Source of the DNA: Mogibacterium sp.
Lineage (GTDB): Bacteria; Bacillota; Clostridia; Peptostreptococcales; Anaerovoracaceae
Reading direction: 5' to 3'
Assembly: GCA_017515425.1 (NCBI GenBank)
Contig: JAFWFU010000046.1
Span: forward strand, 1 to 44,665
DNA length: 44,665 nucleotides
Positions 1 through 44,665 of the stretch are shown here, piece after piece. Both the position numbers and the translations under genes were made by a program. Numbering within the stretch: position 1 is the first letter of the stretch; each line of letters starts with the position of its first letter. Below the pieces are notes generated by a model, which worked only from the letters and a program-made list of their open reading frames with translations, made no database searches and was not told the origin of the DNA.

Positions 1-17
1 AAGTTCGGTGTTTTATT

Positions 18-1292
18 TTATTCTGAGGCTTTATTCTTTTTCTGTTCGTCCTTGATACGGTAGTAATCTTCCAGATCCACATCGATCTTTACTCTCGCAT
101 CTGGTTTTCGGTTGCTCAAGAGGCACACAGTCTCCACATGGCTTGTGAGTGGAAAATTATCATATGCCTTTATCTGCTTTATCTCATAGCCGAGTTCTCT
201 GAAAAGGTCTAGGTTTATGCAGAGGGTCTTGGGATTGCAGGAGACATATACTATCTCGTCTATTCCGTAGCTGCAAAGCATTTTGACCGCTTTGTCGTGA
301 ATGCCGGCTCTCGGCGGATCTACGACTATAACGTCGGGCTTTTGTGGAATCTCATCAAGTTTTTCTTTGACATCTCCACAGATATAATGGCAGTTCTCAA
401 TTCCGTTCAACTCCGTATTTGAGCGAGCCGCCTCTATCGAGTCGCTGACAATATCTATTCCATAGACGTCCTTAGCCCTTGACGCCATAAGCTGGGATAT
501 GGTTCCCGTGCCGCAGTAAAGATCATATACCGTCTTACCCGAAACATCTGGAACGAGATTGAGGACGTCGCCGTATAACCTCTCCACCGCTTCAATATTG
601 GTCTGGAAAAAGGCAAATGCCTTTACCTTGAATTTGAGACCGAGAATTTCCTCGTTATAATAATCCCGACCGTAAAGGAGTTTATGCGATTCGTCTATAA
701 CCGCATCCGCTACGCTGTCATTAAAGGTTCGCATAATGCCGACTATCTGCATATCGAGGTCAAGCCCGAGAAGCATTTCCCTAAATCCTTCTTCATCAAA
801 AACCAAGGAGCTTGCCGTCACGATATTTATCAAAAGCTCGTTCGTTCTGACTCCGCACCTCACAACTAAATTGCGGAGAAGTCCTTCATGCGTTTTCCTA
901 TGATAAGGTCTATACCCTCTCAGGCGGCAAAATTCGAGCGTAGCGCGCAGAACTCTATTGAAGTCATCTGGTACTAATTGGCATTCGTCCGTCGTTATAA
1001 TCGACATAAAACGCCCTCTATAGTGCATTCCGAGTTCAAGCTCGCCGCCCTTCTCCAAATCGCCAAATGTATATTCCATCTTATTTCTGTATCTGAGGAC
1101 GGAAACAGCAGGCTCTATGCCGAGATATAGAGACTCATCAATATCATGTTTCTCAAGAAGCCTGCGGATAGACTTATCCTTCTCAGCAATCTGCTCATCA
1201 TAAGACATGCCCTGAAATTTGCAGCCGCCGCAATGCTCCGCCTGCGGGCAGATCTTATCCTTATTGAATATCTTAGTCCTATTGTCTGACAT
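18..1292 (-). CDS. rlmD: 23S rRNA (uracil-C5)-methyltransferase, RlmD/TrmA family
   Basis: SAM-dependent RNA methyltransferase that places a methyl group on C5 of a uridine, most likely in 23S rRNA. The protein is 424 residues. It opens almost directly with an iron-sulfur cysteine cluster (C15, C21 and C24 in CPQAEHCGGC, with a further Cys in TTDECQ), so the N-terminal TRAM domain of many relatives is missing. The SAM pocket is seen in DLYCGTGTISQ, the substrate loop in VVDPPRAG, and the nucleophile C352 in VSCNPKT. The start is supported by position; only a weak purine-rich site lies upstream. It follows the acetyltransferase gene by 2 bp and is probably co-transcribed. The exact target uridine (RlmD, RlmCD or TrmA-like) cannot be told from sequence. 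Confidence 0.9.
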   Translation of the reverse strand: MSDNRTKIFNKDKICPQAEHCGGCKFQGMSYDEQIAEKDKSIRRLLEKHDIDESLYLGIEPAVSVLRYRNKMEYTFGDLEKGGELELGMHYRGRFMSIITTDECQLVPDDFNRVLRATLEFCRLRGYRPYHRKTHEGLLRNLVVRCGVRTNELLINIVTASSLVFDEEGFREMLLGLDLDMQIVGIMRTFNDSVADAVIDESHKLLYGRDYYNEEILGLKFKVKAFAFFQTNIEAVERLYGDVLNLVPDVSGKTVYDLYCGTGTISQLMASRAKDVYGIDIVSDSIEAARSNTELNGIENCHYICGDVKEKLDEIPQKPDVIVVDPPRAGIHDKAVKMLCSYGIDEIVYVSCNPKTLCINLDLFRELGYEIKQIKAYDNFPLTSHVETVCLLSNRKPDARVKIDVDLEDYYRIKDEQKKNKASE

Positions 1293-1294
1293 TT

Positions 1295-1810
1295 TTAAAC
1301 CAAATCACTCTTTAGCATTCCGTATATCTTTAAATCATAAAACTGCCCGTCCATACCGAGCACAGCCTTTCTCATAGCGCCCTCATACTGAAAGCCATTC
1401 TTTTCGAGCACTCTGACAGAACCGATATTGGGCTCAAACGAATAGGCTGTTATCCTCTCTATATCCAGCGTTTCAAATGCCTCTTTGCAGAGCATATCCA
1501 CAGCCTCGGTCATTATGCCCTTACCATGGAATTCGTCCAAAAGCACATATCCGAGCTCGGCATCCTTGCGGGACGCCCCGCTCATCTGCTCTATGGAAAT
1601 ATCTCCTGCGGCAACTCCGTCAACGAGAATTATGCGGAACAATCCGCCTTTCCCCTCGCGCTCAGAGCAGAGCTTCAGCCAATCCTCTGCGTCCTTTTCC
1701 GTATAAGGATATGGCATTCTGCCTGAGAGATACGACCTGTCCACGGAATTGCATATATTAATCAAATCCGACTTATATTTCATATCCGGCTTTGCTAATT
1801 CTATTTTCAT
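1295..1810 (-). CDS. GNAT-family N-acetyltransferase, RimJ/RimL type
   Basis: A 171-residue acetyl-CoA-dependent N-acetyltransferase of the RimJ/RimL-like group. The acetyl-CoA loop is seen in the middle (LLDEFHGKGIMTEAV, a version of the R/Q-x-x-G-x-G/A signature), followed by the family-typical NIGSVRVLEKNGFQYEG. Substrate cannot be inferred: relatives acetylate ribosomal protein N-termini, antibiotics or small amines. An AAAGGA site sits about 10 nt before the ATG. It lies between tgt and rlmD, 2 bp ahead of rlmD, so the two are probably translated from one mRNA. Confidence 0.85.
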   Translation of the reverse strand: MKIELAKPDMKYKSDLINICNSVDRSYLSGRMPYPYTEKDAEDWLKLCSEREGKGGLFRIILVDGVAAGDISIEQMSGASRKDAELGYVLLDEFHGKGIMTEAVDMLCKEAFETLDIERITAYSFEPNIGSVRVLEKNGFQYEGAMRKAVLGMDGQFYDLKIYGMLKSDLV

Positions 1811-1873
1811 CTCACATCAGTCCTTTCCATTTTCTTTTCGAGAAATCCGTCCTTACCTATTTTACTTACTCTC

Positions 1874-1929
1874 TTCGCCCTCGTATGCGAATCTTTTAAC
1901 TGTTTTCGCCCTCGTATATGAAATCTTAT
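1874..1929. repeat. Degenerate 31-bp direct repeat 3' of tgt
   Basis: Two copies of a TTCGCCCTCGTAT-containing unit start at 1874 and 1905, 31 bp apart. A third, poorer copy starts near 1940 and runs into the tgt stop codon (1948-1950). The repeat fills most of the tgt-acetyltransferase gap. It shows no inverted symmetry and no T-run, so it does not look like a terminator. Confidence 0.75.
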
Positions 1930-1947
1930 ACTATATCCCTTCGCCTA

Positions 1948-3087
<1,140 letters not shown>

Positions 3088-3091
3088 CTAT

Positions 3092-3120
3092 TTTATAATT
3101 GGCAAATACTATTATCTAAA
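3092..3120 (-). promoter_or_regulatory. Candidate sigma-A promoter of tgt
   Basis: On the minus strand TTTAGA (3115-3120) and TATAAA (3092-3097) are separated by 17 bp. The -10 lies only about 20 bp before the tgt ATG, so the 5' UTR would be very short and has no Shine-Dalgarno site. A 6-bp inverted repeat TCGTAT-CAA-ATACGA lies just upstream at 3136-3150, after the exoA stop. Confidence 0.5.
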
Positions 3121-3169
3121 TGGTATATCAGTAGTTCGTATCAAATACGATTTCAACAGGAAATCTGTA

Positions 3170-4000
3170 TCAATATTTCGTATTCAGCACGAGCTCAACG
3201 GGACAATGATCGCTTCCCATGATCTCAGGGTGTATGGACGCGTCAACGATAAGCCCGGCGGCTGCTGAGTCAACTAGGAAATAGTCGATTCTCCACCCTG
3301 TATTATTCGCCCTTGCATTAAATCTATAGGACCACCAGCTATATGCACCCTCAAGCTCTGGATATTTATATCTGAGAGTATCGACAAATCCGCTGTCCAA
3401 GAGCGCCTGAAACTTCTCCCTCTCCTCGTCACTGAATCCGCAGTTGCCGCGGTTGCTCTTCGCATTTTTCAGGTCAATTTCCCTATGCGCGACGTTAAAA
3501 TCTCCGCAGACAACCACATGCTTCTTTGTGGCAAGCTCTTTGAGATAGTCTCTGAAATCGTCCTCCCATTTTAGCCTGTAATTAAACCGCTCAAGAGACT
3601 CAGCCTCATTCGGTACTTCCTCTCCCTTCTTCTCCGCTTTCCGAACCTCTTCCCTATATTCCTTAGGCGTCATTCTCGCATTGGGAACATAGGCACATAT
3701 TAAATAGAAATCCTCGTATTCGAGCGTAACCGCCCTGCCCTCATCATCATGCCCAGGGATATTATAGCTGACGGAGATGGGCTCCTTCTTCGCAAAAATG
3801 GCTGTCCCCGAATAGCCCTTCTTTTCCGCATATGAATAGTATTCAAAGTATTCAGGCAAATCCACTATCGCCTGACCCTCTTGCATTTTTGTCTCCTGTA
3901 TGCAGATGAAATCAGCCTCAAGCGATTTCATGGAATCCTCAAAGCCCTTTTTAAGACAGGCTCTGAGTCCGTTTACATTCCAAGATATGAATTTAGTCAT
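3170..4000 (-). CDS. exoA: Exodeoxyribonuclease III (AP endonuclease, ExoA/XthA family)
   Basis: Mg2+-dependent AP endonuclease and 3'-5' exonuclease for base-excision repair, in the EEP fold. The 276 residues contain the ordered motifs of the family: [13 protein letters not shown] at the N-terminus, the metal-binding Glu in [18 protein letters not shown] with catalytic Asp and Asn, and the C-terminal [10 protein letters not shown] and GSDHCPVEL with the catalytic Asp-His pair. A strong AGGAGG site 5 nt before the ATG lies inside the end of queA, which it overlaps by 8 bp, so translation is coupled to queA. Confidence 0.95.
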
Positions 4001-5153
4001 AAGCTCCTCCTTTAATCAGCATTGCGTCGCCATAGCTGAAAAAGCGATATTTTTCCGATACGGCTTCCTCATATGCCTCGAGTATATGCTCTCTGTCATA
4101 GAGCGCCGAGACCAGCATGATGAGCGTGGATTTAGGCAGATGAAAATTCGTAATCAAAGAATCCACTATCTTAAACTCATAGCCGGGATAAATGAATATC
4201 CCCGTTGAGGTCTCTCCCGCGGAAACTCTATAATTTTTCCTTTGTCCACATTCTTTTTCAGATGTCTGCTTCCTCATCTCCGCCATGCTCTCGAGAGTGC
4301 GTGTGGTAGTAGTTCCGACGGAAATAATGCGTCCGCCTTCCTCAATAGTCTGATTTATGATGTCTGCGTCCTCGGGCTTAATCATGCATTCCTCAAAATG
4401 CATTTTATGTTCCTCGACGACATCAACCTTGACAGGTCTGAATGTGCCTATGCCGACATGGAGAGTCACATAGGCTATGCGCGCGCCCTTATCCGCCGCC
4501 TTTTGCAGCAGCTCTTTGGTGAAATGAAGCCCAGCTGTCGGAGCGGCGACAGAGCCGTCAATCCTGCTGTATACGGTCTGATACATCTCCTTGTCGGAAT
4601 CCTCAGCAGGCCTTGTAATATAAGGCGGAAGAGGCATGGAGCCTATCTCTTCGAGCCGCTCCATAAATATGCCTTCATATTCAAATTCGATAAGCCTCGT
4701 CCCATTATCCTCATCATATATGCCGAGAATATTTGCGATAAAGGGCTGCTCTATATCGTTTACAATCGTGAAGCCGCCCTCAGGCATATCCTGTCCTGAG
4801 GGTATGGTATCGGTTATCCCCGCAAGTATGACCCTATCACCCTCATGGAGCCTCTTGCCCGGTCTGAGCATACATTCCCATTTGTCTCCCTCGATACGCT
4901 TAATCAAGAGGAGCTCAATATGTGCGCCCGTACCCTCTTTAATGCCGTATATTCTCGCGGGAATAACCCTTGAATCGTTGAGGACGATACAGTCGCCTGG
5001 ATTTATATAATCCAATATATCGTAAAAATGACGATGCTCGACTGTTTTCTTGTCTCGGTCAAGCACCATCAGCCTGCAACTGTCTCTTTTGTCTAAAGGA
5101 GTCTGTGCTATCAGCTCCTCGGGTAAATAATAATCAAAATCTTTTATCTGCAT
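3993..5153 (-). CDS. queA: S-adenosylmethionine:tRNA ribosyltransferase-isomerase
   Basis: Transfers and isomerises the ribosyl group of SAM onto preQ1-modified tRNA to give epoxyqueuosine. The 386-residue protein has the family opening [15 protein letters not shown], the [12 protein letters not shown] block, the TAGLHFT motif and a C-terminal [15 protein letters not shown] segment. It is followed by exoA with an 8-bp overlap and preceded by ruvB with a 17-bp gap. This is the ruvB-queA linkage common in Firmicutes. Only a weak purine stretch (AGAAGAATC) precedes the start. Confidence 0.97.
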
Positions 5154-5170
5154 TTTTTTTAAAGATTCTT

Positions 5171-6208
5171 CTACTCCATTTCTAGTCTAAGTTGTTCGGT
5201 TTCGGGCTCTTTGTAGAATTCCATCATTTTCAAATGCTCATACGCTGCCTTCGAGGCGACTCTGCCCTTCTGTGTCCTATAGAGTAATCCCGCCTGAATG
5301 AGATAGGGCTCGTTAGCGTCCTCAAGTGTCACCCTTTCCTCTCCGATAGCGGAGGCAATGGTCTCAATGCCTACAGGTCCGCCTCCGAAGCCTCTGATAA
5401 TCGTCTCAAGTATATCTCTGTCCAGCTTTTCAAGCCCAAGCTCATCAACGCCGAGCGCATCCAAAGCCTTCATGGTTATATCTCTGTCTATATTCCCGCT
5501 GCCGACCACGGCTGAAGAATCTCTGACTCGTCTTAACAATCTATTTCCGATACGTGGAGTTCCTCTCGATCTCGTCGAAATCTCAGTCACGGAATCCTCA
5601 TCTATAGGTGTATCTAAGACATGCGCCGTGCGCCTCAGTATATCCTTTATCTCAGCAGGGGTATAGAATTCAAATTTCTCGACTATTCCAAACCTGTCTC
5701 TAAGCGGCCCTGAAAGACTTCCGGCGCGCGTGGTGGCGCCTATCAGCGTAAACCTTGCGATGTCAATTCGAAGGCTCCTCGCGGCGGGGCCTTTTCCTAT
5801 TATGATGTCGAGCGCATAGTCCTCCATTGCTGAGTATAGGACTTCCTCGACGGAGCGGTTCAGCCTGTGAATCTCATCAATAAACAGAACATCATTATCA
5901 TTCAGATTTGTGAGAATCGCCGCGAGATCCCCCGCACGCCCTATAGCTGGTCCCGAGCTTATCTTAATATCCACCCCGAGCTCATTGGCAATAATGCCTG
6001 CGAGGGTGGTTTTCCCAAGCCCGGGCGGCCCGTAAAAAAGCACGTGATCCAAAGGCTCACCCCTTAGCTTAGCCGCCTCGATATATATAGACAGATTATC
6101 CTTCACCGCCGACTGACCGCAGTATTCACTTAGATATTGCGGTCTCAATGTCAACTCGCCCGCGAGCTCGGCGGGTACTGCTCTCGTCTGAGTTACTCTT
6201 TCTTCCAT
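5171..6208 (-). CDS. ruvB: Holliday junction branch migration ATPase RuvB
   Basis: Hexameric AAA+ motor that, with RuvA, drives branch migration of Holliday junctions. The 345-residue protein shows Walker [10 protein letters not shown] near residue 60, Walker [11 protein letters not shown] near 110, sensor motif [18 protein letters not shown] with the arginine finger, and a C-terminal winged helix. The start lies 6 bp after the stop of a small membrane-peptide gene; no good Shine-Dalgarno site is evident, so translational coupling to that gene is plausible. It belongs to the ruvC-ruvA-smORF-ruvB-queA-exoA run. Confidence 0.97.
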
Positions 6209-6214
6209 ATTGTC

Positions 6215-6322
6215 TTATGCTTTCTTATCCTCTCGCCTGCTGCCAAAAATAAATCCTAGTACAGCAATTATTCCGATTATGGAAAACAGGCTAATGCTTA
6301 AAATCTTTTTATATTCTCCCAT
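6215..6322 (-). CDS. Small single-pass membrane peptide, 35 residues, between ruvA and ruvB
   Basis: An ATG preceded by GGGAG (8-nt spacing) opens a 35-codon frame ending in TAA. The protein starts MGEYKKILSISLFSII and continues with a hydrophobic stretch to FGS, then a charged tail RREDKKA. One transmembrane helix (about residues 8-27) with a positive N-terminal flank and a mixed-charge tail is clear. It sits between ruvA (15-bp gap) and ruvB (6-bp gap) in the same direction, so it is very probably translated. I do not recognise a family. Its function is unknown; it may simply couple translation to ruvB. Confidence 0.65.
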   Translation of the reverse strand: MGEYKKILSISLFSIIGIIAVLGFIFGSRREDKKA

Positions 6323-6337
6323 ATCCTACGCTCCCGT

Positions 6338-6943
6338 TTATAGCAAATAACTGAGTGATTTTTTTACATATTCTTCGGCGCTGAGTTCGTCCTCCGCAAC
6401 CGACGCCACGGCAGCCTCAGCCTCTTTTCTGCTATATCCCAGCGTCGTGAGGGCTATGACAGCCTCATTTCTCTCGCCCTTAGCCAAGAGAATGGCAGCA
6501 TTAGTCCTGTCCTCAGCCACCAATATATCCTCGGGAAGAACTGATACCTTTTCTTTCAGCTCAAGTATGACGCGCTCAGCCGTCTTTTTACCGACTCCCT
6601 GCGCCTGCGAAACGGATGCGGCATCCCCTGCCGCGATTATAGCCTTTATCTGTCCCGGTGTACCTAGAGACATTATGGAAAGCCCCGCTTTGGGCCCCAC
6701 GCCGTTCACGGATATAAGCTGTTCGAAGAGAGACAGCCCTTCCTCGTCCGCAAATCCGTAGAGTGCCATTCCGTTATCGCTCACATGCATATAGGTATAA
6801 ACGGCAATATCATCTCCCTCACGGCTACTCAGAATGCTGCTCGTATCTGAAACAAATATGCGAAAGCCTATGCCGCCCTGAGTCTCAACGACGATAGCGC
6901 CTGATTTATAATATAGATATTCGCCTTTGATATATCTGATCAT
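6338..6943 (-). CDS. ruvA: Holliday junction DNA helicase subunit RuvA
   Basis: Tetrameric DNA-binding subunit that clamps the Holliday junction for RuvB. The 201 residues show the three-domain family layout: an N-terminal OB fold (MIRYIKGEYLYYKSGAIVVET), tandem helix-hairpin-helix motifs (SVNGVGPKAGLSIMS and AQGVGKKTAERVILELK) and a C-terminal UBA-like RuvB-binding domain (EAVIALTTLGYSRKEAEAAV). It is followed by the small membrane-peptide gene and ruvB. Confidence 0.96.
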   Translation of the reverse strand: MIRYIKGEYLYYKSGAIVVETQGGIGFRIFVSDTSSILSSREGDDIAVYTYMHVSDNGMALYGFADEEGLSLFEQLISVNGVGPKAGLSIMSLGTPGQIKAIIAAGDAASVSQAQGVGKKTAERVILELKEKVSVLPEDILVAEDRTNAAILLAKGERNEAVIALTTLGYSRKEAEAAVASVAEDELSAEEYVKKSLSYLL

Positions 6944-6977
6944 ATATGCTCCTAAAAATTGTTTGTGTAGCTCCTAA

Positions 6978-7003
6978 AGATTCTTCGCTTCGCTCAGAAT
7001 GAC
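6978..7003. repeat. Dispersed-type repeat with inverted symmetry in the ruvC-ruvA gap
   Basis: The segment AGATTCTTCGCTTCGCTCAG followed by AATGAC matches, from memory, a short repeat seen in unrelated bacterial genomes (reverse strand GTCATTCTGAGC followed by GAAGCGAAGAAT). The ATTCT/AGAAT ends pair. Only one copy is visible in this window, so the repeat status rests on recall and not on a second copy here. It interrupts the ruvC-ruvA transcript. Confidence 0.5.
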
Positions 7004-7045
7004 ATCATTGCTCTCTGCTTTTATCATTCTGTGGGGCTAACTCAT

Positions 7046-7531
7046 TTATATCTTAACTCTTCCTCCCGCATGGTGTGCATGGCATATCGCAGCGGCAAGC
7101 GCGTCCGCCGTATCATCAGGCTTTGGAACCTCGGACAGTCCGAGTATCATCTTTACCATTGTCTGCACCTGCTTTTTATCAGCTCTGCCGTAGCCCGTCA
7201 GAGCTGACTTTATCTGCAGCGGAGTGTATTCGCTTATTATCATGCCCGCCTTTGCACAAGCCAAAAGCGCCATTCCCCTCGCCTCGCCTACCATCATGGC
7301 TGTCGTGGCGTTGGTATTATAAAAGAGCTCCTCGATTGACGCCGCCTCTGGTCTGTATTCCGCAATAATCTCCGCGAGCGAATCATACAGCCTCATCAGT
7401 CTTTCTTCGTTTGGAGTATGTGAATCGGTGGTTATCGAATCATAAAAAACAGGGGTAAATCTGCTTCCTTTATAATCAACTATTCCGACCCCCATAATAG
7501 CATAGCCTGGATCAATCCCAATAATCCTCAT
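7046..7531 (-). CDS. ruvC: Holliday junction resolvase RuvC
   Basis: Endonuclease that cuts Holliday junctions held by RuvAB. The 161-residue RNase H-fold protein has catalytic acids D7 (MRIIGIDPGYA), E68 or its neighbour E67 (SIEELFYN), and D140/D143 (KPDDTADALAAA). A short frame upstream overlaps the start by the ATGA tetranucleotide. A strong AAGGAG lies 17 nt upstream, too far for normal initiation, so re-initiation after that frame may be used. First gene of the ruv-queA-exoA run; a promoter candidate lies about 150 bp upstream. Confidence 0.95.
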   Translation of the reverse strand: MRIIGIDPGYAIMGVGIVDYKGSRFTPVFYDSITTDSHTPNEERLMRLYDSLAEIIAEYRPEAASIEELFYNTNATTAMMVGEARGMALLACAKAGMIISEYTPLQIKSALTGYGRADKKQVQTMVKMILGLSEVPKPDDTADALAAAICHAHHAGGRVKI

Positions 7532-7617
7532 AATATATGAAATGCTGACTCCTTATAATATCTGCACAGCAAGCTCATCACTCCGACATAATAACTACAG
7601 GCTGGTTCTGAAATCAT
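7528..7617 (-). CDS. Possible 29-residue leader peptide overlapping ruvC
   Basis: A short frame starting MISEPACSYYVGVMSLLCRY and ending FHIL stops in a TGA that shares ATGA with the ruvC start, the usual arrangement for coupled translation. The frame remains open further upstream, but the only upstream starts would be TTG codons and the promoter candidate lies inside that extension. There is no Shine-Dalgarno site before its ATG and I recognise no family, so it may be chance. Confidence 0.3.
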   Translation of the reverse strand: MISEPACSYYVGVMSLLCRYYKESAFHIL

Positions 7618-7673
7618 AACCGCAAGTTTACCATATTTTCCATGTCGAAAGAGCCTTGCTTCTTCCTCCAAAG

Positions 7674-7702
7674 ATTTTACACCATATCCACGTTCTTGTC
7701 TA
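7674..7702 (-). promoter_or_regulatory. Candidate promoter of the ruvC operon
   Basis: Minus-strand TAGACA (7697-7702) and TAAAAT (7674-7679) are 17 bp apart. Upstream, GAAC occurs three times at 11-12 bp spacing (about 7692-7722), in the same orientation. A full LexA/DinR box would need an inverted GTTC partner 4 bp away, which I do not see. SOS control of ruv genes is known in other bacteria but is not demonstrated here. Confidence 0.45.
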
Positions 7703-7794
7703 TGTTCGTTTTTTGTTCTTTTTTTGATGTCAACCGTAAAAAACACGATATTTTACAATTAAAGCACTATATTCAACAAAATATTCACTATCAT

Positions 7795-7832
7795 TTGTAT
7801 TTATACAATTTGCTGAGTTCTTATGATACAAT
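7795..7832 (+). promoter_or_regulatory. argR promoter with overlapping palindrome
   Basis: An extended -10, TGATACAAT (TACAAT at 7827-7832), lies 38 bp before the argR ATG with no good -35. A palindrome TTGTAT-TT-ATACAA at 7795-7808 overlaps the expected -35 position, as an autoregulatory operator would. ATTCA half-sites occur twice just upstream. The 339-bp stretch 7532-7870 holds this promoter, the divergent ruvC promoter and the leader frame; nothing else was seen. Confidence 0.4.
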
Positions 7833-7870
7833 TACGGCAAAGATAAAGCTCAGATTATGGAGAATGAAAA

Positions 7871-8329
7871 ATGAGACTGTCAAGACAGAATAAAATACTC
7901 GAAATCATTAAAACCAATGAAGTCGAAACTCAGGATCAGCTCCTGACTCTCCTCAGAGGCGCCGGTTACAATGTCACACAGGCTACGGTGTCGAGGGATA
8001 TTCGCGAGCTTCAGCTCATAAAAGGTCAGACGAGAGAGGGAAAATACAAATATATTGCCGGAAATTACGACAATCGCCCTATCTCCGACAGGTTTATCAA
8101 GATATTCAGGGAGACCACGCTCTCCTATGACTGCGCCCAAAATCTTATAGTGGTTAAAACCCTTCCCGGCTGTTCGGGCGCCGCCGGAGAAGCCATTGAC
8201 TGTCTGTCACTCGAGCATATCGTAGGCTCCGTGGCTGGAGACAATACCCTGCTGATAATCGTAGACAGCAGCGACAATGTTCCCCATGTTACATCCGAAT
8301 TTGACAAAATTCTCAACTCACAGGAATAG
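7871..8329 (+). CDS. argR: Arginine repressor ArgR/AhrC
   Basis: Hexameric arginine-responsive transcription factor controlling arginine synthesis and breakdown. The 152 residues fit the family: an N-terminal winged helix (RLSRQNKILEIIKTNEVET, then TQATVSRDIRELQL with the recognition helix) and a C-terminal oligomerisation and arginine-binding domain containing LPGCSGAAGEAID and GSVAGDNTLLII. A GGAGA site 8 nt upstream supports the ATG. It precedes recN, the classic Firmicutes argR-recN pairing. Confidence 0.96.
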   Translation: MRLSRQNKILEIIKTNEVETQDQLLTLLRGAGYNVTQATVSRDIRELQLIKGQTREGKYKYIAGNYDNRPISDRFIKIFRETTLSYDCAQNLIVVKTLPGCSGAAGEAIDCLSLEHIVGSVAGDNTLLIIVDSSDNVPHVTSEFDKILNSQE

Positions 8330-8360
8330 GAGCTGAATTTCAGATAATTAAGCGATACAG

Positions 8361-9980
8361 ATGATATATCAGATTATAATTGACAATTTCGCGACCATAG
8401 ATCACCTCTCCTTCAATCCGGGGGAGAGCCTTAATGTTATCACAGGAGAGACCGGTGCAGGTAAATCCGTCCTCGTAACAGCCGTAAGCACAGTTCTTGG
8501 AGACCGAGCCGATACGTCCATGGTGAGGACGGGTGCTGACAGAGCATTCATTCAGATTGCGGGCAGCAAGAACGGAGAAGAGGTCATTCTTTCGCGTGAG
8601 ATTCTTTCCTCCGGCAAATCAGTTTCCAAGCTCAACGGAGAGTTGGTAACTCTCGCGCAGCTAAGAGCCTTCTGCTCCGATTGGGTGGATATTCACGGTC
8701 AGTACGACAATCAGCAAATCCTAAATCCCGAAAACCATATTCATATCACGGATAGATTTCACAGCGAAGCCATTTCTCCCGAGCTCGAAAAGCTTTCCTT
8801 TTTATACAGTGATTACAAATCGGCTCAGAGGGAATACGACGAGCTCCTGAGAGCCGAGGCTTCCGCGAAGGAGCAGCAGGACTATTACAACTATGAATTC
8901 AATTATATAGATTCCCTGGGACTTGTACCCGGCGAAGATGAAGAGCTTAAGGAAAAGCTGACGCTCATTAAAAACAGTGCCAATATATATTCCGCTATCC
9001 ATTTGTCCTATGAGCTTCTCTATGGCATGGATGACTCGGTGCTGAACGGGCTTGGCAAAATCACGAGTGAGCTCTCCTCGGTGGAATCCTATAGCGAGAG
9101 CATATCCGCCCTTTCGTCCGAGGCGAACGATATTTACTATTCGCTCGAAGATATTGCAGGGAGGCTCAGGGATATGGAATCCTCTCTCAGCTTTTCCGAA
9201 CAGGATATGGACGCAGTATCAGAGAGGCTCTCGGCAGTCGAGGACGCAAAGCGCAAATACAATAAAAATATTGATGAGATAATCTCCTATCGCGACGAAC
9301 TCTCGTCAAAATTGGAGATGATACTGAATTTCGACAGCGAAAAATCCCGTTTGGCTGAGAACGCGCATAGGAAATACGCTCTGCTCGAGGAACAGGCAGC
9401 TCATGTCAGCGAAATTCGCCATATCATAGCTGAAAAGCTCCAATCAGCCATGGAAAGAGAACTTTCGGATTTGGAATTTGCCAATTCCGAGTTCAAGATA
9501 GATATTCAAAAGACTGATGAAATCGGAGAATATGGCTTTGATAAGGTGGAATTTCTCATCTCTACCAATCCGGGCGAGCCTCTTATGCCTCTTGCGAGGA
9601 TTGCTTCCGGCGGTGAGATTTCGAGGATAATGCTGGCGTTCAAGCATATCATAGGCGAAAGCGATAGCGTGGAGACCATGATATTCGACGAGATAGATAC
9701 GGGAATAAGCGGAAGGACTGCGCTCGTTGTCGGCAAGAAGCTGAGTGAGATAGCGGAGCATAGACAGATACTTTCAGTAACTCACCTGCCTCAGATAGCC
9801 GCATATGGAGACGATAATTTCCTCATTACCAAATCCATAGATGAATCGAAGGCATATACCGACATATCTCATCTTGACGAGGACGGCAAGGTGCGTATGA
9901 TTGCCACCCTATTCAGCGGTTCCGACGAGGACGACAGCGCTCTTGACGCGGCGAAGAAGCTTATAAAGAATGCAAGATAG
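8361..9980 (+). CDS. recN: DNA repair protein RecN
   Basis: SMC-like ATPase acting early in double-strand break repair. The 539-residue protein is somewhat shorter than typical (about 550-580). The N-terminal half has Walker A TGETGAGKS and the centre is a coiled coil of about 250 residues. The C-terminal half holds the ABC signature SGGEISRIMLAFK, Walker B MIFDEIDTGISG and the H-loop VTHLPQIAA. It starts 31 bp after argR and ends 12 bp from the convergent holA, with no terminator visible in that gap. Confidence 0.96.
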   Translation: MIYQIIIDNFATIDHLSFNPGESLNVITGETGAGKSVLVTAVSTVLGDRADTSMVRTGADRAFIQIAGSKNGEEVILSREILSSGKSVSKLNGELVTLAQLRAFCSDWVDIHGQYDNQQILNPENHIHITDRFHSEAISPELEKLSFLYSDYKSAQREYDELLRAEASAKEQQDYYNYEFNYIDSLGLVPGEDEELKEKLTLIKNSANIYSAIHLSYELLYGMDDSVLNGLGKITSELSSVESYSESISALSSEANDIYYSLEDIAGRLRDMESSLSFSEQDMDAVSERLSAVEDAKRKYNKNIDEIISYRDELSSKLEMILNFDSEKSRLAENAHRKYALLEEQAAHVSEIRHIIAEKLQSAMERELSDLEFANSEFKIDIQKTDEIGEYGFDKVEFLISTNPGEPLMPLARIASGGEISRIMLAFKHIIGESDSVETMIFDEIDTGISGRTALVVGKKLSEIAEHRQILSVTHLPQIAAYGDDNFLITKSIDESKAYTDISHLDEDGKVRMIATLFSGSDEDDSALDAAKKLIKNAR

Positions 9981-9992
9981 AATATTAAACAC

Positions 9993-11030
9993 CTATCTTG
10001 AAGCCCTCACCACAAAAAGCTCTAATGCCATATTCCTGTCAATATCCCCGTTCTTAATATCTCTATCCGTATTATACAAATCAGTCAGCAAATTCTTTAC
10101 CCTTCCGAGGCTATATCCCATGGCAGCCTTGTATGCCTTCTTAAATCTATACTCATTTATGCCCGTTAGCTTCGCCATCTGAGATATGCTCATGCCCTTA
10201 TCCGAGAGCTCCAGCGAATCATACATGATTTCAAACTGCTTGGTCAGAAGTGCCAGCACAGCCATGGCTCCGTCATCTTCTCTGACAATGGTCTCCGCTA
10301 TGACAAGCGCCTTTTCCGTCCTTCCCATGGCAAGCGAATCCACCAAATCGAATACATATTTATCGGTCTCCCCCATTACGACTTCGTCAATGAGCCTCTT
10401 GTCTATGGAGTCGCCCTCACATGCGCCTACGAGCTTGGCTATATCGGAGTCAAGATGAGTCAGATAATATACGCTGCCTCGATTGTAATAGCCGCTGACG
10501 TCTATGATATGCGTCAATTCTCTGCTTCCCAGCATTTTTCCGGCTGCTCTTATGCGCTTGTTTATAAAGGCATTTAAATCGGATCTCTCAAGCCTCGTAA
10601 ATTCATAGGAATTGCATTTCTTGCTCAAATCCCTGCCATAAGAAGTGAGACTGCCTGAGTTCATGCTCTCAATCACGAATACCAGCATAGATGATGTGTC
10701 GTCATTTCTCGCCGCTTCCTCGGCATAGCTTAAAAGCTCCTCCATGCCCGTATCGGACGTATTCTTATAGAGCGGCAGATAGTTCTTGACTATCACAATC
10801 CTCTTCGGCGAAAACATAGAATACGCCCTCGCCTCGCTCAGAATATCATAAGCGGAGACGCTCTCACCGTCGAGAGTTCTTACATCTATATCCCTATATT
10901 CTTCCTCAACATTATCTTCGATTATCCTGTCGACAGCCCATGACATGAGATAGTCCTCTGCACCATAAAAGAGCAGAGAATTCCCCGTCATATTATTCTT
11001 ATAATCGTTTGCAAAATCCTTATATGCCAT
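9993..11030 (-). CDS. holA: DNA polymerase III subunit delta
   Basis: Clamp-loader delta subunit that opens the sliding clamp. The 345 residues match the family, with the AAA+-like N-terminal region (LLFYGAEDYLMSWAVDRII, then the SPKRIVIVKNY strand) and the C-terminal collar domain (LLTKQFEIMYDSLEL and INEYRFKKAYKAA). No functional Walker A is present, as usual for delta. GAGG precedes the start. It lies downstream of comEC in the same direction, separated by 56 bp, an arrangement common in Firmicutes. Confidence 0.92.
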   Translation of the reverse strand: MAYKDFANDYKNNMTGNSLLFYGAEDYLMSWAVDRIIEDNVEEEYRDIDVRTLDGESVSAYDILSEARAYSMFSPKRIVIVKNYLPLYKNTSDTGMEELLSYAEEAARNDDTSSMLVFVIESMNSGSLTSYGRDLSKKCNSYEFTRLERSDLNAFINKRIRAAGKMLGSRELTHIIDVSGYYNRGSVYYLTHLDSDIAKLVGACEGDSIDKRLIDEVVMGETDKYVFDLVDSLAMGRTEKALVIAETIVREDDGAMAVLALLTKQFEIMYDSLELSDKGMSISQMAKLTGINEYRFKKAYKAAMGYSLGRVKNLLTDLYNTDRDIKNGDIDRNMALELFVVRASR

Positions 11031-11086
11031 AGCCCGTCCGCCTCTTATTTTCGACCGCTACATTCTACCATAGATAGAGCTAAATG

Positions 11087-13531
11087 CTAATGCATTTTAT
11101 GGACGCTGAGCCTCTTTTTTCCTTTTCCAATATCGACTCCGACCGCACCGTCCTCATCAGTTCGGTAAATCTGAATTCCTCTTGCTTTAAGTCGCTCCAA
11201 TGTCTGTTCATGCGGATGACCGTAGAGATTGTTTCTTCCGACCTGTATTACAGCTATTTCAGGGGAAGCCGCGTCCAAGAATTCCTCCGAGCTGCTGGAC
11301 TTGCTCCCATGATGTGCGACTTTAAGAATATCGCATTTGAGCTTATCCGTGCCCCTGTATTTTCGCAGCATTTTAAACTCGTCCTCTTCGAGCAAATCTC
11401 CTGTAACCATTATCTTGACGCCCCGATAGTGAATCATATATACCATATTATGCTCATTCGCGTCATCTGCTATCAGTTTTCTGCCGATTCCCTCATAAGG
11501 AAACAGCACTTCGATTTCAATATCATCACCTATCCTTATATTCGATTTGTGATTCAGATAGAGAATATTATTGCAGTTAAAAGCGGCAAGAGATTTATAA
11601 TATTCCTCATAATCCTCGGGAATTGCCACGCTTCTGACGGGATAGATCTCTGAGAGCTCTTCTATCCCCAGATAATGGTCCTTGTGTAAATGCGTGAGAA
11701 CAGCCATTTCAAGATCGCCCGCTCTGTGAGAAAGCAGATAGGGCATTAGGATATTCTCCCCCACATTGCTGAAATCGCTGCCGCCTCCGTCTATAAAGAT
11801 GTCTTCCTTGCCATATCTGATATGCGTGCAGTCTCCCTGACCGACTGAAAGAAATACGATCTCATCGTTAAAGAAAGGGTCAAATAGCGCCGCATGAACC
11901 ATAATAATCGGAATAATAAAGCATAATAGTGTCTTTCCGATAATGCGCCATTTCCTTCTGACTATCCTTACCCTGAACCATTCAGATGAACAGAAGAAAA
12001 GGACTAGCATAAGGCTTATAGTCCATGCAGAGCCGCCGCCTGATGTAAGTTCGGAGAAAAATCCGTCAAAGGAAAGGCTGTGATTGATATTTATAATGCT
12101 CTCTGCCGCGAGTTCAACGAAAGATACTGCGATTTTCGGAACTCCGCCTGCAAGTATATCAAGGAATAGGCAGAAAATGCAGATAGGAACTAATATGGAC
12201 GATAATGCTATTATCGGTATATTTATCAGAAACGAAATGAGATTTATTCTGTGAAAAGTCGTTGCAATCACAGGGACGGTGCCGATTTGCACTGAGAATA
12301 TTACTCCGAGAAGCTTGCCGAAATATCTGCTCAGAGGCTCCGAAAAGAATGCAATACCGCTCATTGCAGCGAAGGATAGCTGAAATCCCGCATTTAAAAG
12401 CATATATGGCTCGAAAAGCAGTATTAAAAACGCCGCTGCCGAGATAGAGCTTAGAAGGTCGAACCGCCTTCTAAGATTCACTGATAATATGCTCATGCCG
12501 AGCACCATTATCGCCCTTACTACGGATGAGCTCCACATGGTCATCTCACCGTAGATGAGCAGTATTGAGATAATGAGGATAGAGGCGAGCCAGGTCTTTT
12601 TCCTTGCCGAGAGAAATCTGAGGAGTGAATGTAAAAATCCTATATGAAGCCCGCTCACCGCCAGGATATGACCCGTTGAATTTAGCTTGAATTCCCTAAG
12701 CACATCATCATCTATTTCGGACTTGTCTCCAAAGATTATGCCTCTCAGAAACCCTCCGATCTCCTCTTCAAAATGCCTCAGAAAATGCTCCCTTGCATAT
12801 GCTAGTCGCCTTTTCAGCCTCCAAAGAAATGAGACTTCCTCGTCCTCAATTATCAGGTCATAGCCCTTTATCTTAAAGGCAATCCCCTTGCTCCGCATAT
12901 AGTCTCTATAATCAAAGCAGCCGGGATTGTCCGCTTCGCTGAACTCTGCGAGTTTTCCTGATATTGAAGCCTTCGCCCCAATATATTCAATCCCTTCTTC
13001 TCTACTGCCATTTCTATCATCCTTTAATTTTTCATTTCCACTCTCATTCTCATACTGCTTCACATCTGCTATTACCTTATATCCTCTTCCCCTCTCATCT
13101 TCATCAAGCCTCAGCGTAAGTCTCAGATAGTCGCCCCTATCCTCAAAGGTTATTATCCTTCCTGTATATCTTTTCGCCCCCTCTTCCTCATTTGCTGTAT
13201 ATCTTTTCGCCCCCTCTTCCTCATTTGTAGTATATCTCTTCTCTTCCCCTTCCTCATTTGTATAATCAGAGCTCCTAAAGCCATACGCAGACCGAGCTGC
13301 AGACTCATAATAAACAAAATGAGATGTGAACAGCAGAAAGCCAAGGGCGAGCATAGCAAGACATAGTCTTTTTTCCCTCGTGCTGATTTCATCAAAAACT
13401 GCTATCCCCACTCCGACCGCAAGCAAAAACAATACTGCCGGAATAAACCTTATTCTCTCCGTCAAAAAATAGCCGGCGGCGATACCGGCTATCATCATAT
13501 ATGTATATGCTGTAAGCTTTCTTCTTATCAT
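11087..13531 (-). CDS. comEC: Competence DNA channel ComEC/Rec2
   Basis: Polytopic membrane protein thought to carry transforming single-stranded DNA across the membrane. The start used is the ATG at 13531 (MIRRKLTAYTYMM), 9 nt after AGGAG; the longer frame would need TTG. The order is two N-terminal membrane helices, an OB-like DUF4131 region, the Competence membrane core (SGLHIGFLH onward) and a C-terminal metallo-beta-lactamase-like domain with THLHKDH and AHHGSKSS. The soluble N-terminal region holds an 11-residue repeat (NEEEGAKRYTA) in three copies. The Shine-Dalgarno site lies in a perfect hairpin. Other competence genes are not in the window. Confidence 0.93.
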   Translation of the reverse strand: MIRRKLTAYTYMMIAGIAAGYFLTERIRFIPAVLFLLAVGVGIAVFDEISTREKRLCLAMLALGFLLFTSHFVYYESAARSAYGFRSSDYTNEEGEEKRYTTNEEEGAKRYTANEEEGAKRYTGRIITFEDRGDYLRLTLRLDEDERGRGYKVIADVKQYENESGNEKLKDDRNGSREEGIEYIGAKASISGKLAEFSEADNPGCFDYRDYMRSKGIAFKIKGYDLIIEDEEVSFLWRLKRRLAYAREHFLRHFEEEIGGFLRGIIFGDKSEIDDDVLREFKLNSTGHILAVSGLHIGFLHSLLRFLSARKKTWLASILIISILLIYGEMTMWSSSVVRAIMVLGMSILSVNLRRRFDLLSSISAAAFLILLFEPYMLLNAGFQLSFAAMSGIAFFSEPLSRYFGKLLGVIFSVQIGTVPVIATTFHRINLISFLINIPIIALSSILVPICIFCLFLDILAGGVPKIAVSFVELAAESIININHSLSFDGFFSELTSGGGSAWTISLMLVLFFCSSEWFRVRIVRRKWRIIGKTLLCFIIPIIMVHAALFDPFFNDEIVFLSVGQGDCTHIRYGKEDIFIDGGGSDFSNVGENILMPYLLSHRAGDLEMAVLTHLHKDHYLGIEELSEIYPVRSVAIPEDYEEYYKSLAAFNCNNILYLNHKSNIRIGDDIEIEVLFPYEGIGRKLIADDANEHNMVYMIHYRGVKIMVTGDLLEEDEFKMLRKYRGTDKLKCDILKVAHHGSKSSSSEEFLDAASPEIAVIQVGRNNLYGHPHEQTLERLKARGIQIYRTDEDGAVGVDIGKGKKRLSVHKMH
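13163..13261. repeat. 33-bp tandem repeat, three copies, inside comEC
   Basis: Units at 13163-13195, 13196-13228 and 13229-13261 each encode an 11-residue E/K/R/Y/T-rich segment. The first two differ at a single base; the third is diverged. The in-frame period and near-identity point to recent slippage in a charged linker that tolerates length change. Confidence 0.9.
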
Positions 13532-13550
13532 TGCAGGTATCTCCTGCAAT
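13530..13550 (-). promoter_or_regulatory. Hairpin enclosing the comEC ribosome binding site
   Basis: ATTGCAGG (13530-13537) and CCTGCAAT (13543-13550) pair perfectly around a 5-nt loop. In the comEC mRNA the AGG of the Shine-Dalgarno site is in one arm and the bases touching the ATG are in the other. This would limit comEC translation unless the stem is melted. It is not a terminator: no T-run follows. Confidence 0.6.
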
Positions 13551-13640
13551 AATTCTATATAATTTGCAATCTCAATTCAGTACAGTTTTTAGGGATCGAG
13601 TTTTGCAGGATTTCATGCAAAAAATGTCTGATTTCGTGTT

Positions 13641-13670
13641 TTTTGGCGCTTTTTGGCGATTTTTGCCTAG
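13641..13670. repeat. 10-bp tandem repeat, three copies, next to the rpe stop
   Basis: TTTTGGCGCT, TTTTGGCGAT and TTTTGCCTAG lie head to tail and end 2 bp before the rpe stop codon (13673-13675). They are part of the 122-bp gap to comEC, which also holds the imperfect inverted pair TTTTGCA/TGCAAAA near 13603-13624. Confidence 0.7.
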
Positions 13671-13672
13671 AT

Positions 13673-14350
13673 TTACCCTTCTATACCCTTTATTCCTCTT
13701 ATCTCCGCAGTCCTGTCCGCCGCCTTAAAGACCGCAGAACCCGCCACTATTATATCGACTCCCGCCTCGATAACGAGATTGGCATTTGCGGAGCCTATAC
13801 CGCCGTCCACCTCTATGAGATAGCCAAACCCTAGCTCCTCTCTCTTATCTCTGAAATAGCTGATCTTAGGCAGGGAATTATCCATGAATTTCTGCCCGCC
13901 GAATCCCGGCTCAACGGACATTACAAGGATTAGGTCAATCTCCGCAAGGTATTCGTCCAAAACTTCGGGGGCTGTATTCGGCTTAATTGACACTCCGGCT
14001 TTAACTCCCAAATCGTGAATGGCACGAAGTGTGCCCCTCAGATCTTTACAAGCCTCCTGATGTACCGTGATGAACTCAGTATTATCAGTCAGAAAATCCC
14101 CTATATATCTTATGGGCTCCTCCACCATGAGATGAACGTCATAGGGCACTGTCGCTATACCGTTAAGGCTCTTCATCACAGCCGAGCCGAAGGAAATATT
14201 CGGCACGAAAGCCCCGTCCATAACATCTATATGCAGATAGTCTATGCCTCTTTCGCAAACATCTCTCACGTCCTCTCCGAGCCTTGCGAAGTCCGCCGCT
14301 AGTATCGACGGAGCTATGAGCGCCCCGCAGTCTCCTTTTATTTCAGCCAT
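13673..14350 (-). CDS. rpe: Ribulose-phosphate 3-epimerase
   Basis: Interconverts ribulose 5-phosphate and xylulose 5-phosphate in the pentose phosphate pathway. The 225-residue TIM barrel shows IAPSILAADFARLGEDV, the metal-binding HIDVMDGAFVPN, VHLMVEEP, the VMSVEPGFGGQKF loop and VDGGIG near the phosphate site. GGAGG is 7 nt before the ATG. It overlaps the end of rsgA by 13 bp, so the two are coupled. The rsgA-rpe order is standard in Firmicutes. Confidence 0.97.
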   Translation of the reverse strand: MAEIKGDCGALIAPSILAADFARLGEDVRDVCERGIDYLHIDVMDGAFVPNISFGSAVMKSLNGIATVPYDVHLMVEEPIRYIGDFLTDNTEFITVHQEACKDLRGTLRAIHDLGVKAGVSIKPNTAPEVLDEYLAEIDLILVMSVEPGFGGQKFMDNSLPKISYFRDKREELGFGYLIEVDGGIGSANANLVIEAGVDIIVAGSAVFKAADRTAEIRGIKGIEG

Positions 14351-15216
14351 TTCTTTGCCTCCTCTGTCATATGCAGATAGGAATCATATCTGCTCCTTGA
14401 AATATCTCCCTTTTCCAAGGCAGTCTTTACGGCGCAGTCGGGTTCATTTATATGCATACAGTCTCTGTATCTGCATTCGCCCTCGCAGCCCCTCATCTCC
14501 TTAAAGAGCTTTCTTATCTCAGAAGGCTCGGTCTCCTGGAGTTCAAGCGAGGTAAAGCCCGGTGTATCATAGAGCTGTGTGCCGTCCGATAGGGCGAATA
14601 TCTCCACATGCCTCGTCGTATGCCTGCCTCTTCTCGTCTTATCCGAAACATCTCCTGTCTCGACCTCAATCCCTAAATCCGCCAAAAGATGATTGCTTAT
14701 AGTGGATTTACCGACTCCCGAGGGACCTGCCAATGCCACATTTTTGCCGCTGATTATCCTCTCGAGATCTTCAATGCCTTCGCCGCTTAGCGCATTCACA
14801 ATCGCAGTCGGATAGAGCGCAGAATATATCGCCTTTACTTCTTCGAGCGATTTCTCCTCTGCCAAATCAATCTTTGAAATGCAGACTGCGGGCGCGATTC
14901 CCGCCTGTTCACATGCCGCGATAAGCTTATCCACCACGGGGAAATTCACCTCGGGCTGCACTAAACTAAACACGACCACCAGCATATCCAAATTGGATAC
15001 GGGTGGTCTGCTAAGATGATTTCTCCTCTCGACAACGGAGTTTATGACAGCCTCTCCGTCGCTGTCATTCTCGTCGATTTCAAAATCAACTATGTCTCCG
15101 ACATATATTATTTCCTTATCTCTTTTAAGATTTCCGCGGGCTTTGCCCATGACGACGTCATTCCCGTCATACACAAAGTAGAAGCCACCTATTCCCTTGA
15201 CTACGGTTCCTATCAT
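14338..15216 (-). CDS. rsgA: Ribosome small-subunit GTPase RsgA
   Basis: Circularly permuted GTPase that checks late 30S subunit assembly. The 292 residues run through an N-terminal OB fold, then the permuted G motifs in order G4 (SKID), G5 (ALSGEG), G1 (GPSGVGKST) and G3 (DTPGF), and a C-terminal zinc knuckle (CEGECRYRDCMH followed by a further Cys). It lies downstream of prkC with an 18-bp gap, and AGAGGG precedes the start. Confidence 0.96.
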   Translation of the reverse strand: MIGTVVKGIGGFYFVYDGNDVVMGKARGNLKRDKEIIYVGDIVDFEIDENDSDGEAVINSVVERRNHLSRPPVSNLDMLVVVFSLVQPEVNFPVVDKLIAACEQAGIAPAVCISKIDLAEEKSLEEVKAIYSALYPTAIVNALSGEGIEDLERIISGKNVALAGPSGVGKSTISNHLLADLGIEVETGDVSDKTRRGRHTTRHVEIFALSDGTQLYDTPGFTSLELQETEPSEIRKLFKEMRGCEGECRYRDCMHINEPDCAVKTALEKGDISRSRYDSYLHMTEEAKKWLK

Positions 15217-15234
15217 AGATTATCAACCCTCTGT

Positions 15235-16965
15235 CTAAGTGGTAGGGACGGTGCTGCTATTGTCCTCGTCTTCGGTCTCCTCCGGATCGGGTTCTGGCGG
15301 TGGAGGAGGCTCAGGACCTTTGCTTATCTCAAGGTCTATGGTCGAGCCTTTTTCGAGCTGAGAATTAGCCTGATACTGCTGCCATATTACATATCCCTTA
15401 GGGATATTTTCATCATAGCTATATGTATGCTCGCCGACCTCAAATCCGGCGGATCTGATGAGTTTCTCCGCTTCCTTCTTAGACAGCTTGGTGACGGACG
15501 GCACTGTCGCCATCTCCTTTCCCTTACCGTCGGATATGACAATATCTATCTTTGTCTCCTTGTCCGCGCTAGAGCCCGCCTCAGGCGACTGCTCCAGGAC
15601 GAGTCCCGCTTTTTCGGGCGAAGTCTTTTCCTTCACATTTCCGAGCCTATAGCCCTGTGCTTCGAGGAATTTCTGCACATCATCTCTATGCATTCCAACG
15701 ACCTTCGGCACAAGCCCTTCTTTCGGTCCCTTGGAAATATTGATTGTAATGGTTCCCTCCTTAGGCATCTCCGTTCCGGGTTCTGGGTCTTGCAGGCAAA
15801 CCCTGCCTTCCGCATAGTCGGAAGAATAAATATCCTTGCCCTGCTTAATCTTAAAACCCAGGCTCTCCGCATTTCTTTCGGCGTCCTTGAGACTCATGTC
15901 GAGAAGATCCGGCGCAGCCTTCGTATCTGAGAAAAATCCCATTTTCCAAGCCGTAAATCCGCCGCCCGCCGCCATAAGGAGGAGCAAAATCAAGATCGCA
16001 AGGATAATCCGCCTTCTTCTCTTAGACTTGTTCTGAGCTTCCCTCGTATTGACTTCATCTTCGACAGCCTTCTTGAACTCGTCCCTTCTCTTATTCCTTC
16101 TCTCGACTATATCTGAGGACTCAAAGATAGACGTGCCAACTACATCCGTCACGAAGGATATATTGTCAAGCTCCTGAATGAGCTCGTCCGCCGAAGAATA
16201 CCTCTTGGTCTGATATTTATTAGTCGCCTTCATCACGCAGCGCTCTAAGGCAGGCGGAATGCCCGGCTCTAGCTCTCTCGGCGGGATAATTTCCTCGTTG
16301 ATATGCTTGAGTGCGACCGTAACGGGATTATCTCCGTCAAAAGGCACCCTTCCTGTCAGCATTTCGTACATTACGATACCGAGCGAGTAAATATCCGACC
16401 TCTCGTCAACATAATTACCCCTTGCCTGCTCAGGCGAGAAATAATGTACGGAACCGACTATCTTGCTGCCCGTGGAAAGCGTCGTATCGTTCACGGCACG
16501 CACGATACCGAAGTCCGCCAGCTTGACGACTCCGTCGCTCGTAATCATTATATTATGAGGCTTTACGTCCCTATGGATAATCTTATTCTTATGAGCCACT
16601 CTCAAGGCTTGTGCCACCTGCTTGGATATATCAATCACCTTTCTATAATCCATAGGTGCTTCTTCCTCGATTATCTTATTGAGAGTCTCTCCGTCGATAA
16701 GCTCCATAACGATATAGTTGATATTTCCTTCTCTTCCTACATCGTAGACGCCCACGATATTCGGATGTGAAAGCCCCGCGGCAGCCTGAGACTCCCTCTT
16801 GAAATTCTCGACAAAGGTAGCGTCCTTCGTGAACTCAGGTCTCAGAATTTTAACCGCGATAAACCTATTGAGAAGCTTATCCCTTCCCTTGTATACGACA
16901 GCCATGCCGCCGTCGCCGATTTTTTCGAGTAATTCATAACGTCCGGATAGTATTCTGCTTGCCAT
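15235..16965 (-). CDS. prkC: Membrane Ser/Thr protein kinase with PASTA repeats, PrkC/PknB family
   Basis: Hanks-type kinase that senses cell-wall fragments or lipid II and phosphorylates cytoplasmic targets. The 576 residues contain a kinase domain (1-275) with K39, HRD at 131-133 and DFG at 151-153. A basic juxtamembrane stretch (RRRR) and one membrane helix (about 319-340) follow, then three PASTA domains outside the cell (about 350-413, 417-480 and 486-550). The tail is proline- and acid-rich (PEPPPPPEPDPEETEDED). The GGAGG site lies inside the end of stp, and the stp stop is 1 bp away, so kinase and phosphatase are made together. Confidence 0.97.
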   Translation of the reverse strand: MASRILSGRYELLEKIGDGGMAVVYKGRDKLLNRFIAVKILRPEFTKDATFVENFKRESQAAAGLSHPNIVGVYDVGREGNINYIVMELIDGETLNKIIEEEAPMDYRKVIDISKQVAQALRVAHKNKIIHRDVKPHNIMITSDGVVKLADFGIVRAVNDTTLSTGSKIVGSVHYFSPEQARGNYVDERSDIYSLGIVMYEMLTGRVPFDGDNPVTVALKHINEEIIPPRELEPGIPPALERCVMKATNKYQTKRYSSADELIQELDNISFVTDVVGTSIFESSDIVERRNKRRDEFKKAVEDEVNTREAQNKSKRRRRIILAILILLLLMAAGGGFTAWKMGFFSDTKAAPDLLDMSLKDAERNAESLGFKIKQGKDIYSSDYAEGRVCLQDPEPGTEMPKEGTITINISKGPKEGLVPKVVGMHRDDVQKFLEAQGYRLGNVKEKTSPEKAGLVLEQSPEAGSSADKETKIDIVISDGKGKEMATVPSVTKLSKKEAEKLIRSAGFEVGEHTYSYDENIPKGYVIWQQYQANSQLEKGSTIDLEISKGPEPPPPPEPDPEETEDEDNSSTVPTT

Positions 16966-16966
16966 A

Positions 16967-17701
16967 CTATTCCTCCGTCATATCGACACAAATAACTGAA
17001 ATATTGTCGTTGCCGCCGTTTTCATTAGCAAGTGCGACGAGATCCTCCGCGCAGATTCTCATATCGTCAAATCTGTTCACCAGACTGAGAATCGTCTCGT
17101 CCTCGACCTCATCATAGAGACCGTCGCTGCAAAGGAGAATTCTATCGCCTTTTTTGAGCGGAACGCTGAAACAGTCCGGCTCGTTGTTCGCATTAGCCCC
17201 TATCGCCCTTGTTATTACATTTTTACGCGAATGCATATGCGCTTCTTCCTTGGAAATCGCACCCATTTTTACCAAATCATTTACATAGGTATGATCGTCC
17301 GTAATCTGCTGAATGATGTCATCATGTATCAGATAAACGCGGCTGTCGCCGACATTGGCTACATATAGAACGCCGTCACGAATATATGCAAATGCCAAGG
17401 TCGTAGCCATGCCCGCATACTGAGGCTGAGATTCGGAAAGCTTGATTATACAGTGGTTTACATAATTCACCGCAGCTCTGAAATATCTGAATATCTCCTC
17501 GCGAGAGGTCAGCGGTTCCTGCGGATTATGGCGAAGGAATTTCTCAAGCGCTTCAAGTGCGGACTCGCTCGCAATCTCTCCCGACCTATTGCCGCCAACG
17601 CCGTCAGCCAGCATAAAGAATTTAAGATCTTCGACCACCCTGACCGCATCCTCGTTGCTCGGTCTCCTTCTTCCTCTGTCTGTCAAATAACCTATGTTCA
17701 T
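16967..17701 (-). CDS. stp: PP2C-family Ser/Thr protein phosphatase (Stp/PrpC)
   Basis: Mn2+/Mg2+-dependent phosphatase that reverses PrkC phosphorylation. The start is placed at the ATG of MNIGYLTDRG (17701), with GGAG 11 nt upstream; the frame stays open further but that extension overlaps the end of rsmB. From this start the protein has 244 residues, normal for the family. Motifs include RRRPSNEDAV, LADGVGGNRSGE, NVGDSRVYLI, LCSDGLYDEV and GGNDNISVI, giving the metal-binding aspartates. It is coupled to prkC. Confidence 0.95.
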   Translation of the reverse strand: MNIGYLTDRGRRRPSNEDAVRVVEDLKFFMLADGVGGNRSGEIASESALEALEKFLRHNPQEPLTSREEIFRYFRAAVNYVNHCIIKLSESQPQYAGMATTLAFAYIRDGVLYVANVGDSRVYLIHDDIIQQITDDHTYVNDLVKMGAISKEEAHMHSRKNVITRAIGANANNEPDCFSVPLKKGDRILLCSDGLYDEVEDETILSLVNRFDDMRICAEDLVALANENGGNDNISVICVDMTEE

Positions 17702-17739
17702 AATGAATATGTCTCCATATATCTTCCTGTGTTTTATTA

Positions 17740-19014
17740 TCAGTCTCTCTGCGGACTCTTCTCCATAATGCAGTAAAAAAATCCTACCCTGCAATTATAT
17801 GGCATTAAAGTCCTCATTTCAAGAACGCGGAGCAAACTGCCCTGCTCGCCCTCGAGTAAGAATTCAATAATATCCTCGTTTTCCCTCTTGTTCAGAGTGC
17901 AGGTTGAATACTCTATCCTGCCGCCCGGCTTGGCATATAAAACCGCATTTTTAGCTATGGCTCTTTGAATTTCGATAAGACTATCGTATTCGGCGGGATC
18001 GCTATTGAAACTAATCTCAGGCTTTGCTGCCATTACGCCGAGCCCTGAGCATGGAACATCAGCGAGCACATAGTCATAGGCGTTTTCCATGGATTTGTTG
18101 AAAACCGTCCCGTCGGAGAGCCTGGTTTCCACTATATCTATCCCAAGTCTCGCAGTAGTTTTATCAACGAGATAGAGCCTGTGCTCATATATATCGCAGG
18201 CTGTAATCTTGCCCCTGTTTCCCATAATCTCCGCCATATATGCGCTTTTTCCTCCGGGCGCGGCGCAGAGATCTAAGACGCTGCTGCCGCTCTTTGGGCT
18301 GAATGCCTCTATAGCCATCATTGATGAGAGGCTTTGAATGGATATGCGCCCTTCTTTATAGGCTTGAGACCCCACGATTCCGCTGCCCGAGGCTTTGACC
18401 GCATTCGGGGAGTCCTCGGACGCCTCTGCCTCTATTCCCATAGCTCTCAGCTCTGCAATCACATCTTCTCTATCAGCGCGCAGTCTGTTTATGCGTAAAA
18501 CCGTCTCAGGCGGCTCATTCAGCCCTTCTAATATCTTCGCTGCCTCATCCGCATATTGTTCTCTTATAAGGGAAATAATCGCCGGATTCATGGAATATTT
18601 GACATCAGGTCTGTCTTCCGGGATTTCAAATTCGTCCTTACGCCTCAGATATGAGCGAAGCACTCCGTTTATAAATCCGTCCGTTCCCCTTGCCGTCTTT
18701 TTTGACAGGTTCACCGCCTCAGAAACCGCGGCGTGATTTGGAACGCTGTCCAAACAGTCAATGGCATATATCCCCATGCGAAGGATTATAAGCGGACGCT
18801 TGGCGATCTTCTCTATACCTCTTTCGGCGAGCCTGTCAATCAGATAGTCAAGCCTGATTGTATCTCTCAGGACGCCCTTTGCATAATTACGAACAAAGCT
18901 CTCTTTACATCCCTTATGATGTAAGAGGGCTTCGTTGACCGCCATATTGGAATATGCACCCTCAGTATATACGCTCCGAAGAGCCTCAAATACCGCAAGC
19001 CAATCCCTATTCAT
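17740..19014 (-). CDS. rsmB: 16S rRNA (cytosine-C5)-methyltransferase RsmB
   Basis: Methylates a cytosine (C967 by E. coli numbering) of 16S rRNA. The 424-residue protein has an N-terminal NusB-like RNA-binding domain (about 1-140) and a C-terminal Rossmann methyltransferase. SAM motif LDLCAAPGGKSAYMAE, catalytic LADVPCSGLG and the nucleophile in YSTCTLNKREN are visible. AGGAG lies 10 nt before the ATG. In many Firmicutes rlmN sits between rsmB and the phosphatase gene; here the gap is only 38 bp and rlmN is absent. Confidence 0.95.
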   Translation of the reverse strand: MNRDWLAVFEALRSVYTEGAYSNMAVNEALLHHKGCKESFVRNYAKGVLRDTIRLDYLIDRLAERGIEKIAKRPLIILRMGIYAIDCLDSVPNHAAVSEAVNLSKKTARGTDGFINGVLRSYLRRKDEFEIPEDRPDVKYSMNPAIISLIREQYADEAAKILEGLNEPPETVLRINRLRADREDVIAELRAMGIEAEASEDSPNAVKASGSGIVGSQAYKEGRISIQSLSSMMAIEAFSPKSGSSVLDLCAAPGGKSAYMAEIMGNRGKITACDIYEHRLYLVDKTTARLGIDIVETRLSDGTVFNKSMENAYDYVLADVPCSGLGVMAAKPEISFNSDPAEYDSLIEIQRAIAKNAVLYAKPGGRIEYSTCTLNKRENEDIIEFLLEGEQGSLLRVLEMRTLMPYNCRVGFFYCIMEKSPQRD

Positions 19015-19038
19015 CAGATGATGTCTCCTTCAATGCCG

Positions 19039-19084
19039 CTAATATCGGGTAATATCGGTAATACCGGTAATATTGCTAATATCA
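19039..19084. repeat. 9-bp tandem repeat, five copies, ending in the fmt stop codon
   Basis: Successive units CTAATATCGG, GTAATATCG, GTAATACCG, GTAATATTG and CTAATATCA fill the fmt-rsmB gap; the first has one extra base. The last unit contains the fmt stop codon (19082-19084). No inverted symmetry of terminator type follows. Confidence 0.85.
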
Positions 19085-20020
19085 CTTTTCAGCAAGAAAT
19101 CTATCGCCCAGAGAGAGCCTTCTGCCTCTCAAAAAGTCTCCCGCGCTCATCCTCTTCTTGCCCGAGATTTGCTGTTCATATATTTTAAGCAGCCCCTCGC
19201 TGCATTTAATCGTATAATAGTCCTTCCCAATATCGCAAATGCTCCCCGCCGCAAAGTCTGTCTCATCTTCAGCCAAAACCTCAGCTCTGAAAAACTTCAC
19301 CTGAACGCCTTCGAGATAGCTATAGCAGGTCGGCCACTCCGCATATGCTCTTATCTTTCTTTCGATTATCTCGGCTGGCTCGTTAAAATCTGTCAGACCG
19401 TCCGTCTTCAATATCATCTTTGCATAGGTCGCCAGGCTCTCGTCCTGTTTTTCATACACGGCAGTCCCGTCCTCTATATGCGGAATCGTCTCAACGAGAA
19501 GCCTCGCTCCCGCCTCAGCCAAGATTTCGCTGACCTCAGTAATATCCTTTCCCTTTATATCACAGGAGACCTTGCTTATCATATCTCCCGTGTCCATGCC
19601 TGCGTCCATTTTCATAATGGTGATTCCCGTCACGTCCATGCCCTCGAGTATCGCGGTCTGCATGGGCGAAGCTCCTCTGAGCTCTGGGAGAAGCGAGCCG
19701 TGGACATTTATACAGCCAAGCCTCGGAATATCCAATATCTCCTGAGGAATTATCTGCCCGAAGGCTGCAACTGCTATCATATCAGGCTGGATTTCCCTTA
19801 GCATATCGGCGTATTCAGGCTGTTTTTTCAGACTCTCGGGCTGAGCCACCTCTATGCCCTTTGTGACTGCAAGCTCCTTTACGGGAGAAAATATCATCTT
19901 ATTTCTATTGCCTTTCCTGTCGGGCTGAGTCATCACCAAGGCTATATCATGCCCCGCATCTATCAATGCCTTGAGCGACTTAGCCGCCAATACAGGCGTT
20001 CCCATGAATACTATTTTCAT
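19082..20020 (-). CDS. fmt: Methionyl-tRNA formyltransferase
   Basis: Formylates initiator Met-tRNA using 10-formyl-tetrahydrofolate. The 312-residue protein has the formyltransferase domain (MKIVFMGTPVLAAKSL, then INVHGSLLPELRGASPMQ with the catalytic Asn-His and the SLLP loop, and GMDTGDMI) and a C-terminal OB-like domain that grips the tRNA acceptor stem. It lies between def and rsmB in the usual def-fmt-rsmB order. GAAGGAT just before the ATG serves as the ribosome binding site. Confidence 0.97.
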   Translation of the reverse strand: MKIVFMGTPVLAAKSLKALIDAGHDIALVMTQPDRKGNRNKMIFSPVKELAVTKGIEVAQPESLKKQPEYADMLREIQPDMIAVAAFGQIIPQEILDIPRLGCINVHGSLLPELRGASPMQTAILEGMDVTGITIMKMDAGMDTGDMISKVSCDIKGKDITEVSEILAEAGARLLVETIPHIEDGTAVYEKQDESLATYAKMILKTDGLTDFNEPAEIIERKIRAYAEWPTCYSYLEGVQVKFFRAEVLAEDETDFAAGSICDIGKDYYTIKCSEGLLKIYEQQISGKKRMSAGDFLRGRRLSLGDRFLAEK

Positions 20021-20042
20021 TATCCTTCTTTATCCTCTTGTT

Positions 20043-20096
20043 ACGCTTTTTACTCTTTATGCTCTTTGTACTCTTTATCCTTTTTCCCCTCTTATC
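20043..20096. repeat. 9-bp tandem repeat, about six copies, 3' of def
   Basis: Units ACGCTTTTT, ACTCTTTAT, GCTCTTTGT, ACTCTTTAT, CCTTTTTCC and CCTCTTATC follow each other in the fmt-def gap and end 5 bp from the def stop codon. The consensus is nCTCTTTnn, so the mRNA strand is purine-rich. Its period equals that of the repeat at the other end of fmt, but its sequence is different. Confidence 0.7.
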
Positions 20097-20101
20097 CCTA
20101 T

Positions 20102-20629
20102 TTAATTCTCTTCTTCATTTTCAGCTTCCTGACGCCGCGTGTATTCCTCGTTTGTCATCATTTCCTTCGCGCGCTCAGAATACAATACGCCTTCGAGATG
20201 ATCGTATTCATGGCAGCATACAGTGGCTGCAAATCCCTCGAAATCATATTCCCTCTCGTTTCCGTCGAGATCCAAAGCCTTGATGTGAATCTTCTCAGGT
20301 CTTTCCACAACTCCCATATATCCCGGCACCGATAGGCAGCCCTCGTTAGACTCCTGGCTTCCTTCCCTACGGGTAATCTCGGGGTTTATCATATAGAGGA
20401 CGAGATCTCTCCTCTCGTCGTCCTCTTCCATATCCGCAAATGGCATGGCTACGAAAAATCTCTTCATTATGCCGATTTGCGGTGCGGCGAGCCCGACGCC
20501 GTCAGCATTGTTCATGGTATCCACCATATCAGCCATTACCTCTTTGATATGCGGCGTGATCTCCTTGACGGGCTTGCACTTCTTATTCAGGATTTCTTCC
20601 CCTCTTGTCAATATGTTTCTGATTGCCAT
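20102..20629 (-). CDS. def: Peptide deformylase
   Basis: Fe2+/Zn2+ enzyme that removes the N-formyl group from nascent proteins. The 175 residues carry the three family motifs: GVGLAAPQIG (45-54), EGCLSVPG with metal ligand C98, and HEYDH with ligands H140 and H144 and catalytic E141. It lies directly upstream of fmt, whose product creates its substrate. AAGGATTGG lies about 10 nt before the ATG. Confidence 0.97.
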   Translation of the reverse strand: MAIRNILTRGEEILNKKCKPVKEITPHIKEVMADMVDTMNNADGVGLAAPQIGIMKRFFVAMPFADMEEDDERRDLVLYMINPEITRREGSQESNEGCLSVPGYMGVVERPEKIHIKALDLDGNEREYDFEGFAATVCCHEYDHLEGVLYSERAKEMMTNEEYTRRQEAENEEEN

Positions 20630-20816
20630 TTAATGTACCAATCCTTTATATCCGGCTTTAGTCTATGCTTTAGCCTTTGTTATACCATTACATTTATTAT
20701 TTTCTCTTGCTTTTTCTTCTGCGCGAACTTTTACTTTTTGGTTTAAAAACTTAATCTTTAATCTATCTTTCTCTTTTAAGATGCACAGATTTTTCCACTG
20801 AGCTTTATAAATGCTC
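20630..20816. other. 187-bp def-priA intergenic region: def promoter candidate and low-complexity repeats
   Basis: On the minus strand an extended -10 TGGTATAAC (TATAAC at 20679-20684) may start def transcription; no clear -35. A 12-bp tandem pair (GCTTTAGTCTAT / GCTTTAGCCTTT, 20655-20678) and pyrimidine-rich degenerate repeats fill much of the rest. I see no gene or terminator in it. Confidence 0.4.
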
Positions 20817-22808
20817 TTATGTGATTCCGTATGGATTTACGTCTATCTCCATAAAGCAGTTTGCCTTCTTTGCTATTATCCTATCTCTGAATTCCATATA
20901 TTCATTTATATATCCGGCTCTGCTGCCCTGCGGAGCCTTAATAATAAAGACCGCACGGGCTTTGTCATCACTTCTCCTCTCGTCAACTCTCGGTCTGAGT
21001 ATCTGCACGCCCTTAGGCGCTTCCTTTAGCTCAATCAGCCTATTTCTGAACATCTCCGCATAAGCCATTGCCGTATTTTCATCATTAGATAAAAAGGTCG
21101 CGGCGATTATATCAGTAAAAGGCGGATAATTCATCAGACGTCTATGCAGGAGCTCCGACTCGTAAAAACCTTCGTAGTCGGCGGCTGCGGCTTCCTTTAT
21201 GACCTCGCTTTCGGGGTCATAGGTCTGAATCAGCACGCGGCTTTTGCCGCCCGTCCTTCCCGCGCGCCCTGCCACCTGAGTTATAAGCTGATATGTGCGC
21301 TCCGTGGATCTATAGTCGGGTATATTCAGGCTCACGTCGGCATTTATTATACCCACAAGCCCTACATTTTTGAAGTCGAGCCCTTTGGCAAGGATTTGCG
21401 TCCCTATGAGTATATCGGTCTTTCCCGACTGAAAATCCCTGATTACCTTGGACGCATCATTTCTATCGGAAGCGGTGTCCAAATCAAATCTCGATACAGA
21501 GGCATTCTGCCAAAGTCTCCTTACCGTTTCCTCAACCTTTTCCGTGCCCGTCCCGATATATTTGATGTATTCGCTGCTGCAATTCGGGCAAATTCTCGGG
21601 AGAGGTTCTTTCTTCCCGCAATAATGACAGACCATGGCATTATACGCCTTGTGATAAGTCATCGTTATACCGCAGTCCTCGCAGACCACCTTATGCCCGC
21701 AGTCAGGGCAGAGCACCTGCGTTGAATAGCCTCTCCTGTTCAAAAACAAGATGACCTGCTCCTTAGCGGCGAGGGTATCGTCAATTCCGCGGACAAGCTC
21801 TCTCGACAGGACCTCGGGATTTCCCGATATGGTCTCCCTTCTCATATCCACAATGTCAAGAGAAGGCATTTTGCTCTCGCCTATTCTCTCGTCCATCTCG
21901 AGGATTTCATATAAACCATTCTTTCCCCTGTAATAGCTGACGACGCTCGGCGTTGCGCTTCCCAGCACCAGCACAGCATTGGAATATGAAGCCCTCTTAT
22001 ATGCTATATCCACGGTCTCATATTTGGGATTGTGGTCGGATTTGTAGGTGCTTTCGTGCTCCTCGTCTATAACGATAACACCTATATTGTCTAATGGCGC
22101 AAATACCGATGTTCTTGCACCCACGACTATCCTCGCCTCACCGTTTCTTATTCTGAGCCACTCTCTCAGGCGTTCGCTCCCCTTGAGCCTGCTGTGAAGG
22201 GTCGCGACCATGCCTTCTCCGAATCTCTCTCTAAATCTCTCCGCCACCTGCTCTGACAGAGCTATCTCGGGAAGTAAGACTATCGCGGTTCTTCCCTGCG
22301 ATAAAGCCTCAGCCGCCACCCTCATATATACTTCGGTCTTTCCACTGTTCGTAACGCCCTTTATGAGAAACGCCTTGAATTTCTTATCATTTACAGCCTT
22401 GCAAATACGCCCCGCCGCCTCGCTCTGCCCCTTGCTGAGACTGAGCCCGGGGTCTCTTCCTTCCCCTTCTCTGGCAAGCGCCTTAGCGGGTCTTTTACCC
22501 CCTGTTTCAAACATTTTTAATGCGTCGATATATTTTACGCCATATCGCCTTCTCATCCAAAGAGCCGTCTCCACCATTTCCTCATTGAGTGAACGCTCGG
22601 GAATATATTCAGCTATCTCCTTTATCTTCGACTCGTCAATTTCAGGCACTACACCAACACGCACGCAGTAGCCGGGGACAGGTTTTTTGCGCCCTGCAAA
22701 CGGAACTTCTACCCTCGCTCCGACCTCAACATCATCAGGTGCAGAGTAAGTGTAGAAGTTATCCGTGTACTGACTCTTATTATCTATAATCGCGTCTATA
22801 TATTGCAT
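20817..22808 (-). CDS. priA: Primosomal helicase PriA
   Basis: 3'-5' DNA helicase that reloads the replisome at stalled forks. The 663-residue protein is shorter than many relatives (about 730-800), mainly in the N-terminal DNA-binding part. It has Walker A GVTNSGKTEVYMR, DEEH (VIDEEHEST), GSATPSV and the QVAGRAGR motif. Two zinc sites come from paired cysteines in CPDCGHKVVCEDCG, CHYCGKKE and CPNC. GGAG precedes the ATG. It begins the conserved priA-def-fmt-rsmB-stp-prkC-rsgA-rpe order. Confidence 0.96.
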   Translation of the reverse strand: MQYIDAIIDNKSQYTDNFYTYSAPDDVEVGARVEVPFAGRKKPVPGYCVRVGVVPEIDESKIKEIAEYIPERSLNEEMVETALWMRRRYGVKYIDALKMFETGGKRPAKALAREGEGRDPGLSLSKGQSEAAGRICKAVNDKKFKAFLIKGVTNSGKTEVYMRVAAEALSQGRTAIVLLPEIALSEQVAERFRERFGEGMVATLHSRLKGSERLREWLRIRNGEARIVVGARTSVFAPLDNIGVIVIDEEHESTYKSDHNPKYETVDIAYKRASYSNAVLVLGSATPSVVSYYRGKNGLYEILEMDERIGESKMPSLDIVDMRRETISGNPEVLSRELVRGIDDTLAAKEQVILFLNRRGYSTQVLCPDCGHKVVCEDCGITMTYHKAYNAMVCHYCGKKEPLPRICPNCSSEYIKYIGTGTEKVEETVRRLWQNASVSRFDLDTASDRNDASKVIRDFQSGKTDILIGTQILAKGLDFKNVGLVGIINADVSLNIPDYRSTERTYQLITQVAGRAGRTGGKSRVLIQTYDPESEVIKEAAAADYEGFYESELLHRRLMNYPPFTDIIAATFLSNDENTAMAYAEMFRNRLIELKEAPKGVQILRPRVDERRSDDKARAVFIIKAPQGSRAGYINEYMEFRDRIIAKKANCFMEIDVNPYGIT

Positions 22809-22831
22809 ATATTCTTGTTGCTCCGTCGCAG

Positions 22832-22853
22832 AGCCGTATCAAAGTCGTATTAG
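22832..22853. repeat. 11-bp imperfect tandem duplication across the asnA stop
   Basis: AGCCGTATCAA and AGTCGTATTAG are adjacent, 8 of 11 bases equal; the second contains the asnA stop codon (22850-22852). It belongs to the set of stop-codon duplications in this window. Confidence 0.45.
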
Positions 22854-23860
22854 AGCAGGAATATATTGTTCTCGGCGCATTCCTTAATCATATCGTCAGG
22901 CCATACGCCTACCTGAACCTCGCCAATATGCGCTTTCTTTAGGAAATACATGCAAAGCCTGCTCTGTCCAATACCTCCGCCTATGGTAAGCGGCAGTCTG
23001 TTGTTCAAAACAGCCTGATGATATGGCAAATCCTTCCTATCCATCTTGTCGCCGAGCTCCAGCTGGCGGAGCATGGACTCAGCATCTACCCTTATGCCCA
23101 TCGAGCTAAGCTCGAGCTGATCCTGCAATACAGGATTCCATACTATGATGTCGCCGTTTAGATTCCAATCGTCATAATCGGGAGCGCGCCCGTCGTGAGG
23201 TTTGCCGGATCTCAGCTTACATCCGATTCTCTTTATGAAAATCGCGCCGTATTCCTCAGCAGCCAGCCTCTCTCTCTCCTTGGAAGTCTTGTCAGGATAC
23301 CAATCCTCAAGCTCTTGGGAGTCGATAAACTTGATTCTAGCAGGCATCGAAATCTCCATTTCGGGATAGTGGTCGTTCACATAGTCCCCGAGATCCTGGA
23401 GACATCTGTAGATAATCTTGACCGTATGCTCGAGGTATTTGTCATTTCTCTGTTCTTCTGTAATGACTCTTTCCCAATCCCATTGATCCACATAGATTGA
23501 ATGGATATTGTCGAGCTCCTCATCTCTTCTGATTGCGTCCATATCCGTATAGAGCCCGTAGCCCGGCTGCATTCCGTATCTGTGGAGAGCGTCTCTCTTC
23601 CATTTAGCCAGGGACTGAACAACTTCCACCTTCTTCTCATCTATATCCTTTATGGTGAATTCGACCCTTCTCTCATAGCCGTTGAGATTGTCATTAAGCC
23701 CTGTCTCGGGGAAAACGAAAAGCGGTGCACTCACGCGCGCGAGGTTTAAATCGTGCGCAAGTGATTTTTGGAAATAGTCTTTAATCCTCTTGATCGCTTT
23801 CTGCGTTTCAGCGGGGTCGAGTATAGGTCTGTAGTCTTGTGGTACGATAAGTTTGCTCAT
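22850..23860 (-). CDS. asnA: Aspartate-ammonia ligase (AsnA)
   Basis: ATP-dependent, ammonia-using asparagine synthetase related to class II aspartyl-tRNA synthetases. The 336 residues match the family and show VPQDYRPILD, the RVSAPLFV region with NDNLNGYERRVEF, VDQWDWE, the class II-like GGGIGQSRLCMYFL near the C-terminus, and the closing EVQVGVWPD. AAAGGA precedes the start. It lies between queH and priA with short gaps and may share their transcript. Confidence 0.97.
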   Translation of the reverse strand: MSKLIVPQDYRPILDPAETQKAIKRIKDYFQKSLAHDLNLARVSAPLFVFPETGLNDNLNGYERRVEFTIKDIDEKKVEVVQSLAKWKRDALHRYGMQPGYGLYTDMDAIRRDEELDNIHSIYVDQWDWERVITEEQRNDKYLEHTVKIIYRCLQDLGDYVNDHYPEMEISMPARIKFIDSQELEDWYPDKTSKERERLAAEEYGAIFIKRIGCKLRSGKPHDGRAPDYDDWNLNGDIIVWNPVLQDQLELSSMGIRVDAESMLRQLELGDKMDRKDLPYHQAVLNNRLPLTIGGGIGQSRLCMYFLKKAHIGEVQVGVWPDDMIKECAENNIFLL

Positions 23861-23885
23861 TGCTCTTTCCTTTCAGTATATATCT

Positions 23886-24551
23886 CTAGCGTAATACATC
23901 TCTTGCATATTCACAGCCGCAGAAGCTCTGCCTGTAAAGCCCGTATTTCTTAGACAGCTCCACGCTTCTGCCAAATCCGTTCTGCTTCTTGAAATCCATA
24001 TCTAAAAAGCTCGGGCTGATGTCCTGTTCCAGCATACTGCCGATACTTTTAATCTTCTCATAGTTCTTATGAGGACTCACCGACATAGATGTGGTGAAAT
24101 AATCCATTTCGAGCTTCGACGCCATCTTCGCAGTCTCGGAAAGCCTCATGGCGAAGCATATATCACAGCGACGCCCGCCTTCGGGCTCATCAGCGAGAGG
24201 CTCCGCTTTCTCTATAAACTTATCGGGCTCATAAGCGCCTTCGAGAAATCCCACTCTGTATAGGCTGCTGTTCTCGGCATTAAACTCATCTATGAACTGC
24301 TTGAGGCTGTCTCTTCTCAGGTAATATTCTTCCCTGTCGGTTATATTTGGATTATAATAATAAACCGTAACGGCGTAGTCAGGAGCAAGCCTCTCTACAC
24401 ATGCGGTTGCACAGGGGCCGCAGCAGGCATGTAAAAGCACGCTCGGCTTTTGCGGACTCAGTGCGACATTATGAAGCTCCGAGATTTGTGGATTCATCTC
24501 CTTGCCGCTTGTAAATCTTGCCAGGCTTGCGCCCTCTGATTTTTCAGGCAT
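23886..24551 (-). CDS. queH: Epoxyqueuosine reductase QueH
   Basis: Iron-sulfur enzyme that reduces epoxyqueuosine in tRNA to queuosine, replacing the unrelated QueG. The 221-residue protein has the family cysteines in HACCGPCATAC (C43, C44), RCDICFAMRL and the C-terminal FCGCEYARD, plus the YYYNPNI stretch. AGAGGAG sits about 4 nt before the chosen ATG; a later Met (MNPQISEL) is an alternative. It completes the pathway begun by Tgt and QueA elsewhere in the window. An extended -10 TGGTACAAT (24618-24623) lies upstream, overlapping the divergent gene's control region. Confidence 0.93.
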   Translation of the reverse strand: MPEKSEGASLARFTSGKEMNPQISELHNVALSPQKPSVLLHACCGPCATACVERLAPDYAVTVYYYNPNITDREEYYLRRDSLKQFIDEFNAENSSLYRVGFLEGAYEPDKFIEKAEPLADEPEGGRRCDICFAMRLSETAKMASKLEMDYFTTSMSVSPHKNYEKIKSIGSMLEQDISPSFLDMDFKKQNGFGRSVELSKKYGLYRQSFCGCEYARDVLR

Positions 24552-24575
24552 ATCGCTCCTCTGATTTCGTTGAAA

Positions 24576-24597
24576 CCGCCGATGAATTCATCAGCGG
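24576..24597. promoter_or_regulatory. 22-bp near-perfect palindrome between queH and the radical-SAM gene
   Basis: CCGCC-GATGAATTCATC-AGCGG is symmetric over 22 bp with one mismatched pair (24580/24593); the inner 12 bp are perfect. It lies in the 96-bp divergent region, inside the queH leader, where it could act as a repressor site or as an RNA stem ahead of the queH ribosome binding site. Confidence 0.5.
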
Positions 24598-24647
24598 CTT
24601 CATAAATTAACTCTAGTATTGTACCATAATTCAGGGTCTTATTACAT

Positions 24648-25601
24648 ATGCAAGGCGGGGAAAGATATAATTCTATCAATGATTATCTCAAATCGGTATT
24701 CGGCAAAAAGACCGTCAAGCTGAGCATTGACGCAGGCTTTACTTGTCCGAACAGAGACGGGAGCAAAGGCTTTGGCGGCTGCGCCTTCTGTTCGGGTGAA
24801 GGCTCTGGCGATCTCGCCTCACATCTTGATATTTCATCAAAGAACAGCCTATCCGCGGCGAATATCTCTGACTCTATAACAGAGCAGATAAACAGGCTCT
24901 CATCTAAATGGCATGATACTGCATATCTCGCCTATTTTCAGTCCTTTACAAATACCTACGCTTCGATTGAGCGTCTGAGAAGGATATACTATGCCGCCCT
25001 TTCTGATGAGCGCATATCAGGCATAGCGATAGCGACGAGACCCGACTGCCTCTCAGATGAAGTTTTAGAGCTTTTAGATGAGATAAACAAAGAGCATTTT
25101 TTATGGGTGGAGCTCGGACTCCAAAGCATTCATGCAGAGACCCAACAATCCATGAATCTTTGCTATAAGACTTCGGACTATGACAGAGCTGCTGCTGAGC
25201 TCGCAAGGCGTGATATTAGATTTGTCACGCATATCATACTCGGACTTCCGGGCGAGACAGAGGAAATGATCTTGGACTCAGTCCGCTATGTATGCAGTTC
25301 GAACCTTCCGTGTCCATTCGGAATAAAGCTGCATTTGATGAATATAGTAAAGACCGCTCCCCTCTATTCCGCAATGCCTGACTATAAGCCATTCGAGAGC
25401 ATAGATGAATATGTGGACTTAGCAGTCAGATGTCTCGAGATAATTCCAGCGGATATAACTATCCACAGACTTACGGGTGATGTTCCGCGAAAGATACTCG
25501 TATCTCCCGAGTGGAGCTATAGAAAGCGGACAATACTTAATAAGATAAACAAAGAGCTCGCGCTAAGAGACACCCGCCAGGGAGCGAAAATTCAGAAATA
25601 A
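24648..25601 (+). CDS. Radical SAM protein, TIGR01212 / YhcC-YtqA family
   Basis: Radical S-adenosylmethionine protein of a widespread family whose reaction is not established. The 317 residues open with ERYNSINDYLKSVFGKK, then SIDAGFTCPNRDGS with the 4Fe-4S cysteines C33, C45 and C48 (spacing C-x11-C-x2-C, typical of this family). Later come LWVELGLQS, THIILGLPGET and GIKLHLMNI. The start has no strong Shine-Dalgarno site, but the N-terminal alignment agrees with relatives. A CATAAT -10 candidate lies at 24625-24630. It is divergent from queH and convergent with a small regulator gene. Confidence 0.9.
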   Translation: MQGGERYNSINDYLKSVFGKKTVKLSIDAGFTCPNRDGSKGFGGCAFCSGEGSGDLASHLDISSKNSLSAANISDSITEQINRLSSKWHDTAYLAYFQSFTNTYASIERLRRIYYAALSDERISGIAIATRPDCLSDEVLELLDEINKEHFLWVELGLQSIHAETQQSMNLCYKTSDYDRAAAELARRDIRFVTHIILGLPGETEEMILDSVRYVCSSNLPCPFGIKLHLMNIVKTAPLYSAMPDYKPFESIDEYVDLAVRCLEIIPADITIHRLTGDVPRKILVSPEWSYRKRTILNKINKELALRDTRQGAKIQK

Positions 25602-25706
25602 TAAAAAACATGAGAAACTACGGTATAGGAGTTTAGAGATAATATAAAACACCGCAGAGAGACTGCAGTGCATAAGTTTACGAATAATGTATTATTTGCA
25701 AAGTTC

Positions 25707-25922
25707 CTATTTGTGAACATCTTTGAAGCGATTCTCATGTATGAATACTTCGTCCAAAGGCGTCTCCAAAAGATATGCTATATCCATTGCAAGATCCAGC
25801 GATGGCGTCGCCTTTCCGTTCTCAATCGCACTAATCGCCTGTCTCGAAACCCCTAGATTTTCAACGAGATAAGCCTGTCCGATCTTTTTCTCTTTTCTTA
25901 TTTCGGCAATGCGGTTTTCCAT
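25707..25922 (-). CDS. Small XRE-family HTH regulator
   Basis: A 71-residue cro/C1-type DNA-binding protein made of little more than one helix-turn-helix: IGQAYLVENLGVSRQAISAIENGKATPSLDLAMDIAYLLETPLDEVF. The start is set at the ATG of MENRIAEIRKEKK (25922); the longer frame would need TTG and overlaps the leader. It resembles the free-standing YozG/PlcR-less XRE regulators common in Firmicutes. It is monocistronic and has its own near-consensus promoter. Target genes are unknown; no partner gene lies beside it. Confidence 0.88.
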   Translation of the reverse strand: MENRIAEIRKEKKIGQAYLVENLGVSRQAISAIENGKATPSLDLAMDIAYLLETPLDEVFIHENRFKDVHK

Positions 25923-25964
25923 ATATGCTAAGACTTCAAGAGATAAAAACAATATCTTGTGTCT

Positions 25965-25993
25965 ATGATATTCATTTGCAGCTTTGATGTCAA
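25965..25993 (-). promoter_or_regulatory. Near-consensus sigma-A promoter of the XRE regulator
   Basis: Minus-strand TTGACA (25988-25993) and TATCAT (25965-25970) are 17 bp apart, giving a leader of about 35 nt. A perfect -35 for a small regulator suggests strong transcription limited by a repressor, perhaps itself. The ribosome binding site is weak. Confidence 0.7.
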
Positions 25994-26010
25994 GTCAGCT
26001 TTACATATAT

Positions 26011-27009
26011 TTATATAAGGTACAGCTGTGCAGCTTCGCAGTCCTTTACTATCTGTGCAAACAGTTCTTCCTTGTCTGCAAATCTATATTCAGGTCGTGA
26101 GAAATGGTCGAAATATACTATTATATCCTTCCCATAGACATCTTCATTGAAGTCAAAGATATTGGTCTCTATTGATTTCTTGTTCTTGGTCTTGTTCTCA
26201 TTCGCATTATCGTTCGCACCGCACTTCCGCTCACCCTCTGCCTTTCCCTTCTCTATCGTAGGCTTTATGCCGAGGTTGGAAATGCTTTTATACTCCTTGC
26301 CCTCTATCACTATTCGGCTGAAATACACTCCGTTAGGCGGCAGCATGATTTCTGTTGGTGCAGGGATATTGACCGTCGGTATTCCCATGGCGGTTCCGAG
26401 TCTCTTTCCGTGTTCAACCCTGCCTCTGAATGAGTATGCTCTTCCGAAATATGCGGCAACCCGCTCCATATTCCCTTCGCTTATCATCTCGCGGATAAGA
26501 GTAGAGCTGACTACTTCTCCGTCTATCCTCACGGCTTCTTGGATATTGCAGTCTATGCCCGCCGCATTGCAGGCTTCCCTGAGTGTTTCGGGGTTTCCTC
26601 CCGCGCGAGCTCCGTAGCTGTAGTTAAAGCCGACCGAGACAGAGCCCGCATTCAGCCTGCATCTGACTATATCATCAAAAAACAAATCCGCAGGCATCGT
26701 CAAAATGCTCTCATCAAAGGGGATATTCACTAGAGTATCAAATCCCATTTCCTCTATAAGCCTTATCTTTTCAGACTCAGAGCATATCAGTTTTGCAGCG
26801 CATGAATCATCATCAGCCCTGTTCAGAATGAAATTAAACGGGTGATTGGAGAAAGTAAAACAAAGTGACAAAGCGCCATTATCCTTCGCCGCATTTATGG
26901 CGTTCTCCATAATTCGCCTATGCCCCAAATGAATCCCGTCGAAATTCCCAAGGGCTATGGACGTCTTTTCCTCAATATTTATATTTTCAAGACTTGTAAT
27001 AATCTTCAT
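26011..27009 (-). CDS. ribF: Bifunctional riboflavin kinase / FAD synthetase
   Basis: Makes FMN then FAD from riboflavin. The 332 residues have an N-terminal FMN adenylyltransferase domain (ALGNFDGIHLGHRRIM with the HxGH-like site, VGFNYSYGARAGG) and a C-terminal riboflavin kinase domain (GRVEHGKRLGTAMGIPTVNI, LPPNGVYFS). The kinase domain carries an unusual Lys/Asn-rich insertion of about 20 residues (KCGANDNANENKTKNKK) between NLGIKPT and the NIFDFNEDVYG strand. It ends the rimP-to-ribF gene run, 29 bp after truB. Confidence 0.95.
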   Translation of the reverse strand: MKIITSLENINIEEKTSIALGNFDGIHLGHRRIMENAINAAKDNGALSLCFTFSNHPFNFILNRADDDSCAAKLICSESEKIRLIEEMGFDTLVNIPFDESILTMPADLFFDDIVRCRLNAGSVSVGFNYSYGARAGGNPETLREACNAAGIDCNIQEAVRIDGEVVSSTLIREMISEGNMERVAAYFGRAYSFRGRVEHGKRLGTAMGIPTVNIPAPTEIMLPPNGVYFSRIVIEGKEYKSISNLGIKPTIEKGKAEGERKCGANDNANENKTKNKKSIETNIFDFNEDVYGKDIIVYFDHFSRPEYRFADKEELFAQIVKDCEAAQLYLI

Positions 27010-27038
27010 CTTCTGTATTTGTATATTGAAACCTAAAT

Positions 27039-27929
27039 CTAAACCAGGATTTTCTCCGGCTTCAATTCGCCTCTATCCACCCTTGCGATTCCGAGGAATT
27101 CGCTCGCATTATATACTTTATAGGAATTATTGAATTCGCTCTCGGCGTCAATCCTATATCCATTAGAATGCGTGCTATTGCCATTGATGAATGCTTTGAC
27201 CCTAAAGTCATCAAGCTGAACAACTCCGAGCCTTTCCAGCGTCAAATCCATCGGTATGACGTGTCTTGCGATTTCTTCGTCGCTCATACTGCATAGCTCT
27301 TCAATATCCACGGCATTCTCCAGCTTGAAATATCCCGACTCCGTCCTCTCGAGTGCCGTCATTACAGCGCCGCAGCCGAGGGCGCGTCCTATATCATCGC
27401 ATATGGTCCTTATATATGTACCCTTTGAGCAGCTTACATCAAATTCAATCTCGCCATGCTCAATATCAAGACGGAGAATCTCGTTTGAGAAAATCTCAAT
27501 CTCCCTCGTCTTAATCTCGAAGTCCTTTCCCTCACGCGCAAGCTCGTATGCCCGTCTGCCCCCTATCTTGAGAGCCGAATATTTTGGCGGCACCTGACTT
27601 ATGCGCCCTCTATACGCCTTAAACGCCTCTATCACATCTTCTTCCGATATGCCCGTATAAGCGGCGGTTTCCAAGACCTCTCCCGTAATATCCAAGGTAT
27701 CAGTCCTTATGCCGAGCTTCATGCAAGCCCTATAACGCTTTTTATCCGCGTCATAGTATTCGATTATGCGCGTCGCCTTATCTATACAAACAGGCAAAAC
27801 GCCCGTAGCCATAGGGTCGAGCGTTCCTGTATGTCCTATTCTCTTTATATGCAGCCTGCCGCGGAGCTTCGCACATATATCCTGTGAAGTCCAATCCCCA
27901 GGCTTGTTTATATTTATTACACCCTTCAT
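27039..27929 (-). CDS. truB: tRNA pseudouridine-55 synthase TruB
   Basis: Isomerises U55 in the T-loop of tRNAs. The 296-residue protein has the catalytic D38 in [12 protein letters not shown], the [17 protein letters not shown] strand, the [20 protein letters not shown] motif and [12 protein letters not shown]; a short PUA-like C-terminus follows. The stop codon lies in a 6-bp tandem pair (CTAAAT/CTAAAC on the plus strand, 27033-27044). It is in the usual order nrnA-truB-ribF. Confidence 0.96.
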
Positions 27930-27967
27930 AATCGGAAAACAATACTATATAGATATGTCGCTGTAAA

Positions 27968-28031
27968 TCACTATAAATCGCTATCACTATAAGTCGATAT
28001 ATGCCGCTGTCGTGCGCTATCTTGCGCTATA
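27968..28031. repeat. 16-bp and 10-bp tandem duplications 3' of nrnA
   Basis: TCACTATAAATCGCTA and TCACTATAAGTCGATA are adjacent (27968-27999; 14 of 16 equal). Closer to the gene, GTGCGCTATC and TTGCGCTATA (28012-28031) form a 10-bp pair whose second copy contains the nrnA stop codon (28027-28029). Together they fill most of the truB-nrnA gap. Confidence 0.75.
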
Positions 28032-28992
28032 ATGCCGCTTCTAATTTCGGAGAGAGAAGACTCTCCACTTCACCTATCGGCATATCGAAGGAGCAGCCGG
28101 CAGCCAGGATATGTCCGCCGCCGCCAAAGGACGCGGCAATCCTTTCTACATTCGCATAGGTCTTTGCCCTCAGGCTTGCTCTAACATTCATCTCAGTTTC
28201 TTTTAGAAGGCAGCCGATTTCCACGCCGTCTATGCTCATTATGCGAGGCACTATGCCGTCCGCCTCGTCCATGGTGCAGCCGCATTCCGCGAGGAGCTTC
28301 TGAGTAATCCTCCCGACAGCGACCTTTCCGTCCGCATAATAGTTGAGGTTTCCGAGCACTTCGGTCTCCATATGGAGAGCCTCCTTGGATTTCCTGTCAT
28401 ATATCAATGCGCTTATCGCCTTGGAATTAAAGCCCTCTATCTTATGCAAATGCCCGACTATATCATGTGTGCGAGCCGTGGTATTGCTATGCTGGAAATT
28501 GCCCGTATCCGTGGTGATCGCGGCAAATATACAGTTCGCTATATCGAGGCTTACGGGAACTCCGAGAGCCCTTATAAGATTGTAGATAATCTCGCCCGTC
28601 GCAGCCGCCTTTATCTCAGTTCTGACGAAGTCGAAACGTATATCCGTGGACTTGCTCATATGATGATCTATGCAGCCCTTGAGCTTGCCCCTATTCCATG
28701 CGTCCTCTCTTCCGATTATTCTGTTCATTCCGTTGCAGTCGAGCATTAGAGATAGCTGCACCTCATCAAGCAGGCTGTCGTCATCAGTCGTACAACCGCA
28801 TTCGAGAAAATCGAGGTTCTTCGGAACAGGCTCATTTATCATAATATAGGCTTTCTTGCCGAGAGACCTGAGCGCGAGGCAGATAGCGGCTGATGAGCCG
28901 AGCGCGTCTCCGTCCATATTAATATGGGGGAAAATGAGAATCCCGTCCAAATCCTTTAACAATGTCGCAATGCTCTTAACCGTATCGTTCAA
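28027..28992 (-). CDS. nrnA: DHH/DHHA1 phosphoesterase, NrnA-type oligoribonuclease / pAp phosphatase
   Basis: Degrades short RNA oligonucleotides and 3'-phosphoadenosine 5'-phosphate. The 321 residues show the metal-binding PHINMDGDALGSS (H23, D27, D29), a central Asp (MLDCNG), the CIDHH motif, TDTGNFQ and the DHHA1 domain with FGGGGHILAAGC. Initiation is at TTG (28992), since no ATG or GTG lies before the first essential motif; AAGGA is 10 nt upstream. It stands between rbfA and truB, its usual Firmicutes position. Confidence 0.93.
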   Translation of the reverse strand: MNDTVKSIATLLKDLDGILIFPHINMDGDALGSSAAICLALRSLGKKAYIMINEPVPKNLDFLECGCTTDDDSLLDEVQLSLMLDCNGMNRIIGREDAWNRGKLKGCIDHHMSKSTDIRFDFVRTEIKAAATGEIIYNLIRALGVPVSLDIANCIFAAITTDTGNFQHSNTTARTHDIVGHLHKIEGFNSKAISALIYDRKSKEALHMETEVLGNLNYYADGKVAVGRITQKLLAECGCTMDEADGIVPRIMSIDGVEIGCLLKETEMNVRASLRAKTYANVERIAASFGGGGHILAAGCSFDMPIGEVESLLSPKLEAAL

Positions 28993-29004
28993 AATCCGCG
29001 TCCT

Positions 29005-29036
29005 TAATCCTATAATTCAATAATCCTCTAATTATT
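29005..29036. repeat. 16-bp tandem duplication touching the rbfA stop
   Basis: TAATCCTATAATTCAA and TAATCCTCTAATTATT are adjacent, 12 of 16 bases equal, and run into the rbfA stop codon (29036-29038). Confidence 0.55.
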
Positions 29037-29410
29037 TAAGCTCCTTCGACTCCATTAAGCTTTTCTAGTATTGAGTCTATATGCCTGCCGTAGTCGCCCG
29101 AAGTGTCAAGCTTAAATATCAGCTCCGGCGTATGCCTTATAGCAACATCTCTCGATACCTGCCCCCTTATGGCGCCCTTGGCTCTTTCAAGCCCCTTCAT
29201 CACCTCGGAATAAACCTCTTCCCTGCCCTCGCCCGAAAGGCAGACAGGCGAAACGTGGACGGTCGCATAGCTTCCGTCCCTCGTTACGTCCACCGCTGTG
29301 ATACTTATTATTCTTGATGTCAATGCCGGGTCTTTGGCTCCATTGATAAGAAACCCGCTAATGCTTTTCTTTATCTCCTCACCGAGCCTGCCCTGTCTGT
29401 GTTTAGCCAT
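29036..29410 (-). CDS. rbfA: 30S ribosome-binding factor RbfA
   Basis: Single KH-fold protein needed for 16S 5'-end maturation and cold growth. The 124 residues include MAKHRQGRLGEEIKKSISGFL, the ALTSRIISITAVDVTRDGSYATVHVS core and RHTPELIFKLDTSGDYGRHI, all family hallmarks. It starts 14 bp after infB and lies ahead of nrnA. Confidence 0.96.
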   Translation of the reverse strand: MAKHRQGRLGEEIKKSISGFLINGAKDPALTSRIISITAVDVTRDGSYATVHVSPVCLSGEGREEVYSEVMKGLERAKGAIRGQVSRDVAIRHTPELIFKLDTSGDYGRHIDSILEKLNGVEGA

Positions 29411-29424
29411 AGTCTCTGAGACCT

Positions 29425-32364
29425 CTAGCTCCTTTCGATTTCAACCATTTCGAAGCATTCAATCACATCATCAGGCTTGATGTCGTTGTATTTTTCAATG
29501 CCGAGTCCGCATTCATAGCCTGCGGAAACTTCCCTGTCATCGTCCTTGAAACGTCTGAGAGAACTGATAACGCCCTCGTGAATGACTATGCCGTCGCGGA
29601 CGAGCCTTATCTGAGCATTTCGCTTGACCTCACCCTCGGTGATATAGCAGCCAGCGACGATACCGAGATTCGGCACCTTGAATGTATCTCTGACCTCAGC
29701 CTTTCCGAGCACTTCTTCCTTAAACTCAGGATCCAGCATACCCTTCATGGCGTCCTGTATCTCATCAATGATGTCATAGATAACCCTGTAGAGCCTGATT
29801 TCAACATCAGCCGCCGCAGCCTGGTTCGTAACAGCAGTAGTCGGTCTTACATTAAATCCGATTACGATAGCGTTCGAAGTCTCGGCGAGCATAATATCCG
29901 ATTCGTTGATAGTTCCGACACCGCTGTGAATTACATTTATCTTCACCTCAGCCGTCTCGAGCTTCTCAAGAGACTGTATGATAGCGCCGACAGAGCCCTG
30001 AACGTCCGCCTTTACAATGAGGTTGAGCTCCTTCGCCTCGCCCTCCTGAATCTGGCTGAACAGCTTGTCGAGAGTCATGCTGGCATTTCTCGCCATGACT
30101 TCCTCTCTCATCTTATCCTTGCGGTTCTGGGCAATCTCCCTTGCGGTCTTATCATCACGCACGGCGTTAAAAATATCGCCGGCAGCCGGAACTTCCGAAA
30201 GTCCGAGGATTTCAACAGCCGTCGCAGGGCCCGCCTTTCTTATGGTCTTGCCCTTATCGTCAGTCATAACCCTAATCTTGCCTGCTGATGTACCAGCCAC
30301 AACGCTCTGACCCGTCTTTAGCGTACCGTTTGATACGAGGAGCGTGGCGACCGCACCCTTTGCCTTGTCCAACCTCGCCTCGATAACCGTACCGCTTGCA
30401 AGTCTGTCGGGATTTGCCTTGAGCTCGAGTATATCCGCCTGGAGAAGTATCATCTCGAGGAGATCCGTGATTCCCTCGCCCTTCTTAGCGGATACGGGAA
30501 CGGATATTACATCACCGCCCCATTCCTCAACGAGAATGCCATGATCCATGAGTTCCTGTTTTACCCTGTCGGGATTTGCTCCCGCCTTATCCATCTTGTT
30601 GATGACTACGATAATAGGAACTCCAGCCGCCTTAGCGTGGCTGATAGACTCAACGGTCTGCGGCATTACGCCGTCATCAGCCGCGACCACGAGAACGGCT
30701 ATATCCGTCACCTGTGCACCTCTCGCGCGCATGGTTGTAAACGCCTCGTGACCCGGAGTGTCGAGGAATACTATCTTCTTTCCGTTGATTTCAACCTCGG
30801 AAGCACCTATATGCTGAGTGATTCCGCCTGATTCGCCAGCAGTAACATTCGTATTTCGGATAGCGTCCAGGAGCGAGGTCTTACCATGGTCTACATGTCC
30901 CATCACCGTGATAATCGGCGGTCTCGGCTGTAAATCATTCTCGCTGTCCTCTCGGGTATCAATGCCTTCCTCAATGATTTCAGGCTCTTCCTCTGTAACA
31001 ACTATCTGCAATCCGAGGTCAGCCGCGAGCATTTCCACCATATCCCTGTCGAGAGTCTGGTTTATAGTAGCCATTACTCCCATCTGCATCATGGACATGA
31101 TAATCTTGGAGACGCTGATCTCCGCCTGCTCCGAAAGCCCCGCCACCGTGATAGGCACCGCAACTGCGATAGTGCCTTCTGGGAGGAGTTCTTCTGGTTC
31201 CGGCTCTTCGACTACCTTGGTCTTATATTTCTTTTTATGACGCTCCTGTTTTTCAAGGGATCTCTCGTCATATACATTGTCATTCCTATTTCTGCGTCCT
31301 CCCGGACCGTCCTCTCTCCTGTCGGATCTGGACATTCTGTCGCGGTCGCGATTGTCGAAGAATTTCTTGCTCTTGCCCTTTGAAGGTCTTGCATTCCCGC
31401 CGCCGGATTTCTCCGAACCGCCCTGAGCTCTCTTATCAGAGCCTCCTGTGCGGCTTGCTTCACCTGATTTGGCAGGCTTCTTCTTTCTTGACTGCCTCGG
31501 AGCAGCCTCCGCGCTTTCCGCGAGCTTTTCCTTCTGACGCCTTCTCTGCTCCTCAGCCTTCTTCTTTTCAGTCTCAGCGTCGGAAATCTTCTTGAACCTC
31601 ATCGGTTTTCCGGGCGCATTAACATAGTCCTCAGGAGCTTCCTCCTTAGGCTTTTTATCTTTCTTAGGAGCTTCTTTATCGGCATCCCTAGCAGAGTCCT
31701 TGACAACCTCTTTGGACGCCTTGGCTCCCTCTTTGCCCTCAGACTTAGAATCGGATTTCTTCTCCTTCTTAGGAGATTTTTCCGCCTCTGTCTCAGCCGC
31801 AGTCTCTTTTCCTTTTTCTTTCTCTTTCTTAGCCGCCTTGTCAGACTCGATCTCCTTTTCAGGAGTTTTACCGGGCTCAGCCTCTTTTATCTCCGCCTCA
31901 GGCTCATTCTTTTCTGCCTTCTGTTCAGACGTCTTATCCGTCTTTTTCTCAGCATTCTTTTCAGCCTTCGCAGCGGACTTCTTGGCAGTCTTTTTCTCCT
32001 CGGCAGCCTCCTCGGACAGCTTTTCGTCCTTAGCAGCCTCAGCCTTTTTCTCGGTCTCCAAGGAAGCCTCCTCGGGCACTACCGCCTTCTTAGGAATAAC
32101 GGGCTTTCCGATAGGAGCCTTTGCAACAGGCGCAGCTTTAGGCACTACAGGAACAGCCTTAATCTTAGGCTTGCCGTCTCCGTCCTTGGAGTCATCAGCC
32201 ATGCCCTTCATACGGTTTAACGTAGAGACAATTCTCTCAGCGTCAGAATCCTCAATGCTGGATCTTGCGCCGCCGATTTCTATATTCATCTTAACGGCGT
32301 AGTCCTTTAGCTCCTGTAATGTAATGTCGAGTTCTTTTGTAAGCTCACTAACTTTTTTCGGCAT
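29425..32364 (-). CDS. infB: Translation initiation factor IF-2
   Basis: GTPase that brings fMet-tRNA to the 30S subunit. The 979-residue protein is long for a Firmicute (B. subtilis has 716). Residues 1-55 form an IF2_N domain ([20 protein letters not shown]). A Lys/Glu/Ala-rich disordered linker of over 300 residues follows, with an Arg/Gly-rich patch near 320-360, then a second IF2_N domain near 410. The G domain begins with [17 protein letters not shown] near residue 487, with DTPGHEAFT and NKMDK. C-terminal beta-barrel domains bind fMet-tRNA. AGGGGG is 6 nt before the ATG. It lies 12 bp after rnpM; the ylxQ gene often found there is missing. Confidence 0.97.
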
Positions 32365-32376
32365 TCTTTCCCCCTT

Positions 32377-32619
32377 TTAGCTCCAAAGAGCTTCTTCGAT
32401 TGCTCTTTCTATGCTTTCCGCATCCACATTCGTTCTGCAAACACGGTTAAATGCTTTGCGCTTTAACGCCAATTCCGCGCATTCTCTGCTCTGGCAAAGA
32501 TAGATACCCCTGCCATCGTTTTTAATATCTCTATCTGCTTCAATGCGCCCGTCCTTAAAGGTAAATCTCATCAGTTCGTCCTGATATTTTGATTCCCTAC
32601 AGGCTATGCACCTTCGCAT
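32377..32619 (-). CDS. rnpM: RNase P modulator RnpM (YlxR family)
   Basis: Small RNA-binding protein of the YlxR/DUF448 family, reported to bind RNase P RNA. From the ATG at 32619 it has 80 residues with the conserved MRRCIACRESK start, ELMRFTF, DGRGIYLCQSRECAELALKRK and a C-terminal helix. The frame extends to a TTG at 32646 inside nusA (adding RRHQSPKP); relatives often have such a short basic lead, so the longer form cannot be excluded. No clear Shine-Dalgarno site is present for either, so coupling to nusA is likely. Confidence 0.9.
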   Translation of the reverse strand: MRRCIACRESKYQDELMRFTFKDGRIEADRDIKNDGRGIYLCQSRECAELALKRKAFNRVCRTNVDAESIERAIEEALWS

Positions 32620-32623
32620 GGGT

Positions 32624-33886
32624 TTAGGACTCTGGTGTCTCCTCAACTTCTGCTTCCTCTATTTCTTCTGCTGTTTCCGCTTCTTCTTCTTTTGCTTCTG
32701 TTTCCGCTTCCTCTGCCGTAGCCTCTTCTTCAACTATTTCTTCAATATCTTCCGCCGCAGTCTCTTCGATATTTTCTTCTGCCGCAGCTTCTTCTATTTC
32801 CTGATATTCAGCAGTCTCGTCCGCGTCCTCGTACTCGTCGAAGTCGAAGCCCATCTCCTTGAGCTGGTCGTTGCTCTTGATGTCAATCTTCCAGCCGCTG
32901 ACGCGTGCGGCAAGTCTTACATTCTGACCCTCACGCCCAATGGCGAGTGAAAGCTGCTGTTCAGGCACCACAGCCGTTGCGGACTTCTCGTCCTCATTTA
33001 TATATACGCCCTCCACTATTGCAGGCTTGAGGACATTGCTGATGAGAACAGCAGGTTCCTCGTCCCATACGATAATATCAATTTTCTCTCCGAAGAGCTC
33101 ATCCGCGATATTCTGCACTCTCGCTCCTCTGTTTCCGACGCAGGCACCTACGGGATCCACATTAGGGTCATTTGAGAATACGGCGATTTTAGTACGCGAA
33201 CCCGCCTCTCTGGCAGTTCCCTTAATCTCGACCGTTCCGTCAGCAATCTCTGGGATTTCGAGCTCGAAAAGCCCTCTGACAAGTCCCGGGTGGGATCTTG
33301 AAAGAAGCACCTGAGGTCCCTTGCTCTCCTTTTTCACGTCCATGACATAGACCTTAATGCGGTCGCCCGGCTTGAAATTCTCAGTCTTAACCTGCTCGGA
33401 AACAGGCACTCTGCCCTCCGTCCTTCCAAGCGAAACCAGCATTGTGCCGTTGTTAATCCTCTCCACCTTGCCGGTGACAATCTGACCCTTCTTTTCGATA
33501 AATTCGTTGTATGAATTAGTCCTCTCCGCCTCGCGGTTTTTCTGAACAAATACCTGCTTGGCACCCTGAGCGGCGATTCTGTTAAAATCCTTAGGGTCAA
33601 TCTCGTATTCCACGACATCACCGAGCTCATAGCCATCGTATATTTCCTTTGCGTCAACGAGAGAAATCTGAGTCAGCGGATCCTCCACCTCTTCCACGAT
33701 CTCCATAGCCATGAAAACCGTTACATTTCCCTGCTCCATATCAACATCAACTCTTACGTTGGATGCTCCGTAATTCTTCCTATACGCATTTTCTATGGAA
33801 TCTTTAATAGCTCCGATAATCTCCTCATCGGATAAATTCTTTTCTTTTTTAAGATCCGCAAAAGCATCCAAAAACTCGTTATTCAT
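32624..33886 (-). CDS. nusA: Transcription elongation/termination factor NusA
   Basis: RNA polymerase-binding factor that controls pausing, termination and antitermination. The 420 residues contain the N-terminal polymerase-binding domain (MNNEFLDAFADLKKEKN), an S1 domain (GQIVTGKVERINNGTMLVSLG) and two KH domains (DPVGACVGNRGARVQNI and AIGREGQNVRLAARVSGWKIDI). The end (about 350-420) is an acidic tail of roughly 70 residues, almost all Glu/Ala/Asp/Thr, absent from B. subtilis NusA (371 residues). GAGGAGG precedes the start. It is 15 bp after rimP. Confidence 0.97.
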   Translation of the reverse strand: MNNEFLDAFADLKKEKNLSDEEIIGAIKDSIENAYRKNYGASNVRVDVDMEQGNVTVFMAMEIVEEVEDPLTQISLVDAKEIYDGYELGDVVEYEIDPKDFNRIAAQGAKQVFVQKNREAERTNSYNEFIEKKGQIVTGKVERINNGTMLVSLGRTEGRVPVSEQVKTENFKPGDRIKVYVMDVKKESKGPQVLLSRSHPGLVRGLFELEIPEIADGTVEIKGTAREAGSRTKIAVFSNDPNVDPVGACVGNRGARVQNIADELFGEKIDIIVWDEEPAVLISNVLKPAIVEGVYINEDEKSATAVVPEQQLSLAIGREGQNVRLAARVSGWKIDIKSNDQLKEMGFDFDEYEDADETAEYQEIEEAAAEENIEETAAEDIEEIVEEEATAEEAETEAKEEEAETAEEIEEAEVEETPES

Positions 33887-33901
33887 CCCATCCTCCTCTT
33901 G

Positions 33902-34378
33902 CTAGAAAACCACCGCTAAATTGATCTTCGATATTTTTTCCGAAGGTATCTGCTTCTCTCCAGACTCGGTCTTAATCCTCACGATACCCTCGTCCTTTCC
34001 GAGCAGAACTCCCTCGAACTGTTTACTGCCGTCTATCTGTTCATATGTCTTAATCTCAATCTGCCTTCCGGCAAATCTTATATAGTCGGTCTCCTTCGTG
34101 AGCTCCCTGTCAAGCCCGGGAGAGCAGACCTCGAGATTGTATTTTCTGTCGATGATATTAGTCTCGTCCAGCTTTTCGCTGAGATATCTATTCAATGCCT
34201 CGCATTCGTCAATGCTGACATATTCCGTCGTAGAATCCTCAGGCTTATCAGGAAATACTCTGAGCACCCATTCTGCGCCCTCTTTCTTATATTCGATCTT
34301 ATAGAGTTCGAGATTATTCTCCTTCAAATAGTCCTGAAGCAGACCCGAAACCTCTGCGCTTATGTCTTGTTTGGCCAT
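33902..34378 (-). CDS. rimP: Ribosome maturation factor RimP
   Basis: Needed for 30S subunit assembly. The start is set at the ATG of MAKQDISAEVSGLL (34378) with GGGAGG 4-5 nt upstream; a GTG further up (34399) would put the ribosome binding site inside the gene. This gives 158 residues, normal for the family, with the VSIDECEALNRYLSEKLDE and YNLEVCSPGLDRELTK motifs and a C-terminal SH3-like domain. It is first in the rimP-nusA-rnpM-infB run and has a structured leader. Confidence 0.94.
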   Translation of the reverse strand: MAKQDISAEVSGLLQDYLKENNLELYKIEYKKEGAEWVLRVFPDKPEDSTTEYVSIDECEALNRYLSEKLDETNIIDRKYNLEVCSPGLDRELTKETDYIRFAGRQIEIKTYEQIDGSKQFEGVLLGKDEGIVRIKTESGEKQIPSEKISKINLAVVF

Positions 34379-34382
34379 ATAG

Positions 34383-34435
34383 CCTCCCTTTTCTTTCACC
34401 TACATAAGTGAAAGAGTGGGCTCACCCACTCTTTC
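34383..34435 (-). promoter_or_regulatory. rimP leader with two mutually exclusive hairpins next to the ribosome binding site
   Basis: Hairpin A pairs 34410-34420 with 34425-34435 (11 perfect base pairs, 4-nt loop). Hairpin B pairs 34393-34399 with 34408-34414 (7 perfect base pairs, 8-nt loop). They share 34410-34414, so only one can form. B ends 4 nt before the GGGAGG of rimP (34383-34388). No U-run follows A in either direction, so it is not an intrinsic terminator. The arrangement fits a translational switch for the rimP-nusA-infB operon. Confidence 0.6.
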
Positions 34436-34455
34436 GAAATAACTTACCGTGCATA

Positions 34456-34484
34456 CTTATACCATTTTATCTTGCTGATTGCAA
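34456..34484 (-). promoter_or_regulatory. Extended -10 promoter of the rimP-nusA-infB operon
   Basis: Minus-strand TTGCAA (34479-34484), 17-bp spacer, then TGG-TATAAG (TATAAG at 34456-34461), a TGn extended -10. The transcript would start near 34449, giving a leader of about 70 nt that holds the two alternative hairpins. Confidence 0.75.
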
Positions 34485-34497
34485 GCTTTTTGTGGAA

Positions 34498-34521
34498 TTA
34501 GCTACACAATTAGCTACACAA
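34498..34521. repeat. Perfect 12-bp tandem duplication across a stop codon
   Basis: TTAGCTACACAA occurs twice, head to tail (34498-34509, 34510-34521). The second copy contains the stop codon of the secreted protein gene ending at 34514, so the duplication also created a second in-frame TAG-like copy downstream. Confidence 0.9.
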
Positions 34522-35662
34522 ATAACTGCTCCATATAATACCAATATGGGGATATTTCTTTGTAATACTCCTGTGTATTGAGATCCCTTGAAAAGAAGAA
34601 AACAAGTCTTTCCTCATATGCAGGATAATGTCCAATAATTATTTCAACAGTACCACCTGTAATGCGAATAGCAGTGACTCTAAACGGTGATTTCTCTAAA
34701 ACATTTTTTATCGTCGGCAACATAGTGTTATCGGAAAGTGTACCTTTTGTAAAAAACTCTTCTCCGTTAAAACGAATTTCATAATCATCGCCCCAAATGT
34801 TTAACTTATGCCTCGCATAGTATGAGCATATGTCGCGTATTTCTTTTTCGCAAGTATTAAATTGCACTTGTATATTACCTGGAGCATATTGGATTTCGAC
34901 GGGCTCGTATGCATAATCCTTTACTACGACCGGTATCATATTGCTACGCTTCCCGTTATGTGCACGCACATAGATATATGCTTTCCCCGGTTTAGTCCCT
35001 GCAGTAATATTCCATTTGGACTTGACTTTTACGATTGATGGATCTGTTGAAAACCATCTTACCCTTTTGTTAAGCGGTTTCCACCTTCCTTTGCCTCCCT
35101 TCTTTTTCGCTCCCTTTACTGTTACGAAAAGCTCTTCTAAATCATATTTCTTATTGACAGACTCCCCTACGCCAAGTACTAATTCGTTCGTATCTGCACT
35201 AAGCGCAAGCTCTGGGTTTGCTGCATTCTGTCTCTTATCGTTTTTTTTGCACACCTTAGCGGACACAGGGTAGCTGTATGGACTGTAAACTTTAATTCCA
35301 CTCTGCATTCTATAGGCTCGCACCTTATATGTTCCAGAGCTGCTTAGGCTTACCGTTTTATCCTTGTACGAAGTGTTTCTTACTGTCTTTAATTTCTTAT
35401 ATCCGCCTATATTACCTCTCGCTTTTATAATCTCATAGCCTTTTGCCCCGTCCACCTTTTTCCATGTGATAATCAAGGCGTGATTTCCGGATTGCCTAAC
35501 GACAACATCATCCGGTGCAGAGATCGTTTGTGTCAACGGCAAAGCATATGTCTGTTTCGCGAAAAACATACTGCTTATCAGAAGCATCACAAAAGTATAC
35601 ACAAATCGACATTCTATTTTTTTATTTTCCCAAGCAAGTAGCCGTACATTCATCATATTCAT
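34514..35662 (-). CDS. Secreted Fn3/Ig-like protein A with uncharacterised C-terminal domain
   Basis: A 382-residue exported protein. A basic N-terminus is followed by a hydrophobic stretch (FVYTFVMLLISSMFFAKQ) and probable cleavage after QTYA (about residue 41). A fibronectin-III domain (about 49-138, with ITWKKVDGAKGYEI) comes next, then a bacterial Ig-like (Big2) region with KKKGGKGRW and RVRWFSTDPSIVKVKS (about 150-250). The last 130 residues (from DYAYEPVEIQYAPG) match its upstream neighbour but no family I know. No LPXTG motif or lipobox is seen. It is the last gene of the three-gene secreted operon, 75 bp after its paralogue. AAGG precedes the ATG. Confidence 0.75.
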   Translation of the reverse strand: MNMMNVRLLAWENKKIECRFVYTFVMLLISSMFFAKQTYALPLTQTISAPDDVVVRQSGNHALIITWKKVDGAKGYEIIKARGNIGGYKKLKTVRNTSYKDKTVSLSSSGTYKVRAYRMQSGIKVYSPYSYPVSAKVCKKNDKRQNAANPELALSADTNELVLGVGESVNKKYDLEELFVTVKGAKKKGGKGRWKPLNKRVRWFSTDPSIVKVKSKWNITAGTKPGKAYIYVRAHNGKRSNMIPVVVKDYAYEPVEIQYAPGNIQVQFNTCEKEIRDICSYYARHKLNIWGDDYEIRFNGEEFFTKGTLSDNTMLPTIKNVLEKSPFRVTAIRITGGTVEIIIGHYPAYEERLVFFFSRDLNTQEYYKEISPYWYYMEQLFV

Positions 35663-35737
35663 CGTCCGTTGCCTTGTTTTGGCTGTTTTCGCCCCGTTCT
35701 ACGAATAATAATATGTCGTTTTGCACGCGGTCATAAT

Positions 35738-36835
35738 CTACACTTTCAATCTTTCGTAGTAAAGCCAATGCTCAGATAATTCATCATAAAATGGCATATT
35801 AACTATTTTGTCCGGTATATAACAAAAATACGCAATTGCAGCAATTGTCTCTACTTCAATCTCAATCCATCCATCTCCAACTTCCACATAAGTGAAAAAC
35901 GGCGATTCTCTAACCACCTTCTTTACCGTCTCGGTCATTTCATCTGTAGGCGCATTCTCAGACATCTTATAATCACTTCCGTATGAAATCCACCATTCCT
36001 TCTGAGGTCTATGCTTGGCGTAATATGAGCAAATATCTCGTATATCCTTTTCAAACATATTAAACAGCACTTGTATCTGTCCGGGAGCATACTGTATATT
36101 CACAGCTTCATATGCATAATCCATGACCTTAACCTTATAAAGATTGCTTTTTATCCCGTTATGCGCTCTTGCATAGATATAGCATTCGCCCACATTATCC
36201 TGAGCCTGTATTATTCCGTTCTCATCTATGGTCGCAATGCTTGTATCTGTTGAGAACCATTGCACCTTCTGCCTCAGTGCAGCTTTCTTGCTCCCTTCCT
36301 TTGCACTCGGATATACCGTTTTGTGCATATCGCGGTCGCCGCCCTTTTCGCATAGTCCGTACTCGTGCTCTCGTATGATACTGCCCCAAATTCTTACCTT
36401 TGTGGCATTTGCTTTCTTTTCCTTTTTATTGCAAGTCTTAGCGGAAACAATATAGCTGAACGGGCTATATACTTTTTCTCCGTTTACACTCTTATACGCG
36501 CGCACTTTGTATGTGCCTATCCTTCGGATGCCTACCTTAGTTGTCCAAGATGTTTTCTTTATCTTCTTCACCCTGCGGTATCCACCTAGGCAATGATACA
36601 TCTTATATATCTCATATCCTTTGGCTCCCTCTACCTTATCCCATTTCAATTTCAGATGTTTGGAGTCTTTTTGCACTATTATGAGATTATCCGGTGCCTT
36701 AAACTCACTCGTATCATTTGCCCCATATGAAACAGGCAGGGATAGGTTGCTGAGAGCCACTACTAATATAAATATAACAAATCTGCGTATATTCATGCCT
36801 ATCATTGCGTGTTTTGTTCTATTTTGTGCCTTCAT
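35738..36835 (-). CDS. Secreted Fn3/Ig-like protein B, paralogue of protein A
   Basis: An exported protein of 365 residues from the ATG at 36835 (MKAQNRTKHAM), which has GGGAGG 9 nt upstream; an ATG 9 bp earlier touches that site directly and is less likely. The signal peptide (FVIFILVVALSNLSLPVSYGA) is followed by an Fn3 domain (LKWDKVEGAKGYEIYK), a Big2-like region (KVQWFSTDTSIATID) and the same C-terminal domain as protein A (DYAYEAVNIQYAPG, EKDIRDICSYYAKH). It overlaps the end of the protease gene by 17 bp, so translation is coupled. Function unknown. Sequence divergence from protein A is large, so the duplication is old. Confidence 0.75.
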   Translation of the reverse strand: MKAQNRTKHAMIGMNIRRFVIFILVVALSNLSLPVSYGANDTSEFKAPDNLIIVQKDSKHLKLKWDKVEGAKGYEIYKMYHCLGGYRRVKKIKKTSWTTKVGIRRIGTYKVRAYKSVNGEKVYSPFSYIVSAKTCNKKEKKANATKVRIWGSIIREHEYGLCEKGGDRDMHKTVYPSAKEGSKKAALRQKVQWFSTDTSIATIDENGIIQAQDNVGECYIYARAHNGIKSNLYKVKVMDYAYEAVNIQYAPGQIQVLFNMFEKDIRDICSYYAKHRPQKEWWISYGSDYKMSENAPTDEMTETVKKVVRESPFFTYVEVGDGWIEIEVETIAAIAYFCYIPDKIVNMPFYDELSEHWLYYERLKV

Positions 36836-39251
36836 ATAACTCATCCTCCCTGTTAATTATGGCATCGGAGATTTTGTATGGATCACCAAATACGTCATTA
36901 AAGTCTTTATATGACTGCAATTCATTAAAAGTTATCCCATCATCGGCTAGGTTGTACGCAAGCAGCATCATCTCTATATCATTTAATCGTATTTTAACAT
37001 AATCTAATCCATCACTCTTCATAAGATTTAAATATCTATATCCTTCACTAGTTGTCAATTTTTCACAGGTCTCTGCATTGTCGGCACAGCGGTCTATACC
37101 CCAATCAGTATAGGCATCCATAAGTCCAAGTATATGTCCCATCTCATGAGCTGCCGTGTCCATATATTGTGACTTATTCTTTGGCACAGTCATGAGTTGC
37201 GATATATTTGTAGCAAGTTGAGCATTAGTCGGCATATATATATATGGTAGATTGTGACCATCGTACATCTCTAAATTATATGTATTTGCATGAAACCAAT
37301 AGTTTCCATAACTTAGGTGGTAATAATCAGAAGAGTTTATCCAAAGTGGTGCAACACCGCCTAATCTGACCTCTACAAATTTCTGATTGGGATTATATGA
37401 TTCCGTCCTAGCCAGATGTGTAATGAGCTTCGTAGTAAAGCCCTTTATTGAGTTGTCGAAATCTCCCTCTGACGAATCCATATAAATATCATCATATCCC
37501 TTTTTTAATCCTTCTAAAAAAGTATCCCTGCATGATTCCCCGTTTTGCACCACGTAGGGGTCATTCTCTTTTGTAAAGTAAATCCCGTCGGATGTGTCAG
37601 TTTTTGGATTATACTGAACGAAGTCTATATATAGATGAATCTCTAATACATCGCCGGTAAAACGGTATTTGACAGGAGGATATATATTATCTCCTACATA
37701 ATATTGATTCGCATTCCAATTTTCATCTCTGTTTATGGCTACTTTGCTGAATAGTGGATCATTCTTGGCAAGCTCAATATTCCTCGCTACATTTATGAAT
37801 AGGCACTTTTCAACATTTGATTTTTCATCGCTCTTTTTTACTCTTATCGCATAATAATATGTCTTACTAGACTCAATATCTCTATCTACGAATTTCTTTG
37901 TCTTTTTAGATTTTATAAACTTATATGCATTTCGCGACTTCTCAACTTCTCTCTCTGATGTGCCCCTATATATATAATAGCCCTTGGAGTCGGACAGGGC
38001 ATCCCATTTCAGTTCTATTCCATCCTCAACCACCCTTGCGCTCAACGTCACACAGCCCGGTGTTAAAATCACCTCATTGGATTTAAAGCCTTTCTTTCCG
38101 ACTCGGAAAAAATACGCTTCACTTTTTTTAAGACCTTTTACCGTTATATTGTATTGCTTGTTCTTCTTTAATGTAAATGAGTTCTTTTTTACTCTTTTAT
38201 TGTCAATATATATCTCGTACTTTTTATTCTTATCCAAATTGACTATCTTTTCGTCAATTATCACTCCGCACTTCTTTACGGTTGTCGAGCCGCCCTTAAC
38301 GGTCAGCTTAACTGATGTGAAAGATGTTGCTTTTCCCGTGAGTTCGGGCTTTGTTTCCTTAGGCTTTGCCGCCGCCATGGGCATGTCAGATTTGACTTTT
38401 ATCTTACACTTCGCCTTATGCTTGCCGTCCTCCGTCTCCGCGGTTATCGTTGCAGACCCGACCTTATTTATCTTTACGGTTCCGCTCTTATCCACCGACG
38501 CGACTTTTTTGTCATCGCTCGTCCATGTGATAGTTTTATTGCTCGCCATGCTCGGCGTTATCACGGCATTCAGCTTTATGCTGTCACCTACTCCAGCCGT
38601 CACCTCGCTCCTGTCTAGCGTAATGTCTGTGACGGATATGCGCACCGAGCTTTTCTTCACAAAGGCATATTTATGATCCATGCCGTCACTAAATTCGATA
38701 TTCTCACATAATACGCGGTAATATTCGCCGCATATTCCGATTATCGTCATTTTCGTGCCTTTATCAACGATTTTCCTTACATATTGATCGGGTGCGTCAT
38801 ATGCGCCGCGAACCAGCTTTGCCTCGCCCGTTGTAATGCATTCCGTATACTCGGTTTCCTTGGATATAGATATTGTAGCCTGGTCTGTATATGTCTTTCC
38901 GTCCTTTCCCTTTACGGTGAGTATCAGCTTGGCAATCCCGTTGCTATGACCCGTAATATATATGGTATCTTCTTGCCCGCTTACGGTAAATACAGCCTCG
39001 TTGTCGCTGCTCCAGCTATAGCTCTCAGCTTCAACGTCGACCAACTTATATCCGATATTCTTTTCGCCGCTTTGCCCTTCGTACAGGCTCCTATGTACTA
39101 TCGACTCACCTGACACATGATTCCATATTACCACCTTCGGATCTGCGGCATAGGCAGATATAAGAAAAGCACATTGCATAGAAAACATAAGAAGCAATGT
39201 GCTTAGTGCAATCATCAGGCAGCGGGTGGATTTTCGTCTTCGGTCTCTCAT
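36819..39251 (-). CDS. Secreted Ig-like/Fn3 protein with metzincin-like zinc protease domain
   Basis: An 810-residue exported protein. The signal peptide (MIALSTLLLMFSMQCAFLISAYA) is followed by a Big2-like domain and an SH3-like segment (about 125-205). A clear Big2 domain (VTDITLDRSEVTAGVGDSIK) comes next, then a Lys-rich linker and an Fn3 domain (ELKWDALSDSKGYYIYR). The C-terminal region (about 510-810) contains HEMGHILGLMD, with H702, E703, H706, G709 and D712. This is the HExxHxxGxxD zinc site of metzincins, with Asp as third ligand as in snapalysin. A Met-turn candidate follows (YLNLMKSDG). GAGAGGG precedes the ATG. It is first in the three-gene operon. No anchor is seen, so it is probably released or held by the Ig modules. 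Confidence 0.82.
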   Translation of the reverse strand: MRDRRRKSTRCLMIALSTLLLMFSMQCAFLISAYAADPKVVIWNHVSGESIVHRSLYEGQSGEKNIGYKLVDVEAESYSWSSDNEAVFTVSGQEDTIYITGHSNGIAKLILTVKGKDGKTYTDQATISISKETEYTECITTGEAKLVRGAYDAPDQYVRKIVDKGTKMTIIGICGEYYRVLCENIEFSDGMDHKYAFVKKSSVRISVTDITLDRSEVTAGVGDSIKLNAVITPSMASNKTITWTSDDKKVASVDKSGTVKINKVGSATITAETEDGKHKAKCKIKVKSDMPMAAAKPKETKPELTGKATSFTSVKLTVKGGSTTVKKCGVIIDEKIVNLDKNKKYEIYIDNKRVKKNSFTLKKNKQYNITVKGLKKSEAYFFRVGKKGFKSNEVILTPGCVTLSARVVEDGIELKWDALSDSKGYYIYRGTSEREVEKSRNAYKFIKSKKTKKFVDRDIESSKTYYYAIRVKKSDEKSNVEKCLFINVARNIELAKNDPLFSKVAINRDENWNANQYYVGDNIYPPVKYRFTGDVLEIHLYIDFVQYNPKTDTSDGIYFTKENDPYVVQNGESCRDTFLEGLKKGYDDIYMDSSEGDFDNSIKGFTTKLITHLARTESYNPNQKFVEVRLGGVAPLWINSSDYYHLSYGNYWFHANTYNLEMYDGHNLPYIYMPTNAQLATNISQLMTVPKNKSQYMDTAAHEMGHILGLMDAYTDWGIDRCADNAETCEKLTTSEGYRYLNLMKSDGLDYVKIRLNDIEMMLLAYNLADDGITFNELQSYKDFNDVFGDPYKISDAIINREDELYEGTK

Positions 39252-39281
39252 ACAGCCCTCTCTTTCTCGCTCGCTGAACGC

Positions 39282-39331
39282 ATTGAATTTTCAATTATAT
39301 AGTACTATACTACCCCCCGATTTTTTTTCAA
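39282..39331 (-). promoter_or_regulatory. Promoter and inverted repeats of the secreted-protein operon
   Basis: Minus-strand TTGAAA (39326-39331), 16-bp spacer with a G6 run, and TATAGT (39304-39309). The -10 lies in a perfect 12-bp palindrome TATAGTACTATA (39298-39309), and a second inverted repeat, ATTGAA/TTCAAT (39282-39295), follows in the leader. Both are suitable regulator sites. No terminator for the PBP gene is visible upstream, so read-through is possible. Confidence 0.55.
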
Positions 39332-39352
39332 GCTAAAAAATTTTTGTATGCT

Positions 39353-41554
39353 TTATTCACCCGTTTCCGCTCCCGCGCTTTCGTCATCTTTCTTCTTTTT
39401 ATCCGACTTTTTCTTCTCCTTTGGCTCGGTGCCCCGTGTATAGTATTCGCCTTTTTTCTTTACCACATTGGCAGGCATTGCCTTATACTGTCCGCCTCTT
39501 GCAATCTCCACCTGACTCATTATCCTGCTCCAAAGAGCCGCCGCCTTCGAGGACTCCGCATACATTGTAATATTTTCGTCAGTTCCTATCCAAAGCGACG
39601 CGGAGCAGTTTGGCGTAAATCCGTCGAACCAAATATCATAGTTATCGTTCGTCGTTCCGGTCTTGCCGCCTGGCATCTCTCCTTCAATCTTAGCGTCGCC
39701 CGCGATTCCCTCGCTCACCACGCTCCTCAGAAGGTCGGTCATTATCCACGCAACGCCCTCGTCGAGCACTCTCGTTTCCTCGGTTTTCCCTTCGAGAATG
39801 ATATTCCCGTCGCTATCCTCTACCCTCGTATAGCAAACCGGCGAATACCTGACGCCGCCGTTTGGGAATGTGGCATAGGCGAGCGACATATCGAGAGGCG
39901 TCACGCCTTCCGTCATTGCGCCGAGCCCGAGAGCCGCCAAATTGATGTCATTATAGGCTTCCTCATAGTCATCAATCACCGTCGTCACTCCGAATTTATG
40001 CATCATCTCCATAGAATATTCTATGCTGACCTGTGTCAGAAGCTTTACGGCGCAGGTATTGAGCGAGAGCTGCAAAGCGGTTCTCAGAGTCTTTTTACCC
40101 GAATAAGACCTGCTGAAATTAAGAGGCCAGACCTCGCCCTTTACCACCATTTTCTCGTCCACCACCTTGGACGAAGCCGTGATATAGTCTCCATAGCCCT
40201 TCTTGCCCTGTTTCTCATATCCCGTTTTCACAAAGGGGAATTTTTTACCCTTGGCTGCGTATTCGAGGCTCTTCTGGAGAGCCGGAGCATAGACCGAAAC
40301 AGGCTTGATAGATGAACCCGGCTGCCTCGGACTTGTGGCTCTGTTGAAGAGCATTTGACCTTTCCCAGACCTTCCGCCGACCATGGCTTTCACCTGTCCT
40401 GTGGCATTCTCGCATATTACCATTGCAGCCTCGACATCAGCGTCGCCTGCCGCATCTGGGAAATTCTCCCCGTCTTTAAATTCTCTAGTGATTACGCCCT
40501 GAGCCTGCGTGTCGAGGGTGGAATAAATCCTGAGCCCCTTTGTATATACCATGCTCTCAGCCTGCTCGTCCGTAAGCTCATATTCCGCCGCCAAATCCGT
40601 GATGACCCTGCTGATAAGATAGTCCTTGAACGCCGACTGTGCGAATGCGCTTTCCTTCCCCGGATTTATAAACTCAGCCGCGGGCTTCTTAGCTGCGTCG
40701 GCTTCCTCCTGAGTCACCATATCCTGTTCAGCCATCAAATCCAAGACCATATTGCGCCTGTCCTCGGAAAGATCGTTTACATAAAGACCCTTGGAAAGCT
40801 CCACGGTTTTCTCTCCCTCGTCGCCTACCAGGAGCGCATATTCTCCCGGAGCCTGCGGCAAGGCGGCAAGAGCGGCGCATTGCTCCAAGGAAAGCTCGCC
40901 CACCTCTGTCGAGAAATACTTCCTCGAAGCCGTGTCTATGCCATAGCAGTTATATCCGAGATAAATGGTATTGAGGTAAGCCGTCAGGATTTCTTCCTTG
41001 CTGAGCTCATTTTCAATCTCAAATGCGTAGTACATCTCCGTCAGCTTGCGCTCAATCGTCCTATCCTCTTTGCTCTCAGGCAGGAAAATATTCCTGGCAA
41101 GCTGCTGTGAAATGGTCGATGTGCCGCCTATCCTGCCGCCGTTAAGAGCGTCATATATCGCGCCGAATATCCTCCTGAAATTAAATCCCTTATGCTCCCA
41201 AAACGTCTTATCCTCGACGGCGATAAAGGCGTTTTTCAGATTGTCGGGGATCTGTTCATATTTTATTATTTTACGATTTTCGTCATAATAAATCTCGTCG
41301 AAGAGCCTGCCCTTGTCATCATATATCTGAGAGCTGACCTCGAGCTTTTCATAGATAGATTTCGGCTCGATAGGCGGTGCGTTTTGGATTATCGTCCAGC
41401 CGTAATAGACTATGCCGCCGCAGATGAAAATCCCCGTGAAAAATAAGGTGACGAAAAAAGCCTTGAAAAACGCCCATGATTTTCTCTTCTTTCTCCTTCT
41501 TCCCTTGGGATTATTGTATTTCTTTTTATTCTTTAGATTTGATTTCTTATTCAT
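39353..41554 (-). CDS. Class A penicillin-binding protein (PBP1A family)
   Basis: Bifunctional peptidoglycan glycosyltransferase/transpeptidase. From the ATG at 41554 (MNKKSNLKNKKKYN) it has 733 residues. A strongly basic cytoplasmic end is followed by one membrane helix (about 30-55) and a GT51 domain (EDKTFWEHKGFNFRR, GGTSTISQQLARN). The transpeptidase has SSIK (catalytic Ser), SLN and KTGT motifs in order, and the protein closes with a Lys/Glu-rich tail. An ATG 18 bp upstream (41572) is an alternative; it lies inside a hairpin at the mRNA 5' end. It has its own extended -10 promoter and lies between the metal-efflux genes and the secreted operon. Confidence 0.95.
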   Translation of the reverse strand: MNKKSNLKNKKKYNNPKGRRRKKRKSWAFFKAFFVTLFFTGIFICGGIVYYGWTIIQNAPPIEPKSIYEKLEVSSQIYDDKGRLFDEIYYDENRKIIKYEQIPDNLKNAFIAVEDKTFWEHKGFNFRRIFGAIYDALNGGRIGGTSTISQQLARNIFLPESKEDRTIERKLTEMYYAFEIENELSKEEILTAYLNTIYLGYNCYGIDTASRKYFSTEVGELSLEQCAALAALPQAPGEYALLVGDEGEKTVELSKGLYVNDLSEDRRNMVLDLMAEQDMVTQEEADAAKKPAAEFINPGKESAFAQSAFKDYLISRVITDLAAEYELTDEQAESMVYTKGLRIYSTLDTQAQGVITREFKDGENFPDAAGDADVEAAMVICENATGQVKAMVGGRSGKGQMLFNRATSPRQPGSSIKPVSVYAPALQKSLEYAAKGKKFPFVKTGYEKQGKKGYGDYITASSKVVDEKMVVKGEVWPLNFSRSYSGKKTLRTALQLSLNTCAVKLLTQVSIEYSMEMMHKFGVTTVIDDYEEAYNDINLAALGLGAMTEGVTPLDMSLAYATFPNGGVRYSPVCYTRVEDSDGNIILEGKTEETRVLDEGVAWIMTDLLRSVVSEGIAGDAKIEGEMPGGKTGTTNDNYDIWFDGFTPNCSASLWIGTDENITMYAESSKAAALWSRIMSQVEIARGGQYKAMPANVVKKKGEYYTRGTEPKEKKKSDKKKKDDESAGAETGE

Positions 41555-41561
41555 AGCAAAA

Positions 41562-41595
41562 CTTCGGAGCATATCGCTCCGAAGCCATTATAGCA
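41562..41595 (-). promoter_or_regulatory. PBP promoter with a hairpin at the transcript 5' end
   Basis: Minus-strand extended -10 TGC-TATAAT (TATAAT at 41587-41592) without a good -35. Starting 3 bp downstream is CTTCGGAGC-GATAT-GCTCCGAAG (41584-41562), a perfect 9-bp stem with 5-nt loop followed by TTTTG. The predicted start point falls in the 5' arm, which contains the GGAG nearest the gene. It may protect the mRNA end, hide the ribosome binding site, or act as a weak attenuator. Confidence 0.55.
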
Positions 41596-41688
41596 CAATA
41601 TCTTGCGCTTGCATTAAGCCGCTATACAATATTATCCGCCATTCTGTATTTTTGTATAATCATTCTCTTGTTTTTAGTAATCAATTTA

Positions 41689-41702
41689 TTTTCATTTTTC
41701 AT
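41689..41702. repeat. 7-bp perfect tandem duplication across the metal ATPase stop
   Basis: TTTTCAT occurs twice (41689-41695, 41696-41702). The first copy contains the stop codon at 41692-41694; the second encodes the last residues. The local sequence is T-rich, so chance is possible. Confidence 0.5.
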
Positions 41703-43590
41703 CTTTTATCAGCATTCTCATTGAGTTCAGTATGCATATAACCGCGACGCCCACGTCTGCAAATACGGCTGCCCACATATTGGCTATTCCTACAGCTCCT
41801 AGAGCGAGGCAGGCGAATTTAACCGTCAAGGCAAATATGATATTTGCTCTCGATATTCCGAGAGTCCTCCTCGCAATTCTCATAACTCTCGGAATCCGTG
41901 CGAGCTCATCATCCATAATAACCACATCCGCAGCCTCTATCGCCGCATAGGAGCCGAGCGACCCCATGGCTATTCCGAGATCGGCTATCGAGAGCACAGG
42001 CGCGTCATTTACCCCGTCGCCGATAAACGCCAGCCTGCCCTTATCGCCTTTAAATTCTCTCATCTCGCCAATAAGCCTTTCCACCGCGCTCACCTTATCC
42101 TGGGGGAGAAGCTCCGCCTGATATTCATCAATCCCAAGCTCAGCAGCCACTTCCTTAGCCACAATCTCGGAGTCTCCTGTAAGCATAACTATTCTTCGCA
42201 CTCCAAGCTTTAGCATATCAGTTATGGCAGTTTTGGCAGACTTCTTGGGCTTATCCGAGACTACGATAGTACCGATATATTTGCCATTCTTCGATACATA
42301 GCAGCAAGTCCCGAACGCATATTCATTGTTTATCGGGACGTTAATTCCCGCATCTTCCATATAGCTCAGATTTCCCACCAATATTTTCTCGCCGCCAACC
42401 AAAGCCCTAATGCCTTTGCCCGCTGTTATTTCAATATCCCTTATCCTGTTTTGAGGAAAAGGCTTGATACAAGCCTCGGTAATAGCAGTCGCAATGGGAT
42501 GTGTGGAGCCCGACTCCGCTGCCGCCGCATATCTGATGACCTTCTCAGTATCATATCCCTTAGCCGCTTCGATATAGCTGACGCCGAACCGCCCCTCGGT
42601 AAGAGTGCCCGTCTTATCCGTCACCACAGTATCTAATCGCGCCAAAAGCTCCAGATAATTAGATCCCTTTACCAGCACTCCCTCCCTGGACGCCGCACCT
42701 ATGCCGCCGAAGAAAGAGAGCGGAACGGATATGACGAGAGCGCAGGGACAGGAGATTACAAGGAAGGTGCAGGCTCTAAGGAGCCAGCTTCCGAATTCTC
42801 CCGCAAAATTACCCGTCAGGATTGGCGGTATAAAAGCCAATAATAGCGCGGCGATTACAACGACAGGCGTATAGTATTTGGCAAACCTAGTGATAAAGCT
42901 CTCAGTCTTTGACTTTTTAGACGCCGCATTCTCGACCAGCTCCAAAATCTGCATTACAGTGGAATAATCATATTCGGTAAGAGCCTGCACCCTCAGAAGG
43001 CTATCGCCGTTGATACAGCCCGACATTACGCTGTCGCCTTCCTTTACCTCTCTCGGAAGGGATTCTCCCGTAAGAGCAGAGGTATTGATGAGCCCATGAC
43101 CTTCAATAACAATGGCGTCCGTCGGTATTTTCTCCCCCGGCTTGACGATAAGAATATCTCCGGGGATTATATCTTCAACATGAATTGTCTCGCATATATC
43201 GTCATCAAGCTCTCTATTGGCATAGTCGGGCGCTATATCCATAAGCTCCGAAACCGCATTTCTTGACTTCCCAACTGCATAGTCCTGGAAGAATTCTCCC
43301 ACCTGATAGAAGAGCATGACAGCCACGGCTTCTTCGTATTCGCCGCAGCCGAAGGCGCCAAAAGTCGCCAAGCTCATCAGGAAGTTTTCATCAAAAAACT
43401 GCTTGTTTTTAATTCCCAAAAAGCATTTCCTGAGAACATCATAGCCGGCGATAAAATAAGGCAGGAGATAAAGCAGTTTTATATGCTCGAACTCCGCAAA
43501 ATGCTCAGCCGCAATCAGAATGGCAAATAATGCCATTGCTGCAGCGAGCTTCTTTATTTCTTTTATCTGCTTAGGAGTAAATCTCTTCAT
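41692..43590 (-). CDS. P1B-type heavy-metal-transporting ATPase (Zn/Cd/Pb class)
   Basis: Membrane ATPase that exports divalent soft metals. The 632 residues include paired N-terminal helices, an A domain with LTGESLPREV, the metal-binding helix motif SCPCALVIS, the phosphorylated Asp in DKTGTLTEG, the HP motif (SGSTHPIATAI) and GDGVNDAPVLSIADLGIAMG. The CPC motif together with the C-terminal helices places it in the Zn2+/Cd2+/Pb2+ group (ZntA/CadA). It has no N-terminal heavy-metal-associated domain; that domain is encoded by the preceding gene. Regulation by the SmtB-type repressor upstream is likely. Confidence 0.94.
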   Translation of the reverse strand: MKRFTPKQIKEIKKLAAAMALFAILIAAEHFAEFEHIKLLYLLPYFIAGYDVLRKCFLGIKNKQFFDENFLMSLATFGAFGCGEYEEAVAVMLFYQVGEFFQDYAVGKSRNAVSELMDIAPDYANRELDDDICETIHVEDIIPGDILIVKPGEKIPTDAIVIEGHGLINTSALTGESLPREVKEGDSVMSGCINGDSLLRVQALTEYDYSTVMQILELVENAASKKSKTESFITRFAKYYTPVVVIAALLLAFIPPILTGNFAGEFGSWLLRACTFLVISCPCALVISVPLSFFGGIGAASREGVLVKGSNYLELLARLDTVVTDKTGTLTEGRFGVSYIEAAKGYDTEKVIRYAAAAESGSTHPIATAITEACIKPFPQNRIRDIEITAGKGIRALVGGEKILVGNLSYMEDAGINVPINNEYAFGTCCYVSKNGKYIGTIVVSDKPKKSAKTAITDMLKLGVRRIVMLTGDSEIVAKEVAAELGIDEYQAELLPQDKVSAVERLIGEMREFKGDKGRLAFIGDGVNDAPVLSIADLGIAMGSLGSYAAIEAADVVIMDDELARIPRVMRIARRTLGISRANIIFALTVKFACLALGAVGIANMWAAVFADVGVAVICILNSMRMLIKDEK

Positions 43591-43595
43591 GGCTT

Positions 43596-43621
43596 TTCCG
43601 TTAAACAGTTCCGTTAAATAG
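43596..43621. repeat. 13-bp tandem duplication between the HMA gene and the ATPase gene
   Basis: TTCCGTTAAACAG and TTCCGTTAAATAG are adjacent and differ at one base. They lie 5 bp upstream of the ATPase start, so the duplication sits in its leader and carries its GGAA-type ribosome binding region. Confidence 0.8.
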
Positions 43622-43662
43622 TAATGTTTTCGAATAAACAGCGGTAAACAAACTGCCGCAGG

Positions 43663-43881
43663 CTATAATATCACCTTGCAGTCAGGCTCGATTTTTGAAA
43701 TGCATTTGACGGCTTCGCTGAGCACCTTTTCGAATATCTCATCATCAGCCTCTATCATCATCTTCTGCGTCATAAAGCTGACCGAGGCGTCCTTCACGCC
43801 CTCAATCTTCCTGACTGCTTCTTCCATCTTAGCCGCACAATGCGCACAGTCCAAATCCACAAGTTTGTACTTCCTTTTCAT
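43663..43881 (-). CDS. Free-standing heavy-metal-associated (HMA) domain protein
   Basis: A 72-residue ferredoxin-fold metal-binding protein starting MKRKYKLVDLDCAHCAAKME. The CAHC pair is the CxxC metal site, and LDCAHCAAKMEEAV is typical of the N-terminal domain of ZntA/CadA ATPases; IEPDCKVIL ends with another Cys. AGGAAGG lies 8 nt before this ATG; a GTG 9 bp earlier touches that site directly and is less likely. It lies 72 bp upstream of an ATPase that lacks exactly this domain, so it probably acts as its metal-delivery partner, or the ATPase was split in two. Confidence 0.9.
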   Translation of the reverse strand: MKRKYKLVDLDCAHCAAKMEEAVRKIEGVKDASVSFMTQKMMIEADDEIFEKVLSEAVKCISKIEPDCKVIL

Positions 43882-43991
43882 ATCAGACACCTTCCTGTTA
43901 AATAATCCTTTGCGTTTTATATTTATAGCTATTCTATTATGATTTCTCAGAATTATGCTCTACTCTATACCGAGCACTACTATTTGTTCTA

Positions 43992-44019
43992 AGCATTTTT
44001 ATCGCATTGAGCATTTTTA
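43992..44019. repeat. 18-bp-period direct repeat next to the arsR-type gene stop
   Basis: AGCATTTTTA recurs 18 bp apart (43992-44001, 44010-44019), the second copy touching the repressor stop codon at 44020. The remaining gap to the HMA gene (43882-43991) shows no convincing promoter or terminator. Confidence 0.5.
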
Positions 44020-44424
44020 CTATTCCTCTATATGCTCCTTCCCCATGGCTATAATCGTCTTTACATGCTCGTCATCTAACGCATAATAAATCGCCTTTCC
44101 GTCGCGTCTGCTCTTTACCAATTTAGCAGTTTTTAGCGCCCTTAACTGATGAGAAACCGCCGATTGGTTCATTTCAATATCCCTGCAAAGTTCGCCGACA
44201 TTTTTCTCCCCGTCAAAAAGGTCATATAAAATCTTTATCCGCGTAGAGTCGGCAAACATCTTGAATAGCTCCGCCAAATCAAGCAGCGCCTCCTCGCCCA
44301 TATCCTTTAATCTGTATTCGTCGGATTTGGTATTCTCATCTGCTTTACTATATTCAACCGATTTCCTATTCTTGTCCGATTTTATGTGCTTGTCCGTTTT
44401 ACTGAGTTCTTCCGTCTTGAGCAT
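44020..44424 (-). CDS. ArsR/SmtB-family metal-sensing repressor
   Basis: Dimeric winged-helix repressor released from DNA by metal. The 134 residues have a core from about residue 42 (MGEEALLDLAELFKMFAD, ELCRDIEMNQSAVSHQLRALKTA). The C-terminal helix carries D118, H120, H131 and E134, the same spacing and residue types as the SmtB alpha-5 zinc site (D-x-H-x10-H-x2-E). The CadC-type alpha-3 cysteine pair is missing (ELCRD in place of ELCVC), so zinc is the likeliest signal. An extra hydrophilic N-terminus of 40 residues contains a degenerate 12-residue repeat (SDKNRKSVEYSK / ADENTKSDEYRL). AGAGG 7 nt before the ATG supports the full length. Confidence 0.93.
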   Translation of the reverse strand: MLKTEELSKTDKHIKSDKNRKSVEYSKADENTKSDEYRLKDMGEEALLDLAELFKMFADSTRIKILYDLFDGEKNVGELCRDIEMNQSAVSHQLRALKTAKLVKSRRDGKAIYYALDDEHVKTIIAMGKEHIEE

Positions 44425-44464
44425 TTAATTACCTCTATATAATCAATAAGAAAAACATATGCCG

Positions 44465-44508
44465 ATATATTCATATGAATATATTAGCATATGTTCATAA
44501 TAAGTCAA
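44465..44508 (-). promoter_or_regulatory. Promoter and SmtB-type operator of the metal-efflux operon
   Basis: Minus-strand TTGACT (44503-44508), 16-bp spacer, TAATAT (44481-44486). A perfect 20-bp palindrome, ATATATTCAT-ATGAATATAT (44465-44484), covers the -10 and start point. The spacer adds TATGAACATATG, so TGAAC and TTCA half-sites flank the -10 as in known SmtB/CzrA operators. Repressor binding here would block RNA polymerase, and the ATG lies about 55 bp downstream. Confidence 0.8.
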
Positions 44509-44511
44509 GCA

Positions 44512-44540
44512 CTAAAACTAAAAATAGGGCTTGCGCCCCA
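44512..44540 (-). terminator. Intrinsic terminator for a gene beyond the right edge
   Basis: Minus-strand GGGC-GCAA-GCCC (44527-44538, GNRA-type loop) followed by TATTTTTAGTTTT. It faces leftward and ends just before the metal-operon promoter, so it insulates that promoter from upstream transcription. Confidence 0.65.
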
Positions 44541-44562
44541 TACCTCAAAAAATGTTTAAGTC

Positions 44563-44631
44563 ATTGTTTTAATATTTTTTAAAACAATTTAAACACGCAA
44601 ATAGGGGACTTTCGACCCCTATTTGCGTGTT
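44563..44631. other. Two consecutive long hairpins at the right edge
   Basis: The outer one pairs 44592-44607 with 44616-44631: 16 perfect base pairs, 8-nt loop. The inner one pairs 44563-44572 with 44579-44588 (10 perfect base pairs, AT-rich), which can be lengthened by GTTTAA/TTAAAC (44554-44559 and 44589-44594) past a 3-nt bulge, in competition with the outer stem. In the leftward direction they precede the GNRA terminator, giving three hairpins in a row. They may be the 3' end of the off-window gene, a small RNA or a repeat element. No coding frame is evident in 44425-44665. Confidence 0.55.
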
Positions 44632-44665
44632 CAGTTACAGAACGGTTATTGTGCGAATTCTTTTC

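Follow-up and report, generated by a model that had tools for sequence, protein, structure and literature searches.

A three-gene operon in Mogibacterium sp. encoding a predicted exported metzincin-like protease and two partner proteins with an unnamed C-terminal domain

The window, the whole 44,665-nt stretch of Mogibacterium sp. DNA analyzed here, carries a three-gene operon on its minus strand, with open reading frames for proteins of 810, 368, and 382 aa exactly as first listed. Gene 1 (36819..39251) encodes P0001, a chassis-MET protein and predicted exported zinc protease recognized with chassis and MET HMMs; gene 2 (35738..36844) and gene 3 (34514..35662) encode the partners P0002 and P0003, each with an Fn3-like module, a sub-threshold Pfam Big_2 match, and a C-terminal domain that we call PART. 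The close spacing and exported appearance attributed to these genes in the first-pass annotation were borne out: all three N-termini, judged by eye, show a basic stretch and then a hydrophobic run, and genes 1 and 2 overlap by 26 nt when gene 2 is counted from its first ATG. Codon 4 of gene 2 is also ATG, and because it lies 9 nt past GGGAGG, position 36835 is a likelier start than 36844. A promoter-like site (TTGAAA-16-TATAGT, 39304..39331, minus strand) lies 52 nt upstream of gene 1, but sites of this kind turn up as often by chance, with 16 found versus 15.8 in shuffles. Between the operon and rimP, folding shows a perfect 11-bp hairpin (34410..34435, minus strand) with no long T run after it, and the 121-nt stretch holding it has a z of -4.65 for the whole stretch. 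The operon genes have a GC content of 39-40% (GC3 0.39-0.43) versus 45-51% (GC3 0.52-0.60) in six neighboring genes, in line with the initial impression of an AT-rich region. Acquisition, suggested on the same ground, is possible, although the two other chassis genes of this genome are likewise AT-rich.

P0001 opens with a signal-peptide-like N-terminus (residues 1-36, 39144..39251; by eye), followed by the chassis module, CHAS (residues 36-215, 38607..39146), in which alignment A11 and Pfam place an Ig-like (Big_2-like) part and then an SH3-like part. Residues 36-215 match the chassis HMM at 6.6e-78 and residues 490-810 match the MET HMM at 1.9e-120, the window sequence itself being included in each model. 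Across nine members, the chassis (about 180 residues) matches Pfam Big_2 in six (best 1.8e-7; the window at 0.002, below cut-off) and SH3_3 in one (0.024). A Big_2 domain over its cut-off (PF02368, E 5.6e-17) spans residues 207-283 (38403..38633). At residues about 400-489 (37785..38054) lies an Fn3-like module with ELKWDA...GYYIYR, recognized by eye and by blastp, which links it to the Fn3 part of the neighbor of chassis locus L064 (7e-8) and to P0002 (0.05). The C-terminus is the MET head, a metzincin-like catalytic domain delimited by alignments A1 and A9 (residues 491-810, 36822..37781).

The MET head spans about 320 residues. Its zinc motif, HEMGHILGLMD, lies at H702-D712 (37116..37148), CATGAGATGGGACAT at 37134-37148 being the zinc motif stretch of P0001, and is followed by A713 and by Y714 at the tyrosine-switch position. 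The motif fits the metzincin-clan pattern HExxHxx[G/N]xx[H/D] with Asp as the third ligand, which agrees with the original assignment in both position and type, and Y714 provides the Tyr that several families of the clan have two residues after the third ligand. For the Met-turn Met, which in the clan lies C-terminal to the third ligand, the alignment offers M744 (LNLMKS, 37020..37022) as a sequence-level candidate, 32 residues past D712; a conserved NDIEMML follows. The H, E, H, L, and D of the motif and the Tyr are invariant in all nine rows of A9. Among 17 further MET-like sequences in which the motif can be seen, four deviate: L086 reads HELAHAMAELKD, one residue longer and without Gly, L129 has Ser as the third ligand, and L088 and L126_3941 have Leu and Arg, respectively, for Gly. 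In every sequence that shows the motif (18 of 18), a hydrophobic-Met pair lies after it and ahead of the NDIEM segment, the pair being taken from the alignment rather than the script's pick for L063, L082, and L086, and the Met of L088 falling outside the aligned Met-turn column. No Pfam or NCBIfam cut-off is reached by this head. The M6 model TIGR03296 scores 15.2 bits on P0001 versus a cut-off of 110.8, and this model and Pfam M10 and M12B give weak matches near the zinc helix, all under curated cut-offs. The identification of MET as a metzincin-type, exported-looking, predicted protease is supported.

P0002 and P0003 are paralogs, as first proposed, with 38.5% identity over 371 aligned positions (E 2e-69), and the PART HMM and alignment place PART in their last ~130 residues (35741..36139 in gene 2 and 34517..34936 in gene 3). 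This domain had been thought to fall outside known families, and it reaches no family cut-off in Pfam or NCBIfam; weak matches were found to TIGR04279 on P0003 (0.079, 12.3 of 35 bits) and to DUF1697 in one of ten relatives (0.11), and PDB sequences gave no convincing match, the best being trigger factor at 0.1. The two marks named for its conserved end differ in reach: the near-terminal Trp is kept far more widely than "SPF," whose conservation is confined to the four sequences that belong to the taxonomic family of the window. Conservation is chiefly hydrophobic and aromatic, and the alignment contains no conserved polar set of the catalytic kind.

The recurrence of the cassette itself is well supported. 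Searches of genome contigs with P0001 alone gave no match, while the two-row profile A1 found at least seven loci (using two peptide patterns, non-exhaustively). The survey of other genomes called for by the first-pass annotation did find the protease with its partners: a Clostridium MAG encodes the protease and two PART genes, and Lachnospiraceae MAGs the protease and one or two. Listed by locus, L085 has a chassis-MET protein and two PART genes, and L082, L083, L084, L100, L101, and, in split frames, L087 have a MET protein with one or two. Of the 17 PART loci that could be resolved, 12 have a chassis or MET gene next to PART, a figure biased by the several loci that came from the MET search; among PART-search loci in genomes not picked for MET, three of eight adjoin a chassis gene (L132, L134, and L136). 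The PART domains of L136 and L170 were visible whole only with an iterated profile. At the 12 linked loci the genes overlap by as much as 38 nt or lie up to 22 nt apart, and at five loci PART is solitary, with no chassis or MET neighbor. Seen from the chassis side, PART adjoins 8 of 12 resolvable loci and is missing from four, namely L064, which has a similar Fn3-Big neighbor but without PART, L171, and the chassis-MET loci L123 and L124. Genomes G288 and G539 carry PART, yet no full-length chassis was found in them; none was found in G458 either, where the four MET genes are truncated by contig ends. The full-length chassis is rare: 66 unselected genomes from the family to which G459 belongs contain none. 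In overlapping order-wide (345) and family-wide (217) surveys, MET occurred in the window's own genome only, and PART only there and in G288.

A match to PART in G514 was rejected as a radical SAM protein (Pfam), L138 was rejected as a matrixin-type peptidase (Pfam), and L139 was set aside for an M6-like look, by eye only. Scans of viral contigs with A5, A1, A10, the L085 PART, and A9 yielded no relatives, and tblastn of plasmids found none with either the MET head or P0003 as query. The L085 protease, in which MET begins at residue 658, retrieved 89 records from phages and 31 from plasmids; the best 20 of each set match only query residues 141-445, which are Ig-like or chassis-like. The neighboring PBP gene had been taken as a hint of the cell surface. 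We have dropped this hint: none of 25 other loci with a chassis, MET, or PART gene has a relative of the PBP or of rimP (tblastn E <= 1e-3).

The chassis also occurs with other heads or with none. G743 has three full-length chassis genes with neither MET nor a Pfam catalytic domain, and PART comes 12-22 nt after each of them; in G569 the chassis gene that PART overlaps has another kind of end. L063 and L064, both in the window's own genome, have chassis that are 60% identical (DNA 73% over codons 8-230) but unrelated heads, MET versus CHAT-like; P0001 and L063 are 49% identical in their heads and only 34% in their chassis. Neither the CHAT-like head nor the end of L132 has a convincing match in the PDB. 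Because PART follows three headless chassis, adjoins a chassis with another end, and stands alone at five loci, its link is with the N-terminal chassis and not with the protease. The first-pass annotation had proposed an exported protease with dedicated partners; recurrent downstream partners are indeed found, but they go with the chassis, which weakens the idea of a substrate or inhibitor of the MET protease.

We tentatively favor, at somewhat less than an even chance, reading the operon as a single instance of a modular system that is exported, with exchangeable heads and PART as a docking or targeting accessory. Gene 1 would be the platform, with a signal peptide, the constant Ig-like and SH3-like chassis, Big_2 and Fn3 spacers, and a C-terminal head open to exchange, which in this operon is a metzincin-like zinc protease. 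The other two genes would supply co-exported accessory proteins built of Fn3-like, Ig-like, and PART domains, with PART most likely binding the chassis, or a surface or matrix target shared with it, and so placing the head on its substrate. Gene order, domain composition, the recurrence elsewhere, and chassis whose heads differ or are missing are observed; export, zinc proteolysis, and the binding by PART are inferences. More doubtful is a wider reading in which Bacillota, and probably Actinomycetota, have a plug-in platform for extracellular enzymes: mechanistically unrelated peptidase heads (metzincin, CHAT/caspase-like, perhaps papain-like, or none) would be swapped on the exported Ig/SH3-like chassis, aimed by one PART adaptor in most lineages. 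If the modular reading is right, extracellular proteases would be made by changing the catalytic head while an exported chassis stays constant and an accessory recurs beside it, and a metzincin-like group outside Pfam and NCBIfam models would be joined by a partner-domain family unnamed in both. The concrete question raised is what PART binds.

Other explanations account for parts of this pattern. The PART proteins may instead be structural matrix or surface proteins, substrates that the protease matures, sheds, or assembles, with the headless chassis as a further structural part of the matrix. Fn3-like and Ig-like modules common to partners and chassis proteins, tandem and solitary PART genes, and headless chassis genes all suit this idea, which we consider rather unlikely; by itself it leaves unexplained why PART sits as tightly behind headless as behind protease-bearing chassis. 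Protease-inhibitor operons such as staphopain-staphostatin exist, and a small, exported-looking PART protein encoded directly downstream, often by an overlapping gene and at times in two copies, could act as an inhibitor, or as a propeptide in trans, and silence the protease until it is outside the cell. This is improbable in view of the pairing of PART with three headless chassis and with one of another end, its solitary occurrences, the chassis-MET loci without PART, and a PART tree with no clade particular to MET loci.

Quite improbable, too, is that the neighborhood reflects history only, ordinary secreted Ig/Fn3 proteins having been clustered by duplication without joint function. Such proteins are common in the group of the host, and solitary PART and PART-less chassis genes occur, but the same pairing and tight spacing recur across several lineages and the 66 unselected genomes contain no full-length chassis. 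A polymorphic effector system would join a constant N-terminal delivery part to a variable toxic head, and its immunity genes, encoded downstream, should change along with that head and remain in the producer; here PART is a single exported-looking family whatever the head, and is present even without one. Such a system is highly unlikely for this operon, despite a constant N-terminus, swapped heads, and small downstream genes that recall the VARTIG modules of archaea (PMC8416519).

Comparison of the predicted protease with known metzincins shows both similarities and disparities. The best PDB match of the MET profile is snapalysin (MEROPS M7), pairing AHETGHVLGLPDHY with AHEMGHILGLMDAY at E 0.005 over about 26 positions only, and both have an Asp third ligand and a Tyr two residues on. 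Pfam M7 reaches 0.028 at best on the MET relatives in A9, and P0001 matches neither PF02031 nor NF033628. The snapalysin Met lies about 10 residues past the third ligand (PMC3890501), in contrast to 32 in P0001, which thus differs from the M7 spacing. Igalysin (IgAse, MEROPS M64) is described in the accessible text of PMC12237041 as a multidomain metzincin of gut commensals with an Asp third ligand, Tyr at +2, and a Met-turn, and P0001 resembles it in all of these, with a Met-turn-like Met. Pfam M64 weakly matches two of nine MET sequences (0.011), but igalysins have an extra residue before the Gly (HExxHxxxGxxD versus HExxHxxGxxD in P0001), and that text mentions no PART-like partner. Unlike the bacterial system proposed here, in which the changing end is a peptidase, VARTIG modules are archaeal and vary in an Ig domain. 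By description only, the two are nonetheless alike: the Thermococcales modules pair a large Ig-domain protein, whose C-terminus recombines, with genes downstream of it, some of which also have Ig domains (PMC8416519), and the chassis system likewise combines an Ig-domain protein, a changing C-terminus, and downstream genes.

The first-pass annotation described three open reading frames, a zinc motif and a domain common to the second and third proteins, all of which were borne out by ORF reading and sequence comparison; its proposed AT-richness also stands when the operon is compared with six neighboring genes. This bias is strongest in the metzincin-like C-terminal head (MET) of the first protein, P0001 (GC3 0.34, against 0.50 for residues 1-215 and 0.63 for residues 207-290). 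P0001 comprises a signal-like N-terminus, an Ig-like and SH3-like module here called the chassis (residues 36-215), a Big_2 domain (E 5.6e-17), an Fn3-like part and the MET head (residues 491-810). Its partners P0002 and P0003 each carry an Fn3-like part, a sub-threshold Big_2 and the shared C-terminal domain, PART; both MET and PART stay below every curated family cut-off. A perfect 11-bp hairpin at 34410-34435 separates the operon from rimP and could mark the operon end or belong to the rimP-nusA-infB leader.

The 1.73-Mb, 53-contig genome containing the window (G000) holds three full-length chassis genes, the window's among them. L063 (contig C35, 6029-8506) is a full MET paralog of P0001 (39% identical), followed 22 nt on by an exported-looking Fn3 protein with a partner-like start, whose PART region is out of view because the contig stops 81 codons into the gene. 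L064 (C1, 8023-10515) bears a CHAT-like head with a weak match (E 8.6e-4, 19.3 bits, cut-off 24) and a His-Cys pair read by eye (HISCHGG, SACHSG); the gene downstream encodes an Fn3-Big protein without PART. The first 306 residues of L063 and L064 are 60% identical, with DNA similarity stopping at codon 230 and protein identity of ~40% through Big_2 and at background beyond residue 300, whereas P0001 and L063 share 49% identity in the head and 34% in the chassis. Since one pair is alike in the chassis and the other closer in the head, exchange of heads on the chassis would be the simplest account. On C1, some 5 kb distant from the chassis-CHAT pair, lies a gene that by eye encodes an exported, subtilisin-like protease (L064 1-1383); on C3, a Big_2 protein that looks exported ends, by eye, in a CAP/SCP-like part (L065 6616-7509).

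The genome_contigs collection, which describes itself as covering 84,980 species, was scanned with two peptide patterns and profile A1, a two-row MET alignment, and seven loci were identified (L082-L088). L085 has the three-gene set of the window (chassis-MET 5220-8069, PART 8069-9157 and 9230-10327); L084 holds MET, its 5' end off the contig, and two PART genes, and L083 holds MET, its 5' end outside the locus, and one. In L082 a chassis-MET gene precedes a PART gene split over two ORFs, and in L087, from the same MAG, chassis and MET lie across several frames ahead of PART. L088 (MET-like) and L086 (Fn3-MET, from a Propionibacteriaceae MAG) have no chassis; the motif of this actinobacterial MET (6857-8377) reads HELAHAMAELKD, the Gly being absent and the length one residue above usual. 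PART is present in four of the five genomes holding L082, L083, L085, L086 and L088. The genomes of the scan loci further contain L100 (MET, PART), L101 (MET, two PART genes and a short ORF holding just a partner's start) and, at a contig start in the Propionibacteriaceae MAG, L102, whose three tandem PART-type genes are weak under the first profile and clear once it is iterated. The chassis of that MAG lies at another contig's end (L172, E 5e-22), so any joint action there is conjectural.

A survey of the family of G459, covering 299 genomes, matched MET in 10 of them and PART in 5, with G459 counted in both. A PART match in G514 was rejected as a radical SAM protein (Pfam), and L138, among the MET matches, is a matrixin-type peptidase. 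No MET stood on a chassis ORF in the seven MET-matched genomes read besides G459 and G748 (G491 left out). The most telling result came from genomes entered through PART. G743 carries, on one 2.86-Mb contig, a solitary PART (L135) and three chassis genes, each followed by PART at 12-22 nt (L134, L136, L170), with neither MET nor a Pfam catalytic domain. Ahead of each of these headless pairs lies a gene for an exported-looking protein, the three resembling one another by eye (L134 3855-4994, L136 2372-3700, L170 4861-6225); the one scanned, from L134, has no Pfam or NCBIfam match. G569 has a solitary PART (L131), a chassis gene adjoining a subtilase (L171; Peptidase_S8, 1.3e-47), and, at L132, PART and chassis genes that overlap; the end of this chassis gene, with GSCYGMS and HTILL, appears papain-like by eye only, Pfam and PDB searches lending no support. 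Both chassis-MET genes of G748 are followed by exported-looking Flg_new-repeat proteins with a hydrophobic C-terminus rather than by PART (L123 1936-2697, L124 2495-3298). Full-length-type chassis (E <= 3.1e-20) were sought in 80 genomes, of which 14 were chosen and the other 66 came unselected from the family of G459; they occur only in G000, G457, G459, G460, G569, G743 and G748; none of the 66 has one, the best being a partial match (1.4e-8), and partial matches on G460 contigs 138 and 206 were left out of the counts.

PART adjoins a chassis or MET gene at 12 of 17 countable loci (18 with L102, set aside), a figure inflated by loci first found through MET: the window, L082-L085, L087, L100, L101, L132, L134, L136 and L170, but not L080, L081, L131, L133 or L135. 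Spacing at the linked loci runs from a 38-nt overlap to a 22-nt gap, with gene order reversed at L132. Of the eight loci that the PART search yielded in genomes selected on grounds other than MET (L080, L081, L131-L136), three adjoin a chassis. Conversely, eight of 12 countable chassis loci (14 less the contig-end L063 and L172) adjoin PART (the window, L082, L085, L087, L132, L134, L136, L170), and L064, L123, L124 and L171 do not. That chassis/MET and PART have no joint function is quite unlikely. Because the chassis is constant, PART recurrent and the heads change, the data point to PART serving the chassis; a role as inhibitor is unlikely, and a polymorphic effector system highly improbable.

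The PART alignment (25 stretches, including L102_1060, weaker than 0.01 at first pass) conserves DYA/NYA at the entry, Y[FY] within a helix and a late Trp. The aligned stretches share no set of conserved polar residues, for which reason PART is probably a binding domain. At first pass L136 scored 3.4e-6, over a portion of the domain, and L170 scored 0.0034; their scores after retraining, 2e-29 and 1e-27, are not independent, as the retraining set included both. A tree of 20 proteins leaves six of its 17 inner branches open and has no clade that unites the PARTs of MET loci. Clades partly track host lineage, the copies of G458 and of G569 are each scattered, and the window and G288 pairs form one clade (100/99) in which P0003 is closer to G288. 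PART as a substrate or matrix part is doubtful, if the least so of the four alternatives; over all of them we tentatively prefer that PART would be an adaptor or docking subunit.

Among the papers listed by full-text searches, 15 of 48 in one of them, none deals with the chassis-MET-PART cassette, weak evidence of absence given that most subscription journals lie outside their coverage; comparison was made with PMC3890501, PMC12237041 and PMC8416519. Pfam matches of MET members are weak (best 0.0017), to M10, M12B, M64, M43, M7 and the 'Met-zincin' DUF4953. A MET-like domain forms the end of two large TSP3-repeat proteins that look exported (L125 7162-11043, which also has CBM_2, and L126 5239-9054), and MET is thus assigned, by sequence, to a wider, unnamed metzincin-like group. 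Small MET-like proteins also occur, a signal peptide not being obvious by eye (L127 5905-7029, L128 3233-4003, and L129 6845-7603, with Ser at the third zinc-ligand position). In older usage, 'Asp-zincins' are Asp-third-ligand enzymes without a Met-turn, according to the portion of PMC3890501 consulted; the Met conserved in MET argues against that label. The metzincin description, as excerpted from PMC12237041, agrees with the HExxHxxGxxD motif of MET, its Tyr at +2 and its later Met, and snapalysin in the PDB resembles MET at E 0.005 over only ~26 positions.
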